This document shows positions 1 to 64,000 of a stretch of 64,000 nt of DNA, one piece after another; the first letter of the stretch is position 1, and every line of letters begins with the position of its first letter. Source of the stretch: Bimuria novae-zelandiae CBS 107.79 (lineage: Eukaryota; Ascomycota; Dothideomycetes; Pleosporales; Didymosphaeriaceae). The position numbers were made by a program, and so were the translations under genes. The stretch is taken from the NCBI GenBank assembly GCA_010015655.1, contig ML976688.1:249865-313864 (forward strand). Reading direction: 5' to 3'. The notes beneath the pieces are model-generated. The model made no database searches. It saw nothing but the letters and a program-made list of their open reading frames with translations, and was not told where the DNA came from.

Positions 1-2410
1 TAAAGGTAGTAAAGATGGGTATAATACGTAAGCTATTGCGAGATCTGTTAAGCTATTAGATATGCTAGAGATGCCAAATGAAGATAATATTAAAGTAGAA
101 GACTTACTAATAACCTGGCAAGCGCGAGCGCGTACATTACTCTAGTAATTAACTACGTCTAACAGGGGAGTTCTCTCCCAAGTCAAGCATAGAGTGGATG
201 AGAAGGCTTCCGCAATTACTAAGTAAGTTAAAGAGATATAGCGTATAGTAGACGCTCCATTTTGTGACATATCATGCCTAGTAGCTGGAAATCTGGATAA
301 TCGAGGCGACAACGTTATTCTAGATAAACAAATTCAAACGCTAGAAAACAAATTAGAGTAAGATAAGGCTTAATTATAGTAGTAGCTTAGGGGTAAGGAG
401 GATTTAGTGTTAAGGGAAAGAGTCTTGGCATAAAAAGATAGAGACACTTGATTTTTTAACGCGCACTTAACACCGCCTTTACCTACTTAGTAACTAGTTA
501 TAAACTATTCTGCGACTAAAATACTAGACTATGTGCCTAACAGGCATACGAACAATGCTCCTTAGCGTTAAAACCTTGATTTTTTAGAGGAAAATATCGT
601 TTCAGGCAGGCGTGAGCGTAGGCTAATAAACTATAATAATCCTTAGTTATATGCAGCGATTTTTAGCGCTAGGCGCGTTAACGAATATCTCTATACTTTT
701 ATAACTTTAATAAACGTTAAGCAAGGCTAAAATAGCGGATTTAGCTTTCTTAATAACTAGCGACTTTACAAGAGCCAATTACCGCCTAAACTAAAGTCTA
801 TACACTAGCTAAAGTATCACCGATTCGGCAAGCAGTTTATAGAGGCCGTTTAATAAGAGTATTACCAAGTGTAGGACAAGGGCTGTTTCTGCAAGACAAA
901 GATAACTAGAAAGATAGTAGCTAAGCAAGGTATTAAGGTACTCTCGCTTATGTAGGTATTTAATTACAAGTTTAACGAGGACAGCTATCTTTACAAGTTT
1001 AAGGCGCGGCTTGTTATACGAGGAGACCTTAAGAAGTAGTATAAAGACACTTACGCAGCGACGCTGGCAGCACGAAGTTTTTAGGCCCTACTAATAATTG
1101 CTAATAAGTTTAACCTAGAGCTTTGGCAGTATGACGCGCCTAACGCTTTCTTAAACGTCCTACTTAATCGCAAGCTCTTAGTGGAGACCCTAAATGTCTT
1201 TAGCGATAATAGCGAGTTCCTAGAGGTCTTACGCGCTCTATATAGTTTAAAGGAGTTAGCACTACTCTAGCACAAAGATTTCCGTTGCATAGTTAAGAAA
1301 TTAGGCCTTAAGCGTGTCCTAGGGTTCCTATACTTGTATACAAATAATTACCTTATATTATTTGTCTTCGTTAATAATATTATAATCGCCTACTATCGTA
1401 ATAACTAACGCTTGTTCGACAGCATTGCTAGCAAGCTTATTAAACACTACAACTTAAAGATAATAGGAGAACTTACATAGTTCCTAGGCGTATAAGTACT
1501 TCGAGATAGGAAGCAGCGTAAGATTTAGTTATTATAAGATAAGTATATTAACAAGATCGCTTATCGATTTAATATAAAGCTAGAGGGCAAGACGCTAGAG
1601 GCTCTATTACTATAATACGCAAACAACTTGCAGGCTTTTATAGAGGAGCCTAATGCTAAATAACAAACGTATTACTAGTAATTAGTTAGCAGCTTAGCAT
1701 ATATTACTTGCTAGACGCGTCTAAATATTGCGCGCTCGCATATTGTTTTAGCATATTATTTTACTAATCCTAGGCAGTTGCATGTATAGTACGCACTTAA
1801 GGTGTAGGTCTATCTCCTAGCAACAAAGTACTACGCTCTCTAGGGCAGTAGTGACGACGGTGACGGCGCCACTAAAATCCTCGCTAGAGGTAACCTTAAT
1901 CCCGTCTTTTACGGAGCATCAGACGCGTTGTATACGAACGTTATAAAGACGCGCTAGAGTAGCCATGGCTATCTCTTCCTACTATATAATTTGCTAGTTA
2001 ATTAGAGATCTACGGTGTAAAGGACCGTTAGCAAGTTAATAATAAAGATAGAGCTACTTGCTCTATTAACCACTAGATTATAACTTTAGGAATAGTTACG
2101 CTTTTTTAAAGGGATTAGTTTTAAGCTGAATAAGATGCTAGTTATTATATGTAATAACTAGCAGATAGTAAGCATTATTAATAAGTAGGAAGACTGCCTA
2201 AAAACGAGCATTAAACACGTAGACATACACCAAATATGGATCCGTTAAGAAGTAGAGGCAGGACGACTCCATGTGAGATAGGTGCTAATAACTAAGATGC
2301 TAGTAGACGGGCTTATGAAGTTGCTCTTAAAGTAGAAATATGCGGAGTTTGTAAGGCAGCTCTATCTCGTAGATCTCCGTGGACAATTTGTCGGAAAAAA
2401 ACGTTAAGTA
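1..2410 (+). mobile_element. RIP-degraded Ty1/Copia retrotransposon (internal part)
   Basis: Fossil of a Copia LTR retrotransposon with no intact frame. Read with stops ignored, bases about 900-1,400 give the reverse transcriptase start and core: a tract like 'QYDAPNAFLN' near 1,125, the 'ALYSLKEL' block near 1,240, and the catalytic box near 1,366-1,395, where the expected Asp-Asp reads Asn-Asn ('VFVNN'). From about 1,900 to 2,400 an RNase H region follows ('VFYGASDA', 'HGYLFLL', 'KHVDIHQIWIR'). Bases 1-450 read like gag ('LLITWQARARTLL'), but protease and integrase are not seen between gag and polymerase, so an internal deletion is likely. Stops are mostly TAG/TAA at Trp or Gln positions, as RIP predicts. 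The left end lies outside the window. The family call is from conserved motifs; the lack of function is seen directly. Confidence 0.85.
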
Positions 2411-2529
2411 AAAAGCTCAACACCATGAAATCTGGCGATAGCCACTTTTACGGGTACGTCTACGGCTTTATATACGGGGCGATCGCCCCTCTAGCATGTG
2501 GGAGGTGCGAGGGGGTGTGTGAGGTTTAA

Positions 2530-2620
2530 TGTTTGCCACTAAGCTGATGGCTTGTTTTCCTTTTGTTTGTTTTTGATGTTTGCCACTAAGCTGATGGCTT
2601 ATTTTCCTTTTGTTTGCTGT
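2530..2620. repeat. 47-bp tandem repeat, two copies
   Basis: The 40-base block beginning TGTTTGCCACTAAGCTGATG starts at 2,530 and again at 2,577 with one G-to-A difference. A third partial start (TGTTTGCC) occurs near 2,618. It lies just after the Copia RNase H end, so it may be a remnant of that element's LTR. Confidence 0.85.
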
Positions 2621-2649
2621 TTGCCAGTTATCTAGGATGTTTGCGCCTG

Positions 2650-5440
2650 GGTATATAGGAGATAGCTTACCTCTAGTGGCAAAGGGGGATATACATGAGT
2701 TATTTGGTTCACATTCTTCTAGGTTAATCTTGTGATCCTAGAGTTAGTGCTTAGGTAGGTTTGCTTTTCCTTCCTATTCTCGAAATAGATAGCTCTATTC
2801 TATAAACTATTTAGGGATTCTATAGGTTGTGCGTTACTCTCTTTCCTTTGCGGGAATTAGCTTGTCTACTGCCTTGCGCTCTATGACCTAGTGGTTCCTG
2901 CCAGCGTCTACTAAGGGTGATTTGATCTTAAATCTTGTTTGCGAGACTATGTTGTTAATAGCTCTCTTATCTACTATTAAACTTTGCTAATGCGTAGGCA
3001 TTGCTTGCAATGCATAGTTATAGCGCTTAAAGGATAGCGTTCTCCTTCCCTAGTCGATTATAGGGTTGTGCTTCCTTAACTAGGGTAGTCCTAGTATTAC
3101 ATCGTGACTGGCTTCCTCGAGAACGTCGAGGGTAATCGTTTCCCTGTGTCTATAGATCTTGAGTGTTATTTTAACCTCGTACTTAATTTGTGGCGTGCCT
3201 GGCATTAGGTGTCTATTCGCGATATAGATAACATAAGCATCCTCTTTCTTACGCTTATAGAGTCCCGCTCTAATAAGTGCCTTTTGAGAGATGTAGCTTT
3301 GTTAGGCTCCTAAATCTAGCATAGCCTTTATCCATGTTCTATTAAGCCGTATTAGTAGCTTAATTAATGCTTAACTATTTATAGCATTTAATTCCTTAAA
3401 GGCGTCTTCTCGCTTAAGCCTAGGTCTAAAAAAGATAATTCCTTAGTAGGTGGCTTAGTAGGCTAAAGGTTGCCGTTTTCATCCCGTGGTTGGCGGTATC
3501 GTGCCATTATCTGGGTTGCTTTACTATAGCTTCTCCCTTCTTGTTAGTCCATGCGCACTAGTTCTCTATAATAGTTACTAGGTCTAAATCTAAAGAGTGC
3601 TTTATTCTATTAATGCGTTACACAGTCTGGGTGTAGGCATGTCTGCTAAATCTTTAACATATATTTATTGTTAATTAACATGGTATAGGTAAGGTTCTGG
3701 GTTTTACTAAGATATAGAAAGTATTTTACTTCTCTTTTATCCTATAGGTGCGCGTCGCATTCGGCGATTAGGCAATTAAACTATTCCTATCTATATCGTT
3801 TCTGCGATTGTGGGAAGTATTTACACTATTTAGCGTAAAGATGCGTATTGCATGCGTTAGTGGTATAGAATCTCTATTTAAGGATTCCGTGATTAGGATT
3901 TTGGTGGTCTAGGTCGTACATTAGTTTGTAGCTAAGATTCTTAACGGGGTATTTCTTCTTTAGGTCCTAGTGTTTGTAATCGTGGTCTACAAATTCTTAT
4001 ATTGCTAGGCTAATTAGTTTAGTGCGTATTATATTTAGCTTAGTTACCGTAAATCCGAAATTAGTTTTACGCGGTTAATGTTGATCTAAGAATTAGAATA
4101 TATTATATTCTTCCTTGTCCGTAAGTCTTCTTGTATTTAGACGCGGTATGGGGGCGCGTTTCTTTGGCTCCTCTTGCTCTACCTCCAATCCTTCTTTTGT
4201 ATCCTCGTATAGCCAAGAGTCAGACGAGTCCGTTCGCTCCAAGTCCCTATCTTAGTTATTAAGTTATTTAATAGCACTAATAACTTGCTATTCTTTATTA
4301 GTCGCGTCCGCGTCCTTGATAATTAGTACGTTTAACTGTCTAATAACCTTGTTCTTAGATCTGTAGTTCCTAGCTATATGGCCTAGTTTGCCATACGTAA
4401 AACAAGTGCGTGTCTCGGTCCCCTGTTATCGTCGGGTTCTATCTAAGATACGTCTTTGGTTAGGCTTCTTGCGATAGCCTAGAGACTTTCCTGTTCCTTT
4501 TCTGATTGCATTGATTTGGTTATGGTACTAGATTCCTTCCATCGGCTGAGGTCCGTAGTTGTCTTGTCTTGGCCTAGAAGTCTGTTGATTGCGATAATTA
4601 TTGTGGCTTAAGGGTAGTCTATAGCCTTATTATCCTAACTGGTTCTATCGTATATCGCATTTCAGTTCGTACTATTCCTTATTAATCTTAATAGCTTCCT
4701 TTAATAGTGCTTCTAGTATATCTATCTTTGCTCTGCTACGTAGTAGTTCTTCGCGTAGGTTAGGCTTAAGTCCTTAACGGTATATAGTTATAAGAGTTAC
4801 TTTGTTCTAATAGATTTAATTAGCGTGTCTGCGGAATTTAGAGTTATATTTAGCAGCTAAGTGGACTTGCTTAAGTTGCTAGATAGCTCTTTTAGCAATA
4901 GCCTCCTAATTAACTACTCTAAAGTACTGTTTAACTTTTTTGCAGAACTCGTCGTAGTTTTTTATAATTTTGTTAATAGTATCTCCTTCCGAGTTCTCCT
5001 TGGCTAGGTATTAGTTAAGATACAGTCGAATCTATGCAAGGGCTGGTCCTTTTATATAGGATGCCGTAAAAATAGTCTTATTAGCTTTATTCTATTCCTT
5101 CTTCGTTCCGTAGAAGTAGAGGTTAAGCTGCAGAATCTATAGTTCTGTATGTTTACGGTCTTTATAAAAGAGATTAGGTTTAGCGTAAAAGCTTCCCTTA
5201 ATATAAGTAATAGTAGTATTATTATTATCTAAAGTGTTCCTTAGAATAATATCTAGTGCATTAGAAAAGGTCTCGTATTTGCTTATATTAGGGTGTTTAA
5301 GATGTTAAGTCCCTACGGGTAGCTAGTCCGAAATGGGGTTAAGGTTGGTTCTCTAGCAGGAGCGATATTAAAGATAAGAAAGAGTATATTAATAGCTCGC
5401 GCTTATTAATAGGGTGTTAGTATTAAAGTAAGATGTGTTA
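2650..5440 (-). mobile_element. RIP-degraded Gypsy retrotransposon, gag-protease part
   Basis: On the minus strand a Gypsy gag runs from about 5,400 down to 4,300. It ends in a CCHC zinc knuckle near 4,340-4,420 that reads 'CFTYGKLGHIARN', with two of its Cys codons turned to Tyr (TGC to TAC, a RIP change). Downstream, near 3,050-3,340, is an aspartic protease ('LDLGA', then 'SYISQKALIRAGL') followed by 'VILGLPWLRKHNPIID', typical of fungal Gypsy proteins. Reverse transcriptase and integrase should follow below 2,900 but are absent, so the element is truncated on its 3' side against the Copia fossil. Frames are broken throughout. Confidence 0.8.
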
Positions 5441-5540
5441 CAATTAAATTAACAAGAGCCTAAGTGAATCCAAACGATAGATTAATAAATAGGTTAAACA
5501 CAAGGTGGAAGAGTCTATCCTTATGTTCCTATATACTTAG

Positions 5541-5690
5541 TATGCTCGACTTGCTCGCTTCGAGCATATTAAGCGCAGCCTTGGCTTTCTGCATATACTT
5601 AACTTGCTCGCTTTAAGCATGTCAAGCGCAGCCTTGGCTTTCTGCATATGCTCAACTTGCTCGATTCGAGCGCTTCGAGCAGTCACGTGA
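5541..5690. repeat. 53-bp tandem repeat, nearly three copies
   Basis: The block CGCAGCCTTGGCTTTCTGCA recurs with a spacing of 53 bases (core CAGCC at 5,576 and 5,629). Each unit also carries a CTCGACTTGCTCG-like segment. The array sits between the minus-strand Gypsy gag and the plus-strand Gypsy, so it may be LTR or promoter-repeat material of one of them. Confidence 0.8.
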
Positions 5691-5699
5691 CCTGCCCAT

Positions 5700-8600
5700 T
5701 GCTGTGCCACCATTGGCTCCCATAAGACCTTGGCCGTCTCAGAATGTTAGCCTGGTGATGCTAAATACAGATCCTAACAGACTATCTTTACTAAATAAAA
5801 AAGTTATAGAAATAAGAATAAGACCTTTTGCTAAAGGTCTACGTCTTAGCGCAAATAATTATACGCAGCAAGCTATTAGCTTATAAAAAAGTAATAGCTA
5901 GGGAAATAAAAGGATAGCCTCCCTATTTATAACTAAACTCTAAGTATTAGGAGTTAACGAGAATAAAATATAATAATTCCTAAGCAAGGTTAAAGTACTT
6001 ATTAACCTCTAAAACACCTTTTAGACTCTGCCGCAAGGAGTAAGAGGACTAACTAAAGAAATAGTAAGAGAGCGCTAAAAACCCCTAATAACACAATAAT
6101 ACTCCTAAAAGACAAAAGGTATAAATTAGCCATTAGAAGCAGACTAATAAATAGAGCTACTAAAAAGATTAATAGTAGAGCTTGTCTTAAACTAAAGAAA
6201 AAGCCACCGCCCTAAGATCCTTAACTTAGCCTACTTCGACGGCGAACGACGGGATTACCGCCGCTTTAAAATAGTAATATAATATAAGCTCCTAGAGGAT
6301 AGGGACTGCCTTAGAAATATACCTAAATATATTATTAGTTAATTAACAGGACGTGCAGCGACGATAGGAATTATATACCTAAACTACTACCTAGGGTACA
6401 CTAAAGCTAACCTCTAGGAGCTACTAGACCATAACTTTTATAACTACCTAGCGAAAGAAATCGCGCGTAACTACTTACTTATAATATAATAAGGGAACTA
6501 GAAGCTTCGTAACTTTAACTTTAACTTTAATAACTATGCTATAGAAGCTAAGAAACATAGTTAGGAAATCTTAAAGAATTTATATCTTTAAATCCTCCGC
6601 AAGGACTTACAGGACTAAATAGTTATAATAAATATAGATAACAATTAGGACCTATAAGGGGTCTAAAAGAGAGTTAATAAGGTAAAAGAGAGTTAATAAG
6701 GTTAAAGAAAACTTCTTCTAAAATATATTATAACTACTAAAGTTTTCTGCCAAGAACAAGGCGCCAGACGAAATAGATTAGGAACCTACCTAAGCTAACC
6801 CTAGAAGGATGTCTGGCCAACGAAGCCAAGACAAAAGACACTAAGCGACAAACGGAGCCACAGGACACAGGTCTAGCAACACCTAGAAACGAGCCACGTA
6901 GGTGTCGCGCGAGGTAATAGAAACCCGTAAGAAGAATAGTTCCTATTTTTATTATAAAGATACAGGACATCGCGTAAAGTAGTATAAACTTTTATTTATA
7001 ATAAAGCTAGCATAAGTTCGCGCTGCTATACCTACTACTAAGAGATCTTTTAATAAAGAATTTAATATAGCCTTTACTAATTTAGAAAACTAGGTCCTTT
7101 TAGTAATAGTTACTGCTAGGAGGCAAATGTAGGAAAAGGGTAGAAGATAAGTTTTAATAACTTTTAAAGGCTATAGCTAGACTTAACACTAGTAATAGTA
7201 CACTTGCTTATTAATAACATTATGTTTATATTAATAATAATTAATTTACGTTATTTAACCTTTAGATTTATATTAAAAAAAACTTATAATAAAAGCCTAC
7301 CTACAGCGCAAGAACCTACCTTATTTATAAGAGGTTATTAGTATTAGAGGCATGCGACTCTTCATATGTAAAGTAGTTTAATTAAAAGTAAATATTAATA
7401 GCTATATAAAATTAATATAATTATACGTCTTACCTAATAATAGGTCGTACGACCTAATCCTCGGCCTAACCTAAATAAAGAAAAATAAGGTTAAACTAGC
7501 CCTAGTAAAGAAATTAATTTAGATTAGAAGTTCGCACACCTATATTCGTAACTAAAAAGGCAAGAAACTATTAATAAAGCTTTAAGGGGTATTAGCTATA
7601 GCCTTTATAGCCCTAAATTAGCGTAATCGACGCCTAGGAAACGGGGCTAAGGTATTTTCCGTGTTAATAAAAGATATATAAAAGGCGTTAACCCGCAAGC
7701 TAAAGGTAAACCCACGAGAGTTACTACCTAAAGCTTTTAAGGACTTATAGCGTATTTTCTGCAGGGAACAAGCTGACAAGCTCCCCCCGCACCGTAGACC
7801 TAGAGTGGATCTTTCTATCCCTCTCGTAGAAAAAGATGGCAAGACCCCAAAGATCCCCTACAGCTCTCTATTTAATATGTCTCGCGAAGAGTTGCTCGTC
7901 CTTTAGAAAGAGCTTACTAAATACTTAAATAAAGGCTTTATTTAGGTAAGCAAGTCTAGTGCCGCTACCCTAGTATTATTTACTAAAAAACCTAGCGGAG
8001 GACTACGCTTTTACGTTAATTATTAAGCCCTAAACGCTTTTTAAAAGAAGGACTAGTACCCTTTATTATTAATTAGCGAGACCCTTTAGCTCCTTACGAA
8101 GGCTAAATAGTTTAGTAAACTGAACGTAATCTAAGCCTTCTATAAGCTTTAGATAGTAAAAGGCGAGGAATAGAAGACGGCGTTTAGAACCTAATTTAGT
8201 TTCTATAAGTAGCTAGTAGTTCCTTTTAGCCTAGCTAACGCGCTAAGTACGTTCTAGTGGTATATTAACTAGGTGCTAAGAGAGCACCTCGATAACTACT
8301 ATTTAGCGTATATAAATAACGTTCTTATCTTCTCTAGTAGCAGCTAAAAAGGCCACGAAGAGAAAGTACGTACTATAATATAAAAGTTAGAGGCCGCAGG
8401 ACTATACTTAGATATTAAGAAATCTAAGTTCTACGTTAAAAAGACTAAGTACCTTAGATTTATTATAAAAGTTGATAAGGGCGTAAGCATAAACCTAGAT
8501 AAAGTTTAAATAATTTAAAAATAGAAGCTACTAATTTTAATAAAAGGAGTCTAGAGCTTCGTAGGCTTCGCGAACTTTTATTAAAGATTTATACGAGACT

Positions 8601-10860
8601 TCTCTAGCATAGTAAGCCCCCTTATAAAGCTTATTAGTAAAGGAGTAGAATTTATCTAGGGATAAAAGTAGTAGCACGTATTTAACTTCCTAAAGATAGC
8701 GTTCTATACGGACCCCGCGCTGGCCCACTTCGACCCTAAATAAGAATTAGTACTAGAAGTAGACGCCTCTAGCTAGTTAATTAGGGGATACTTCTCCTAG
8801 TACAATAACAATAGGATTCTACGCCTAGTAGCTTACTTCTTAGCGAAGAATAGCCTGGCAGAATGTAACTATACTATTTACGATAAAGAGATACTCGCAG
8901 TTATTAAATACGTAAATAAATAAGACTATATATGTTAAGCAGTAAAGCACCTTACGGTCTATACTAATTATAAAAACCTTACGTATTTTGCTACTAAATA
9001 AAGGTTGGACGAACGACACGTTTAGTAGGTAAACATACTTAGCTATATTAATATAACGTTCGTATATAGACTAGAGTTAGTAAACTCTAGGGTAAACGCC
9101 TTCTTTTAGAGGGACTAAGACCTGCTAAAGGACGATAGAAATAATAGATTAAAGTTAAGATACTTTACGCTTCTTTAGAAAACTACTAAGAGAAATAGCT
9201 TAAAGTCTTTTATCCCCTAAACACCCACTGCTATAGAGGAACCCGACCGCACTAAAGCAGACAAGGACCTAGTACTTGCTTACTTAATACGCCCTAAACC
9301 ACCTATATTAACCCTTTAAGGAGGTAATAGCCCTGCCAAGCGACGCGAACCAGACTTTAACACTATATAGTAAGAGGTAGAACGCGATGAAGATAGTACG
9401 TATAGTAAGATAAAGGTCTGTGTTAAGAACAGGCTTAGGAAGTTTAAACCTAGGTAGAAAGTATTTAATAGTATCTCGGAATATAGTAAAGATAACTAAG
9501 GGTACCTACGCTACAGGTTAAGATAATAGGTACTAGAATTAGAATCTTTATAAATAAAGCTAATAGTGGTCGCGCATAGTTTCCTAGCTTTAAGATACTT
9601 AGAATAAAAAAATACTTATAAGATTCTTACTTAAGACTACTTCTTCTTAGGAATATCTAACTAAGTAAGGTAGTATATTAAGAACTATAATATTTATAGA
9701 AGAACTAAACTATAGAGAGAAGCAAAATAGGGCCTGCTAAAACCCTTACTACTACCTAAATAAGGATAGAAGGATATTATAATAGACTTTATTACTACTC
9801 TACCTAAGAGCAATGGCTGCACGAATATTATAATAATTATAAATAGACTTAGTAAGGACCCTAAGTTTATTAGTCTCCTAAATTTTAATATATCTACGGT
9901 TACGACAGCGTTTCTTTAATACTAAGTAGTAGACTACTTTTTCCCCTCCTCTATTATATTAGACCGCGAGGGACAATTCGTAAGCGAATTTTAGACTATA
10001 CTCTGTAAATAAGCAGGTATTAACTAAAGACTATCTATAGCAAAGCACCTAGAGACGGACGGGTAAATAGAATAAATAAACTCTATCCTTAAAGCCTACC
10101 TCTAGGCGTACTATAACTAGTAATAGGATAATTAGATAAAGTGGCTTCCTATAGCCTAGATAGCTATTAAAGGGCGAGAAGCCACATTAACAGGAGTTAG
10201 CCTATTTTTCCTATTATATAGCTAGAACGTTAAACTAGTTAAGAACTTCGGGGCACGGAGATTAGCCTCAGAGCTTAGAACTAACGTAAAGAAGGCCACG
10301 AAGGCAATAATAAAGAAGTTTAAAAAGGTTTTTAACTTCGCCTAGGCAAAAATAGTAATAGCCTAATAAGAATAAGAGCGCCTAGTAAACTACTAACGTA
10401 AGGACGCTCTAATCTTAAAAAAAGGAGATAAGGTATAGCTAAAGTATAAAGTCCACCTTTAAAACTAATATCTAAGCAAGAAGCTTGACTAAAAGCAAGG
10501 AATGTTTACTATAAAGAAAGTAATAAACTCTTACGTAGTAGAACTAGACGTCCTGCCAAACATGCACCTAAGGTTCTACGTAAATAGGCTAAAGTTAGCC
10601 TTGTTAAACTCTCTCCCTAGCTAAACCACTAATAACGCCCAGCCCGAAGCAATTATAATAAAAGAGGGGGAAGAAGAGTATAGTATAATTAATATATATA
10701 AAGAACGCTAGTCCCGCAAAGGCAAAAGGGTAGAATACCTAGTATAATAAGAAAACTACTCTTAAAGAACTTAGGAACCTCGTAGAAACTTTAACTAAGC
10801 TACTACGTTAGACTATTAGGAGAAGTTTACTAAGCCATATTAAAATTGTAATAAAAAACT
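5700..10860 (+). mobile_element. RIP-degraded chromodomain Gypsy (chromovirus) retrotransposon
   Basis: Long plus-strand Gypsy fossil in the order gag, reverse transcriptase, RNase H, integrase, chromodomain. Gag-like sequence lies at about 6,050-7,000 ('ILNLAYFDGERRDYRRFK'). Reverse transcriptase starts near 7,857 ('YSSLFNMSREELLVL') and continues through 'KPSGGLRFYVNY' to the catalytic box at about 8,300-8,325, which reads 'YLAYINNVLIFSS', so both catalytic Asp are now Asn. RNase H is near 8,700-9,050 ('TDPALAHFDP', 'EVDASS'). Integrase is near 9,760-10,100 ('IIDFITTLPKSNG', 'DREGQFVSEF', 'ETDGQIEQIN' if stops are read as Gln). At about 10,670-10,850 a chromodomain-like tail reads 'EEYSIINIYKER' followed by 'KRVEYLV'. 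Chromodomains in this group bind methylated histone H3 and steer insertion into heterochromatin. LTR borders could not be fixed. Confidence 0.85.
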
Positions 10861-12960
10861 CCTAATAGGATTTTATCGCGATATCCCCTAAATTAGCTTC
10901 TATTAGGGCCTAAAGGAGGCTCTACGATGCCTGTCTTACTAAGCTAAAGAACCTAGCTAGATAAAGGTGTCTAAGATAAGGGTAGGAATAATATTATTAG
11001 GGGATAAAGTTAAGTATTAGGAAAGAAAGTTAAGAAAAAATCCTAAGAAAGTAACTTAAAAAACCCTTAAAACTACTAAGGATAATAAGGGGACTAAATA
11101 ATTCTTATAGTAGTAAGGAATAACCCTTACAAAAGAAGTAAGTTTTAGAAGTAAACTAAAGTAAGAAGGAAAGAGGAACTAGGTAAAAGAGATATCTTTA
11201 GTTGCTAAAGAAATAGTAAAACCCTTCTTAATAACGTTTAGGTCTACTTCTCCGCCCTCTAATACACTACTAGGGTTAGGGAAGCTATTATCCTCCTTAC
11301 TTAGGCGCTCCCTAATTATAACAGCCTAAAGCCGCTAGCGTAAGCCCTAGTAGGCTTAAGTAAGCATATTAGCTCTCGCGAGGACATCGTCTATTATCTA
11401 GAGACTATTTATTACGACGCCCTTATTCACCACTACGAACTTGCTAGAAAGCTATATAATATTAGCCTTAAAAAATAGCATTATTATTTAAAAGAAACTT
11501 ACAAAAAGGTTTTTACACTCTTAATAGAATGCTTTAAAGTTAGTAGCATAAATTTAAAGAAGGTTAGAAATCTTCTTAACCGCGACGGCGATGCGCTCTA
11601 AAAGCTAAATAGCTTTAAAAAAAAGAAGTAATAGGGCCTAAAGTAGTAGTAGTCTTACTTTTAAAGGAGGTATAGTAATTAATAATAGCGACCTTATAAG
11701 CAGAATAGAACGTGTTAAGGTTAATAAGGAAGGCCTTCTATTCCTAGCTACTTTTTAAAACCTTATTTATAAGATAGCCTATACTAATAATTATAATATT
11801 AGCGAACTCTTCGCGGCCAACTTCGTTAAGGGCAGGCTAAATCTAGGTAGGGGAAGAAGTTAGTAGAGCACACCCTAAAGTTATCTAAAATAAGTTAGAC
11901 TAAAGCATACTTGTCTAGTGCAGTTAGTGAGCTTATAGGTATAGCACTCCTTATAGGACACCGTCTTACCTGCCAGCACCTACTAATAAACGCGTCTATA
12001 GGTAACGTAATTAATATACTAGCGCTTAATTATTGCGCGCAGCAAGATTAGACCCTAAAAGCTAAGCTTATTAAGTTAATAAGTGCGCACACCTAGGCTA
12101 ATAAAGAACTAAAAAGGAGGTTAAAAGAGTAAGGAGGTAAGTTAGAAGGTAGGAAGAAGTAAAAAAAAAGCGTAAAAAAGGGTCTAGAACTTACTTTACG
12201 AGCTTTAAAAGGACTAAACTTTTTAATAAGCTAGCTAAGAAGGATTACGCTAGCGTTAGAAATAATAGTCTTATTTTAAAAAAGCTTAGTCTTCTTAAGT
12301 TAGTAGCTAAGTAATCGCGATAGGGACAGGCCTTTCTTTATTTTATTATTAGAGTTAGCGGCACGCCTCTAACGCTTAGGTGTCTTTATTACGCGGCTAT
12401 TACGCAAAGGGCTAGCTATCTTATTAAAATAGTAAAAGGAATTAGGTCGCGACGTTAGGGAAGACTAGGTTAAAAGCAAAACGTTATAGCGCACGAAGTT
12501 AAGCTAAAAAAAGAGAGAGCTTAAAAAAGTAAAGTCTAGAAGCTAAGTAAGAAGTAATTTTGTGTATATAATAATAAGTAAACGCACTAGCGCGAACATA
12601 CTACTATAGTAACTACTTATAGTAAGGATATAAAATTAGACACGCGAGAACGGAACTAGTAAGAAGTTTATAATAGTAAGAGAATCGCAAGTAGACAACA
12701 AAATAATCACAAGGCTATATAAATAAGATAAGACGCGGAGATTTTTTACCCTTAACAAAGGGAAGGGAGGTATATAATAGGCTACGCCTAGTTATTACCT
12801 TAGATCCTTAACCCTTAGTTATGCGAACCCTAGATATATAAGTTTAACGTCCGAAGCTTAACTTTGGACTCTTAATTAAATTCCTAAGTATTCTTCTGGC
12901 ACCTTTGGCTCCTTGAGCACCTAGGCCCTTACATAATACATCACGCAGGCGCATATAATT
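10861..12960 (+). other. AT-rich fossil sequence with an unrecognised decayed ORF
   Basis: No intact gene. A plus-strand frame between about 11,240 and 12,290 can be followed across many TAG/TAA stops and contains tracts such as 'SREDIVYYLETIYYDALIHH' and 'NLLNRDGDAL'. It looks like a once-coding protein erased by RIP. I do not recognise the family. It may be the start of another element or a passenger ORF of the chromodomain Gypsy. The segment 12,690-12,960 is richer in GC and has an LTR-like feel, but no matching partner was found. Confidence 0.4.
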
Positions 12961-14989
12961 ATAAATACTACGCGCTATATACTTAGCCTATAATAAGAAA
13001 AGTAGCTTCTATAATATATTAAACGCCTTACTAAACGTGGCCTTCCTCCTATATAGCGAATAATTAGAACTTTACGTCCTATATTACTTAAAAGGACGTA
13101 AGTATATCTTAGGTTAATTGCCTTATTAAGCGTAATAGCAGCGCCTTAATATTACGCTAGTTACTTAAAATTAATAGTAATTACTATAATACTAATTTAA
13201 AGGCAAAATATAAGTTTTATTTTAAACTTTTATATAATAAAATCGCGAAGTATAGCATAGAGCCTTATTACTATTATAATATAAATAAGAAAGGCTTCCT
13301 CCTTAGTATTACTAGCTACTTAAAAAGGATATTTAATAGGGCTCTATATAAAAGTTGCTAAGTAAGGTAATCTATATAGGATAATAGTTATAAGCTAACC
13401 TTAATTATTACATGTATATACGCTAACAGATATAGTATTAATTTATTATTAATTTATTATTACTTTATTATTACTTTATTATTAATATATTATTACTTTA
13501 TTATTACTTTATTATTAATTTATTATTAATTTATTATTNNNNNNNNNNATTATTACTTTATTATTACTTTATTATTAATTTATTATTAATTTATTAATCT
13601 AATGTTAGGAGCCTATAATTAAGCTAAGTAAAAGAAATTAATTTTTAATATTATAAAGTTTTTATTACTTTCTCTCCCTCTAGCTAGTTAAATTATAAGA
13701 TAGGCCTTTAATAGCTTTAATAAGTATTTAATTACTATATAATAGAGAATGTTAAAAAAGCTTAATAAGTATACTAACTTTTAATCTTTAATAGCTATAG
13801 GTCTTACGTAACTATATATTTTATTAACTATTATAACTAAAATAGGATCCTCCTAGCTATATTTCCCCCTTATTTAACGTATACGTTGTAGCCTTTTATT
13901 ATATATACATTTAAGTCTCTTTTAGCTACCTACTACAACAAGCTTAATGCCTATTTATATAAAAGCTAAAAACTATGAATAATTACTAAAAGAGACTTTG
14001 TTATATTCTTTTAAAGGGCCTAAACTACGTTAGTTACGCTATAATTAATTACTAAGGCTTTTAAGTATATAAATATCGTACTACTAGATCCTATACCTAT
14101 CCTTAAGCAATTTAATAAGGAGCACTCCTTAAAGGTAAGATTACAAAAAAGTTTTACGTTAGTACTTAGCGTATTAGATTACCGTAAAATAAAGTAACTA
14201 TTATACTTTATTATTAAGAATATCGCGACTAAGAAGTCGCGCAAGCTTAGCTAGATAATATAATTAATTTTTATATAAAAGTAACACTTAAAGCACGAGA
14301 ATAAGGGCGTTTAAAAAGCCTTAAAAAAATAGTATTAAATAAAGGGTAAGACTCTGCCTTTAAAGCAACTAAAAGAGTAGTATAAAAAATCTATTTTTTA
14401 TTTACCTACTTAAGTATAAAAAGCGCACGATTTTCTTAGTTAATAAAAAGCTAAAAAGGAATAATTATAACTTTAAAAATGTTAGTAATAAGAGATATAA
14501 AGAGCTAAAAAATAGCTTAAAGCTTATTCACTTTAGAAGAAGCGTATTACGTAAATAGTACCTAAAAATACGCGTTCTAAAAAGAAAGCTAATTAAACTA
14601 CTAAGTAACGACTTTATTAATAGGCTTATAAAGCTTAATAATAACTCTAAGGACATCTTAAAATTGCTAAAAAGAAAAGTTAGAGAGCCTTAAAAGCTAC
14701 TTATAAAGTTATAAAGAGGAAGAAATCTACGCTAGCACCTATATATATTAATATAGTAGTATTTACGCTATTAACGTTATTATTACGTAATAGCTATCTA
14801 GTTAGAATACTAAGTAGATATTTATAATCTAAGTTGCTAGCAATTATCTACAGACTTAGGAAACCTCTCTACTAAAAAATCTTATAATAATAGCTTTTGT
14901 ATAGAGCTCTATAGCCTTATATTATTAACGTTGCGATTATGTTAGGGTTGCGCATTAAGTGATGTTGCGCACTAACTATTAAGACACGG
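12961..14989. other. AT-rich RIP-mutated stretch, no gene recognised
   Basis: Dense in TA steps and nearly devoid of CA and TG steps. Short plus-strand tracts near 13,990-14,760 read like decayed coding sequence rich in Lys, Leu and Asn, but nothing could be assigned. Contains the microsatellite and assembly gap listed separately. Confidence 0.5.
13430..13605. repeat. TTATTA-type low-complexity repeat with assembly gap
   Basis: Alternating TTATTAATTTATTATTACTT units fill this stretch on both sides of ten N at 13,539-13,548. The repeat most likely broke the assembly, so the gap size is nominal and the true array could be longer. Confidence 0.9.
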
Positions 14990-15047
14990 TAACGTGTCCG
15001 TGCGCGTAATGCGCGGATTCGCGTGATGCGCGGACAACACTAAAAAC
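14990..15047. repeat. Left terminal inverted repeat of the Fot1/pogo element
   Basis: Starts TAACGTGTCCGTGCGCGT and pairs with the reverse complement of 17,038-17,077. Compared with the right end it carries an extra 17 bases, an internal duplication of the GCGTGATGCGCGG unit. Confidence 0.8.
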
Positions 15048-17037
15048 GCTTTATTAAAAATAAGGCTATATAACTACCTAAAATTAATATTATTATAAGT
15101 TTTTTTATAGGGTAGTAAGTTAATAGCTATAATTTATTTGCACTATTTAAATCTATTTAGAAGCTTGACGTTGCGGCCGCTACGCATAGATTTAGTTAGG
15201 GTAGCAAATGCGTCCTCTAAGGCCTCTCTAATATCTATAGTATCTACACCACGTTTCTGACGCTTCCTGCTATATATAGATGGCTAAGAGGCCTTTTTCT
15301 TACCCTTTTAGGATACTTATAGAGCTTTTTCAGCGTCGCGGGCAGACTTCTACGCAGCGCGCTAAGCTGCCTTTTTAGCCCTCTCCTTCTCCTTCGCCTT
15401 CTTAGCTACCTCTTGCGCAGCACGCTTTTCCTACTATATTTTCTCCTTATATTGCTTAGCTACCTTCTTTAGCTCTACTATTTTTATTTTTTAAAGCTAC
15501 TACTACTTATTCTCTTACTTTTTAATAAATTAATAATAACGTACTTCCCTTACTTTCTTTAGTAATTATAAGATAGCTTTACTATAATACTCTTAGCGCT
15601 ATTAAAAGTCTAAAGCTTTACCCTTCTTTTTATACTTCTTTTTAATAGATAGTGCCTGCCTAAGCCTATTATTATCATGCTTAGGTAGCTTATTTTTAAT
15701 AAATAGATAGTAGAGTAATTAATAAAGCCATTTTATATCTTAACTACCTTATTCTTTACTCCTAATTATATAAGCCTATTTATCTTTCTTTAATTATATT
15801 TACTAAGCCCTAATAAGGAGCTATTGCATAATTCGTAGTTTTAGGTAAACTTATTAAAGATAAAATTAGGATTAGGTAGTAATATACCTATAGCTCTAAA
15901 AAAAAGCTAAAAATAAATAATTTCTTAAAGGAGGCCTTTTATATATTTTAAAGTAAGGGGAAGAAGTCGCCTTAAGTAATAAAAGTTAGGCCTTAGCTTT
16001 TATAAAGGTATTTTAATAGCTCTACTAAGTAGGCTATTAATAGAGGCTTAAATATTATAACGTTAAGTAGCTAAAGTATATAAGTTAAATAAAAAGGTAG
16101 AATAGCAAGTAGGATCTTATTTTAATTATAATAATTAATAAAGTTTATAGTAATATAGGAGCTATAGCTATTTATAATTAAAAGGTAATATAATTATTAA
16201 GCCTTCTCTTTTGTATAGTAATTAGATACTTACTTAAGCTAGGCAAGTCTAATATCGTTATTTATCTAGTTAGAGGATAATAAGGTAATAAAGAATTTAT
16301 AATATTCTGCCTTAATATCCTCTACCTAGCTTAATTAGATGCCCTTGTTAATAGTCTTATAAATAAGACTTAGCAATAGAGCTAATCTATTAGTATAAAT
16401 ATATACTAGGAGCGTAATCTATACGCGATTACTATCTTAAAGTAATACCCTAACCTCCTTTTTCTCTTATATTTGTTTACTAAATATCCTCTTTAATTTA
16501 CTAATAATACTAATTAGAACGCCTTTTTCATCTATATTATAAACATAATAAGGATCTATACGATATTAATCTATCTTACTATATAAAAGGTTAAAATAAA
16601 GGCGATATTTATCCTCTAAATTAGCTTTATAGTAATTACTATCTATACTAACTATCTATTACAAGATAAGATAAATACTATATTAGTTAATAAAATAAAT
16701 AACCTAGCGCTTGCTGACAGACTCCTTTGCTATTATTAAGGCAAAGTTCCGTATTATCTCTCTAGTAGGAGGTATATGTCTCTTTATAAGTTTTTTAATA
16801 TATTATATAAGCTCTTGCTCTTGCTATAGGGTAAGCTTTTGCTAGCTAGAGTTCTTAACTTGTGTAGGATACATTATTCCTCGATACCTTTAGATTAATT
16901 TAGACTGTATAACACTATATTTAGCAGTAGTTTTTATATATAAGAAAGTTTTGCCTAGCTTTAGTAATTTAATATTATTAATTATAGCTTAAATTAGATC
17001 TATATTAGTGGAGTTGTCACGTGTTAAAGTTAAGGGT

Positions 17038-17077
17038 GTTTTGGTGTTGCCCGCGCATCACGCGCACGGACACGTTA
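17038..17077. repeat. Right terminal inverted repeat of the Fot1/pogo element
   Basis: GTTTTGGTGTTGCCCGCGCA followed by TCACGCGCACGGACACGTTA. Its reverse complement matches the left end at 14,990 with a few transitions. It lies only five bases from the separate 32-bp inverted repeat at 17,083. Confidence 0.8.
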
Positions 17078-17082
17078 TTGTC

Positions 17083-17114
17083 GTTTCGTAAATTCCCGCT
17101 CACCATGTGACCTG
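17083..17114. repeat. Left copy of a 32-bp perfect inverted repeat
   Basis: GTTTCGTAAATTCCCGCTCA and the next 12 bases are the exact reverse complement of 26,568-26,599. Weaker matching continues inward to about 17,160, with differences mainly of the RIP transition type. This behaves like a transposon end. Confidence 0.85.
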
Positions 17115-17149
17115 CCCCACATGTTAGTAATTAATTCTCGTACGTCATT

Positions 17150-18250
17150 TAAAACACGGATTTACTAGCTAAATATTAACCTTTTAATGCATTTAAAGAA
17201 TCTATAAGTACTCTATAAGGTTACTAAATAAAGCTAGGTTGCCGCCAACAGTATTACAGGCCGTAATTAATTATTTTAAGGACAATATTAGCGTTACAAA
17301 AATTTAGAGAGACACTAAAGTAGCCTACTTGACGATTAGGAGGATTTAACTTAGCCTGGAGTACTGGGGGCAGCCTTACCCGCCAGCCTGCGTACGGCGG
17401 GGGCGGCCGCCGTTGCTACTGCAGTACCATCGCGAGAAGCTTAAAGAGTTGCTGCAGGGCCGGCCAAATACCTACCTGGATGAAATGCAGGCTTTCTTAT
17501 ATGACGATTATAACGTAAAAGCCTTATAAACAACTATCTGGGAGACCCTCGCCAGCATGAGGTAGAGTCGAAAAGCGGCAACTAAAGTGGTAGCTGAGCG
17601 TAATGTAGTCCTCCGTCGAGCGTTTCGAGCTCGCTGCCAGCTGGCGTATAAGGCGGAGCAGGTGATAGTACTTAACAAGAGCGCTTGTAACAAGCGTACA
17701 GGCAATTATAAGTATATTTAGTTAGAGGTAAATACGCTAGTTTAAGTATTATACTTAGCGTAGAGATTAGAGAGGTAGAGCTTGCTACCAGCTATAAACG
17801 TTAATAGGTATTTTAATTACCTTATCTATTAAGGAGCAATTACGGCAGAGCTAATAAAGGAGTTTATAGTTAGTAAAGTGCTACTATATTGCACGCCGTA
17901 CCTAAGGCCACGCTTAGTAATTATAATAGATAACGCTTTTATTTATTAATTAGCTAGAATTTAATAGCTTTGTTTAGACGCTAGAGTAGTACTCGAGTAC
18001 CTATTGCCGTACTTACCTAACATAAATCTAATCGAGCAGAGCTTTAAGGCGTTAAAGTTATAAATAAAAAAGAACCTCAAGCAGGCGCCTATTTTTTAGA
18101 ATTTCTTATATTTTTTAGAGTTGGGCGTGCAGGAGGTTTGCTACAACGACGTACAGGCGAGAAAGTACTTCAGCCACTTAGGCTGGCAGGTGTAAGGTGT
18201 ATAGGAGATAGAGAGCTTAAGCGATTAACGCGTTATTATTAAGTGTAAAT
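17150..18250 (+). mobile_element. Tc1/mariner (DDE_3) transposase fossil
   Basis: Plus-strand transposase of the Tc1/mariner type. A GC-rich linker at 17,370-17,480 is well preserved ('VRRGRPPLL'), then 'NTYLDEMQAFLYDDYNVKAL', 'AERNVVLRRAFRARC' near 17,600 and 'VIVLNKSACNKRTGNYKY' near 17,660-17,720. In relatives the Asn of 'LNKSACN' is the first catalytic Asp. Later come 'YCTPYLRPRLVIIIDNAFIY' near 17,890 and 'VLEYLPYLPNINLIEQSF' near 17,990. The Glu of that last block is expected about 34 residues after the second Asp. Several stops make it non-functional. The preserved patch lacks CA/TG steps, which explains why RIP spared it. Confidence 0.85.
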
Positions 18251-18547
18251 ATTATTAAGTATTATAATAGTAGCCTATGCGGACTTAGTGTTTACTAGGG
18301 TTAAGTTATTTATATTACAGTTCTACATAATTCTATTAATAAGTTAATTTAATATACGTATACTTAGGTAATAACTTCCTTAAAATTAACTTTTACAGGC
18401 TAGAATTAGCAAAATAAGAAAAAACACCACAACAGCGAGAATCTTAATTCCTGGAATTAACGCGAAATTCTAGCTGCAAACACCTCCCCTGATCGCCAAT
18501 TAAATAGCCAGCACCCAGGCGCAGGAGCCCACTGCGACTAAGGCGCC

Positions 18548-20080
18548 ATGGCGACGCAATGGCCTCAACAGGCAACGTGGCCGTCCCCAATAAACGAGCA
18601 CGCTACACGCCTCAGCACCTACCTTTAGGATTCACTATCCTGCATCGAACGCACTAACAGCCAGCCTGTACCCGCTAACCTTGTAAAGACTATTATCTAT
18701 AGAACGGTGACATTTATCCTAAAAGTGTAGCACACCCCCGATCTCAGCGCGGTAAGCGATGCCCTGAGAATCCTCTAGACGAAAGCAAAAGCTGCGGCAA
18801 ACGAGAACGCACAGATACTTAGCGACATTAAAAATAAACTCAAGAGTAGTACCGAAGCCATCCGACAGTCCACTACAGCTATGCAACAGAACACCAATAC
18901 AGGCGAGGAAGCGAGGGTAGCCGCGAAGGAAGCATCGGAGACTAGCAAGGCAGTCCTGGAAATAATAAGGGAGATTAAGACCAAGGGGATGCAGAATTAG
19001 GCAAATGGACCGATGACCTATGCTGCGATGGCAGCCAGAGGCCAGACACTAGCAGGCACATATAATACACAGAGTCCCAAGGGCCCGTCCGCACAAGCAC
19101 AACGTGAGGTCATCGTGAATATCAGAGACTCATTCACTGTACAGAGCCTGCGGGCTATGAACCCCCGCAATCTGAAAGCCCATGTAGAGCGAGCCATCGA
19201 ACAAAGCGGAAACGAAAATATTATACGTATCAAGATCATATCATCCAACCAGCTAAAGAGCGGAGACCTTAGCATAAAGACAGCTAACAGCACAAAAGTA
19301 GAAGCACTACAGCAATTCGCAGATAATTAGGTCCACCGCATCAGCGCACAGGCAATAGTACAGATCCCGACGTATAGCGTAATTGTACACGGAATTCGCA
19401 CCAGCACGCTCGACATAGATAAGCTTAAAGAAAACAGAACCTAGATCCTATAAGACAATAAACCGTTCATCCCGCGGGCCGAGATCAAACACATTAAATA
19501 GCTAACTAGGGACGCGCCCACTAAAGCAGCATCGTTTATTACTATCAAGTTTACTAAGGCCAAAGACGCTAACAAGATTATAGACAAGGGCTTAGTCTAG
19601 TAGAGCGAGGTCTTCTAGTGCGAACGATACGAGAGACAGTGCCGACTAAAGCAGTGCTACAAGTGCCAAAGATACGGCCACATAGGAACCCAGTGCAAGG
19701 CAGCAACAGTATGTGGCTATTATGCGCAGGAGCACGACACTAGGGAGTGCCCTTCGAAATCCAAACAGGACACAACGAAGAAATGTGCGCTCTGCCGAGG
19801 AGAATACGAAGCATGGAACCGCCAGTGCCTGGCAAGGAAGGCTGAAACCGCCAAGATAAAGATCGCCTACAACACTCGACCCCGTTACTACCCGGTACTA
19901 GAACCAACCGGAGGAATTACGCAAGGAGGAGGCATGCCGGAAGCCCGCCAAAGGACTAGGACGAACGGAGCCACAGCAAGCCAAGATAACCAGAGCGACA
20001 GGACCCGCTCTCTGTCACGGAGAGGACAAAAGCAAACGAATACGGGAAACGTAGTTAACTTAAGAGACAGAGAGAATTAA
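18548..20080 (+). pseudogene. LINE ORF1 (gag-like, three zinc knuckles), broken by stops
   Basis: From ATG at 18,548 to TAA at 20,078 the frame is continuous for 510 codons if TAG stops are ignored. The N-terminal third is a helical Glu/Lys/Ala-rich region, then a conserved 'GPMTYAAMAARGQ' segment at about 19,010. The C-terminal part has three Cys/His knuckles: 'CYKCQRYGHIGTQC' near 19,660, 'CGYYAQEHDTREC' near 19,710 and 'CALCRGEYEAWNRQC' near 19,788. ORF1 proteins of Tad/I-type LINEs bind the element RNA and chaperone it. Most stops stand where Trp or Gln is expected (for example 'LV**SEVF*CE' at about 19,590-19,620), the RIP signature. The open pieces are fragments of one dead ORF. Confidence 0.85.
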
Positions 20081-20217
20081 TAGATAGGAGATAAGAATAG
20101 CTATAGACCTTAGAGGACAATCGTCCCCTCGAGGAGGGCACTAGAAGCTATCGAAAGCAACACGCGAGCGATACAATGGCACGATTAATAGATAGATATT
20201 GACGAAAATAATAAATT

Positions 20218-23200
20218 ATGAATTACAGAACCACGATAAGTATACTACAGTACAACGTCCGCAAATTAAAAGACATGGTAATGGCATCGCTGCTGCGCGA
20301 CCCAAAAACCCACGAATACGACATCATTGCTATACAGGAACCGTGGAGGAACCCATTCATGGCAACGACACACTATCTGGCCAAGGGCGTGTTTGACCTA
20401 TACTGCCCAGGAGGAACCAAGGATGGACCGACAAGAGTGTGCTTCTTCGTAAACAGGCGGATAGACGTTAGCAGAGTCTAGTTTAAGGAACATACACGAG
20501 ACTTATGCTCCGTAACGCTAAAGCTAGAAGGAGAAAAGCAACTTAACATTTATAACGCGTATAATCCCCTGAGGTACATATCTTAGCAGAGCGTCCTACT
20601 ACACGTTCGCGAATCACTGGATAAACACGACGGTGACGAGCTTATCTTATTAGGCGACTTCAACCTACACTATCCACTCTGGGGAGGCCCAGGCCTGCAG
20701 ACTGTAGAACCAGAAGCAGAGGATCTAATCACGATCATAGAGGAGTTCGCCCTGTACGCAACACTGGCCCCTGGCACGATAACCTATAGAGAGAGGCAAC
20801 TACAAAGCTCTATCGACCTATGTCTTGTAACAGCGGGGCTTGTTGAGCGAGTTATAAAGAGCGAGGTAGACGAAGAACTCGACCACGACTTAGACTACCT
20901 ACTGATAACCACGATCCTAGACATAGCGGCACCGAATGCAAATACAGCACCCAGGAGGAATTGGAAGAAACTGGACGGAGAAGCATACACCAAAGCACTA
21001 AAAGAAGCTCTGCCGCCGCTCCGAAGACCCGCAACCAAAACCGCATTAGACCGATATATAGAGGAAGTGGTCTTAGCAGTCTAGAGAGCAATAGAGAAGG
21101 CCGTCCTGCAGACGCAAGTCTCGGCTAAAAGCAGAGAAGGGTGGAATAACGAGTGCAGAGAGATCTTAGCAGAGACGAAGCGGCTTAAGAGGGTACACAA
21201 CTAGCTTCACACGGAAGAGACATGGGAAGCCTACCGGGTAGTACGAAACCACAAAGCTAGGACCATTAAGAAGGCGCTACGGGATAAGCATAGGGAACAA
21301 GTGGAGACGGTGGCTAAGTTACTAGAGGGACTATGGAAGATAGCAAAATGGGCAAGAACAAGAGAGATGCAATCTATAAAAGCTACACCTATAATCTAAC
21401 ACCTGGAGACCTAATGCGAAATCACAGAGCTAAGTAACAAGGTAGAAATATTTAAGGACGTCTTTTTCCCTGCGCCCCTGGAAGCAAACCTAGAAGACGT
21501 ACGCGACGCAGAGTACAGCAGTTAGATTAAACTACCACTAATAACCGAAAAAGAGATAGAGGATGCCATCCGCGCAGCTTCCCCTATTAAAGGCCCTGGA
21601 CCCAACAAGATCACGAACAAGGCCCTCCAAGCAGGGAGGGCCTAACTTATAGTATATATGCTAAAAATCTTTAACTAGAGCATATAGCTAGGCTATTACC
21701 TGGCCTATTTCCGGGGGTCGCTTACAGCGGTGCTACGCAAACCAGGGAAAGATAACTATACGAAATTAAAAGCATACTGGCCGATCGCGCTACTTAATAC
21801 TATAGGAAAGATCATGGACGCGATTATCTCCCAGCGACTGAACTATTTGGTAGAAACATACCAGCTACTCCCACTAATACACATAGGAGGGAGAAAGAAG
21901 CGATCCACAGAGCACGCACTATACGCCGTCACGGAGAAGATTTACGGAGCATGGAACCAAAAGAAAACACATGTGGCCAGCCTCCTGCTACTCGACGTAT
22001 CTGGCGCATTCGACAATGTATCACACGCGCGGTTGCTACACAACCTGCGGAAGAGAAAGATCAACAAGACAACTATTAGATAGATTGCAAGCTTCCTTAG
22101 CGATAGATACACGCGTATTAGGATTAACGGGTTTACATTGTTATAGTACGCGACAAGCACAGGCATACCCTAAGGCTTTCCGCTGTTGCCTATCTTCTAC
22201 TTATTCTATAATGCTGACCTTATAGAACTATGCAAGCAAGAAGCGAACATTCTTTCGATAGGGTATATAGACGACATAGCAATCTTGGCTTGGGCAGAAA
22301 CGACAGAGAAGACGTGCGATATCCTAGGCAAGACTCTATAAAAGGCACAGCAATAGGCAAACACGCATGCTTCTATCTTCGCTCTAGACAAGTTCCAGCT
22401 TACACACTTCACGAGGGCACGCAAAAAGATCATATAAACCACCCGATCTAGACCATCTGGGGCGAGATTAAACTAAGGCCGAACTGTAAATATCTAGGGC
22501 TAACGATGGACGCTAAACTTACATGAAAGCCACACATTAAAGAGATTAGACAAAAAGCAATAAAAACAGTGAACGCGTTAAGCAATCTTAGAAACTTAAC
22601 ATGGGGCGCCGGCCTCCTAGATCTTAGAAAAATCTACGAGGGCACCGCGCTGCCCCAGATGATATACGCCTGCTTAATATAGATAAACGAGAATGGCAAG
22701 AAGCACACCTATACTAAGAAAGCACTCGACACTCTGTAGAGCATCTAGGCAAGAGCGGCACGAATTATCTATGGGGCGTTTAAAGCTACATCAAGGGCCG
22801 CACTTGACATCGAAGCCTTCCTCCTCCCTATCAAGCAACAAATATGGAGACACAATGCAGACACAATCACCCGGCTTCTATCCAGTAGACCTATCGCAAA
22901 CATCGTGGGTTTCCGGCCCACTAACGCCGCCCAAATAACCGAACGCAAGAAGCATACAGGCTCCTGGCAGAGGATCTACAGCGAGATAAGAGATAAGTGG
23001 GGACAGGACCTTATAACGCAGGAGCCAATTCCCCCGTTCATTACACCCCCCTGGCAACAGGGACCAAAGACCTACATAGAAAAAGATGACGAGACAGCAA
23101 GGGAGCGACATAATAGAGAGACTGCGACGGACCAAGACCTTAGCATCTACACAGACGGAAGCGGAATAGACAATAGAATCGGTGCTGCAGCAGTATGCCT

Positions 23201-24053
23201 ATACACACAGTAGACGTGCAGCGCTTATCTTGGATTGCCCACGACGTCCACAGTATACGCAGCTAAACTGTACGGAATAAGCCTGGCACTGCAGATAGCG
23301 CAGGAGTACGCAGATCGGAACGGAAGCAGGCGCAACGTCGCCATCTACACAGGCAACCAGGCCGCTATATGGTCTGTCACCAAGGCCGAAGGATGGACAG
23401 GAGCCTACATTCTGGAGGAGATTGCCCGCCAAATCCAGGACCTCCAGGACCAAGGACGTCCGGTACGGATTCGATAGGTACCAGCCCACGAAGGGATCCT
23501 AGGCAACGAAGCAGCAGACATAGCTACAAAGGAAGCTATAGAATGGAGAGAGAATGGCAGAAGAGCGCCAACTGCAGGCGAGCCCTTAAAACTCTTTCCC
23601 CTTAAGACCACACTGAAAAGAAGATGTAAGTAGCAAGCGGAGACCACATAGAGCGCAAAGTGGCAGAAGGAGACAAAAGGCCAAGCCACGTTCAGGAACA
23701 CACGGTCACCAACAAACAGAGTACTTAAACTACATAAAGGCCTTAAAAAGCGAGACAGCGCTCTTCTCGTCTAACTAAGGACTAAGAAGATCGGACTGAG
23801 AGACTTCCTCTTCAGCCACAAAGTGCCAGACATAACTAACTCTAGATGCGACTGCGGAGCGATCAGATAAACAGTGGCCCATGTTCTGCTCTACTGCAGG
23901 ATGCATAAGGACCTCCGGAACCGGATCTTCGGCGACCGCCCAGGACGACACAACCTCCAGACCATCCTTAATAAGCCACAACTAGCCACCAAAGCTATCG
24001 AGTATATGGAACAGACGCAGATCCTTGGGCAAATCGGGATCGCAGACGCGTAG
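20218..24053 (+). pseudogene. LINE ORF2 (endonuclease, reverse transcriptase, RNase H), broken
   Basis: Begins at ATG 20,218 with an apurinic-type endonuclease ('ISILQYNVRKLKD', 'DIIAIQEPW', 'LLGDFNLHYPLWGG' near 20,660). The reverse transcriptase has 'SPIKGPGPNKITNKAL' near 21,585, 'LLLLDVSGAFDNVSH' near 21,985 and an intact catalytic box 'YIDDIAIL' near 22,262. A frameshift near 22,430 moves the frame. RNase H follows at 23,140-23,530 ('IYTDGSGIDN', 'VPAHEGILGNEAAD'), then a C-terminal Cys/His segment near 23,840-23,900. In RNase H the expected catalytic Glu is Lys ('YAAKLYGI') and the next catalytic Asp is Gly ('IYTGNQAA'), so that domain would be inactive even without stops. Many stops sit at Trp/Gln positions. 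Confidence 0.85.
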
Positions 24054-24385
24054 ATGAAGCCGAGCGCTGGGGGGAGACTGTAGGTATACGGACGCGACAC
24101 ACGAGGTGCAAAACCTCTACGAAGCCTAGAAAGTGGTTTGCATTAGTATTAGAACCGGTATCTAGATGGGCCCGCCAGCATATTTAGATAGTGGTTGAGG
24201 AAAGAAAGGCAGGTCTCTGGGGACAGCTGGTCTTGTTTTTACAGGATGAAGCGGGGCGGAGCGGGTCAGCAATGATCCGGGACGCGTCGGCTGTCCGCCA
24301 AGCCTTGCCAGCCGGGCATAGCTGCGGAGAAATCGCGGCTGAAACCGAGTAGGAATCAATTAATCAATTAATTATTAGTAAAATA

Positions 24386-25289
24386 AAGAACGTAAATTCC
24401 TTAATAAAAGTACTTATAACGCGCCCTATGTCTAAGAGTAATTAATAATATAACTAAAGCGTAAAGTATAAGTAACTATAAAATTAACGTTAGCAACCTA
24501 GCCTTAAACTTTAGTAACTTTTTATATTTACTATATAAATAAGCTCTTCTTGCCCTTATCCTTGTCCTCTTGCTCCTCTCGCTCCTTACGCTCCTTACGC
24601 TCTTTACGCTCTATACGCTTTTTCTTCTTCTTTATATTCTTTAGGCACTAAGCTTTTTGCTCTAAAATTAGTTCTTTAAATCTACACTACTAGCGGATGG
24701 TATTGTCCGATTACATGGCCCTTTGCACACGCAAAGGTAGCTGGCGCAACCCTACACAAAGAAACCTTGCCAGCAGTCTGGTTCATCCGCACAATTCCGG
24801 GCGGGACAAAGGGTAACTCTCCTTAATCAACGGAAATAGATTAGCGTATTAGTGTAAGACGTAAGGATATAAGAGCCTTACATTCTTACAGAGAAAAAAA
24901 AAACAACACTTTATACCACAATTTATCTTAATTAATCACTATCTTTTCATCTTATCAGATTACCCCTCCAATCTGACAGGTATATACTCGAAGTTTAAGT
25001 AGTAGAGGTAGTAGTAGCTCTTACACCTTTTACTATAAGATATATGGCATGCTAGCCTCTAAGGGATCTATAAGTATATTAAGGTTAATTCTATTATCCT
25101 TAATTATAGTAAAGACTTTTCTTATATCTTTACGATCTTTGTGTAGACCCTCGTTAAGCTACTACTATAGGAAAAGTAGTGTTATATAATAAAGCTCCTC
25201 TACGTTACTGTAAGTTAATAGATCCTACGTTAAAACTAGTAAGTTATTTAGTAAGCGATTAGGCTCTTGCTGCTAGGCAGGCAATTATT
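24386..25289. other. AT-rich sequence between LINE tail and Cys-motif fossil
   Basis: Mostly RIP-type AT-rich DNA with no recognised gene. On the minus strand 24,540-24,650 reads as a run of charged Lys/Arg/Glu residues ('RIERKERKERKEREEQEDKD'), similar in composition to the C-terminal tails of pogo transposases. A GC-richer patch lies at 24,690-24,830, and a 10-base A run at about 24,894-24,903. Confidence 0.4.
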
Positions 25290-26440
25290 AAAATAGCTAA
25301 CTTTATACTAATTAACTTACTATAAACGCGATTAGTAATTTAAATATGTCTTTTATCGTAGGCTTGTTGTTAGAGTCGCTCCTCCTCCGCCGTCGCCCAG
25401 CCTGCTCACGAGACCTCGCTATCATTAACCAAACGTTGTCTGACGGCGCTGCAACTGTACACCTTTACAGCGACACCTCGCGGGCCCATATGGCGACTAT
25501 ATTGCCCTCGACGGGCATATGATCGGAGAATCGCACCACCAACGATTTAGTACGCTAAAAGTAGTATACATGGGCGTAGTTTGAGCACATGGTGTCCTGG
25601 CACCTCCACGCGTCCCGTATTTAAATGGCTGGCCTATTGCCCATCTAATTAATCGCTATAACGTCTAGCAGCTTAGCGAGTTAGCAATTAGTAATAGTAA
25701 GTTATACCTAAAAGCCTTGCAGGCTACCTACGCGTAACTAACTTAAAATAAGCACTTAAGGTAACTTTAGCAGCAGCACTAAGTTAAAATCTATATACGT
25801 AGTGGCCTCTAAGGGCGCTAATTATAGTAACTCTTTTACGCTAGTTTTTACGTTAGTAAAATATAGGTAACTTTCCCCGCGTTTAAGAGCGTTTGCTATA
25901 CAATTCTTTACTAAAATTTAACTTAAATATATAATAATAGTAAGGCTTTTAATAGAGACTTTCTCCTAGGTGCTTATCTCTATAATAATGCTATTAGCCT
26001 ATCTCTACACCTCGCTCGCTATTAGGCTGCTAAGTAGTTACTTATAGTTACTATCCTCTACGCTATTAACTATCTTATTATTATAGTACGCTCTATAGCG
26101 ACACCTTATATAAGTTTTATTAACTACCTTAATAAGCTCTTTATCTAATTATTATATAAAAGGACTTAGCTAGGCTAATAATAGACTATCCTTTAGGTAT
26201 ATCTTTTACTTCTTAACGTCCTTATCCTTAAGTTGCTCTGCCTTAGCTACCTTAGTAGTAGTTATATAATTAGCTTTATTTACTATTTCTTGTAAAGGTG
26301 CCCTAGCCTTTGCTTTTTTAAAAGTCTTTTTACAAGATAACTTTATTATACGCGACTTTTTGGCTACCCGCGTTACCTAAGGTAGATTCTTACCCCCCTT
26401 AAATACTTAAGTACTCTTACGTTTATAACTTTTAGCTAGC
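25290..26440 (-). pseudogene. Unrecognised fossil ORF with Cys motif
   Basis: A minus-strand frame can be followed across many TAG/TAA stops from a basic N-terminus ('MLAKSYKRKS' near 26,435) to a GC-richer C-terminal part at 25,370-25,650. That part contains 'DAWRCQDTMCSNYAHVYYF', then 'VVRFSDHMPVEGNIVAIWAR'. The CxxxxC...C-like pattern followed by a Trp-Ala block resembles short Cys-rich segments I associate with other fungal repeats, but I cannot name the family. It lies just inside the 26,568-26,599 inverted repeat and points inward, opposite to the Tc1 transposase. It may be the second gene of the same element. Confidence 0.4.
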
Positions 26441-26567
26441 ATTATAATAACCCTTAAGAATAATAACAGGATATTGTTTAGGGGATAAATTCATGTACGG
26501 CATCTAATTGTACAGAAAAATAGGTGGGGTCAAATGACGCGCAGGAAGCGATTACCTAACAAGCGCC

Positions 26568-26599
26568 CAGGTCACATGGTGAGCGGGAATTTACGAAAC
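26568..26599. repeat. Right copy of the 32-bp perfect inverted repeat
   Basis: CAGGTCACATGGTGAGCGGG and the next 12 bases are the exact reverse complement of 17,083-17,114. Inward matching extends to about 26,520. It also marks the outer edge of the AT-rich block: beyond about 26,600 the base composition becomes that of ordinary genes. Confidence 0.85.
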
Positions 26600-26887
26600 C
26601 ACCGATAGCTCTTTCACAACGTTGCCGAAGCGAAACGCAGCACTGCTCTCCAGGTACGTACCCTCACTTGCCGTACAAGTTACTTCGTCGGTCACAGGTT
26701 CTCAGGAGCTCCATCTCCATGCAGCTCAACCCCGGTCGATTGATAAACCCCATTCTACCACCCGCGTCGCAGGCAATTCTGGAATCCACACTGTCTTCGC
26801 GAATATGGACATTTGAGATCTCCGTGACATACTGCCAGCCTCTTTGCCACCTATCAGCGGCTGAAACATTGGAGCTTTCATGGAATT

Positions 26888-28924
26888 ATGTCTCGACCAC
26901 TCAACCAGTCTGACCTAATCTTTCCCACGCAAGCTCTTTCCATCTCTTCGACCCTGACATCCTTGAAGCGCTCCGCGCTGTCCACTCACAACCGGCTCTC
27001 TTCAATTAAGTCCGATGCCGAGTTTGTGGCATCAGTATCGGAAGCGTTTGGACTACCGCTGGTAGCCAATGAGCGATGCGGTAGCTGGTACATTCCACCG
27101 GAGAAAAAGGCAGAGAGTGTATACTTCAAAAGCACTGACGGGCACACTAATGAATGGAAGTTTAGTCTTCGAAGATTAAACTTACAGCTTCTAGATCTGG
27201 TCGGGAACCGAGGAGGATGTGTGATCGTAGATTCCACAAGGCGAGGCAAGAGCATGCCAGACGCGCTCTCTAAGACGGTCCCGATCTGGTGCTGTGTGAT
27301 TAATCACGCCCTGTTCGCAGACACGGAAGCACACAGGCTTCACACACAACCACAGGCCGTGTCAGCATCAGAACATGCTCAGATAGAGAACCGGATAAAG
27401 GGCTTCGTGTGCGACTTTTTGGACATTTGCAAGCCGGACGTAGGGCTCCTGCGTAGCAAAATCGACAAACCACTGCGACCGATCTGGGTAACTCAAAAAT
27501 CAAGCTTACCAGAGCAGCCTCCATTCTTCTCGGAGTTTCATCCAGTCATCTTGTGTACGGCTTCACGACGCGTGAACGGTGCCGAAGGTTCAGAAGGCGG
27601 GTACGTCCAAGGCGCTGCCGACGACCACGAAGCCTGGTCTAAAGGTCTCCTGCCCACCCTTTTCTGGAGCAACATGGACCAGCTACTCAACACGAAAGAG
27701 GAAGATCTACCAGGTCTGATAGCACAATTGATTAGAGACGAGAACCGCCCCGCCGCCACCCCCATCCTTATCAAGCCAACATCCAACCTGTACATATCTT
27801 CCAGCCAGGATATGGACATCTCGCACTTCGACGTAATAATCAATTGCGGACCTAAGCCTCTACCCGGACAAGTCACAGAACCACCTAAACCACAAGGACA
27901 AAAACATCACCTCTGGCTCGAGTGCCAGACCGGTAAGAATGGCTCGCGAAACCTTCGCGACCAGCTATGGCGACTGCGCATACTGGAAGATTGGCTAGGT
28001 CCCGAACCTACCGCGGCCAAGATCCTGGTCTGTGACCCCACTGGTAAGGATCTAGCTGTAGGTGTAGTCCTCGCCATCCTTAGCAACTACTCTTCGCCTG
28101 AAGGTGTCCTCGCTTTTAGCTCCAGATTTGACGACGACACAAAAATCGCTCTCCGACCTCAGCCAGATAAGAGGCTCATCAAAGAGAGACTTTCATGGAT
28201 CACCACTACACATCCGACGTTGAGCCCACCCAGAGAGACGCTGAAGTCTGTGAACGCGTATTTGATGTCGACCAACGGAGAACAGGCTAGACAGAACCAA
28301 AAGTATAAATCCCATGAAGGGGATTCGTCGAACGATCGAATACTTACCTTTGGGGCTCGAAAGCCGGCAAAGGCGACAACACATCTCCCACCAGACACCC
28401 ATGCCCGAATCTTCACGGCGCTCCGGAACAAAGGGAGGCCGTGGAAGTTATCCCGTCAACTGACGTCGAAGCTCGAAAGCCATCCATCTGGCACTGTCCA
28501 AGGGACCGCGACATTCACGCTGCTTAAGACAGATCCTCCAACGCTCCTGTATGCTGAAGAAGGCGAGTTCGAAACAACCACTGGATTACGCTTCACTGTT
28601 CGGCGGAAATATATATACATCTTGAGACAAGAGGACGACTCCAGCCACATATCTGTATACTTCTCCGAAGAAGGCAAGGACGTGGGCGCTCTGTTCGTCG
28701 AAATGGGGGACCTGGCGGCGCTAGGGGATGCGAGTTCAACACTGACCGCTCAGAATAAGGAGCAGCATCTTTGCGGCCAGGATCTCTACAGTGCGAGCTG
28801 GCGTTTCTCGCAGGCCATGTTACAGGAGCGAAGTCAGTGGGGAGAGCTTCGATCGTATTGGATGCTAAGGTACGACGTCAAGGGACCGAAGAAGGACTAC
28901 GTCAGCGAGACGACGTATACCTGA
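26888..28924 (+). CDS. RIT1: tRNA A64-2'-O-ribosylphosphate transferase (Rit1) with an extra C-terminal domain
   Basis: Single-exon gene of 678 residues. Rit1 adds a phosphoribosyl group to the 2'-OH of A64 in initiator tRNA-Met, which keeps that tRNA out of elongation. The start 'MSRPLNQSDLIFP' is the usual family N-terminus. Family blocks are 'CGSWYIPPE' (64-72), 'YFKSTDGHTNEWKFSLRRLN' (79-98), 'GGCVIVDSTRRGKSMPDALS' (109-128), and 'PIWCCVINH' (132-140). A phosphatase-like loop 'VCDPTGKDLAVG' (381-392) belongs to the Rit1 DUSP-like domain, which ends near residue 460. Residues 505-678 are additional and read like a separate beta-rich domain ('RPWKLSRQL', 'TFTLLKTDPPTLLYAEEGEF', 'HLCGQDLYSASWRFS', 'DVKGPKKDYV'). 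These resemble the fungal/bacterial DUF6314 family by memory. Yeast Rit1 is about 510 residues, so a fusion is likely. The ATG is 288 bp from the transposon block. Confidence 0.9.
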   Translation: MSRPLNQSDLIFPTQALSISSTLTSLKRSALSTHNRLSSIKSDAEFVASVSEAFGLPLVANERCGSWYIPPEKKAESVYFKSTDGHTNEWKFSLRRLNLQLLDLVGNRGGCVIVDSTRRGKSMPDALSKTVPIWCCVINHALFADTEAHRLHTQPQAVSASEHAQIENRIKGFVCDFLDICKPDVGLLRSKIDKPLRPIWVTQKSSLPEQPPFFSEFHPVILCTASRRVNGAEGSEGGYVQGAADDHEAWSKGLLPTLFWSNMDQLLNTKEEDLPGLIAQLIRDENRPAATPILIKPTSNLYISSSQDMDISHFDVIINCGPKPLPGQVTEPPKPQGQKHHLWLECQTGKNGSRNLRDQLWRLRILEDWLGPEPTAAKILVCDPTGKDLAVGVVLAILSNYSSPEGVLAFSSRFDDDTKIALRPQPDKRLIKERLSWITTTHPTLSPPRETLKSVNAYLMSTNGEQARQNQKYKSHEGDSSNDRILTFGARKPAKATTHLPPDTHARIFTALRNKGRPWKLSRQLTSKLESHPSGTVQGTATFTLLKTDPPTLLYAEEGEFETTTGLRFTVRRKYIYILRQEDDSSHISVYFSEEGKDVGALFVEMGDLAALGDASSTLTAQNKEQHLCGQDLYSASWRFSQAMLQERSQWGELRSYWMLRYDVKGPKKDYVSETTYT

Positions 28925-29292
28925 AGACGGAGTGAAATGATAGACTTGGTTTTTGATCGTATAGATGAACAAGGATTACATCACAGCACGACGATATAAG
29001 TCATGAAGTATGCGAACGGATCGTGTCATAAATGTGTTTCAATCAGGAATCATGGTATTCATCATGCTCAGCGCGAATGTCTAAGTAACAGCGCTGTCTA
29101 GGGTATCTCGATACAATTCCAAACGCCATCTGGAAGCTTGTCCAGCACGTCGCCCATGGTACAGTCCGGGTGTCTGGTTTTATAGATTCACAAGGTCGCC
29201 AGATCGGGTGAATCAGGTTGGCCGGCGGGCTGTGCTGCAATGAGTTACTGCAGCCTCAGGCAAAGGTTTACCCAGACCACGACGAGGAGCTC
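28925..29292. other. Convergent intergenic region RIT1/BDP1
   Basis: Holds the 3' ends of two converging genes. No ORF or repeat of note was seen. Confidence 0.6.
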
Positions 29293-31685
29293 TCAATGCT
29301 CTCCCCAACCATCGTTCTCACCAACCTCGAGGATCTCAACACCCTCCTCGTCCTGCTGGAAAGTAACCTGCTTCTCCTTCCCTTTCTTCCCCTTCTTTTT
29401 CTTCTTCCCTTCATTACCCGCCCCCTCTTCCTCGTCGTCCACAACACCCGCTATTTCCTTCTGCCTCTTTATTTCCTCGTATTCCTTTCTCGCCTCTTCG
29501 ATTTCTTCTCTGTGTTTCCTTTCCTCGTCTTCGAATTTCCTCTTAATTTCTTCCACCCTATTGTATTCCTCATTCTTCTTTCCAGAAGCTCGCAGGAACT
29601 CGTCCCAGTCCTTGAGTCGTGTAGACTCCTGCCGGAGAATCTCTTTGATGGCTTCTGGATTCTTTTTCTCTTCACGCGTGAACTTGAGCTTCAGCGAACG
29701 ACGCGAGACGCCCTCGAATAGCGAGGTCATCATGCCGAAATCGGTGCCAAACATCCTCAGCGCATCATAGAAGTCTGCTGTGCTCTTCACATTCCAACGC
29801 TTGCCTTGTCCGGGTAGCAAAAATTCTTCGGGGTGACGCTTGTTGTCCCGCATGAAACTCCGGGCGTTGATGCGGTTCGTATAGTCGTCCTCCTCGACGA
29901 CCTCGGTTAACATCTCTTCAACGATTCTTTCATGATCAACCTGGCCGGAACCTTCAGCAATGTGCATCTTGCCATCCCTTAGTTCATAGTTGGCTTGTTC
30001 CTGTTGCGTTCGAAGAGCGTCCTCTTTCTCTTGTTGCTCACGTAGAATCCTTTCGGTGATTTCTCGACTTTTCATCTGCTCGGCTTCTTTGTTCTTCTGG
30101 CGCTGTTTAACTTCCTCCCAGTCAATCGTCCGCATCTTCTTCTCCCGTTGCGACAGCCTGCCGAAGCGGATGTTTCGGCGCGCAAGGTCGCCCATGAAGA
30201 CTTCGTCCGGGTCAATCTCCTCGTCTTCAGCATCGGAAGGAGTTGGAGCTCTAGGTGGACGAGTCTTTCGTTTGGGTTGCTGTTCGCCTTCGATGGCATC
30301 GTCGGCTTGCGAGGTGGTCTGGCGCTTCCGCTTCCTCGATGGTTTCGGACGAACAGCAGTTGCGCTACTCTCGCCATTCGGGCCGTCTTCAATGCTCTGT
30401 CCATTCTCAAGTACCTGCTCGGTTCCGGTAGCTGGTCCAGGCTCGACATTCTGCCCATCCTCGGTGGGAATGGTATTCTTCGCACTGGTTCTTCTGGACT
30501 GCCGCTTCTTCTTCGCGGGCGGCTGGGTGTCACCACCCGCCTCCCCAGTGGATGCCTCTGCTGCCTTCCTCTTTCCTCTGGCTTTTGCGCTGGGCCTTTT
30601 TGCTCGTGGTGGGACGAAATCCTCCTCTGCGTCCTCGCCTTCAGGCGCCTCCGCTGCTGTCTCTTCCTCCTCTTCTTCCATATTTCGGAGCGTGACTGGC
30701 TTGGCTCTACGCCGACCAGAAGGTTTACGCGGTTTCGGGGTGGTCGCGGGCCCAGCAGCATTGTCAATTGTAGCATTCACGGCGTTCCATGTAGGAGCTC
30801 CTCTGGCTCGTCTCGTGGCGGGTTGTGTGGCGATCACGCTGTCTGCGCTGGGGTTGTTCTGCGCTGGGACGGGAGCGGTGTCGGTAAGTGTTGCTGTTGT
30901 GAGGACGGGAGCACTGGAGGGTGCATCTGTCGTGTGAGAGGCAGTTTCGGCGGGCTGAACAGCATCGGCGACGGCTTCGGCAGCATCAGCGGTGGTGTGC
31001 TCTGCGACGGTCGCGGTGATTTGGTTGGTCTCTGGTCCAGCGTCTTCCACGGGCGCATCCAGGGCGGCTTCTTGCTGTGCGGCGGGCACGTTCTCCTGTT
31101 CCGCCTGTTGCGGTTCGCCATCCTGCGGGGTCACTGTTCCTTGCCGCTCTGGTGATGGTCCCGACGCGTCCTTGATGAGAGATGATGCAACTGTTAGCGG
31201 TGCTGGTGGCTCTAAAGAGACGGCCTCCTCAGTGGTAAGCACAGGCGTTGGTGAGGGCTCGACCGCAGGGCTCGTGGTGCTCGGACTTGCGGTGGCGGTT
31301 GGCAGCTCAGGTGCTGTATGGTCTTGCTGGACAGGTTCCTGGGTCGCGGTGGGCGTGGGAAGCTGAGGCGGCGTTTGTTGCTCAACAGCGGGTGTCGCGT
31401 CTGGTTGCGGCGTGGCTTGCTCAACGACGGGAGCAGTGTCTGGCTGCAGTGCTTGAGGAGTCGAAGTCGGAGGTATTGGGGCTTTGGGTGCTGTCGCTGC
31501 GGCGGGTCGACGTCGGATGGCCTTCTTGGGTGCGAATGTCTTTGCGCCCTCTCGCGGACAGTCAGTATCCTGGTTCTTGCACGTACCGAAAACGCGACAG
31601 GCGCTCACTCACTGTTGATAAAGGCCGACGTAATGGCCGGCGCTTTCGGCGCAGCTTTGGGCTCCCCCTCGCCCGACATGGCCAT
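29293..31685 (-). CDS. BDP1: Transcription factor TFIIIB subunit Bdp1 (B double prime)
   Basis: Two exons: 31,685-31,613 and 31,550-29,293, with a 62-bp intron (GTGAGT...CTGAC...CGAG), giving about 776 residues. The splice joins 'AITSAFINK' to 'GAKTFAPKKAIRRRP', the usual Bdp1 N-terminus. ATG 31,679 is an alternative start two codons in. Bdp1 joins Brf1 and TBP in TFIIIB and opens promoters for RNA polymerase III at tRNA and 5S genes. Residues about 30-300 are low-complexity Pro/Thr/Ala/Glu. Basic and acidic tracts follow, then 'DPDEVFMGDLARRNIRFG' just before the essential core. The SANT/Myb domain starts at about residue 609 ('RWNVKSTADFYDALRMFGTD', 'VSRRSLKLKFTREEKKNPEA'). The C-terminus is a charged coiled coil and a Lys-rich tail. 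Long antisense ORFs in this region are shadows of its biased codons. Confidence 0.9.
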
Positions 31686-32018
31686 TGCAGCGGGCAATTG
31701 CTTGCGCGAGTGTCGCTGGCCAAAAAGCTCAATGCTGCCTTTGCGACCCGCGCCAAGAGATTGCCCGTTCGAGCCTAGGGCCGAACGGGCAATCGATTCT
31801 TCGACTGCTCGCCTTGTCCACCCTACGCCAGCCTCACACGACACGCTCCCACTCGCACCCTCACTCCCGTCTCTCCTTCACTCGCGGTGCCGCCTGTCGT
31901 CTTTCGATTCATGACGTGATTGGCGCTCCCTCTGCCGCTGCCCGCCAACGTCGCCTCAACTGCTCTGATGAGGCTCGCCGCCAGGACCGTCGTGCCCCCA
32001 TCGCTTGACCCCGTCAAG
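31686..32018. promoter_or_regulatory. Shared divergent promoter BDP1/BRE1
   Basis: About 330 bp separate the two start codons, so both promoters must lie here. BRE1 may start further upstream at in-frame ATGs 31,968 or 31,920, which would shorten it. No specific factor site was identified. Confidence 0.55.
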
Positions 32019-34370
32019 ATGGAGGAACGGAAGCGTCCCAGCGCCTCTGAAGACTCGGCGCCTCCCGCGAAGCGCCAGGCCGTCGCCGTCAATGGCCTGA
32101 GGCCACACCCCGACGCTGACATGCCGTGGAAAGACGACATCGAGGTCTGCCTCCGCCCTCGTCCCGCCCCTTCGCTGCTGTCGGACACGTCCGCTGACCA
32201 TGCTGCGTGTACAGGCTTTCCAAAAAGATGCCATCCTCCGCCAGATGCGCGAGTACAAGCGTGAAAAGGCCACGATCGAGTCTCAGCTCAGCGAGATCGA
32301 AAATCGCTCCCAATACCACGACGACCACCTGCGTACAATCGATATATGGTTTGATCAGGTTAGTGCATACTGCTTCCGAAGTCCTGGGGCTGTGCTGACG
32401 GTTGCTAGTTGATTGATGAAATCAAGATCCTGAGCGGGGAGAAGCTCACCGCGGCCCAGCAAGATGGTGAGTGCACGCCCCAGGACTCGGAAGCAGTAGT
32501 GGCATATAACCTAATCTTCACGGCAGACCATTCCAACATACCAAAATCGCTCTTCTTCGAGGACAGCGAGAGCTTGCGCAAACATCTTGCAGGCCGCAAG
32601 GACAAGATTCTGTCGGCGTTGACCACTTTGTTCGCCAAGTTTCCTCCCGTCAGTCCAGAGGTTGCTGGCCTACAGCAGCAAATGTCGAAGCTTTTGGCTG
32701 CTGAAAAGGAGCACATCTGCACGCTACAGCGAGTTAACGCCGAGAAAGAGAAAATGAACGATCTTATGGTCGCCGCTACGCACCGCTACATGTTAGCCGA
32801 GAAGAAGCTGGACCGCTTCAGGAGTGCCCAGGTGCAAAAGCTCGAGAGCCAGTCTGTGACTATGACGTCCATCAAAGAAGAAACCACCTCTGTAAGCAAC
32901 GGCGAACCCATGAACGGTGTCGAATCCAGCTCCTCCGCAGAAGGCTCAGAGTCCGATCGGAAGCAAGCGCTGGCTGAAGCTGCAAAACGCAAGGAGCACG
33001 TGGAGCAGCTAGAGGCTGAAAACAAGAAGCTGACTCAGGAGGTTTCCGCGCTCAACATAAGACTAGCTGGTCTTTCCGATGATGACTACGCTAAAACTGA
33101 ACTGTTCAAGGCGTTCAAGTCGCAACATGAAGATGTGATCAAGCGCATCAACAATTTGGAGGCGACCAACATCCAATTACGCACAGAAGCGCAGAAGTAT
33201 CAAGCAGAGCGCACCGCTTACCGTATAAAGATCGACGAGGAGGCACGTGACAGTATCCGGGATTCCGAGGGCGCCGTGGTCCAGGCCGAAGCGAACTTGA
33301 CGCGCATCCGCCATGCAAGAGACGAACTCCTTTCCAAGGTAAGCATTCTGGAAGCTAGCCAAAAAAACGCGAACATTTCGAAACAGCAGACTCAAGAGCT
33401 TATGAGCGCGTGCGAGAGTCGAATCTCTGCATTGGAGTCCGAATGCGAGCGACTACGTTTGCAAATTTCGGAGAAGGAACAAGTAGCAGCATCGACTGAG
33501 CAGGGAGATCTTACACCAGAACAGCTGCAGAGCAAGCTCAAGACTCTCCAGAGCCAATATGAGCTCGTGGCCAACGAGCTTCCCGCTATGGAAGCAGCCT
33601 GGAAAAAGGCCCAGGCCGTTGCTGGAAGGAAAATATCCGAAATCGCAACGTGGGAAGAAAATGTGACCAAAGCATATGCGGATAAGGCCAAGGCTGACCA
33701 GAAGTATTTCGGCGCGATGAAGGCCAAAGAGCTTGTGGAGCAACAACTCCGCGTACTGCGTGCCCAATCGACGAAAGGGACCGAGGTGATTGCGCAGTTG
33801 AAGGAGGCGGATTCGGCGAGTCGCGCCTTGGTAGACAAGCTGGAGAAGCAAACAGCCGAGATGCGGGTGCAGATGGAAGAGTTGCAAAGGCAGCACCGAG
33901 AATTGCAGCAAAAGACCAACGAAAGCGCCATCATCACGGAAGGCTACGTCAGCCAAATTGCTGAACTGAAGAAGCATGTGGAGTCCAAAGACGCTGCCTA
34001 CTTGGAGGCGAAGAAGGCCAAGCGTGAAGCCGAGGTCGATCGAGACAAGATGGCAGAAAAAATCGAAGGGTTGGATCAGCAGATTGATCATTGGAAGCAG
34101 AAGAGCTTGGGGAACCAGAGCGAACACACGGCGTTGATGGAGGTAAGATGGATCCTGCCGCGAATTGAAACGTAAAAGTGTACTAATGGCGTATAGTCGA
34201 TGCTGCAATGCCAGATCTGCAAGAACAAGATCAAAGACACGGTTATCAAGACGTGCGGACATGTCTTCTGCGACGGCTGCGTCCAGGACCGGCTCATCAA
34301 CCGCGCACGCAAGTGCCCCAATTGTGGCAAAGCTTTTGGCAACGGTGATCTCATGCATATCCATCTATAG
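32019..34370 (+). CDS. BRE1: E3 ubiquitin-protein ligase Bre1
   Basis: Four exons: 32,019-32,144, 32,215-32,358, 32,409-34,142 and 34,197-34,370, with introns of 70, 50 and 54 bp, all in phase 0; about 725 residues. Bre1 works with Rad6 to monoubiquitinate histone H2B in the nucleus, a step needed for H3K4 and H3K79 methylation. N-terminus 'MEERKRPSASEDSAPPAKRQ' then 'HPDADMPWKDDIE' joined to 'AFQKDAILRQMREYKREK' is the family signature. The middle is almost all coiled coil. The last exon is the C3HC4 RING: Cys673, Cys676, Cys688, His690, Cys693, Cys696, Cys708 and Cys711, ending 'GNGDLMHIHL'. Every RING ligand is present. In-frame ATGs at 31,968 and 31,920 could extend the N-terminus. Confidence 0.93.
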
Positions 34371-35091
34371 AACGGATCGGTTAGCAATCACGTATGCCGG
34401 CCGGGCCGCTGTATTTTCTATGCGTAGAGCGAGCGACTTGTACAACACGACAGGGTTCATTCTTGGTAATTTTTGTGGCATCATGGTCGGCTTTGGTCGA
34501 CATACCCAGACGGGGTAGCCACAAGGGCTTAATTGGCGTTCGAGGAGCAGCAAGCGAGTTTTGGCAGATTCATGGAGGCGGGCTCTTTCTTTCTGGCGAT
34601 GCATGGCTGCGGGGCATGTTGTGCGTGTGTTACTAGAGGCTTTTCGATGTGTCTTGTGTGGGCCAGAAGTTTCTTGGATGTGGAAACATGGCAAGTGGAC
34701 CAACAAGTAGGTAACGAGCTGAGAGCCATCGGAGGCTACCTCCCAGCTGGATGCATGGGCGGAATGAACAGAGAAGAAATAATGAAAACTGTCAAAGGAA
34801 AAGCTCGAAGAGTGATGCCGCGTAGTGTTCGCCTTCATGTGCAACTGGATTAGCGAGGACAAGTTGGTGGTAGAAATAGGATGCAGTATCCGGTAGCCGT
34901 GTAGGGGGGGTATATAGCCGTATTCTAGGACAGTGAAGAAAAACGAAAACGCCAGCCATGCGCACGAAATCCATCCAGCTCGATGCAAGCCAAATCTCTC
35001 AACAAATCCCCGTTCTCGAATCACGCCGTCGTGGGAGTTGAATGCTCCTACTCGTCCTTCTAGCCCTTCCCGTACCACGCGTACTATCCCA
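34371..35091. other. Convergent intergenic region BRE1/acyltransferase
   Basis: About 720 bp with several short overlapping ORFs on both strands and none with a recognisable protein. It probably holds the two 3' untranslated regions. Confidence 0.55.
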
Positions 35092-36551
35092 TCACCGCAA
35101 GTGCAACACGCGGAGAAAAACGTTCCAAAACTTCAACAGCACATTAATCACCAGCGCAAGTGCGGCCACGGGGACAAGGATCTGCAAGACCTCTAGCGGA
35201 CTCTTAGGCCGCACGTCGGTCTCGATCCAGCCCGCACCCTTCAGAGGCTTCGCGCCGTTGACGGCTGGACTTGTACCCGAGTCGGCGGGGAAGCGCCCAT
35301 TCTCAAGGTAGTATTCTAGAAGGTCGTCCTTCTCTCGCCATCGCGCAAGCAGCCAGTCTACGAAGACCTTCTCGTCGTGGGTGGGGATGTCTTTGATGGC
35401 GAAGCGGCGCCAGTGCATGTTGACTGACTTGGGTGGTCGGCCTTCAAAGTAGGTGGAACGGAGGGTGAAGAGGTCCTGGCCGTATTGACCGCGGCTTTTG
35501 GGTGTTAGTGTACGATAATGGCGGAAAGGGATGATGAAGGGGAGGGAGGACTCACAGGACGCCCTCGTAGGCTACCGTACAGTCGTACATGTAGCCGACG
35601 GTTTTCTCCAGCTCCTGCAAGCAGAATAGGAGACCGGTGCTGCGAGGCAGCATGGCATGTCGCAAGTCTTCGATGTTGTTCTTGTCGGCCCATTTCTTGC
35701 TGCCGGCACGCCCGTTGTCGGAAAGATTCGTCCCCTCGGGGAAAATGAGGAGCCACATGGGATCGAGGAAGGCGGTCCCGGACATGGGTCCCTGGTGGGA
35801 AGCCGAGAGTTTGCGCAGACGGTACTGGAAGCGCTCCTTGTCCTTGGCCCATTTCCTCGACAAGAAGATGAAGCCGTAGAACATCATGCCGGTGCCGAGG
35901 ACAGGAATGTATTTTATAGACTCTTTGAGGATGATGTAGAGGTGGCCGTGCATCTTGGAGGTGTAGGCTATCCACCAGAGGTAGATCCAGTCAGTGTATA
36001 TCTGCGTCACTTTAGCATTTCTCTTAATGGAATGCAATGGTATGGCACACCTGGTGGTTCGCGATAAGAACCAAGCGCTCCGGGAAGTCGCACTCCAGCC
36101 TCCCATCCTCTGTCTGCCTCAGCTGCCCCCTCACGCTCTCGTCTCCGCTGACTCTGATCTTGACGGGCGCCCACCAGTGTGTCATGGTGGTCACGAGCAT
36201 GCCGAACTGCTGCTTCGTCATGGCCATCCACGCATAAAAGTAGTCTCTGCTGTAAAAGTATAGCGGCGCCCCGATGGCCTGGGTAATGGAGATACTGAAG
36301 GCCGGCATTAGCGTCCTGCGCGGATGCACGTTAGCCACTGGAGATACCTACGCGATGCAGCCTCCATTGAAATACACGAAGAAGAGCAACATGCGCAGCG
36401 CCTGCGTCCATTTGCCATGCTTGGCGTTCCCGCTGGGGTGCGCGTCTGCAGGCGGAGAGTCTGCCATCTTCTTCGCTTGTTCCATCTTGTCTTGGAGGCC
36501 GATGGTTGCTGCGGATGGCGGCGGATAGCGCATTCTAATTTCAGCTGCCAT
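35092..36551 (-). CDS. Lysophospholipid acyltransferase, Cst26/LCLAT1-like (PlsC family)
   Basis: Four exons: 36,551-36,352, 36,294-36,051, 36,001-35,556 and 35,494-35,092; about 430 residues. Acyltransferases of this group (yeast Cst26/Psi1) move acyl chains onto lysophospholipids, notably phosphatidylinositol, at the endoplasmic reticulum. The catalytic HX4D is His147-Asp152 ('NHQIYTDW'), spanning the second splice junction. The substrate motif is 'FPEGTNLS' at 235-242. Hydrophobic segments lie at 'ALRMLLFFVYFNGG', 'PLYFYSRDYFYAWMAM' and near the C-terminus ('VLQILVPVAALALVINVLL'). The first intron can end at either of two AGs in the same frame: 57 bp as given, or 36 bp, which would add seven residues. 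The 57-bp version has a better branch site (GCTAATG). It shares a promoter with POS5. Confidence 0.9.
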
Positions 36552-37044
36552 GGTGGAGTATCGAGGTTCGAACGGTACGAGCAGCGGACGTGCGGTGCTG
36601 AGGGAGGGTGGAAATGCGGTATGTAGGCGTCCGCGTGCCCAGTATGGCGGCCTGGGAGGGGTGGAGGGGGCTTATGGCGCGGGGGTAGTATACAACAAAG
36701 AGCGTGGGGTCTGAGGAGCAGCGCGAAGTAAGAATATGTTCATGTAGGGAGAATGATAACACGGTACTCTGCGGCGTGCAAGGCAGTGGATGGTTGACAT
36801 GAATGAAGTACTACTGCCCCACGTCTCGAGAGAGCTCCGTCAGACGAATACATGGGCCCCCCGCTATGATGCGACCGTCCGCGAGCTTGGGCCACCGAGA
36901 TTCTTTCGCATCGCGAACTGCATTTCTGCTTTCCAAGTCATGTTGCTATCGATTATTGCGAGGTAATGGCGGCCTTGCTTCCCAGTGCCGACCAGCTCTG
37001 CGCGGCGACTTCTCCATCCTTCCGGTTCCTTCGCTGCCTCGGCC
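36552..37044. promoter_or_regulatory. Shared divergent promoter acyltransferase/POS5
   Basis: About 490 bp between two divergent start codons. No distinctive motif was recognised. Confidence 0.5.
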
Positions 37045-38373
37045 ATGAAGCGTGTCTCCGCCTGCTCAAGGTGCTTTGCATCGCGACCATTCTCGTCCAC
37101 CGCCCGCCGGCGCGTCATCAGACCCATCACTGACCTCCCCGACCGCATCAAGCCCTCCTTCCTCGAGCGCCCCGATGCCACGCTGCTCTCGCTGCACTGG
37201 CCCTCGCCGCCGCGAAATATTCTCATCACGAAGAAGAAACGCACACCCGGGATAACAAATTCTCTCATAGAATACACCTCCCATTTGACGTCCAACTATC
37301 CCGGCATCAATATCATCCTCGAACCTGAATCTGCCTCTGAGATACACGAAGCCGTTCCTTTTCCCGTTTACACGTACGAGACCGCTCCTCCGAACGGCAC
37401 ACCCGCGTACCTCTCGGATAAAACCGACCTCGTCTGCACACTCGGCGGCGATGGTACAATCTTACGCGCCAGCAGTCTCTTCTCTCATGCGACGGCTGTA
37501 CCACCCGTGCTGAGCTTTGCAATGGGCACGATTGGCTTCCTGGGCGAATGGAAATTTAGGGAGTACAAGCGGGCCTTCAGAGAAGTGTACATGAGCGGAG
37601 CGAGCGATGCATATGCGAAGTTGGAGTTTCCCGAGACTGGTACATCCCCCTCTCCTCCGCTTGCAATTGACGATCCACTTGATAAACCGCTCTCGTACGC
37701 AGACATCCGGGGCAAGGCCATGGGCCCGAATCGCACCGCCCGAGTTCTGCTGCGGAATCGCTTGAAGGTCGGTGTTTTTGGGCCAGATGGGACGCGCATC
37801 AACAGCTCCGTCGATCAAGATACATACGCTTTAAACGAGGTCATTGTGCACAGGGGCGCATCACCTCACCTGAAGATCGTAGATGTCTTTGTCGGAGGTC
37901 GCTTCCTGACCGAAGGAGTAGCCGACGGCATGATCATATCTTCGCCCACAGGCTCCACCGCTTATTCGTTGTCGTCAGGCGGTTCCATCGTGCACCCGCT
38001 CGTACCATCGCTCTTACTAACGCCCATTTGTCCCCGCTCACTGTCATTTCGACCGCTGGTCCTCCCAGCGAACACGCCCATCTCACTCCGTCTCGGTGAG
38101 AAGAATCGCGGCCGTGAGGTCGATGTCAGCATTGACGGGAGGCGTATATCAGGTGGCATGGGTGTCGGCATGGAAGTCCGCGTTTTGGGCGAGCACGTCA
38201 AAACGCCCACGGGAGATTGGGTCGGCGGTGTGCCCAGCATTGTACGCGGTACAGACGGCATAGGAATGGAGCTCAAAGACGAGGACCATTGGGTCGGCGG
38301 TCTCAACGCTCTGCTGAAGTATAACTACCCGTTTGGCGACCAAGACTCAGGGGATAGTGGCGGTCGTGCATAA
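37045..38373 (+). CDS. POS5: Mitochondrial NADH/NAD kinase, Pos5-like
   Basis: Single exon, 442 residues from ATG 37,045. The open frame begins earlier, but only with a GTG at 36,985. The enzyme phosphorylates NADH/NAD to NADPH/NADP and is the mitochondrial NADPH source in yeast. The N-terminus 'MKRVSACSRCFASRPFSSTA' is Arg/Ser-rich without acidic residues, as expected of a mitochondrial presequence. NAD-kinase motifs are 'CTLGGDGTILRASS' (131-144, GGDGT at 134-138), 'FAMGTIGFLGEWKF', 'NEVIVHRG' (Asn264-Glu265) and 'SSPTGSTAYSLSSGGSIVHP' (299-318). The C-terminal part has the beta-sandwich 'DVSIDGRRI'. An acidic/Pro linker at about 195-215 is longer than in bacterial relatives. Function by homology is secure; compartment is inferred from the presequence. 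Confidence 0.92.
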   Translation: MKRVSACSRCFASRPFSSTARRRVIRPITDLPDRIKPSFLERPDATLLSLHWPSPPRNILITKKKRTPGITNSLIEYTSHLTSNYPGINIILEPESASEIHEAVPFPVYTYETAPPNGTPAYLSDKTDLVCTLGGDGTILRASSLFSHATAVPPVLSFAMGTIGFLGEWKFREYKRAFREVYMSGASDAYAKLEFPETGTSPSPPLAIDDPLDKPLSYADIRGKAMGPNRTARVLLRNRLKVGVFGPDGTRINSSVDQDTYALNEVIVHRGASPHLKIVDVFVGGRFLTEGVADGMIISSPTGSTAYSLSSGGSIVHPLVPSLLLTPICPRSLSFRPLVLPANTPISLRLGEKNRGREVDVSIDGRRISGGMGVGMEVRVLGEHVKTPTGDWVGGVPSIVRGTDGIGMELKDEDHWVGGLNALLKYNYPFGDQDSGDSGGRA

Positions 38374-39322
38374 GAGATGTATGGCTGCATGTATAGTAAC
38401 CCAAGGCATATCGACCATGTATGATACAGAAGATGGGCGCTGGAGAGAGAATATACCCCTGCATCGTTACGGCGCTTTTTCCACCATGCTAGGTCCAACT
38501 ACAGCGTGTCATCCCAGTATGAGCAATGCGATAGCTAAAATGTACATACTATAGACTGAATACTACACCTTCCGCCTACGCTCCAAGGTTCCACCCCTTT
38601 CTGAACTCCATCGTACGATCGTGTTCGCAACTCGTTCACATATCCCATAACTCCGTCCCCGGACGAAAAGCTCAACACCAAGCACTCCTGTACAGTAATG
38701 CATCGATGGGTGACGTCAGCTTCGAATTATTAAAAGTTGCAGAGCTAATGCCTGTTTCAGACATAGGACAGGGATGTGCATGCAGGGTCTTGTAAATCAA
38801 GTTCCCAAGCAACGGAGGTACGATTGGACGGACCGGCGATTACTAACGGAGCTTAGGCAACAACAAGATTGCGTTTTCAACTCGCAACAGTGGCCAAGGA
38901 ACCTAAATCCTATGGCCGAATAGGCAGAGATAGAACCGAACACCATCACCAATGAAACGAGACCGGCTGAGGACATACGGCACAGTTATCACGCAAAGGA
39001 GAATTACAAACCCCAAGCGCCCGTGCACGCTGCTTTGTGGGCTGGCTGCTGACAGTGCATGGACGAACATGGAGATACGAACCATGGAATCGTCTGTGAT
39101 GTCTGGTGTTTGTCGAGGAGTGCAGTAGATAAAGTTGAGGGGTTGTCGTGCTTTCTTTGTTCCTGACATCAAATCATCCACACCATCCACTGTCTTGCAA
39201 ACGTTACCGGCCTTCGGAACACGACACTCGGACAACTCTTGTCCTGTTACACACTTAACAAGCTTTCCAATAGTAGAAGTATACTTTTCGAAAAGACCCG
39301 GTCTCTTGACAAGGCGCCAACC
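38374..39322. other. Intergenic region upstream of the MFS transporter
   Basis: About 950 bp between the POS5 stop and the transporter start. A 141-codon minus-strand ORF at 38,903-39,328 has no family features and overlaps the transporter start, so it is not called. It presumably carries the transporter promoter. Confidence 0.5.
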
Positions 39323-41237
39323 ATGCAAGCCCTGATTAGGGACGCGCCCATTGGGCAGATAATCAGATGGGTGAAGCCTAGTCTTCTACCGTATCTAGAG
39401 GAGCTTGATGACTTCGAGCTTCCGGTGAGTTTATCCGCCCCCATCTCAAGACCATCCAGCTAACCTACGCTAGCCTTCCTACGTTCAGATGCAACACGGT
39501 AGAAAACATGAGATACCATCAGCACCAACTAGCACATCGGCGGAGCCTCCCACAGAGGAAGGCCCAGCTATTGAGGAAGCCTATTATCCCGATCCGGAAA
39601 CAGTGCTAGAGAAAGAGGAACAAGAGTCCGAAGATAGCGAGTCTGTGTCGGATCTGGAGAAGGTCCAGACTGCACGGACAGCACACACCGCACGCACACA
39701 GATCTCGAGAGTGGGTACCAGAACCGCACTCTCAAGGACCATCTCCCGTGCAGATCTTGAGCAACAGTTCTCGCTTGCGACGGTAGAGCGAGGGCCATCG
39801 CGGCCCATTGAGCCAGAGACATTGGATGATGGCACGATTCTTGTCGACTGGTACACCACGGACGACCCGGAGAACCCTCAGAACTGGAGCTTCAGCAAGA
39901 AAGCCGTCGTCTTGGTGCAGATCCTCATCTATACGATGGCGGTCTACATGGGATCGGCCATCTATTCACCCTCCATCCCTGGTGTCGTGGAGCGTTTCGG
40001 TGTCAATCTCCAGCTTGCATCGATGGGCTTGAGCATGTACGTACTCGCATACGGCATCGGGCCCTTGCTCTTCTCCCCGCTCAGCGAGATCCCAATCATT
40101 GGTCGCAACCCGCCGTATATCATCTCGTACGCCATCTTCGTCATTCTACTCGTGCCTTCCTCGCTTGTAGACAACTTTCCAGGCTTGATTATCCTTCGCT
40201 TCCTACAGGGGTTCTTTGGAAGCCCGTGTCTAGCGACGGGTGGTGCAACCCTCCAGGATCTCTACAGTCTTATCAAGCTCCCGTACGTGCTGTCCCTGTG
40301 GGCATTCGCCGCGACATGCGGTCCAGCCCTTGGTCCCATCATATCTGGCTTCTCAGTCGCGGCCGAGAGCTGGCGCTGGTCGCAATGGGAAATGCTCTGG
40401 ATGAACGGTCCAGTTTTTCTGTCTCTCTTCTTCTTCCTCCCTGAAACCTCTTCTTCCAACATCCTCCTCCGCCGTGCCGCCCGCCTGCGCAAGCTCACCG
40501 GCGATGACCGTCTAAAGTCGCAATCAGAAATCGACCAAGCCAGGATGACTCCACGCGAGGTCGCCATCGAAGCGCTCTGGCGTCCCTTCCAGCTGATCCT
40601 TCTCGATCCTAGCATCGCATTTACCGCAATTTACACCGCGCTCATCTATGGCATATTTTATTCTTTCTTCGAGGCCTTCCCGCTTGTCTACGAGGTCATG
40701 TACCACTTCAACCTCGGTGAGATGGGCCTCACCTTCCTCTCCGTAACCGTCGGCGTCATCATCAGCATCATTGCGTACTGGGCGTACATTTGGTACATTG
40801 TCGAACCCGAGATTCGCAAGTATGGTCTCGGAGCCCCCGAACGCCGTCTACTCCCCGCCCTCATCGTCACCTGGTTCGTGCCGACTGGCTTATTCATCTT
40901 TGGGTGGACCTCGGATCCCAAGATTCACTGGATTGTTAGCTGCATTGGCATCGTCATCACCACGATCGGCATTTTCCTCATCATTCAGTGTATCTTCCTC
41001 TACTTGCCTCTCGTCTACCCGCAGTATGCGGCAAGTCTGTTCGCGGGTAATGACTTCCTGCGCAGTGCGTTGGCGACAGGCGCGATCCACTTTAGCTCGC
41101 CAATGTTCAGGAATCTCGGAATTGGAAAGGGGATAAGTCTGTTGGCCGGATTGACGGTGGGGTGCAGTGCTGGCGTGTATGTGCTGTACTTGCTGGGACA
41201 CAAGCTGCGCGCCAAATCACGGTTTGCGGCACACTAA
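39323..41237 (+). CDS. MFS transporter, DHA1 drug:H+ antiporter-like family
   Basis: Two exons, 39,323-39,424 and 39,474-41,237, split by a 49-bp phase-0 intron; about 621 residues. Exon 1 encodes 'MQALIRDAPIGQIIRWVKPS', the short N-terminal leader commonly encoded by a first exon in this fungal subfamily. A long Glu/Ser/Thr-rich cytoplasmic tail follows up to 'DDPENPQNWSFSKKAVV' (about residue 160), where the membrane core begins. Family motifs: 'YSPSIPGVVERFGV', 'YGIGPLLFSPLSEIPIIGRN', 'LRFLQGFFGSPCLATGGATL', 'LWAFAATCGPALGPIISGF' and 'FEAFPLVYEVMYHFNLGEMG'. Twelve membrane segments can be counted. Relatives export polyamines, fungicides or toxins; the substrate here cannot be told. Proton-driven efflux at the plasma membrane is inferred. 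Confidence 0.9.
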
Positions 41238-41836
41238 GTGGATAGTGGTGGGAGTTCAATTCTGTGTGATGAATCATGTATGATGAGTGGCTTACTTGGA
41301 GGGATCAAGTTATGATACCGCTGCGGATGGAAACATCACAGCAAAAGCGAGGCGTTGGGGTGTTTGATTTCCTCGTACGTTAATTCTAAACGTTAATCAT
41401 AATATCTACCACAAACCTTTCACACATTTCTGGCTTTGTCATCTTGATCCCATGGTACGGCAACGACTTGGAGTTAGAGTGCGATTACTCCAGTGTAAAC
41501 AATGTACCATCGGTTGTACTCGTTTTGGCTGCGAACACCGCCATTCGACAATTATGTCCAAGAGTTCATCACATTACCACACCAAAATAACTTTGCCATG
41601 ACCAAGATCGCAGTTGCGATTTCATCGCCTAAGGTCCAATCACATTGCGCGCTGCGCCCTCAGACCCCCACCAACACACGTCATCACGTTGATGATGCGC
41701 CACCTTTGTCATCCAACTCAATCCTAGCTACTCCATATCGCTAACTCCGACGCGCTCTATTTTCTTCCTACACCATTCGTCCCTAATTATCCCTTTAAGC
41801 GTTTGTGTTTTGTCTCTGTCTTTTCGAACTTTCAAA
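41238..41836. other. Intergenic region, promoter of the hydrolase
   Basis: About 600 bp. An 80-codon ORF at 41,502-41,744 has no recognisable content. The 100 bp before the hydrolase ATG are CT-rich, typical of fungal promoters. Confidence 0.5.
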
Positions 41837-43474
41837 ATGGGTCAGCTCCTCCGGAAGACCCTGCTCTTCGGCTCCGCCGGACTCCTCTTTGTGATCTTCG
41901 CCGTGAGCTTAACACCGATAACGTCGCCGCTGCCGCCTTATACAGGACAGTATGAGGTGGGGATACTGGATTTGGAGACGGAGGTTGAGAGGAGGGAAAT
42001 TTATCCTGCGGTGCTAAAGGAGACAGGGAAGAAGGCTTTTGAGGTATGCCTATCACGTGTTCCATGTGCCTTGTGGAGCTTGCCTGTTGCAGACATATGG
42101 AAGGTTCTTATATTGACAAAGCTCAGCTGAACACCCTCGCAATAACCCTTTACTACCCTTCTTCTCTACTGCCCCTCCCCTCTCGCCCATGGGCCCGCCC
42201 CTGGCTCCCCCAACCGGTCTCCCTCATTGGCAGTGGTTACGCCCGCCTTATCGGCTTCCGTTCTGCACCCATGCAATCCATTGTAACCTTCTTGCTCTGG
42301 GCCTTTGGAAGCAAGACCGTCATTCCTGGCGTCGTTGACGCACCTGTGCTCAACGCTAAGAACGTCGAAAGTCTCGGTCAGGTGATCACTGTTCTAGATA
42401 TGCAAGGACAAGAGCAGGGACAACAGAACATAGAAGAGGTGTTGGAGCTAAGGGACGTGTATATCAAGAGTGATGCGAAATTGGGTAAGGGGACGTTGCC
42501 AATGGTGGTGTTCACGCATGGGATGGCGGGGATGAGCCAGAGTTATTCGAACCTGCTGGGAAGTATCGCTAGTCACGGGTATGTGGTAGCCGCGGTGGAG
42601 CATAGGGATGGCAGTGGACCTGGAACGATCGTACACTATCCTGACGGTGGAGAGCGATACGTGTGGCATCTCAAGCTCGATGATCTCCAGCAAGTCATGC
42701 ATTTCAGTAAACAAAACCCGAAGCTAACTAGACAGAACCGATACACCAATGACTGATCTCAACCTAAAAGAAGCCCAACTCAATTTCCGCGAGGCCGAAA
42801 TCGTGGAAACCATCCGCCTTTTCGAGCGTCTCAACCGTAGTGACGGCGCCAAGATCCGTAACTTGAAGCCAAAATCCCCAGAGTCCGCACTCTCAGGCTT
42901 CGAAGATCGCCTTAACATGTCAGCCATTACCGTCGCGGGACACTCATATGGTGCGACAGGTGCCTTACAGGCCTTGAAAAATGCGCCAAGCAAAGACATG
43001 CCGGTAAATGGAGCTATCGTACTTGATCCAGGAAAGGGGTCCGGGCTGTTGAATCATGATATCAAGGTGCCAACACTGGTGATGCAGTCCGGCGAATGGA
43101 CCGAGAAACAAACCGAGTTCTATGGTCAAGGCTGGCACTTTGATGTCGTAAAGAATCTAGTCGAGAAAACAAAGCAGGGCTGGTTGATGACGCTGACCGG
43201 ATCTGCGCACCCTTCTTGTACCGATGCGCCATTGATCGTCCCATGGATTATGAAGCTTGCTACGAATACCAAGCTTGACAGTAGAGTTGCTTTGAGAGAA
43301 TACATATCCGCGTCGGTGGACTTCTTAGAATACTTGAGGAACGGAGAGAAGAAGGAGGTGCTGACAAGAGAGGTGACTAGTCCAGCAGGGCCGCTTGGCG
43401 ATGCGGAAAAGCGTGGCAAGTCGAAAGGCAAATATGGCGCGGACTGGGAGGTACATGTAGTACCCACGAATTAG
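41837..43474 (+). CDS. Platelet-activating-factor acetylhydrolase-like phospholipase A2
   Basis: Three exons: 41,837-42,043, 42,127-42,706 and 42,771-43,474, with introns of 83 and 64 bp; about 496 residues. An uncleaved anchor or signal sequence 'LLFGSAGLLFVIFAVSL' lies at residues 9-25, so the product is secreted or membrane-bound. The PAF-AH fold follows: 'GTLPMVVFTHGMAGMSQSYS' (oxyanion loop), 'YVVAAVEHRDGSG', nucleophile elbow 'GHSYG' with Ser321, Asp348 in 'IVLDPGKGSG', and His409 in 'SAHPSCTDAP'. The Ser-Asp-His triad is complete. These enzymes hydrolyse short or oxidised sn-2 acyl chains of phospholipids. The 3' end of intron 1 could be used slightly upstream; intron 2 is well supported because splicing restores 'MHFKAQLNFREAEI'. 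Confidence 0.87.
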
Positions 43475-44149
43475 AGTAGGGTTATGCAAGTCCTGTAATA
43501 TACGTCTTATTCAACAGTCGGAGTTCAATTAGGGTTTGGTATTGGGTTATCCAAGAATAATTTGGCGCCCAAATTTTGCAAATACAGAATTTGCAAACTC
43601 CCTAACGAAATCATTGTCCAAGATGCCCCTGTGTATATATTAGCCTGGAATTACAAGAGATCTGACTCGCGTAAAGCTACAGGCCGGCTATAAGGCTAGA
43701 TCATCACCCAATGTGTTACCCCAGGCTGAGTGATACAATAGCCAAATTATAACTGGACGCGAGAGTATGTTCCACCCCGTACCTCGATGAATGATAAAAG
43801 ATGTTTTGCGGCCGAAATTCAAAGATGGTAGCGCACTGCGTCAGAAGAATATCCAATAAGTCCACGATGTCGATCAGCATGTTCGCGACGCTTATGCAGT
43901 TTAGCTTCGGTCAGCTCATGGACGAGTTGTTTAGATAGTGTAGGATGTGTAAATCTGACAATCCCGGGCCCATGTCTCGAGTGAACAGGCCTAACCGCTC
44001 CAGTGACGTCGTGTCCGCCGGGGTGTCTTGGATAGAGTGAGGTTGTATGGTACGCCGGTAAAGTCCAATTTCCCCTTCAGCTTGAGCCTGGTGCGGTGGC
44101 TCCCAAGACGACTGCGATGGTGTGCACTCAGGATCTTCAGCTCACGTTC
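43475..44149. other. Intergenic region, no gene recognised
   Basis: Non-coding by inspection. A minus-strand frame at 43,991-44,356 runs through here but loses F-box similarity and may be the decayed 3' end of the neighbouring pseudogene. Confidence 0.4.
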
Positions 44150-44904
44150 AACTCCGAATTTTAATCCAGGGGTGTCTTGATTGGACGGTTCCCAACACTC
44201 CATGGAAGTGGTGAAAGGTAGCATCCCGATGTCGTCCCGCGATTTTCTGAAGACCCCAAATATCGTGCAGATGAGACCGAGGGTAGTGATCAAGCGTATA
44301 TATGCTTGTGAGGTCAGGAAGATGGGGAAGAGCCTCAGATAATAGATCGATGTCAATACTGTGCGTCCTCATTGTGTTCTGTTCGTGTTGGTATCGGCCG
44401 TGGTTGCGGCGCCGAGATCGGCGAAGCGACTTCTTTCGGGCTCTAACATTAGTTTACATACTCTCAGCATCTTCAGCTTGGCTGTTTATCTCTGAAACTC
44501 TTCGTTTGTGTATGGTACTCCATCCAGGCACTGCTTTCCACCGGTAGGGAACGCGACAAGCACTAGCACAACAGACTGAATACATGGGCTGATCTTTAGG
44601 TCTTTGGCAAGTTCGACGAGCTTATCTAGTCCGTGTCTAGTGAAATTAACATATCTCTTGCGATGTTGGTATAAGAGAACCCCTATAGGGTTATTATATA
44701 TCAAGCGGGTGTCAAAGGAGCGCACGGATGGCGCGACTCACCCCGGTCACTCTTAGAATTCATAGTCTTCGAAACCAATCTCAGGCTGTGCAGATCATCT
44801 TCGTCCAGATACTCGCAAATGGAAGTGACTATCTCAGTGGGCAGCTCACTTAACTTGTTAGCCCTGGACGTCAACGGCGGAGCAAGGTCCCAGCGGTTCC
44901 TCAT
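44150..44904 (-). pseudogene. F-box protein pseudogene
   Basis: Exon 1 (44,904-44,742) encodes an F-box: 'LSELPTEIVTSICEYLDEDD' then 'LHSLRLVSKTMNSKS'. A 59-bp intron (44,741-44,683) joins it in phase to 'GVLLYQHRKRYVNFTRHGLD' and 'KLVELAKDLKISPCIQSVVL', a common continuation in fungal F-box proteins. The frame then meets TAA after 'YTNEEFQR' near 44,486, yet coding-like sequence continues in the same frame ('TAKLKMLRVCKLMLEPERS'). A second change moves the frame before 'IDIDLLSEALPHLPDL' at about 44,340. A CAA-to-TAA change plus a frameshift would explain this. A complex exon structure is a less likely alternative. F-box proteins normally recruit substrates to SCF ubiquitin ligases. Confidence 0.6.
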
Positions 44905-45088
44905 CCTGCCTTTCGTCCACTTCGGTCTGTTCTCTGAGAATAGTTAGCTTAATATCACGGAAATGGCTATAACGGCGGGCAGGCGAGCGAGGAACACGGG
45001 AAGGCACGGTGTCAAAGAGTTTGGAAGCGGCGCGCGGAAGATGTTTAATAAACGCTCGAACCATCAACGACGCCAGCTCTTGGAGTTG

Positions 45089-45320
45089 GGAAGGCGCGAC
45101 CAGTGGGTCGAGTGGTGCATTAGGCAGCCGCAAACGGTACCATCATTTAGGATCTAGGAAGGTGCTAATAGTGGGTTAGTTAAGACCTAGGAAGGCACAA
45201 ACAGTGAGTTAAAATACGATCCAGAAAGGTGCTAATGGTGGTTAGTTAGGACCTAGGAAGGCGTGGACGGTGGGTTAGGTTAGAGCTTGGGAAGACGCGA
45301 TCGGTGGGTAGAGTTAGGAC
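45089..45320. repeat. Degenerate minisatellite, about 33-36-bp units
   Basis: Six diverged units with the core AGGAAGGYGCNAAYRGTGGG followed by TTAG. Unit starts are near 45,089, 45,155, 45,188, 45,221, 45,253 and 45,287. Four units contain GTTAG. It lies upstream of the F-box pseudogene in otherwise empty sequence. Confidence 0.7.
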
Positions 45321-45803
45321 CGTACAATGTTCGTCGAGACTCCTTGCCTGAATAAAGGCATCTACTTCTCTTTACATGCCAAATCCTGGTGCGATACTGC
45401 CCGATACTTTCCAGAAACATGCATACTGCTCCAGGCCCGAGCACACCGCACACATTTTTAAGTTGATTTTGCTTCCCTGCTTGCCCTGATATGAACGTGG
45501 ACTGTCAGGGCAAGGATGAAAATGTATTATGGAAGAGAATGATTTAATTGGGAAGCTATTTACTCTCTCGAATGCTAGAAAAATGCAAGGGGAAGTACTG
45601 CAGTACGGTTCGGGTGACACAAAGAGTTATACATAGAAAGACAGCCATGCAAAGGGACTGTCCCACTCGCGGTAGATTAGAAAAGCCTGATGTTCTGCCA
45701 GTTGTGAAGCTGCTCAGAGCGGCATGATGTTCGGAATTGGCCCAATGGGCACTATGCCATTCCCAGCCGTAATGGATGAGTATCCCCTTTTGATCTGAAT
45801 TGA
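45321..45803. other. Non-coding stretch beside the GST-like gene
   Basis: Short ORFs only, none recognisable. It probably includes the 3' untranslated region of the reductase gene. Confidence 0.45.
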
Positions 45804-47085
45804 TTAGCCTAACCATGAGCAAAAAGGGACCGGTACCGCACGTACCACGTCAAAGGCGGTGGTTCGCCTGAAGACCCCTCCTCCAGATTCGGCACCCTCA
45901 TTCCAATAGACTCGTCGCAACCAAGTATGCAGGCGTGGGTAATCCGTCCTTATCATCTTGAGGTTACACTTGAACAGGGTGTAATATGCTACGTCGAAGC
46001 GGATCATCGTAGTGAATAGGCGAATGTCGGCCTCGGTAATGTAGTTTCCGAACAGGAAAGGTTGGTGAACAGGCTGCGAAAGGTAGTGTTCCAGTTTGTC
46101 GAAAGCCTGAAAGAGCTTTACGACATGCTCGCTATAATCTGCTTGTGTCGTCGCAAAGCCCACTTTGTACACGCCATTGTTGATCAAGTCGTACACCCAA
46201 GCATTGAGCTCATCTATCTGGCTTCGGAGGTGGTTTGGGATGAAAGCAGCAGGCCCCTTGCTTGCTTCACGCCGTTCGAGTGGCAGCAGTTCATCGAAGC
46301 CCTCAATGAACATGCGAAGAATCTCGCTGCTTTCGTTATTGACAATTGTCTCTAGATGGAATCAGCCAAACTGCTGCTGAGCCTGATGGCTGAGACTTGA
46401 TTCGAATTCTGGCCGAGATCGAGGTTCTCAGGAGCGTGAACTCACCGCGTTTCTTATCCCACAGCATTGGTACAGTGATTCTTCCATTGTATTGGGGATC
46501 AGCCTTCAGATACAATTCTTTAATCCACCTGAATCCGTAGATGGGATCGCGCGATGGGCCTCTATAACCAGAGAAGCACCACCCATGAGGCTGATAACGC
46601 GCATCGACTTCGACTACCTGTCAATCCCAAAGGGATAACATCAGTATGTGCTCTAGAAGATTAGGGGTCCACTTAGCGCATTCTTAACCAAGCAAGAGGA
46701 ACAGTCTTCTCTCTTCCGTTGAGAAGGGGATATATGCGATTCGCACCTGCTAAACATACCTGTATGATGTCTCCAAGACCTTTCAATGCATGAGCGATGA
46801 TAGTTCGGTGGCACCAAGGACAACAGTGATTTACGTAAAGCACGTAACGATCTTTTTCCGCGGGGAAGTGCTCTGAGGGTATCATAGAACGAAACCGCGA
46901 CATCGGGTTGTGTTGGTCTTTGGGAAAGGGAGTTATCGGGGCTGTTCGACAACCCGAATACTGAGAAGGAGGCTGTAATGGGAGCTATCGCAGATAATTT
47001 AGCCTTGTGATGCACCTTGGGAAGCGGCACAGTAAGAAATATAAGCGCGCAGAATTCTATAGGAACTCACCTTCGTAGCAGTCAT
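45804..47085 (-). CDS. Glutathionyl-hydroquinone reductase / omega-like glutathione transferase (Ecm4/Gto type)
   Basis: Four exons: 47,085-47,071, 46,960-46,760, 46,617-46,446 and 46,351-45,804, with introns of 110, 142 and 94 bp; about 311 residues. Phases agree at all joins. The thioredoxin-like domain has the catalytic 'NHCCPWCHRT' (Cys52-Pro-Trp-Cys55). After it come 'VEVDARYQPHGWCFSGYRGP', 'LYLKADPQYNGRITVPMLWD', and 'ETIVNNESSEILRMF', which holds the Glu-Ser pair that grips the gamma-glutamyl group. The helical domain ends 'NYITEADIRLFTTMIRFD' and 'YPRLHTWLRRVYWN'. Such enzymes reduce glutathionyl-quinones and help in stress and xenobiotic metabolism, usually in the cytosol. Exon 1 ('MTATK') is tiny and the least certain part. 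The C-terminus is shorter than in Ecm4 and lacks the usual Asn-Pro ending. Confidence 0.85.
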
Positions 47086-49972
47086 CTTGTTCGGTACCTA
47101 TAGTATATACTTTTCCTCTTTCGAAGTCGCAAGGTTGTGCTCAAATATGTCAAGCCGCATGGGAAACCACCCATCGTATCCTCGTGCGCGCAGTAGCAGC
47201 CCTGGAGGGTTATGTATGTGATTACAAAACAAATAGCCGGGCAAAACTGATTAGTATGGTAGGCTCGGACCGCACGATGGGGTGGCGATTAGAGAGCTTA
47301 TGCAGCGAATAGCCACGATCTATGGGTGAAGCACAATAGCCCTGTTCCAAATTTCCTCAGAGGGACGTCGTACGAGCAGTATCTATGCTCCAGCGAAGCC
47401 TATCATACGTGGAGTCGGGGTTCAGATCGTGAGGGTTGCGCGTCGCAGAGGGCAGATGCCGTAATTGGCCTAAGTTAAACCGTTTTAGATGGCAGGTGAC
47501 ATGTGCGCCCGGAATCCAGCAGCATTTCCGAAGCACTCACAATACTAATAGCACACCTCAATACGAACACCGAAGATGATTACAGTGTGCAGCTACAGAA
47601 CGCATACCCAATAAACAAAATGCAGCCCTAACAAAATCACTACGCCATCGCCAAACTTGGCGCCCTGTCCACGATACAATTCTTCCTAGATCCACTTTAT
47701 CATTCACGTCCAAGCCTCCTGAGGTATGGAGACCTCCCATCGCGTGGAGTTTCATTCGAATCACGGTGCCGCATTCTCCATATGTAACCTCCTGAGCTTT
47801 CGCCGGTATTCACCTGAACGGGTAACGGACTATATCGGCCGCCCATCCACACACGATGCGCTTGTTCCACACAACCCAGGCGAAAATTTGGGCAAGCATA
47901 CTGTGATGCTGCCAATAGTTGTAACGCCGCAGGCTAGTAACAGTATATCGAAGAAGAGCTACCATTCAATGCATTCATAAGTCTAAAGTCGCACACAGGC
48001 GTATGATACAGGTATTTGCTTGCTTTAACTGGAAACCTAGTGTATTTAGCTCTGCCATTCGGGAGTCAGAGATCATCAGTGTTCGGTAAGATAACTCCTG
48101 CGCCGAGATACCATTTTAGCTTCGCGATCCCCTCGGGCAGCAATCAATAATCGCATTGATCCAATAATCTGGATGCGTCTTCCTGGACCTAGTTTTGTGG
48201 TGCAGAGGGTCTTGTCGCTTGCTGATCAAGGCTGAGAAATAGAATAATCAACTTCTCTTCATACCGGGTTGAGGCAATTCGATTGCATTGGCTTCTATAA
48301 CATAAATAGGACGCTCAGGACACTTCGTCAGCACTGATAGAAGAGGAAAATTGGGTATGCTACAGAAGACTATCGTTGGCTAGGCTGCGGCCGATGAATT
48401 GGTGAGCACTGTGGAATGCTAAATTCACACGCACACGCTGTCGGATGATGATTAGGGCATGACATTTAGGTAACGTAGATTCTATCGATACTGTATGACT
48501 ACAACCATGACTTACTGGCACCCGTAAGACTGTTCACGATTTAATATCTACTCTCTTTTTACCCTTCGCAAAATGGGAATTCAGGTAGAACAAAGCAACG
48601 CCACGACACCACTTCCATTCCCTTCCCATATCGCGGTAAGCGAGCAATGGCCCTTCGTATCAAATTTACAGGGAAAGACCCATGGGACATTGACAGTTGA
48701 CAGGTGCATGACCTTCGTGTTTACTTGTCCACGATAGTTCACGGGGACGGTAATGCGAGACGGGTGTCGTTTACTAATCATCTTCATGAGCTATGCCGCA
48801 TTTCCAAGCTTAGTGAACGGTTCCAGGGTCGACCGTTGGTAAACGCTGGCATCACGACGCAAACTCCCGGGTCATTCCTTACTACTTGGACGATAGACAG
48901 GTAATTTTCGTATTGTCAAACTGGAGAGGGGTAGGTAGGAAAAAGATTTATCCATTTAACGGGAATCTCTTGACTGAGTCGAAGCAGCTGGATTTCGTCT
49001 CGTGGAGTTATGCGAGAGCAACGCGATGTGACTGAAGCTTTACATCTATCTGTCATGTACCTGCACAATTGCCTAGTCGTACAGCTCAGTATACGTCGTG
49101 ACCACATGCGAAAGAATTTTACGACTGGTCTTTACCCCTCTCTTGCTGAAGGTGCAGCCAAGGGTCTGGTGGTGAAGCATTCAAAGGCACCTCCATCATC
49201 AGTCTCGTACAGTCGCTCAAATGTGACGTTTCTGTTATTGCGTAGCCAGGGCAGCGTTAATTTAGACTTGCTATATTTTTTCTTAAAACTCCTTCGCGTC
49301 AAAAATGTTCGGAAAGAAAAATTCGACGGCATAACATGGCAGGTGCCGTATCTGTACAAGTACGTATCGCAAACCGTTGTTTTGGACCGTCGTTAAGAAG
49401 GTAAAGCTGATGGACGTCATTTGAAGTTACAGCGCTGTTTCGAAAAATGAGTAGAGTGCAGCACCCCAAGATGGGCAATATAGGAGTTAATCGTGCTCAT
49501 ATTTTCTACGGTATACCTTAACTTACAGTTGAGACGCTTGAGTAAACCCATATATTGCGCAAAATAGAGTGTTACCGCTGCCTAGAGGGCGCACATATTC
49601 GCACATACATTCGAATTTTTGTTACCCGTTCATGTTTAATGATGAACCTGAATGCTGACCAATTCGATGCTATTTCCCACCTACAACCTTGAGAGAACAC
49701 TGATCAATACGCGTCCAACCATATGAACTTGCCCTAGGCCATGTAAGTCATCGGTGCGTGTCGGCTATCACAGATGCAAGAGACGGTTGGGAATGGTAAG
49801 GCGCCTTGACCTTGAAAATTACATGAAGAATTCGCTAAAGCTCGAATATGCGCAATGCTCGGAATGACACATCGCTGCAACGCCAATATGCAGCAACGGC
49901 ACCGTGTCAGTATGTACGAGGGAAGAGAACGACACACGGACACCGGTCGCAGACAGATGGGATTCTCCTCTT
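47086..49972. other. Gene-poor 2.9-kb stretch
   Basis: Only short, overlapping, featureless ORFs on both strands. A 128-codon plus ORF at 49,010-49,396 includes the dispersed repeat at 49,244-49,322 and is not called as a gene. Base composition is intermediate and there is no clear transposon, tRNA or conserved protein. Confidence 0.5.
49244..49322 (+). repeat. Copy A of a dispersed ~80-bp repeat
   Basis: GCCAGGGCAGCGTTAATTTA, a T-run, then CTCCTTCGCGTCAAAAATGT. The same succession (GGGCAGC, TAGACTATT-like, T-run, CTTCGCGT, A-run, TCGAAAA) recurs twice at 62,868-63,023. Confidence 0.7.
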
Positions 49973-51069
49973 CTATGCCCTTCCACTGAAACTATAGCCA
50001 CTCCCACCGAATGAACTATCACTCTTCGCCGCACCCTCTCTCCTATAATCCTCATACCCTCCTGGGCTTAATGCACTGTTTGTATCGTCATTGTACGCCG
50101 CATACGGCATTGGTATAGGCCCATCGTCATGTCCCGGCGCCCTGTATGGCCCACCCACTCTATGATCCTCGCCCCAGCTCAAAGGGCGTCCAGGATGCCG
50201 ACCCTCATCCGTCTCGGTAGAGTGTAGCAGCGCATACTCGTCTTCCTCCTGATTGCCTCCGCGCTCGGTACGGCGATCCTCTTCGTCGGAGTCGCGGCCA
50301 TCGTGATGCTCGATCTCAGTGGACCAGGCGTTGTCTTTCGAGGCGTCGCCGGTGAGGTGGTGCGGATCTTGCTTGGCGGATAGGTAGGGCATGATGCCTT
50401 CTTTGCGGAACTTGTTGGCGTAGTAGCCGGAGATGGAGGTGGTGAGTACGAAAGAGATGCTGTAGGTTTGGTTAGCAGAGTAAACTGGACAATGTTGCAG
50501 AGGTAGGCGTACAATATGATCACGCCGAAGCCAACGGTGACGCGACTGAGGTTACACTTCGCTTCCGGGCCATATTTGAATAGTGTGCAGTTCTTCGGGG
50601 CATCGTCGCCCAGCTTCTTGTCCTTTGCGCCTTCCTTCACGCCTTTAGCATTCCATGCCATTACTGCACCGAAAGCGGCAAGCCACAGGACTAGAGCAGC
50701 TGATCAGTCTTCCATTTGATATCAGTGCGAATGTAGGCCGTACTCATATAAAGGGCATCGAGAGCAGCAAAAGCGTAGGCATTCGCGAATCTGGCGGCTC
50801 GACTCCACATCGGGGTCATTGTAAGGTATATGATGGCAGGCACCGATAGAAAACACTGTTTGTCTCTGTCAGACATGTTCACACCTCGTACCCTTCGTTT
50901 CTCCGACTTGACGACGTACCAGAGCAAAGTAGTATTTAGTCGCCCCGCCCGTCGTCCCTCCCTTCGAGAAGACGGCGATGGTTATGCATCCCGCAATGAA
51001 GATGAGGATCATCTGGAAGACATGTGCGACGGTTTTGCATCTCTGCACGTAGCTTGTGTTCAACTTCAT
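49973..51069 (-). CDS. MARVEL-domain four-span membrane protein
   Basis: Four exons: 51,069-50,920, 50,855-50,744, 50,690-50,513 and 50,459-49,973, with introns of 64, 53 and 53 bp; about 308 residues. Four membrane spans: 'VFQMILIFIAGCITIAVF', 'FLSVPAIIYLTMTP', 'AALDALYMILWLAAFGAVMA' and 'VTVGFGVIIFISFVLTTSIS'. They are laid out as in fungal MARVEL proteins, with the typical 'MTPMWSRAARFANAYAFAAL' loop, an extracellular loop bearing two Cys ('CTLFKYGPEAKC') and 'KFRKEGIMPYL' after the last span. A hydrophilic Asp/Glu/Gly-rich cytoplasmic tail of about 150 residues follows. MARVEL proteins sit at membrane apposition or eisosome-like sites; the exact role is unknown. The splice joins rebuild spans three and four without gaps, which supports the model. 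Confidence 0.85.
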
Positions 51070-52698
51070 GGTGGCCCTCTGCTGCCCTCGGTGGGCCCGG
51101 CGGCGTGTATCGCGAGCGAGGAAGGCGCGGCCCCGAAGGTCTCTCAGGTGCGAGAATAATAACCTTGGAAATCAACCTAGGTGATGTTCAGGCGCAGACC
51201 GAGGTAGGACGCGTGGAAAGTAAGTTGTAGAAGAGTCTTAGGGATCCGTTCGCTGCCGTGTTGCGTCAGGCAATGTCACAGGAAAACAAACAATAGTCTT
51301 GGAAGGAAGGAGGTACTCACGAGGTCGACCCGGTGAGAGGGGACGTATACACAGATGAGGTGAACGAGGCAGTGTCTTGCAAGTATCAACACAGCCCAAG
51401 GAGGAGCAACATGTTTGAGCTCGCACGTCGCGCTCCACACAGCCATCCGCCTCAGCTGCGGCTCGCCGCGCAACGACTCGCTCTCTTGTTGCGCACAGAT
51501 CACGACCGCGGGAGGGCCCCGGAGCCAATGCCAGACAGCCTGACGCTTGGCTGCAACGGGCGCCAGGGCTGACATAATTTTTGGGTCGTCAAGCGGCAGC
51601 TCGTCCTAGCACTCGGGAGCGCGCTTGACAACTGCTAACCTGTTGCCATTTACGGCTTCAGCAATCTCTCGCGTGACAGCCATGTACCGGAAAATTGGGA
51701 ATGCGATGGGATCTGTCGCTGGGACTGCACTAGGCTGACAACACTGCCAGTCGACGCGCCTCTTCAGCTGGCTTGGTTATCGGTGATTCTGGAAATACCT
51801 GCTCGACCCACTTAAGGCGTATTTCTCATCAGACTGCGCGTATTTTCTGTTCTGGTCTCCTTTTTTTCGCTTTTCTCTCCACCACACAAGGAACTTTGGA
51901 TAATAATATACTAAAAGTAGATAAAGGGCTTCTATAGAGTTATAAGTACCCCCCTTAAATTTTTTAGAAGATTTAAGTTTTTTGCGTTCAAGAAAATACA
52001 AGAAAAGGAAGGATTGACGATGACTGGCTGGCTCTGTGGGTCGAGCAGGTATTTCCGAAACGATAATATACGAGGCTGTCGGCGCCACCACTCCCAGGAG
52101 ACCAAGAGGAACAGCCCACACACACCTTGACCGGAACATCAAAGAGGATGATCGCTCGCATGGTCGCAGCTTCCTTTGGATTATGTAGATTTAGGCCACT
52201 TGAATGGCTCGTGCGACCAATGACAGGTGGCCGGCCATTGTAGAAGTCACGCAATGTGCTTCTTCAGTAACATAAGGCTCAGTTTCTGCTATCAGTGATT
52301 ATGGAAGCCTGCTACGTACACACATGGCGAGTCAGATCTTTACCCCAGATTATTCCGCAGCCGACATCTGCAAGCACCTCCACGCCAGTAGGGGGGTTGC
52401 TGACCGCATCCAGCAGCCTGTTGCTCATCTCAATGGTACGATTGCACCACCGGGTTTGTCGCCCGAACGCGCTTCCTTCAAACAACACTATTGTGATGCT
52501 TCGTCAGCTGAAGATAGCTCAACAACGCCGCGATCAAGGTAGGATCGAGGGTGAATGTTCATGTGGACACAAAGTATAAATGAAGCCAATCGTCTACCTT
52601 CTCAACGTTTGTTGTCAAGCACCTATCGTCTTGTTGTAGCACCCACCTTGACAGCCGAATCTTTACCTACTTTGGAAGACTATAAGAACCGCGTCGCA
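51070..52698. other. Intergenic region with an inverted-repeat insertion
   Basis: No gene recognised. Short ORFs at 52,295-52,579 have no family features. Holds the MITE-like structure at 51,791-52,056 and the 5' side of the oxidoreductase pseudogene. Confidence 0.5.
51791..52056. mobile_element. Possible MITE: 266 bp bounded by 21-bp perfect inverted repeats
   Basis: GGAAATACCTGCTCGACCCA plus C at 51,791-51,811 is the exact reverse complement of 52,036-52,056. Weaker symmetry extends outward (TATCG on both sides). The interior is AT-rich with T-runs, has no ORF, and contains a small hairpin CTTAAATTTTTTAGAAGATT at about 51,954. No clear target-site duplication was found, so a local inverted duplication is also possible. 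Confidence 0.5.
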
Positions 52699-53859
52699 AT
52701 GCCCGAGTCTACGCACTACGACACCATCTCCATTGGCTCCGGCGAAAGTGGGAAATACGTGTGCTGGGACCGCGCCTCCCACGGTCACCACACCGCCGGG
52801 AAGAGAACTTTGACGGCTGATCATATCATCCTCTGCACAGGATCGAGGACGAAGGTTGACCATGTTCCTGGGTTGAAAGAAGTGAAGCCACTAACGCATA
52901 TTGAGCTCATGAAGTACCGAGACATCTGATCATCCTGGGAGGCGGATATAGCGGCATTGAGTTTGCCCAGGCGTGGAGGAGGTTTGGGGCTGAGGTGACG
53001 GTCTTGGAGCGAGGTAAGCGGATCCTGAAGAACGAAGATGGAGATGTGGTCGAGGCTCTGGCAGAGCTTCTCAAAACCGAAGGCGTGCGGTTTCATGTTG
53101 ACACGCATGTCACAAATGTGAGTGGTACGTCTGGACAGTCCGTGACACTTCGCGATACTGAGGCTGGCGAGCCTTTCTCCATCGAAGCATCCCACATACT
53201 CATAGCCGGTGGCCGGACACCAAGTAAGTGCTCCAAGATCAAGAAAAATGTGAAGAATGATGCTTACGATTATACCTACTGAAGATACTGAAGAGTGTGG
53301 TCTCGAAGAGGCGGGCGTCCAGCTCACGCCAAAGGGACACATCCAGGTCGACGAATACCTCCAGACGAACGTGACTAATATTTTCGCCGTCGGTGACTGC
53401 GCGAATTCGCCCCACTTCACGCACATGGGTTTCGACGACTTCCGCATTGTTCGCGACTTCCTCGCCAAAGCCAACCCTCTTCGCTCAACCGCCAACCGAC
53501 AAGTGCCCTACACACTCTACACCTCGCCCGAGCTCGCACACGTCGGCTTCAGTGAGTCCGCTGCTCAGCTCGCCGGCATCAAGTATCGACTGGCGAAGGC
53601 CCCTATGGCAGCTTTCTTGCGCACGAGGACCATGGATGCCACACAAGGCTTCGCAAAGGCGCTAGTCAGTGCGGAGGACGATACGATACTGGGCTTCACA
53701 GCGCTGGGTCCTAGTGCTGGCGAATTACTGCCCGTGGTGCAGTTGGCTATGAGCGAGAAGTTGCCGTACACGAAACTGAGTGGCTTGATTGTGACGCATC
53801 CGACCATGAGTGAGGGCCTGGTGAGCCTTTTTGGAGGGGTGCCGCCGCCGCGGACGTGA
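52699..53859 (+). pseudogene. Class I pyridine-nucleotide disulphide oxidoreductase pseudogene
   Basis: The N-terminal FAD loop 'YDTISIGSGESGKYVCWDRA' (52,717 onward) is followed almost at once by 'ADHIILCTGSRTKVDHVPGL'. About 100 residues are missing, and the region that holds the redox-active Cys pair is gone. At about 52,927 the frame ends ('KYRDI' stop), but the NAD loop continues one base out of frame: 'LIILGGGYSGIEFAQAW'. A normal 61-bp intron (53,224-53,284) then joins 'ILIAGGRTP' to 'NTEECGLEEAGVQL', and the C-terminal interface domain runs to 53,859 ('IFAVGDCANSPHFTHMGFDD', 'SGLIVTHPTMSEGL'). The intact parent would be a dihydrolipoamide dehydrogenase/mercuric reductase-like flavoprotein. 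Internal deletion plus frameshift makes this a pseudogene. Confidence 0.75.
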
Positions 53860-54256
53860 GACTGCCGGAAGGTTGCATATAAGGAGCAAGAGTCTTGCCT
53901 AGCTTGCAGAGTTAAGAACCACAGCACCTCTAGACGTTGGCTTCTATAGTGAGCTGTTGCCTGTGTGGTTTTGTCGTGCACTATGTTGCATGTTGTTGAT
54001 GGTGGGTCTGGGGTGCATGCGGAAGCGTCGGAAGGTAGAGCCGAGGTTTACGACAGGGGTGCATCGTGAACGCCAAGAAGTTCGAGATGTTTCCTCCGAA
54101 TTATTTTTTAGGAGCTTTGAGCATCATCAACTTTGCAATCCTCATCTTATCCTCTCCGTACCTCCCCATCTCTCTCTTTCCCATTGCATTGAGCTGGAGT
54201 CTGGGTGCACGGCTTAAGCTTCGGTACTTCTCTGTCTCTGTTCCTCTTCGTCCATA
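53860..54256. promoter_or_regulatory. HSP60 upstream region
   Basis: About 400 bp, with CT-rich sequence just before the HSP60 ATG. I looked for heat-shock elements (alternating GAA/TTC at 5-bp steps) and found only imperfectly spaced candidates near 54,030 and 54,074. Confidence 0.4.
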
Positions 54257-56103
<1,847 letters not shown>

Positions 56104-56534
56104 AAGCCCTGTCATGGATCGAGTAATCTTCTGATACCCCCTTTCCACTATACCCTCTTTTAGTACTCGAGTCTTTCCCAGCGCTGGTCTGTACATGATA
56201 TGGGTTTGGTACTCCACTCTTATTCTCCCCTGTCTTCCTAATCTTGTTTGAAAAGCGTGGCATTTGTCTGTACTATTTGTGGATCTGTACAATATTGTGT
56301 ATATAGATAGCCTTGGAAGGACGAGATGTAAAAGCGATCAAGATATATGAAGTTTAATAACCAACCATATACAACGAGCTCCCGTAAGTGATGCCACCCG
56401 TCTGCGGCAACTTGACACGGGTAAAGCGTCAACGGTGTACAGAACAGGCCTTCACTTTCAATTTTGAGTCAAGCCTGTCAACGAATTTCAAACAGTACGG
56501 CGCACGTCCGTGTATCAAATGACCGTGAATGCCT

Positions 56535-57250
56535 CTAGCTGCGGGTGGTCAGACTCGTACACAAGCTCTCATCCCACACTCTGAAAAGCATCCTTGCATG
56601 TGTCAAGATGCATTTCAATTGCCAACCAATCATGTTCGTTTCCCTTAGCATAGCTGTATATGACGGCATCCACACAGCATACATCTTGGTCTCTCTTCGG
56701 AGTGTTTCCCTTTCCGTCTCGTCGTGGTACATGATATCGTATATCTGTCCGTCTTGCAAAATGAGGTATCCTAGAGCCTGACCCACGGTGAAGTCTGGAA
56801 TGACCCGTGCTGCCGGGCGGGGAATGATGAAAACATCCTGTACAAGATCCTATTTGGTACTCTGTGTGTCTGCGAATATGTACCCGTTTCTAAAGTCTGT
56901 GTGACCCGGAATGTCGACGTTGACCATGAATGGGATCCTCTGAAAGATGAATACGTAGCTCAATAGGTCATACTCCTCAACGACTGGCTGAATGCAGGTT
57001 TCAAACATGCGTTGAAAGATGTGGGTGCAGCTTCCCTGTTCTGCACAACAATCACGCATGGCTTGATCCCTTTGAGTGTGAGAAGGAACTCTCCGTAGTG
57101 ATGCGTGTTCGCGGCCGCAGTCCACTTCTCGTCGGCGGGAATGCGTAGCACTTGTTCATCAGCCGGGGAAAGATCCAGGAAAAGGTGGCGCTCGAGTTGA
57201 GCGACCCTGTCGACAGTATTTCGCACGATGGCATCGAAGGCTGCGTCGCG
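56535..57250 (-). pseudogene. Broken conserved fungal gene, family not named
   Basis: Coding-like minus-strand sequence lies in two frames. From about 57,250 to 57,020: 'VAQLERHLFLDLSPADEQVL', 'GEFLLTLKGIKPCVIVVQNR'. From about 57,020 down in another frame: 'EEYDLLSYVFIFQRIPFMVN', 'VDIPGHTDFRNGYIFADTQS', a TAG at about 56,850, then 'DLVQDVFIIPRPAARVIPDF' and 'TVGQALGYLILQDGQIYDIM', ending at 56,535. The two parts read as one protein interrupted by a frameshift at about 57,020 and a nonsense codon. I do not recognise a named domain; the texture is that of a conserved protein. Sequencing error at either lesion is possible but would need two events. Confidence 0.5.
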
Positions 57251-57871
57251 CGGTCTGGAGCCGGTGTTTTAGTGGTATTTGTTGGCGTCAAGTAACACGC
57301 AAAGTTGTCACATACTATTTCGAGAGTATTGTTGTACTCGTATTCTAGACGCTTGCTTGAGTGTGTCTAGGTGCCTCCACACCTTCCACGATACACCTGA
57401 GGCAGAACGCTGATTACGCTGTCCTCTCACGCCCTCGAAAAAGTCACAGATTAGCCTGGGGCGACTTGACGTACTTCGGTTAGTTCTACTTAATGTATTT
57501 TAACTAGTTCTGGGAGTATATAGTTAGTGCGCTATCTGCGACTTTTTTATGCGTCAGAGGCTGTTGTCGGTTGCTGTGGCAGTGTCAACCCAAGATTTCC
57601 CCGCTAACGAACCCCCACCACCACGCTTCCACGCTACCTGTACAGACCACACCACCATAACGACACCTTGTTTTCTCAAAGTGCAATTGTGTTGTTGCCT
57701 GTGAGAGTTTATGTAAGCTGCTTTCTGTCGCCTAGCAGGCAGTCATTTGCGCTGCTTCTGCTTCTGCCCCTCCAGTCCACCGCTGACGACGCTGACCAGT
57801 CTCCAGCCCACCGATAAAGTGCTGCCTGCTTCTTCGTCTTTCCGCACCTCCCACATCCTACAACCGATATC
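57251..57871. promoter_or_regulatory. Cofilin upstream region
   Basis: About 600 bp, with CT-rich tracts in the last 150 bp before the ATG. No gene recognised. Confidence 0.45.
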
Positions 57872-58563
57872 ATGGTAAGTGCGGCCCCAAAAGAAAACTT
57901 CAACAATACTGACTCGGCTGCCCGCAGGCTCAATCAGGGTATGTTCGTCATACAAACATCACCCCACACTACTGTCGCGACGCTCCCATTTCGTTCCTGC
58001 GCGTCGCTCTTGCCGCCTACACCATCATGGCGCATCTACGCCCAAACCTCCATACTGATGATTCGCAGTGTCTCCGTAGCGCCCGAGTGCATTAGCGCTT
58101 TCAACGAGCTCAAGCTGGGCAAGGACATCAAGTACATCATCTATAAGATCAGCGACGATTGGAAGGAGATCGTCGTCGAGGAAACCTCCAAAGAGGACGA
58201 CTGGTCCGTGTTCCGCGAGAAGCTTATCAACGCCAAGAGCAAGGACAAGAAGGGCAAGGAGGGCATCGGCGGCCGCTATGCCGTCTACGACGTATCTTAC
58301 GACCTCGAGAGCGGCGAGGGCACACGCTCCAAGATTACGTTTATCTCGTGGTGCCCAGATGATGCGTCGCAATATGTGAGTACATGTAAAGATTGATGGA
58401 GATGGAATTCGGAGCTGATTGGAGATAGCCCCGCATGATGTACTCGTCCTCCAAGGAAGCTATCAAGCGCGCTCTGAACGGTCTGGCCGCCGACATCCAA
58501 GCCAACGACGCCGACGACATCGAGTGGGAGAGCATCCTCAGCCGTGTCTCCAAGGGCCGCTAA
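57872..58563 (+). CDS. COF1: Cofilin (actin-depolymerising factor)
   Basis: Four exons: 57,872-57,874 (the ATG alone), 57,928-57,938 (11 bp), 58,069-58,375 and 58,429-58,563, with introns of 53, 130, 53 bp; 151 residues. Splicing yields 'MAQSGVSVAPECISAFNELK', exactly the expected cofilin N-terminus, which strongly supports the two tiny exons. Cofilin severs and depolymerises actin filaments at cortical patches. The ADF-H fold is shown by 'KDIKYIIYKISDDWKEIVVE', 'GGRYAVYDVSYDLESGEGTR', 'KITFISWCPDDASQY' and the actin-binding long helix 'PRMMYSSSKEAIKRALNGLA', ending 'ILSRVSKGR'. An insertion of Lys/Gly ('AKSKDKKGKEGIG') is slightly longer than in yeast. Confidence 0.95.
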
Positions 58564-58891
58564 CCGCACAATCTTATAAGTGTGGTATGAGAAATGTGGG
58601 GCGGCCCGGTCTTAATGTGGATACGACATGACGACGTACGGCGGACGTTTGGCATTCCTCTTCCCGTAGCTGATTGGGAGGCTGTCCAATGCTGATGTGG
58701 ATGTGGCATGAGGAACAATATCCGTGTGTGAGAGTAGGTTAGCAAGCGAAGTGCATTGTCAGCATCCGTGCTTGCAGTGGGCCGTAGAGTGATGCAATTG
58801 CCATTTATTAACGAAATCCGTGGTATCTTCTCATTTTCTCTGAAATTTGTACAGGGCAGCAATTCTCTTGATGCCATAACAAGGTGCCCAT

Positions 58892-59771
58892 TTACTGCTC
58901 CTTCTCCCAAGCACTTTTGAACGTGGTGAACATCCGCTCTCCCTCTTTCTCGTCTCGTATCCTCTGAAGCAAGAACCCCTTCAAATCTGACCAGAACTCC
59001 TCGTTCACAACTTCCTTTCCACTCGGTCCCTGAGCAACACTGTGAACAGGCGCCGCAGTCTGACTGCCCAGCCCCTTCTCCTCCTCGCCAGGTGCGACTG
59101 CCGGCGGACTCTGGATGGGCGACCCTGCCGATGGACTCCCTGCCGCGCCCGCGCCAGCGCCACCCAACACCATGACACCGAACTCAACCTCGCCCCCTGC
59201 ATTGCTACCAATTACCTCAGCCACTGTCTTGCTGTCTGTGACGGGCTTCTTCTTGTAAAGGATCTTTATCTTCGCGGCGGGTATGCTCGTGTTGGAGGCG
59301 TACGCGGTCTTGAGGTCGTAGATGGACGTTGAGGTAGCGGTTATGGAGGGAAGCGGCACAGTTGGATGCTCTTTCTTCATAGGCTTGAGGATTATAGATA
59401 TGGACGATGCGGAGGCATCTTCGGATTCGGTCGTGGCATTTGGGCGCGCGGGACGAGGTGGTGACGGAAGTTTGGGAAGGACGAACTGGGAGGAGTCAGC
59501 ACGCGGGTTGGGAAAGGATGGAAATCTGATTAGAGGAAGGGCTATCGTGTGAAGCGGAAAGCCGGCCATATAGTACTACGTACAATGGGAACGCGCTTGG
59601 TCGCTGTATCTATATTACAGCCGAACTTCAGCTTCACACGGGTGAAGGGGCAGGACGTACGACTGCGCCGTCGGGATATTGCCGTGCGTCAGCGATGTGG
59701 TCTGACGAGAGCTTTACGGGGCGGGCGTCGAGGGCAGCCAGGAACGTCCTGCAGAACATGGTCTCCGACAT
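58892..59771 (-). CDS. GET5: Get5/Mdy2, ubiquitin-like protein of the GET pathway
   Basis: Two exons, 59,771-59,661 and 59,485-58,892, with a 175-bp intron (GTACGT...GTGCTGACTCCTCCCAG); about 234 residues. Get5 pairs with Get4 and Sgt2 to hand tail-anchored proteins to Get3 for insertion in the endoplasmic reticulum. Exon 1 'MSETMFCRTFLAALDARPVK' and 'HIADARQYPDGAV' is the Get4-binding N-terminus, joining 'FVLPKLPSPPRPARPN'. The ubiquitin-like domain spans about 60-135 ('SIYDLKTAYASNTSIPAAKI', 'KILYKKKPVTDSKTVAEVIG'). After a Gly/Ala/Pro linker comes the dimerisation helix pair 'FWSDLKGFLLQRIRDEKEGE'. An ATG inside the intron gives a longer single-exon reading (from 59,569), but it lacks the family N-terminus, so the spliced model is preferred. 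Confidence 0.88.
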
Positions 59772-60115
59772 GGCGGGCGTGCGGCGGGGTTGTTGTCTCA
59801 GGGATGTTGTTCTGCAGGTAAATCGACGTTGGCACTGAGATTGAGGTGGATGGGAGACAATATGGACCGAGAATGAGCTTCAGCGGTAGCGCAAGAGGCA
59901 AGGTTTACTGCGTAGCTTGCTGTTTGTATATGGAAGCTACGATGACGCTCTTGCGGGCAGGTGCGGGACAGTGGCTGAATCTTGGCGTAGGGTCCATGGC
60001 CAGTGCACGCGGGCCCGCTAAATTTTGGTGAATTTTGCTGCGCGTGAAAGCGCTGCAGACACGGACACAGTGCCACTTCGCACACCCCACAACCTTTTTG
60101 CGCAATACCGTCAAG
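59772..60115. promoter_or_regulatory. Shared divergent promoter GET5/NOP2
   Basis: 344 bp between two divergent start codons. No specific site recognised. Confidence 0.5.
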
Positions 60116-62438
60116 ATGGGAAAAGGCCGTCGCATGAAGAAGCAAGGCCCTCCGGGGCCATTGGACGAGTCCCTGGTCACCAGAAAGCGGAAAGACGCAC
60201 CTCCCGCGCCCGTTGTGGAAAAGCCCGTCAAGAAGCGGAAGACAGAGGTTAAGACGCCGAAGAAGGCACCCGCGAAGCCTGCGACGATTGGGGCTGCCGC
60301 GAAGAGCAAGGCGAAACCTGTAAAGCCCTCGAAGAAATCCGCACCGCAGCCATCGTCCGACGACGAGATTTCAGACGAGGACTTTTCCGACGATGCGGAC
60401 GGTATCGATGATCCTGATGTCATGGAGGACGGCCTAGACGGGCTGAAGGTGACTGGGCTCGATGCGCTGGGAAGTGCGTCTGAATCAGAAGATCTAGAGG
60501 ACGACGATTTTGGCGGCGTTGGGTCCGACGACTTTGTGGACTCGGAGGATGAGCAGCCAATGAAGAGGAACGCCATGTGGTCGGACGACGAGGACGATGA
60601 GGATGTAGAAGAGAAGCTCACAGCAGCGAACATTGAGGGTTTGTCAAGGAAGTTGGACATGCAGCGGGCAATTGAGGAGGCGGAAGCACAAGCCGAATTG
60701 GAAGAGGCGCAGCTGCAGACAAATATTGCCGGCGAGAGACCAAAGATACTTGAAGATGAGGACGAAGAGGGCCAACCCATCACAAATCTAGCGACACAAG
60801 ATTTGCAGCTGTTACGGACGCGCTTGAATGACACCGTCCGGGTCCTGGACGATTTCAAGAATCTTGCTGAAGAGGGACGATCAAGAGCAGAATACAGGGC
60901 TCAGCTGTTACGAGACATTTGCGCGTACTATGGGTACTCTGAGTTCCTCGCCGACAAGCTTCTCGACCTCTTTCCTGCCCGCGAAGCCTTCGCTTTCTTC
61001 GAAGCCAACGAAACGCCTCGACCCATTGTCATTCGCACGAACACCCTCCGCACGCATAGGCGAGAGCTCGCGCAATCACTCATAAACCGCGGCGTCCAAC
61101 TAGAGCCGGTTGGAAAATGGAGCAAGGTCGGCCTACAGATCTTCGACTCACAGGTTCCCCTCGGTGCCACCCCCGAATACCTCGCCGGTCACTACATCCT
61201 TCAGGCTGCATCCTCGTTCCTCCCCGTCATGGCTCTGGCACCCCAAGAGCACGAGCGCGTGCTCGATATGGCCGCTGCTCCAGGAGGCAAGACCACGCAT
61301 CTTGCCGCCCTAATGAAGAATACTGGCTGCGTCGTAAGTTGTGCCCGGGGATTAGTGATCGTTCTGCGCTGTCGCAAATGTTTGGACTTCTCAACCATGA
61401 TCAGCTGAGACATCAACCTTGCCACCCATTCCCCTTTTGTGCAGATTATGCTGACATTTACCCCGACAGTTTGCAAACGATGCCAACAAAGATCGTGCAA
61501 AGGGTCTCATCGGTAACATACATCGTCTCGGTGTACGAAATACCGTCGTGTGCAACTATTCCGCTCTCGAATTTCCCAAAGTCATGGGTGGCTTCGACCG
61601 CGTCCTTCTAGACGCTCCGTGTTCCGGCACCGGTGTTATCGCAAAAGACGCCAGCGTGAAGACAAACAAGACCGAGGCCGATTTCATGAAACTCCCACAC
61701 CTACAAAAGCAGCTCATTCTCGCAGCCATCGACTCCGTCGACCATCACAGCAAGACAGGCGGCTACATAGTCTATTCGACCTGTTCCGTCACCGTTGAGG
61801 AGAACGAGCAAGTCGTGCAGTACGCGTTGAATAAGCGACCTAATGTCAAGCTTGTTGAGACGGGCCTTGTCTTCGGCAAAGAAGGGTTCACCAAGATCGG
61901 AGGTAAAATCTTCCACCCCAGCATGAAGATGACCCGGCGATACTATCCCCACGCCTACAACGTCGACGGCTTTTTCGTCGCGAAGTTCAAGAAGATCGGC
62001 CCTACCCCGCCGAATGCTGTGGTTGCGAATGGCGTCAGCTCGAAGGGCAAGGGCAATAGGGCACCGGCTGCAAAGGAGGAAGAGTACGTCGATAGGACGC
62101 CTATTGCCGAGGAAGACGACGAGGAAGAATCTGATTTTGGTGGATGGGACGAGGAGGAGGACAAAGTGTACATGGAACGTGCAGAGAGGGCGCATATGCG
62201 GAAGAAGGGCAGGGATCATAAGGCTAACCCGAAAGCTGCCAAGGATAGCCAGAATGGGACGAAGAAAGTCGATGGTGAGAAGATCGCGAAGACGGCCCAT
62301 GGTTCGAAAGCCAGGCAGGCGGGTGGACCCAGGGCCAAGGATGCGGACATCGGCGCCAAGACGAATGGTGCGAGCGGAGAGGGGGGCGGAGCGGAGATGA
62401 AGCTGGCGAAGAAGAATGGAAAGCGGAAGTCGACATAG
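60116..62438 (+). CDS. NOP2: 25S rRNA (cytosine-C5)-methyltransferase Nop2
   Basis: Two exons, 60,116-61,333 and 61,470-62,438, with a 136-bp phase-0 intron; about 728 residues. Nop2 methylates a conserved cytosine of 25S rRNA (C2870 in yeast) and is essential for 60S assembly in the nucleolus. The start 'MGKGRRMKKQGPPGPLDESL' is the family N-terminus. Earlier in-frame ATGs exist but do not resemble it. Residues 20-210 are Lys-rich then Asp/Glu/Ser-rich, typical of nucleolar proteins. The RsmB-like core has the PUA-linked segment 'RPIVIRTNTLRTHRRELAQS', the SAM loop 'VLDMAAAPGGKTTH' (382-395), 'DAPCSGTGV' with Cys457, and 'YIVYSTCSVTVEENE' with catalytic Cys511. The C-terminus after about 610 is charged and low-complexity. 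Confidence 0.95.
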
Positions 62439-64000
62439 TTATAGATCTGCATACACCGCCCTGCTTTGCCGTGGATCAAAATGTTACCATGTTTTGCTCC
62501 TGAACTGCGTGGGTAATCTAGTCTGTGACGCCTTGGGATTCAGACATAGAAAATCGGTACAAACACGAGGTCGTACTCGATCAGCATGGCACTGCTTCGG
62601 CGTGTTTCGCTGCCCCTCGTATGCCGTGGTTGTTCCGATGTACCACCGAAGATACAACATCGGATATTCTACACTATGTCGGCTAGTCTCCGAGCTTGTA
62701 CTTGGGGTCCCCATGGCTTCGTTGCGACATCTGTCCCCTGTTTGGTGAACCTGGACAGCGGTGCACAACGTGGGTGTGGAGACGGGGAGCTCCAATACCG
62801 CACGTCGCACGACATCGTCTTCTTGTTTCTGACCAAGTGCCGAATTGTTCGGGAATCGTTATTACATGGCCAGGGCAGCCTGTATCTGGACTATTTCTAT
62901 TTTTTTTGTGAAACACTTCGCGTTAAAAACACTCGAAAATCAACATAGCCTGGGAGGGCAGCCTGAATCTAGACTATTACTACATTTTTGTGAATGGCTT
63001 CGCGTAAAAAAATTTGAAAATCGAAGATGACATTGCAAATCAATAACAATTTACCTACCAGAGCGTCTGGTCAAGAAGACGTCGCGATCCCTCTCATTTT
63101 GGCATTGTGTGACGTGGACCTATGGATATTCGGGCAATGCCGAACGAACATACCGAACGACAACGCCAAGTTGTGCGGATGGCGCCGGTGTGGCGCGACA
63201 GAGACCTCGTTTATTGTTGAGCCGCATGTGGGTCGCGTAGTGAATGTGGGATTGCTCAGCAGATGTATGTCTCGGCCGCAGCCCAGCTTTGAATGAACAC
63301 TACTACTGTATTGAATATGCAAGTTGAGATGCCAAGGTATAATGTCGCGAGACCACAGTGTGAGTTCCACTGGTACCTTCGAGAAACATCGCCAAGTTGC
63401 ATTTTTATTTTAACTCACTGTCACTGCCTGGCTAAATCTGACGTGATGCTAAGGACAAGTACCTCGGTAGATGGGCGTGAAGATTCTGCGGTGTGCACGG
63501 ATTCACTTGATCTCTACGATGCAAGAACATGAGTGCTGGCCCGCTTTCCAACCCAGTCTCCAGGGTGCAAGCACCTTACTGTGGAGATAATCGGGCCGAT
63601 GAAGGAGACCATATTGAGGCTCTGCGGGAAGAGACGCATATATAACAGCGGCACGATCATCACGTTGACGTCGAGGACAAGGATCGGAGTGCTGAGCAAT
63701 CAGTACGGAGACCGTCTGTTCGGATCATCAAGTATCCAGAAGCCGCGGCGCCAACACTGCACACCCAAGGTGATGTTGAAGTAGCTAAGGGACTAGGAGC
63801 ATCCCCAAGAGCTGGCTAGTCGTGAGGGGTAAGCCCGGGGTGCCAATCCCATCTTCTGATTGCGGAGCCCCAGCCTGTCACAACCTTGGAAACAACACCT
63901 CCACACGTACTGTGGTATCAGGCAAAAGTGAGGTGAGTGGCCCGCGCACAGCAGGGATGCCTGACTCGATACAAAACGGACGCCACTAAACAGAAATACC
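62439..64000. other. Terminal 1.5 kb without a recognised gene
   Basis: Short ORFs on both strands without family features. Contains the tandem pair of dispersed repeats at 62,868-63,023. A gene that starts beyond the right edge could have an exon on the minus strand near 63,500-63,780, where a hydrophobic tract is seen, but it cannot be supported. Confidence 0.45.
62868..63023 (+). repeat. Copies B and C of the dispersed ~80-bp repeat, in tandem
   Basis: Copy B (62,868-62,945) and copy C (62,952-63,023) share GGGCAGCCTGWATCTRGACT, then a T-rich run, CTTCGCGT, an A-run and TCGAAAATC or TTGAAAATCG. The period is about 83 bp. They match copy A at 49,244 in order and orientation. Confidence 0.8.

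Follow-up and report, generated by a model that had tools for sequence, protein, structure and literature searches.

A Tc1/mariner-type element with two convergent genes and nested inserts in Bimuria novae-zelandiae

The bracketed locus and its ends

The window, a 64,000-nt stretch of contig ML976688.1 of Bimuria novae-zelandiae CBS 107.79 (G000:C33:249865-313864 in our numbering of a genome of 77.4 Mb in 191 contigs), holds about 9.5 kb bracketed by inverted repeats (Table 1). A degraded Tc1-like transposase gene points inward from the left end and a second gene fossil, here called ORF2, points inward from the right end; a LINE and a much shorter insert lie between the two ends. An Rfam search of the window gave nothing useful.

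Table 1. Parts of the element and their positions in the window
Feature	Position	Strand	Details and evidence
TA target-site duplication, left	17076..17077		same place in other copies, with different flanks
Left TIR (TTGTCGTTTCGTAAATTCCCGCTCACCATGTGACCTG)	17078..17114	+	17,083-17,114 perfectly matches the right end
Tc1-like DDE_3 transposase fossil	17227..18192	+	322 aa matched; 7 TAG and 7 TAA inside; Pfam DDE_3 (PF13358) E=1.4e-8
12-bp LINE target-site duplication, left (TTAGCAAAATAA)	18406..18417		empty site in L065; BLAST jump 18417 to 24374 in other copies
Nested LINE	18418..24373	+	endonuclease and reverse transcriptase in one frame, 20,218-22,419; absent from six compact copies
12-bp LINE target-site duplication, right (TTAGTAAAATAA)	24374..24385		empty site in L065
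ORF2 C-terminal K/R/E-rich tail and inter-gene region	24386..24698	-	split from the ORF2 body by the small insert
Second insert, 275 bp, TGTC...GACA ends	24704..24978		5-bp GGTAT flanks at 24,699-24,703 and 24,979-24,983
ORF2 body fossil, ~486 codons	24984..26442	-	frame shared with other copies
ORF2 Cys/His motif C-x4-C-x6-C ... RF-x2-H	25519..25602	-	third Cys is Tyr in the window copy
Right TIR (inward TCGGTGGTTTCGTAAATTCCCGCTCACCATGTGACCTG)	26568..26605	-	repeat search, right-end matches, compact copies
TA target-site duplication, right	26606..26607		right-end matches, compact copies

The perfect 32-bp inverted repeat described in the initial annotation (17,083-17,114 and 26,568-26,599) is present, and it is the sole inverted pair of at least 18 nt (seed 12) between 16,500 and 27,200. 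It lies far beyond chance: 26 inverted 20-mer matches were observed, against none in 50 first-order Markov resamples. The imperfect inward continuation of the repeat is real too (a BLAST alignment of 72 columns, the repeat included, has 80.6% identity), but its differences are not mostly C/T and G/A as had been claimed, since the ~44 bp just inside the repeat hold 7 transitions, 8 transversions and 3 gaps. Most of the same differences, transversions included, occur in another copy (L065), so that they are largely a built-in asymmetry of the two ends rather than RIP damage.

Matches to the ends were collected with an 87-bp left query (40 matches, the best 40 of 117 candidates) and a 138-bp right query (40 long matches and one of 17 bp, the best 40 of 141 candidates). 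In 30 left-end loci the likeness to the window starts at the TA before TTGTCGTTTCGTAAATTCCC or at most ~20 bp ahead of that TA; L021 has a small variant at the left-end start. Other copies have the layout TA-TTGTCGTTTCG...CGAAACCACCGA-TA, which places the window element at 17,078-26,605, between TA dinucleotides at 17,076-77 and 26,606-07. The true ends are thus 5-6 bp farther out than first proposed.

The transposase and ORF2

The DDE_3 match bears out the earlier call of an inward Tc1/mariner transposase just inside the left end. The window copy shows D2-34-E spacing, and its first catalytic D reads N. A related locus, L083, has an uninterrupted frame of 349 aa with a far stronger DDE_3 (PF13358) match (1e-29); its D176, D261 and E296 leave 34 residues between the second D and the E, the same as in the window. 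In L083, HTH_33 reaches 26.6 bits against a cut-off of 25, and HTH_32 stays under its own cut-off.

The inward Cys-motif ORF fossil reported at the right end is likewise confirmed, with one of the motif cysteines replaced in this copy (Table 1). Read from the right TA (24,981-26,607), its frame holds 37 stops, fewer than the 59 and 61 of the two alternative frames, and in L061, L064, L065 and L066 the frame runs on into the tail. L062 has a frameshift near the ORF2 start. By eye, the N-terminus of ORF2 is basic and NLS-like; the protein also has a C-C-C-H motif and a charged, K/R/E-rich tail.

Homologues of ORF2 were found in two rounds, each scoring ~8,000 candidates: five through the 438-aa open frame of L082, and six, one of them already known, through an alignment of those five. 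They come from Paraphaeosphaeria sporulosa, P. minitans, Karstenula rhodostoma, Pyrenophora tritici-repentis and metagenomes; the Cys/His motif region is present in P0001 and P0003-P0008 and missing from P0002, P0009 and P0010. A homologue search with RIP-damaged ORF2 sequences had no match. No Pfam or NCBIfam family was hit by ORF2 at or above a cut-off, and a PDB sequence search with it returned no believable match to a solved structure. AlphaFold2 models of ORF2 were poor (mean pLDDT 45 and 54), with no Foldseek match at E<=0.001, and viral contigs searched with P0007 gave nothing useful. P0008, from Pyrenophora tritici-repentis, is annotated as an ordinary multi-domain protein; its C-terminal tail may resemble those of Fot1/pogo transposases. 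PF08946 did not appear among the matches of P0008 up to E=10.

Nested inserts and LINE-free copies

The LINE, which may be Tad1-like, matches RVT_1 (2.8e-20) and Exo_endo_phos_2 (2.4e-13), while two other stretches of it had no Pfam match. It also carries many stops, but, as the initial annotation held, it is mostly less RIP-mutated than its host: RIP indices range from -0.40 to 0.81 in the LINE and from 0.70 to 1.71 in the flanking parts of the element, so the LINE probably landed later than the element around it. The 275-bp insert has a near-identical copy in L018 (98.9% match) and is not in any of the six compact copies.

Pairing the best 40 left and best 40 right ends within 20 kb gave 18 pairs in the order of the element and none in any other order. 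We fetched six compact copies (L061-L066), of 3,281, 3,283, 3,283 and 3,301 bp, and of 3,549 and 3,674 bp with small inserts. In all six, which sit in different flanks, the shared ends enclose both genes and a TA stands on either side; this supports the proposal that the inverted repeats and two genes make up a single element and supplies the LINE-free copies with a TA duplication by which it was to be checked. Against these copies, similarity to the window skips from 18,417 to 24,374 and from ~24,700 to ~24,980; taking 5,968 and 280 bp off 9,532 bp leaves 3,284 bp, in agreement with their lengths. The two-gene LINE-free form that had been foreseen therefore exists, at 3.28 kb and not the proposed ~3.5 kb because the 275-bp insert has also to be subtracted.

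A shorter, transposase-only element of ~1.3 kb with the same repeat at both ends had been named as an arrangement that would refute the two-gene element. Inside none of the 30 left-end loci, the window included, is there a second copy of the end within ~1.4 kb, a test limited by the many loci that are broken by other inserts; no such short form was thus seen, and we reject it. In the 15 other elements whose sequence was read, the Cys-motif ORF likewise did not occur with unrelated ends.

Taken as a whole, the 9.5-kb locus is a single Tc1/mariner-type element carrying a nested LINE of ~6 kb and a 275-bp insert. The window copy taken alone cannot exclude two independent relics (one of a Tc1 element, the other of an unrelated gene) that stand between matching repeats by chance. 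That reading is refuted by the LINE-free copies, in which the same ends enclose both genes, together with the 18 ordered end pairs, and its probability is now negligible. We have very high confidence in the anatomy, that of a Tc1/mariner element of 3.28 kb with two genes, of which the window contains one copy killed by RIP.

Pairing of the two genes across the genome

Three lists of transposase matches (the best 120 of 421, 124 of 370 and 143 of 347) were united by hand into 177 distinct loci, and three of ORF2 matches (the best 150 of 244, 96 of 254 and 75 of 298) into 184. Among the matches listed, a convergent ORF2 lies no more than 3 kb away from 146 of the 177 transposase loci, and in 135 of these cases no more than 700 bp away; the median gap between the genes is 521 bp. 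Other orientations within 3 kb are rare among the same matches (4 same-strand, 4 divergent). At eight further loci the convergent ORF2 is 3-10 kb away, which is also the situation of the LINE-bearing window copy. An extra ORF2 query, which stands outside these orientation controls, found partners for 4 of the remaining 23 loci within 450 bp and for one at ~5 kb. Overall, at least 150 of the 177 transposase loci are accompanied by a convergent ORF2 at a distance of up to 3 kb, which answers in the affirmative the question raised earlier of whether the Cys-motif ORF travels with the transposase.

Among the matches listed, 18 of the 177 transposase loci lack a convergent ORF2 within 10 kb, including C3:619138, C74:118060 and C72:227127, each with stop-free transposase frames, and 28 of the 184 ORF2 loci lack a transposase partner within 20 kb. 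Near the C74 locus, the N-terminal half of an ORF2 pointing towards the transposase can be read in L091. No copy among those read or listed has both genes uninterrupted.

Age of the pairing

The two-gene layout extends beyond the family of the window copy. (i) In subfamily B, which matches the window at 81-83% (transposase side) and 88-89% (ORF2 side), it is the same in all five loci fetched; two of these have the same right flank, so the five are not all independent. In L071, a member of this subfamily, the 31 bp at the tip of the left end did not match. (ii) Four more diverged loci (L082-L085), picked among the ORF2 matches, three on account of their few stops, all have both genes in convergent orientation. 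Their identity to the window family is 49-53% for the transposase and 29-34% for ORF2. They have TIRs of their own, with a TA readable beside each end though without empty sites, and span 4,467 bp in L084 and 3,290, 3,290 and 3,498 bp in the other three.

Differences in ORF2 by codon position (first/second/third) are 0.42/0.33/0.58 between L082 and L085 and 0.39/0.38/0.58 between L082 and L084. Between families the third position differs most and the second least, in ORF2 as in the transposase, in counts that are disturbed by RIP damage; this pattern fits protein-level constraint on ORF2. The near-identical pair L082/L083 has no third-position excess in ORF2 (0.018/0.011/0.018), with few differences to count.

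The convergent pairing genome-wide and in the diverged families makes ORF2 an old gene of the lineage and not a recent passenger. A recent capture of ORF2 is accordingly rejected, the pairing having been kept at ~50% transposase and ~30% ORF2 identity.

Relation to known elements

The Tc1/mariner superfamily is described as elements of 1.3-2.4 kb with a single ORF, its fungal families as ~1.8-2.3 kb (PMC4188875, PMC3441728). Our lineage has in common with the fungal members of the Tc1 branch (DD34E) the TA duplication, the TIRs and a DDE_3 domain with the D-34-E spacing of Tc1 type, and L083 adds the N-terminal helix-turn-helix of the superfamily. It differs from the typical element as so described, with two convergent genes and 3.28 kb in place of the single ORF and ~1.3-2.4 kb, features that are typical of Tc1/mariner and not essential to it. 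Extra ORFs do occur in the superfamily: the ciliate TBE and Tec elements have them, one being a zinc finger protein in TBE (PMC7325037). TBE and Tec differ from our lineage in having three ORFs, against two genes here, and ciliate hosts.

Closer to our case, Manning et al. 2013 reported a Tc1/Mariner family of Pyrenophora tritici-repentis with an ORF 'sequestered' between the TIRs (PMC3538342). The family has 46 members, 31 of them nearly identical with both coding regions full length, and transcripts; similar coding sequences lie in tandem on an Alternaria alternata BAC, and the sequestered ORF is recognised by a coiled-coil domain and named for these species only (PMC3538342). That family, as described there, is like ours in having two coding regions within Tc1/Mariner TIRs, and because the ORF2 homologue P0008 comes from the same species, the 2013 family is probably of the same lineage and the same kind of element. 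The window element had been put forward as possibly undescribed, and this holds only in part: a two-coding-region Tc1/Mariner family was already in print, read there as having captured an ORF (PMC3538342). In the openly searchable literature, which leaves subscription journals and Repbase outside, we came across nothing that describes ORF2 as a gene inherited within a Tc1/mariner lineage.

PIF/Harbinger and Kolobok elements likewise combine a transposase with a second protein; they differ from our lineage in transposase families and target sites. The second protein of Harbinger is a Myb-like partner, and PIF/Harbinger elements have a 3-bp target-site duplication and their own transposase family. 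The 2-bp TA and the DDE_3 match place our lineage outside PIF/Harbinger, and ORF2 itself matches no Pfam family at or above a cut-off. In KolobokP the second gene is on the complementary strand (PMC9587614).

A possible role for ORF2

Cut-and-paste transposition at TA is established for the Tc1/mariner superfamily, and together with the TA duplications seen here it suggests that the transposase would cut and paste the element at TA. ORF2 would be a nuclear, zinc-binding accessory protein that binds the element ends or the transposase, and might raise transposase activity as the second protein of other two-component DNA transposons does. We propose an accessory role for ORF2 on three grounds: its retention alongside the transposase, its nuclear, zinc-binding look, and the existence of second proteins in other DNA transposons; that it is a transposition cofactor in particular is a suggestion we make tentatively.

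A published alternative is that such an ORF is a captured host gene and a mere hitchhiker (transduplication), the reading given to the two coding regions of the Pyrenophora family (PMC3538342). The annotation of P0008 would suit it. However, the pairing is old, kept between families at the identities given above, and homologues of ORF2, known from protein sequence alone, occur in several genera; no clear single-copy host gene for ORF2 was noticed, with 28 of the 184 listed loci unpaired within 20 kb. We consider transduplication unlikely.

Another candidate role would be that of an anti-silencing factor, acting against silencing or RIP of the element. The VANC proteins of Arabidopsis VANDAL elements are anti-silencing factors; here the host mutates these elements heavily, in a RIP-like manner, and the nuclear, zinc-binding look of ORF2 by eye would suit such a factor. 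None of the tests run points to it, however, and most listed copies have many stops, so any protection by ORF2 fails in the long run; this role appears about as improbable as simple hitchhiking. ORF2 might also limit copy number as a negative regulator of its own element, of a kind known in other transposons. Nothing specific favours this, and the high copy number (best 40 of 117 left and 40 of 141 right ends) does not suggest a strong limit; we think it very unlikely.

Our preferred explanation as a whole, a RIP-killed copy of a two-gene Tc1/mariner element with later inserts and with ORF2 as an accessory factor, is on balance probable. Pairing kept through such long divergence suggests that the second protein helps the element to move or to survive. 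More guardedly still, this Pleosporales Tc1/mariner lineage could be an obligate two-component system. The transposase and the C-C-C-H family would then have diverged in parallel within shared TIRs, and the second protein would either be needed for transposition or shield the element from RIP and silencing.

The usual view of Tc1/mariner elements is that of self-sufficient transposons with one gene. A second gene kept through deep divergence offers a testable case of the passage from a one-protein to a two-protein system. It could lead to the two-ORF elements of Pyrenophora and Alternaria being read as carrying an inherited transposon gene instead of a captured ORF, and could give a name to a protein family whose members are now annotated as hypothetical proteins.

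Insertion context

Part of the DNA to the left of the element recurs near two other copies in the same genome, L016 and L024 (74% and 67% identity); because this flank is itself repeated, the element lies in older repeat DNA. On the right, the element stops no more than ~280 bp upstream of an extended ORF whose product would be a Rit1-like tRNA ribosyltransferase (PF17184, PF04179) ending in DUF6314; this spot lies at the boundary between the AT-rich and GC-balanced parts of the window. Nested within the element is a 275-bp insert, a short young element, of which a second copy occurs at another locus (L018:397-671, 98.9% identity).

Features in and around the element
Feature	Window coordinates	Details
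Repeated left flank	16,000-16,422	
Nested 275-bp insert	24,704-24,978	TGTC...GACA ends; 5-bp duplication
Element right end to Rit1-like frame	26,607-26,888	

Related loci

Ends were compared between loci. In L085, a diverged two-gene locus, the transposase side bears the TATCGGTG end with its subterminal motif; in the compact LINE-free copy L065 and in L082, another diverged locus, this end and motif are instead on the side of the second gene, ORF2. The motif is TTAGGTAAGCGC in L085, and L065 has a similar one. With this end on opposite gene sides, the coding core seems, in one of the families, to be inverted relative to the ends.

The ORF2 homologue from Pyrenophora tritici-repentis (P0008) carries an additional charged C-terminal tail (residues about 575-747), which we take to resemble the tail of Fot1/pogo transposases; it is possibly a fusion, or a nested gene model.

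Two subfamily-B copies on different contigs, L046 and L047, have their right flank in common, indicating that the flanking stretch is itself repeated or duplicated DNA. In a search with the diverged locus L083 (C32) itself as query, its transposase frame matched that of L087 (C4) at 99% identity, both without stops; this related family may therefore have moved recently.
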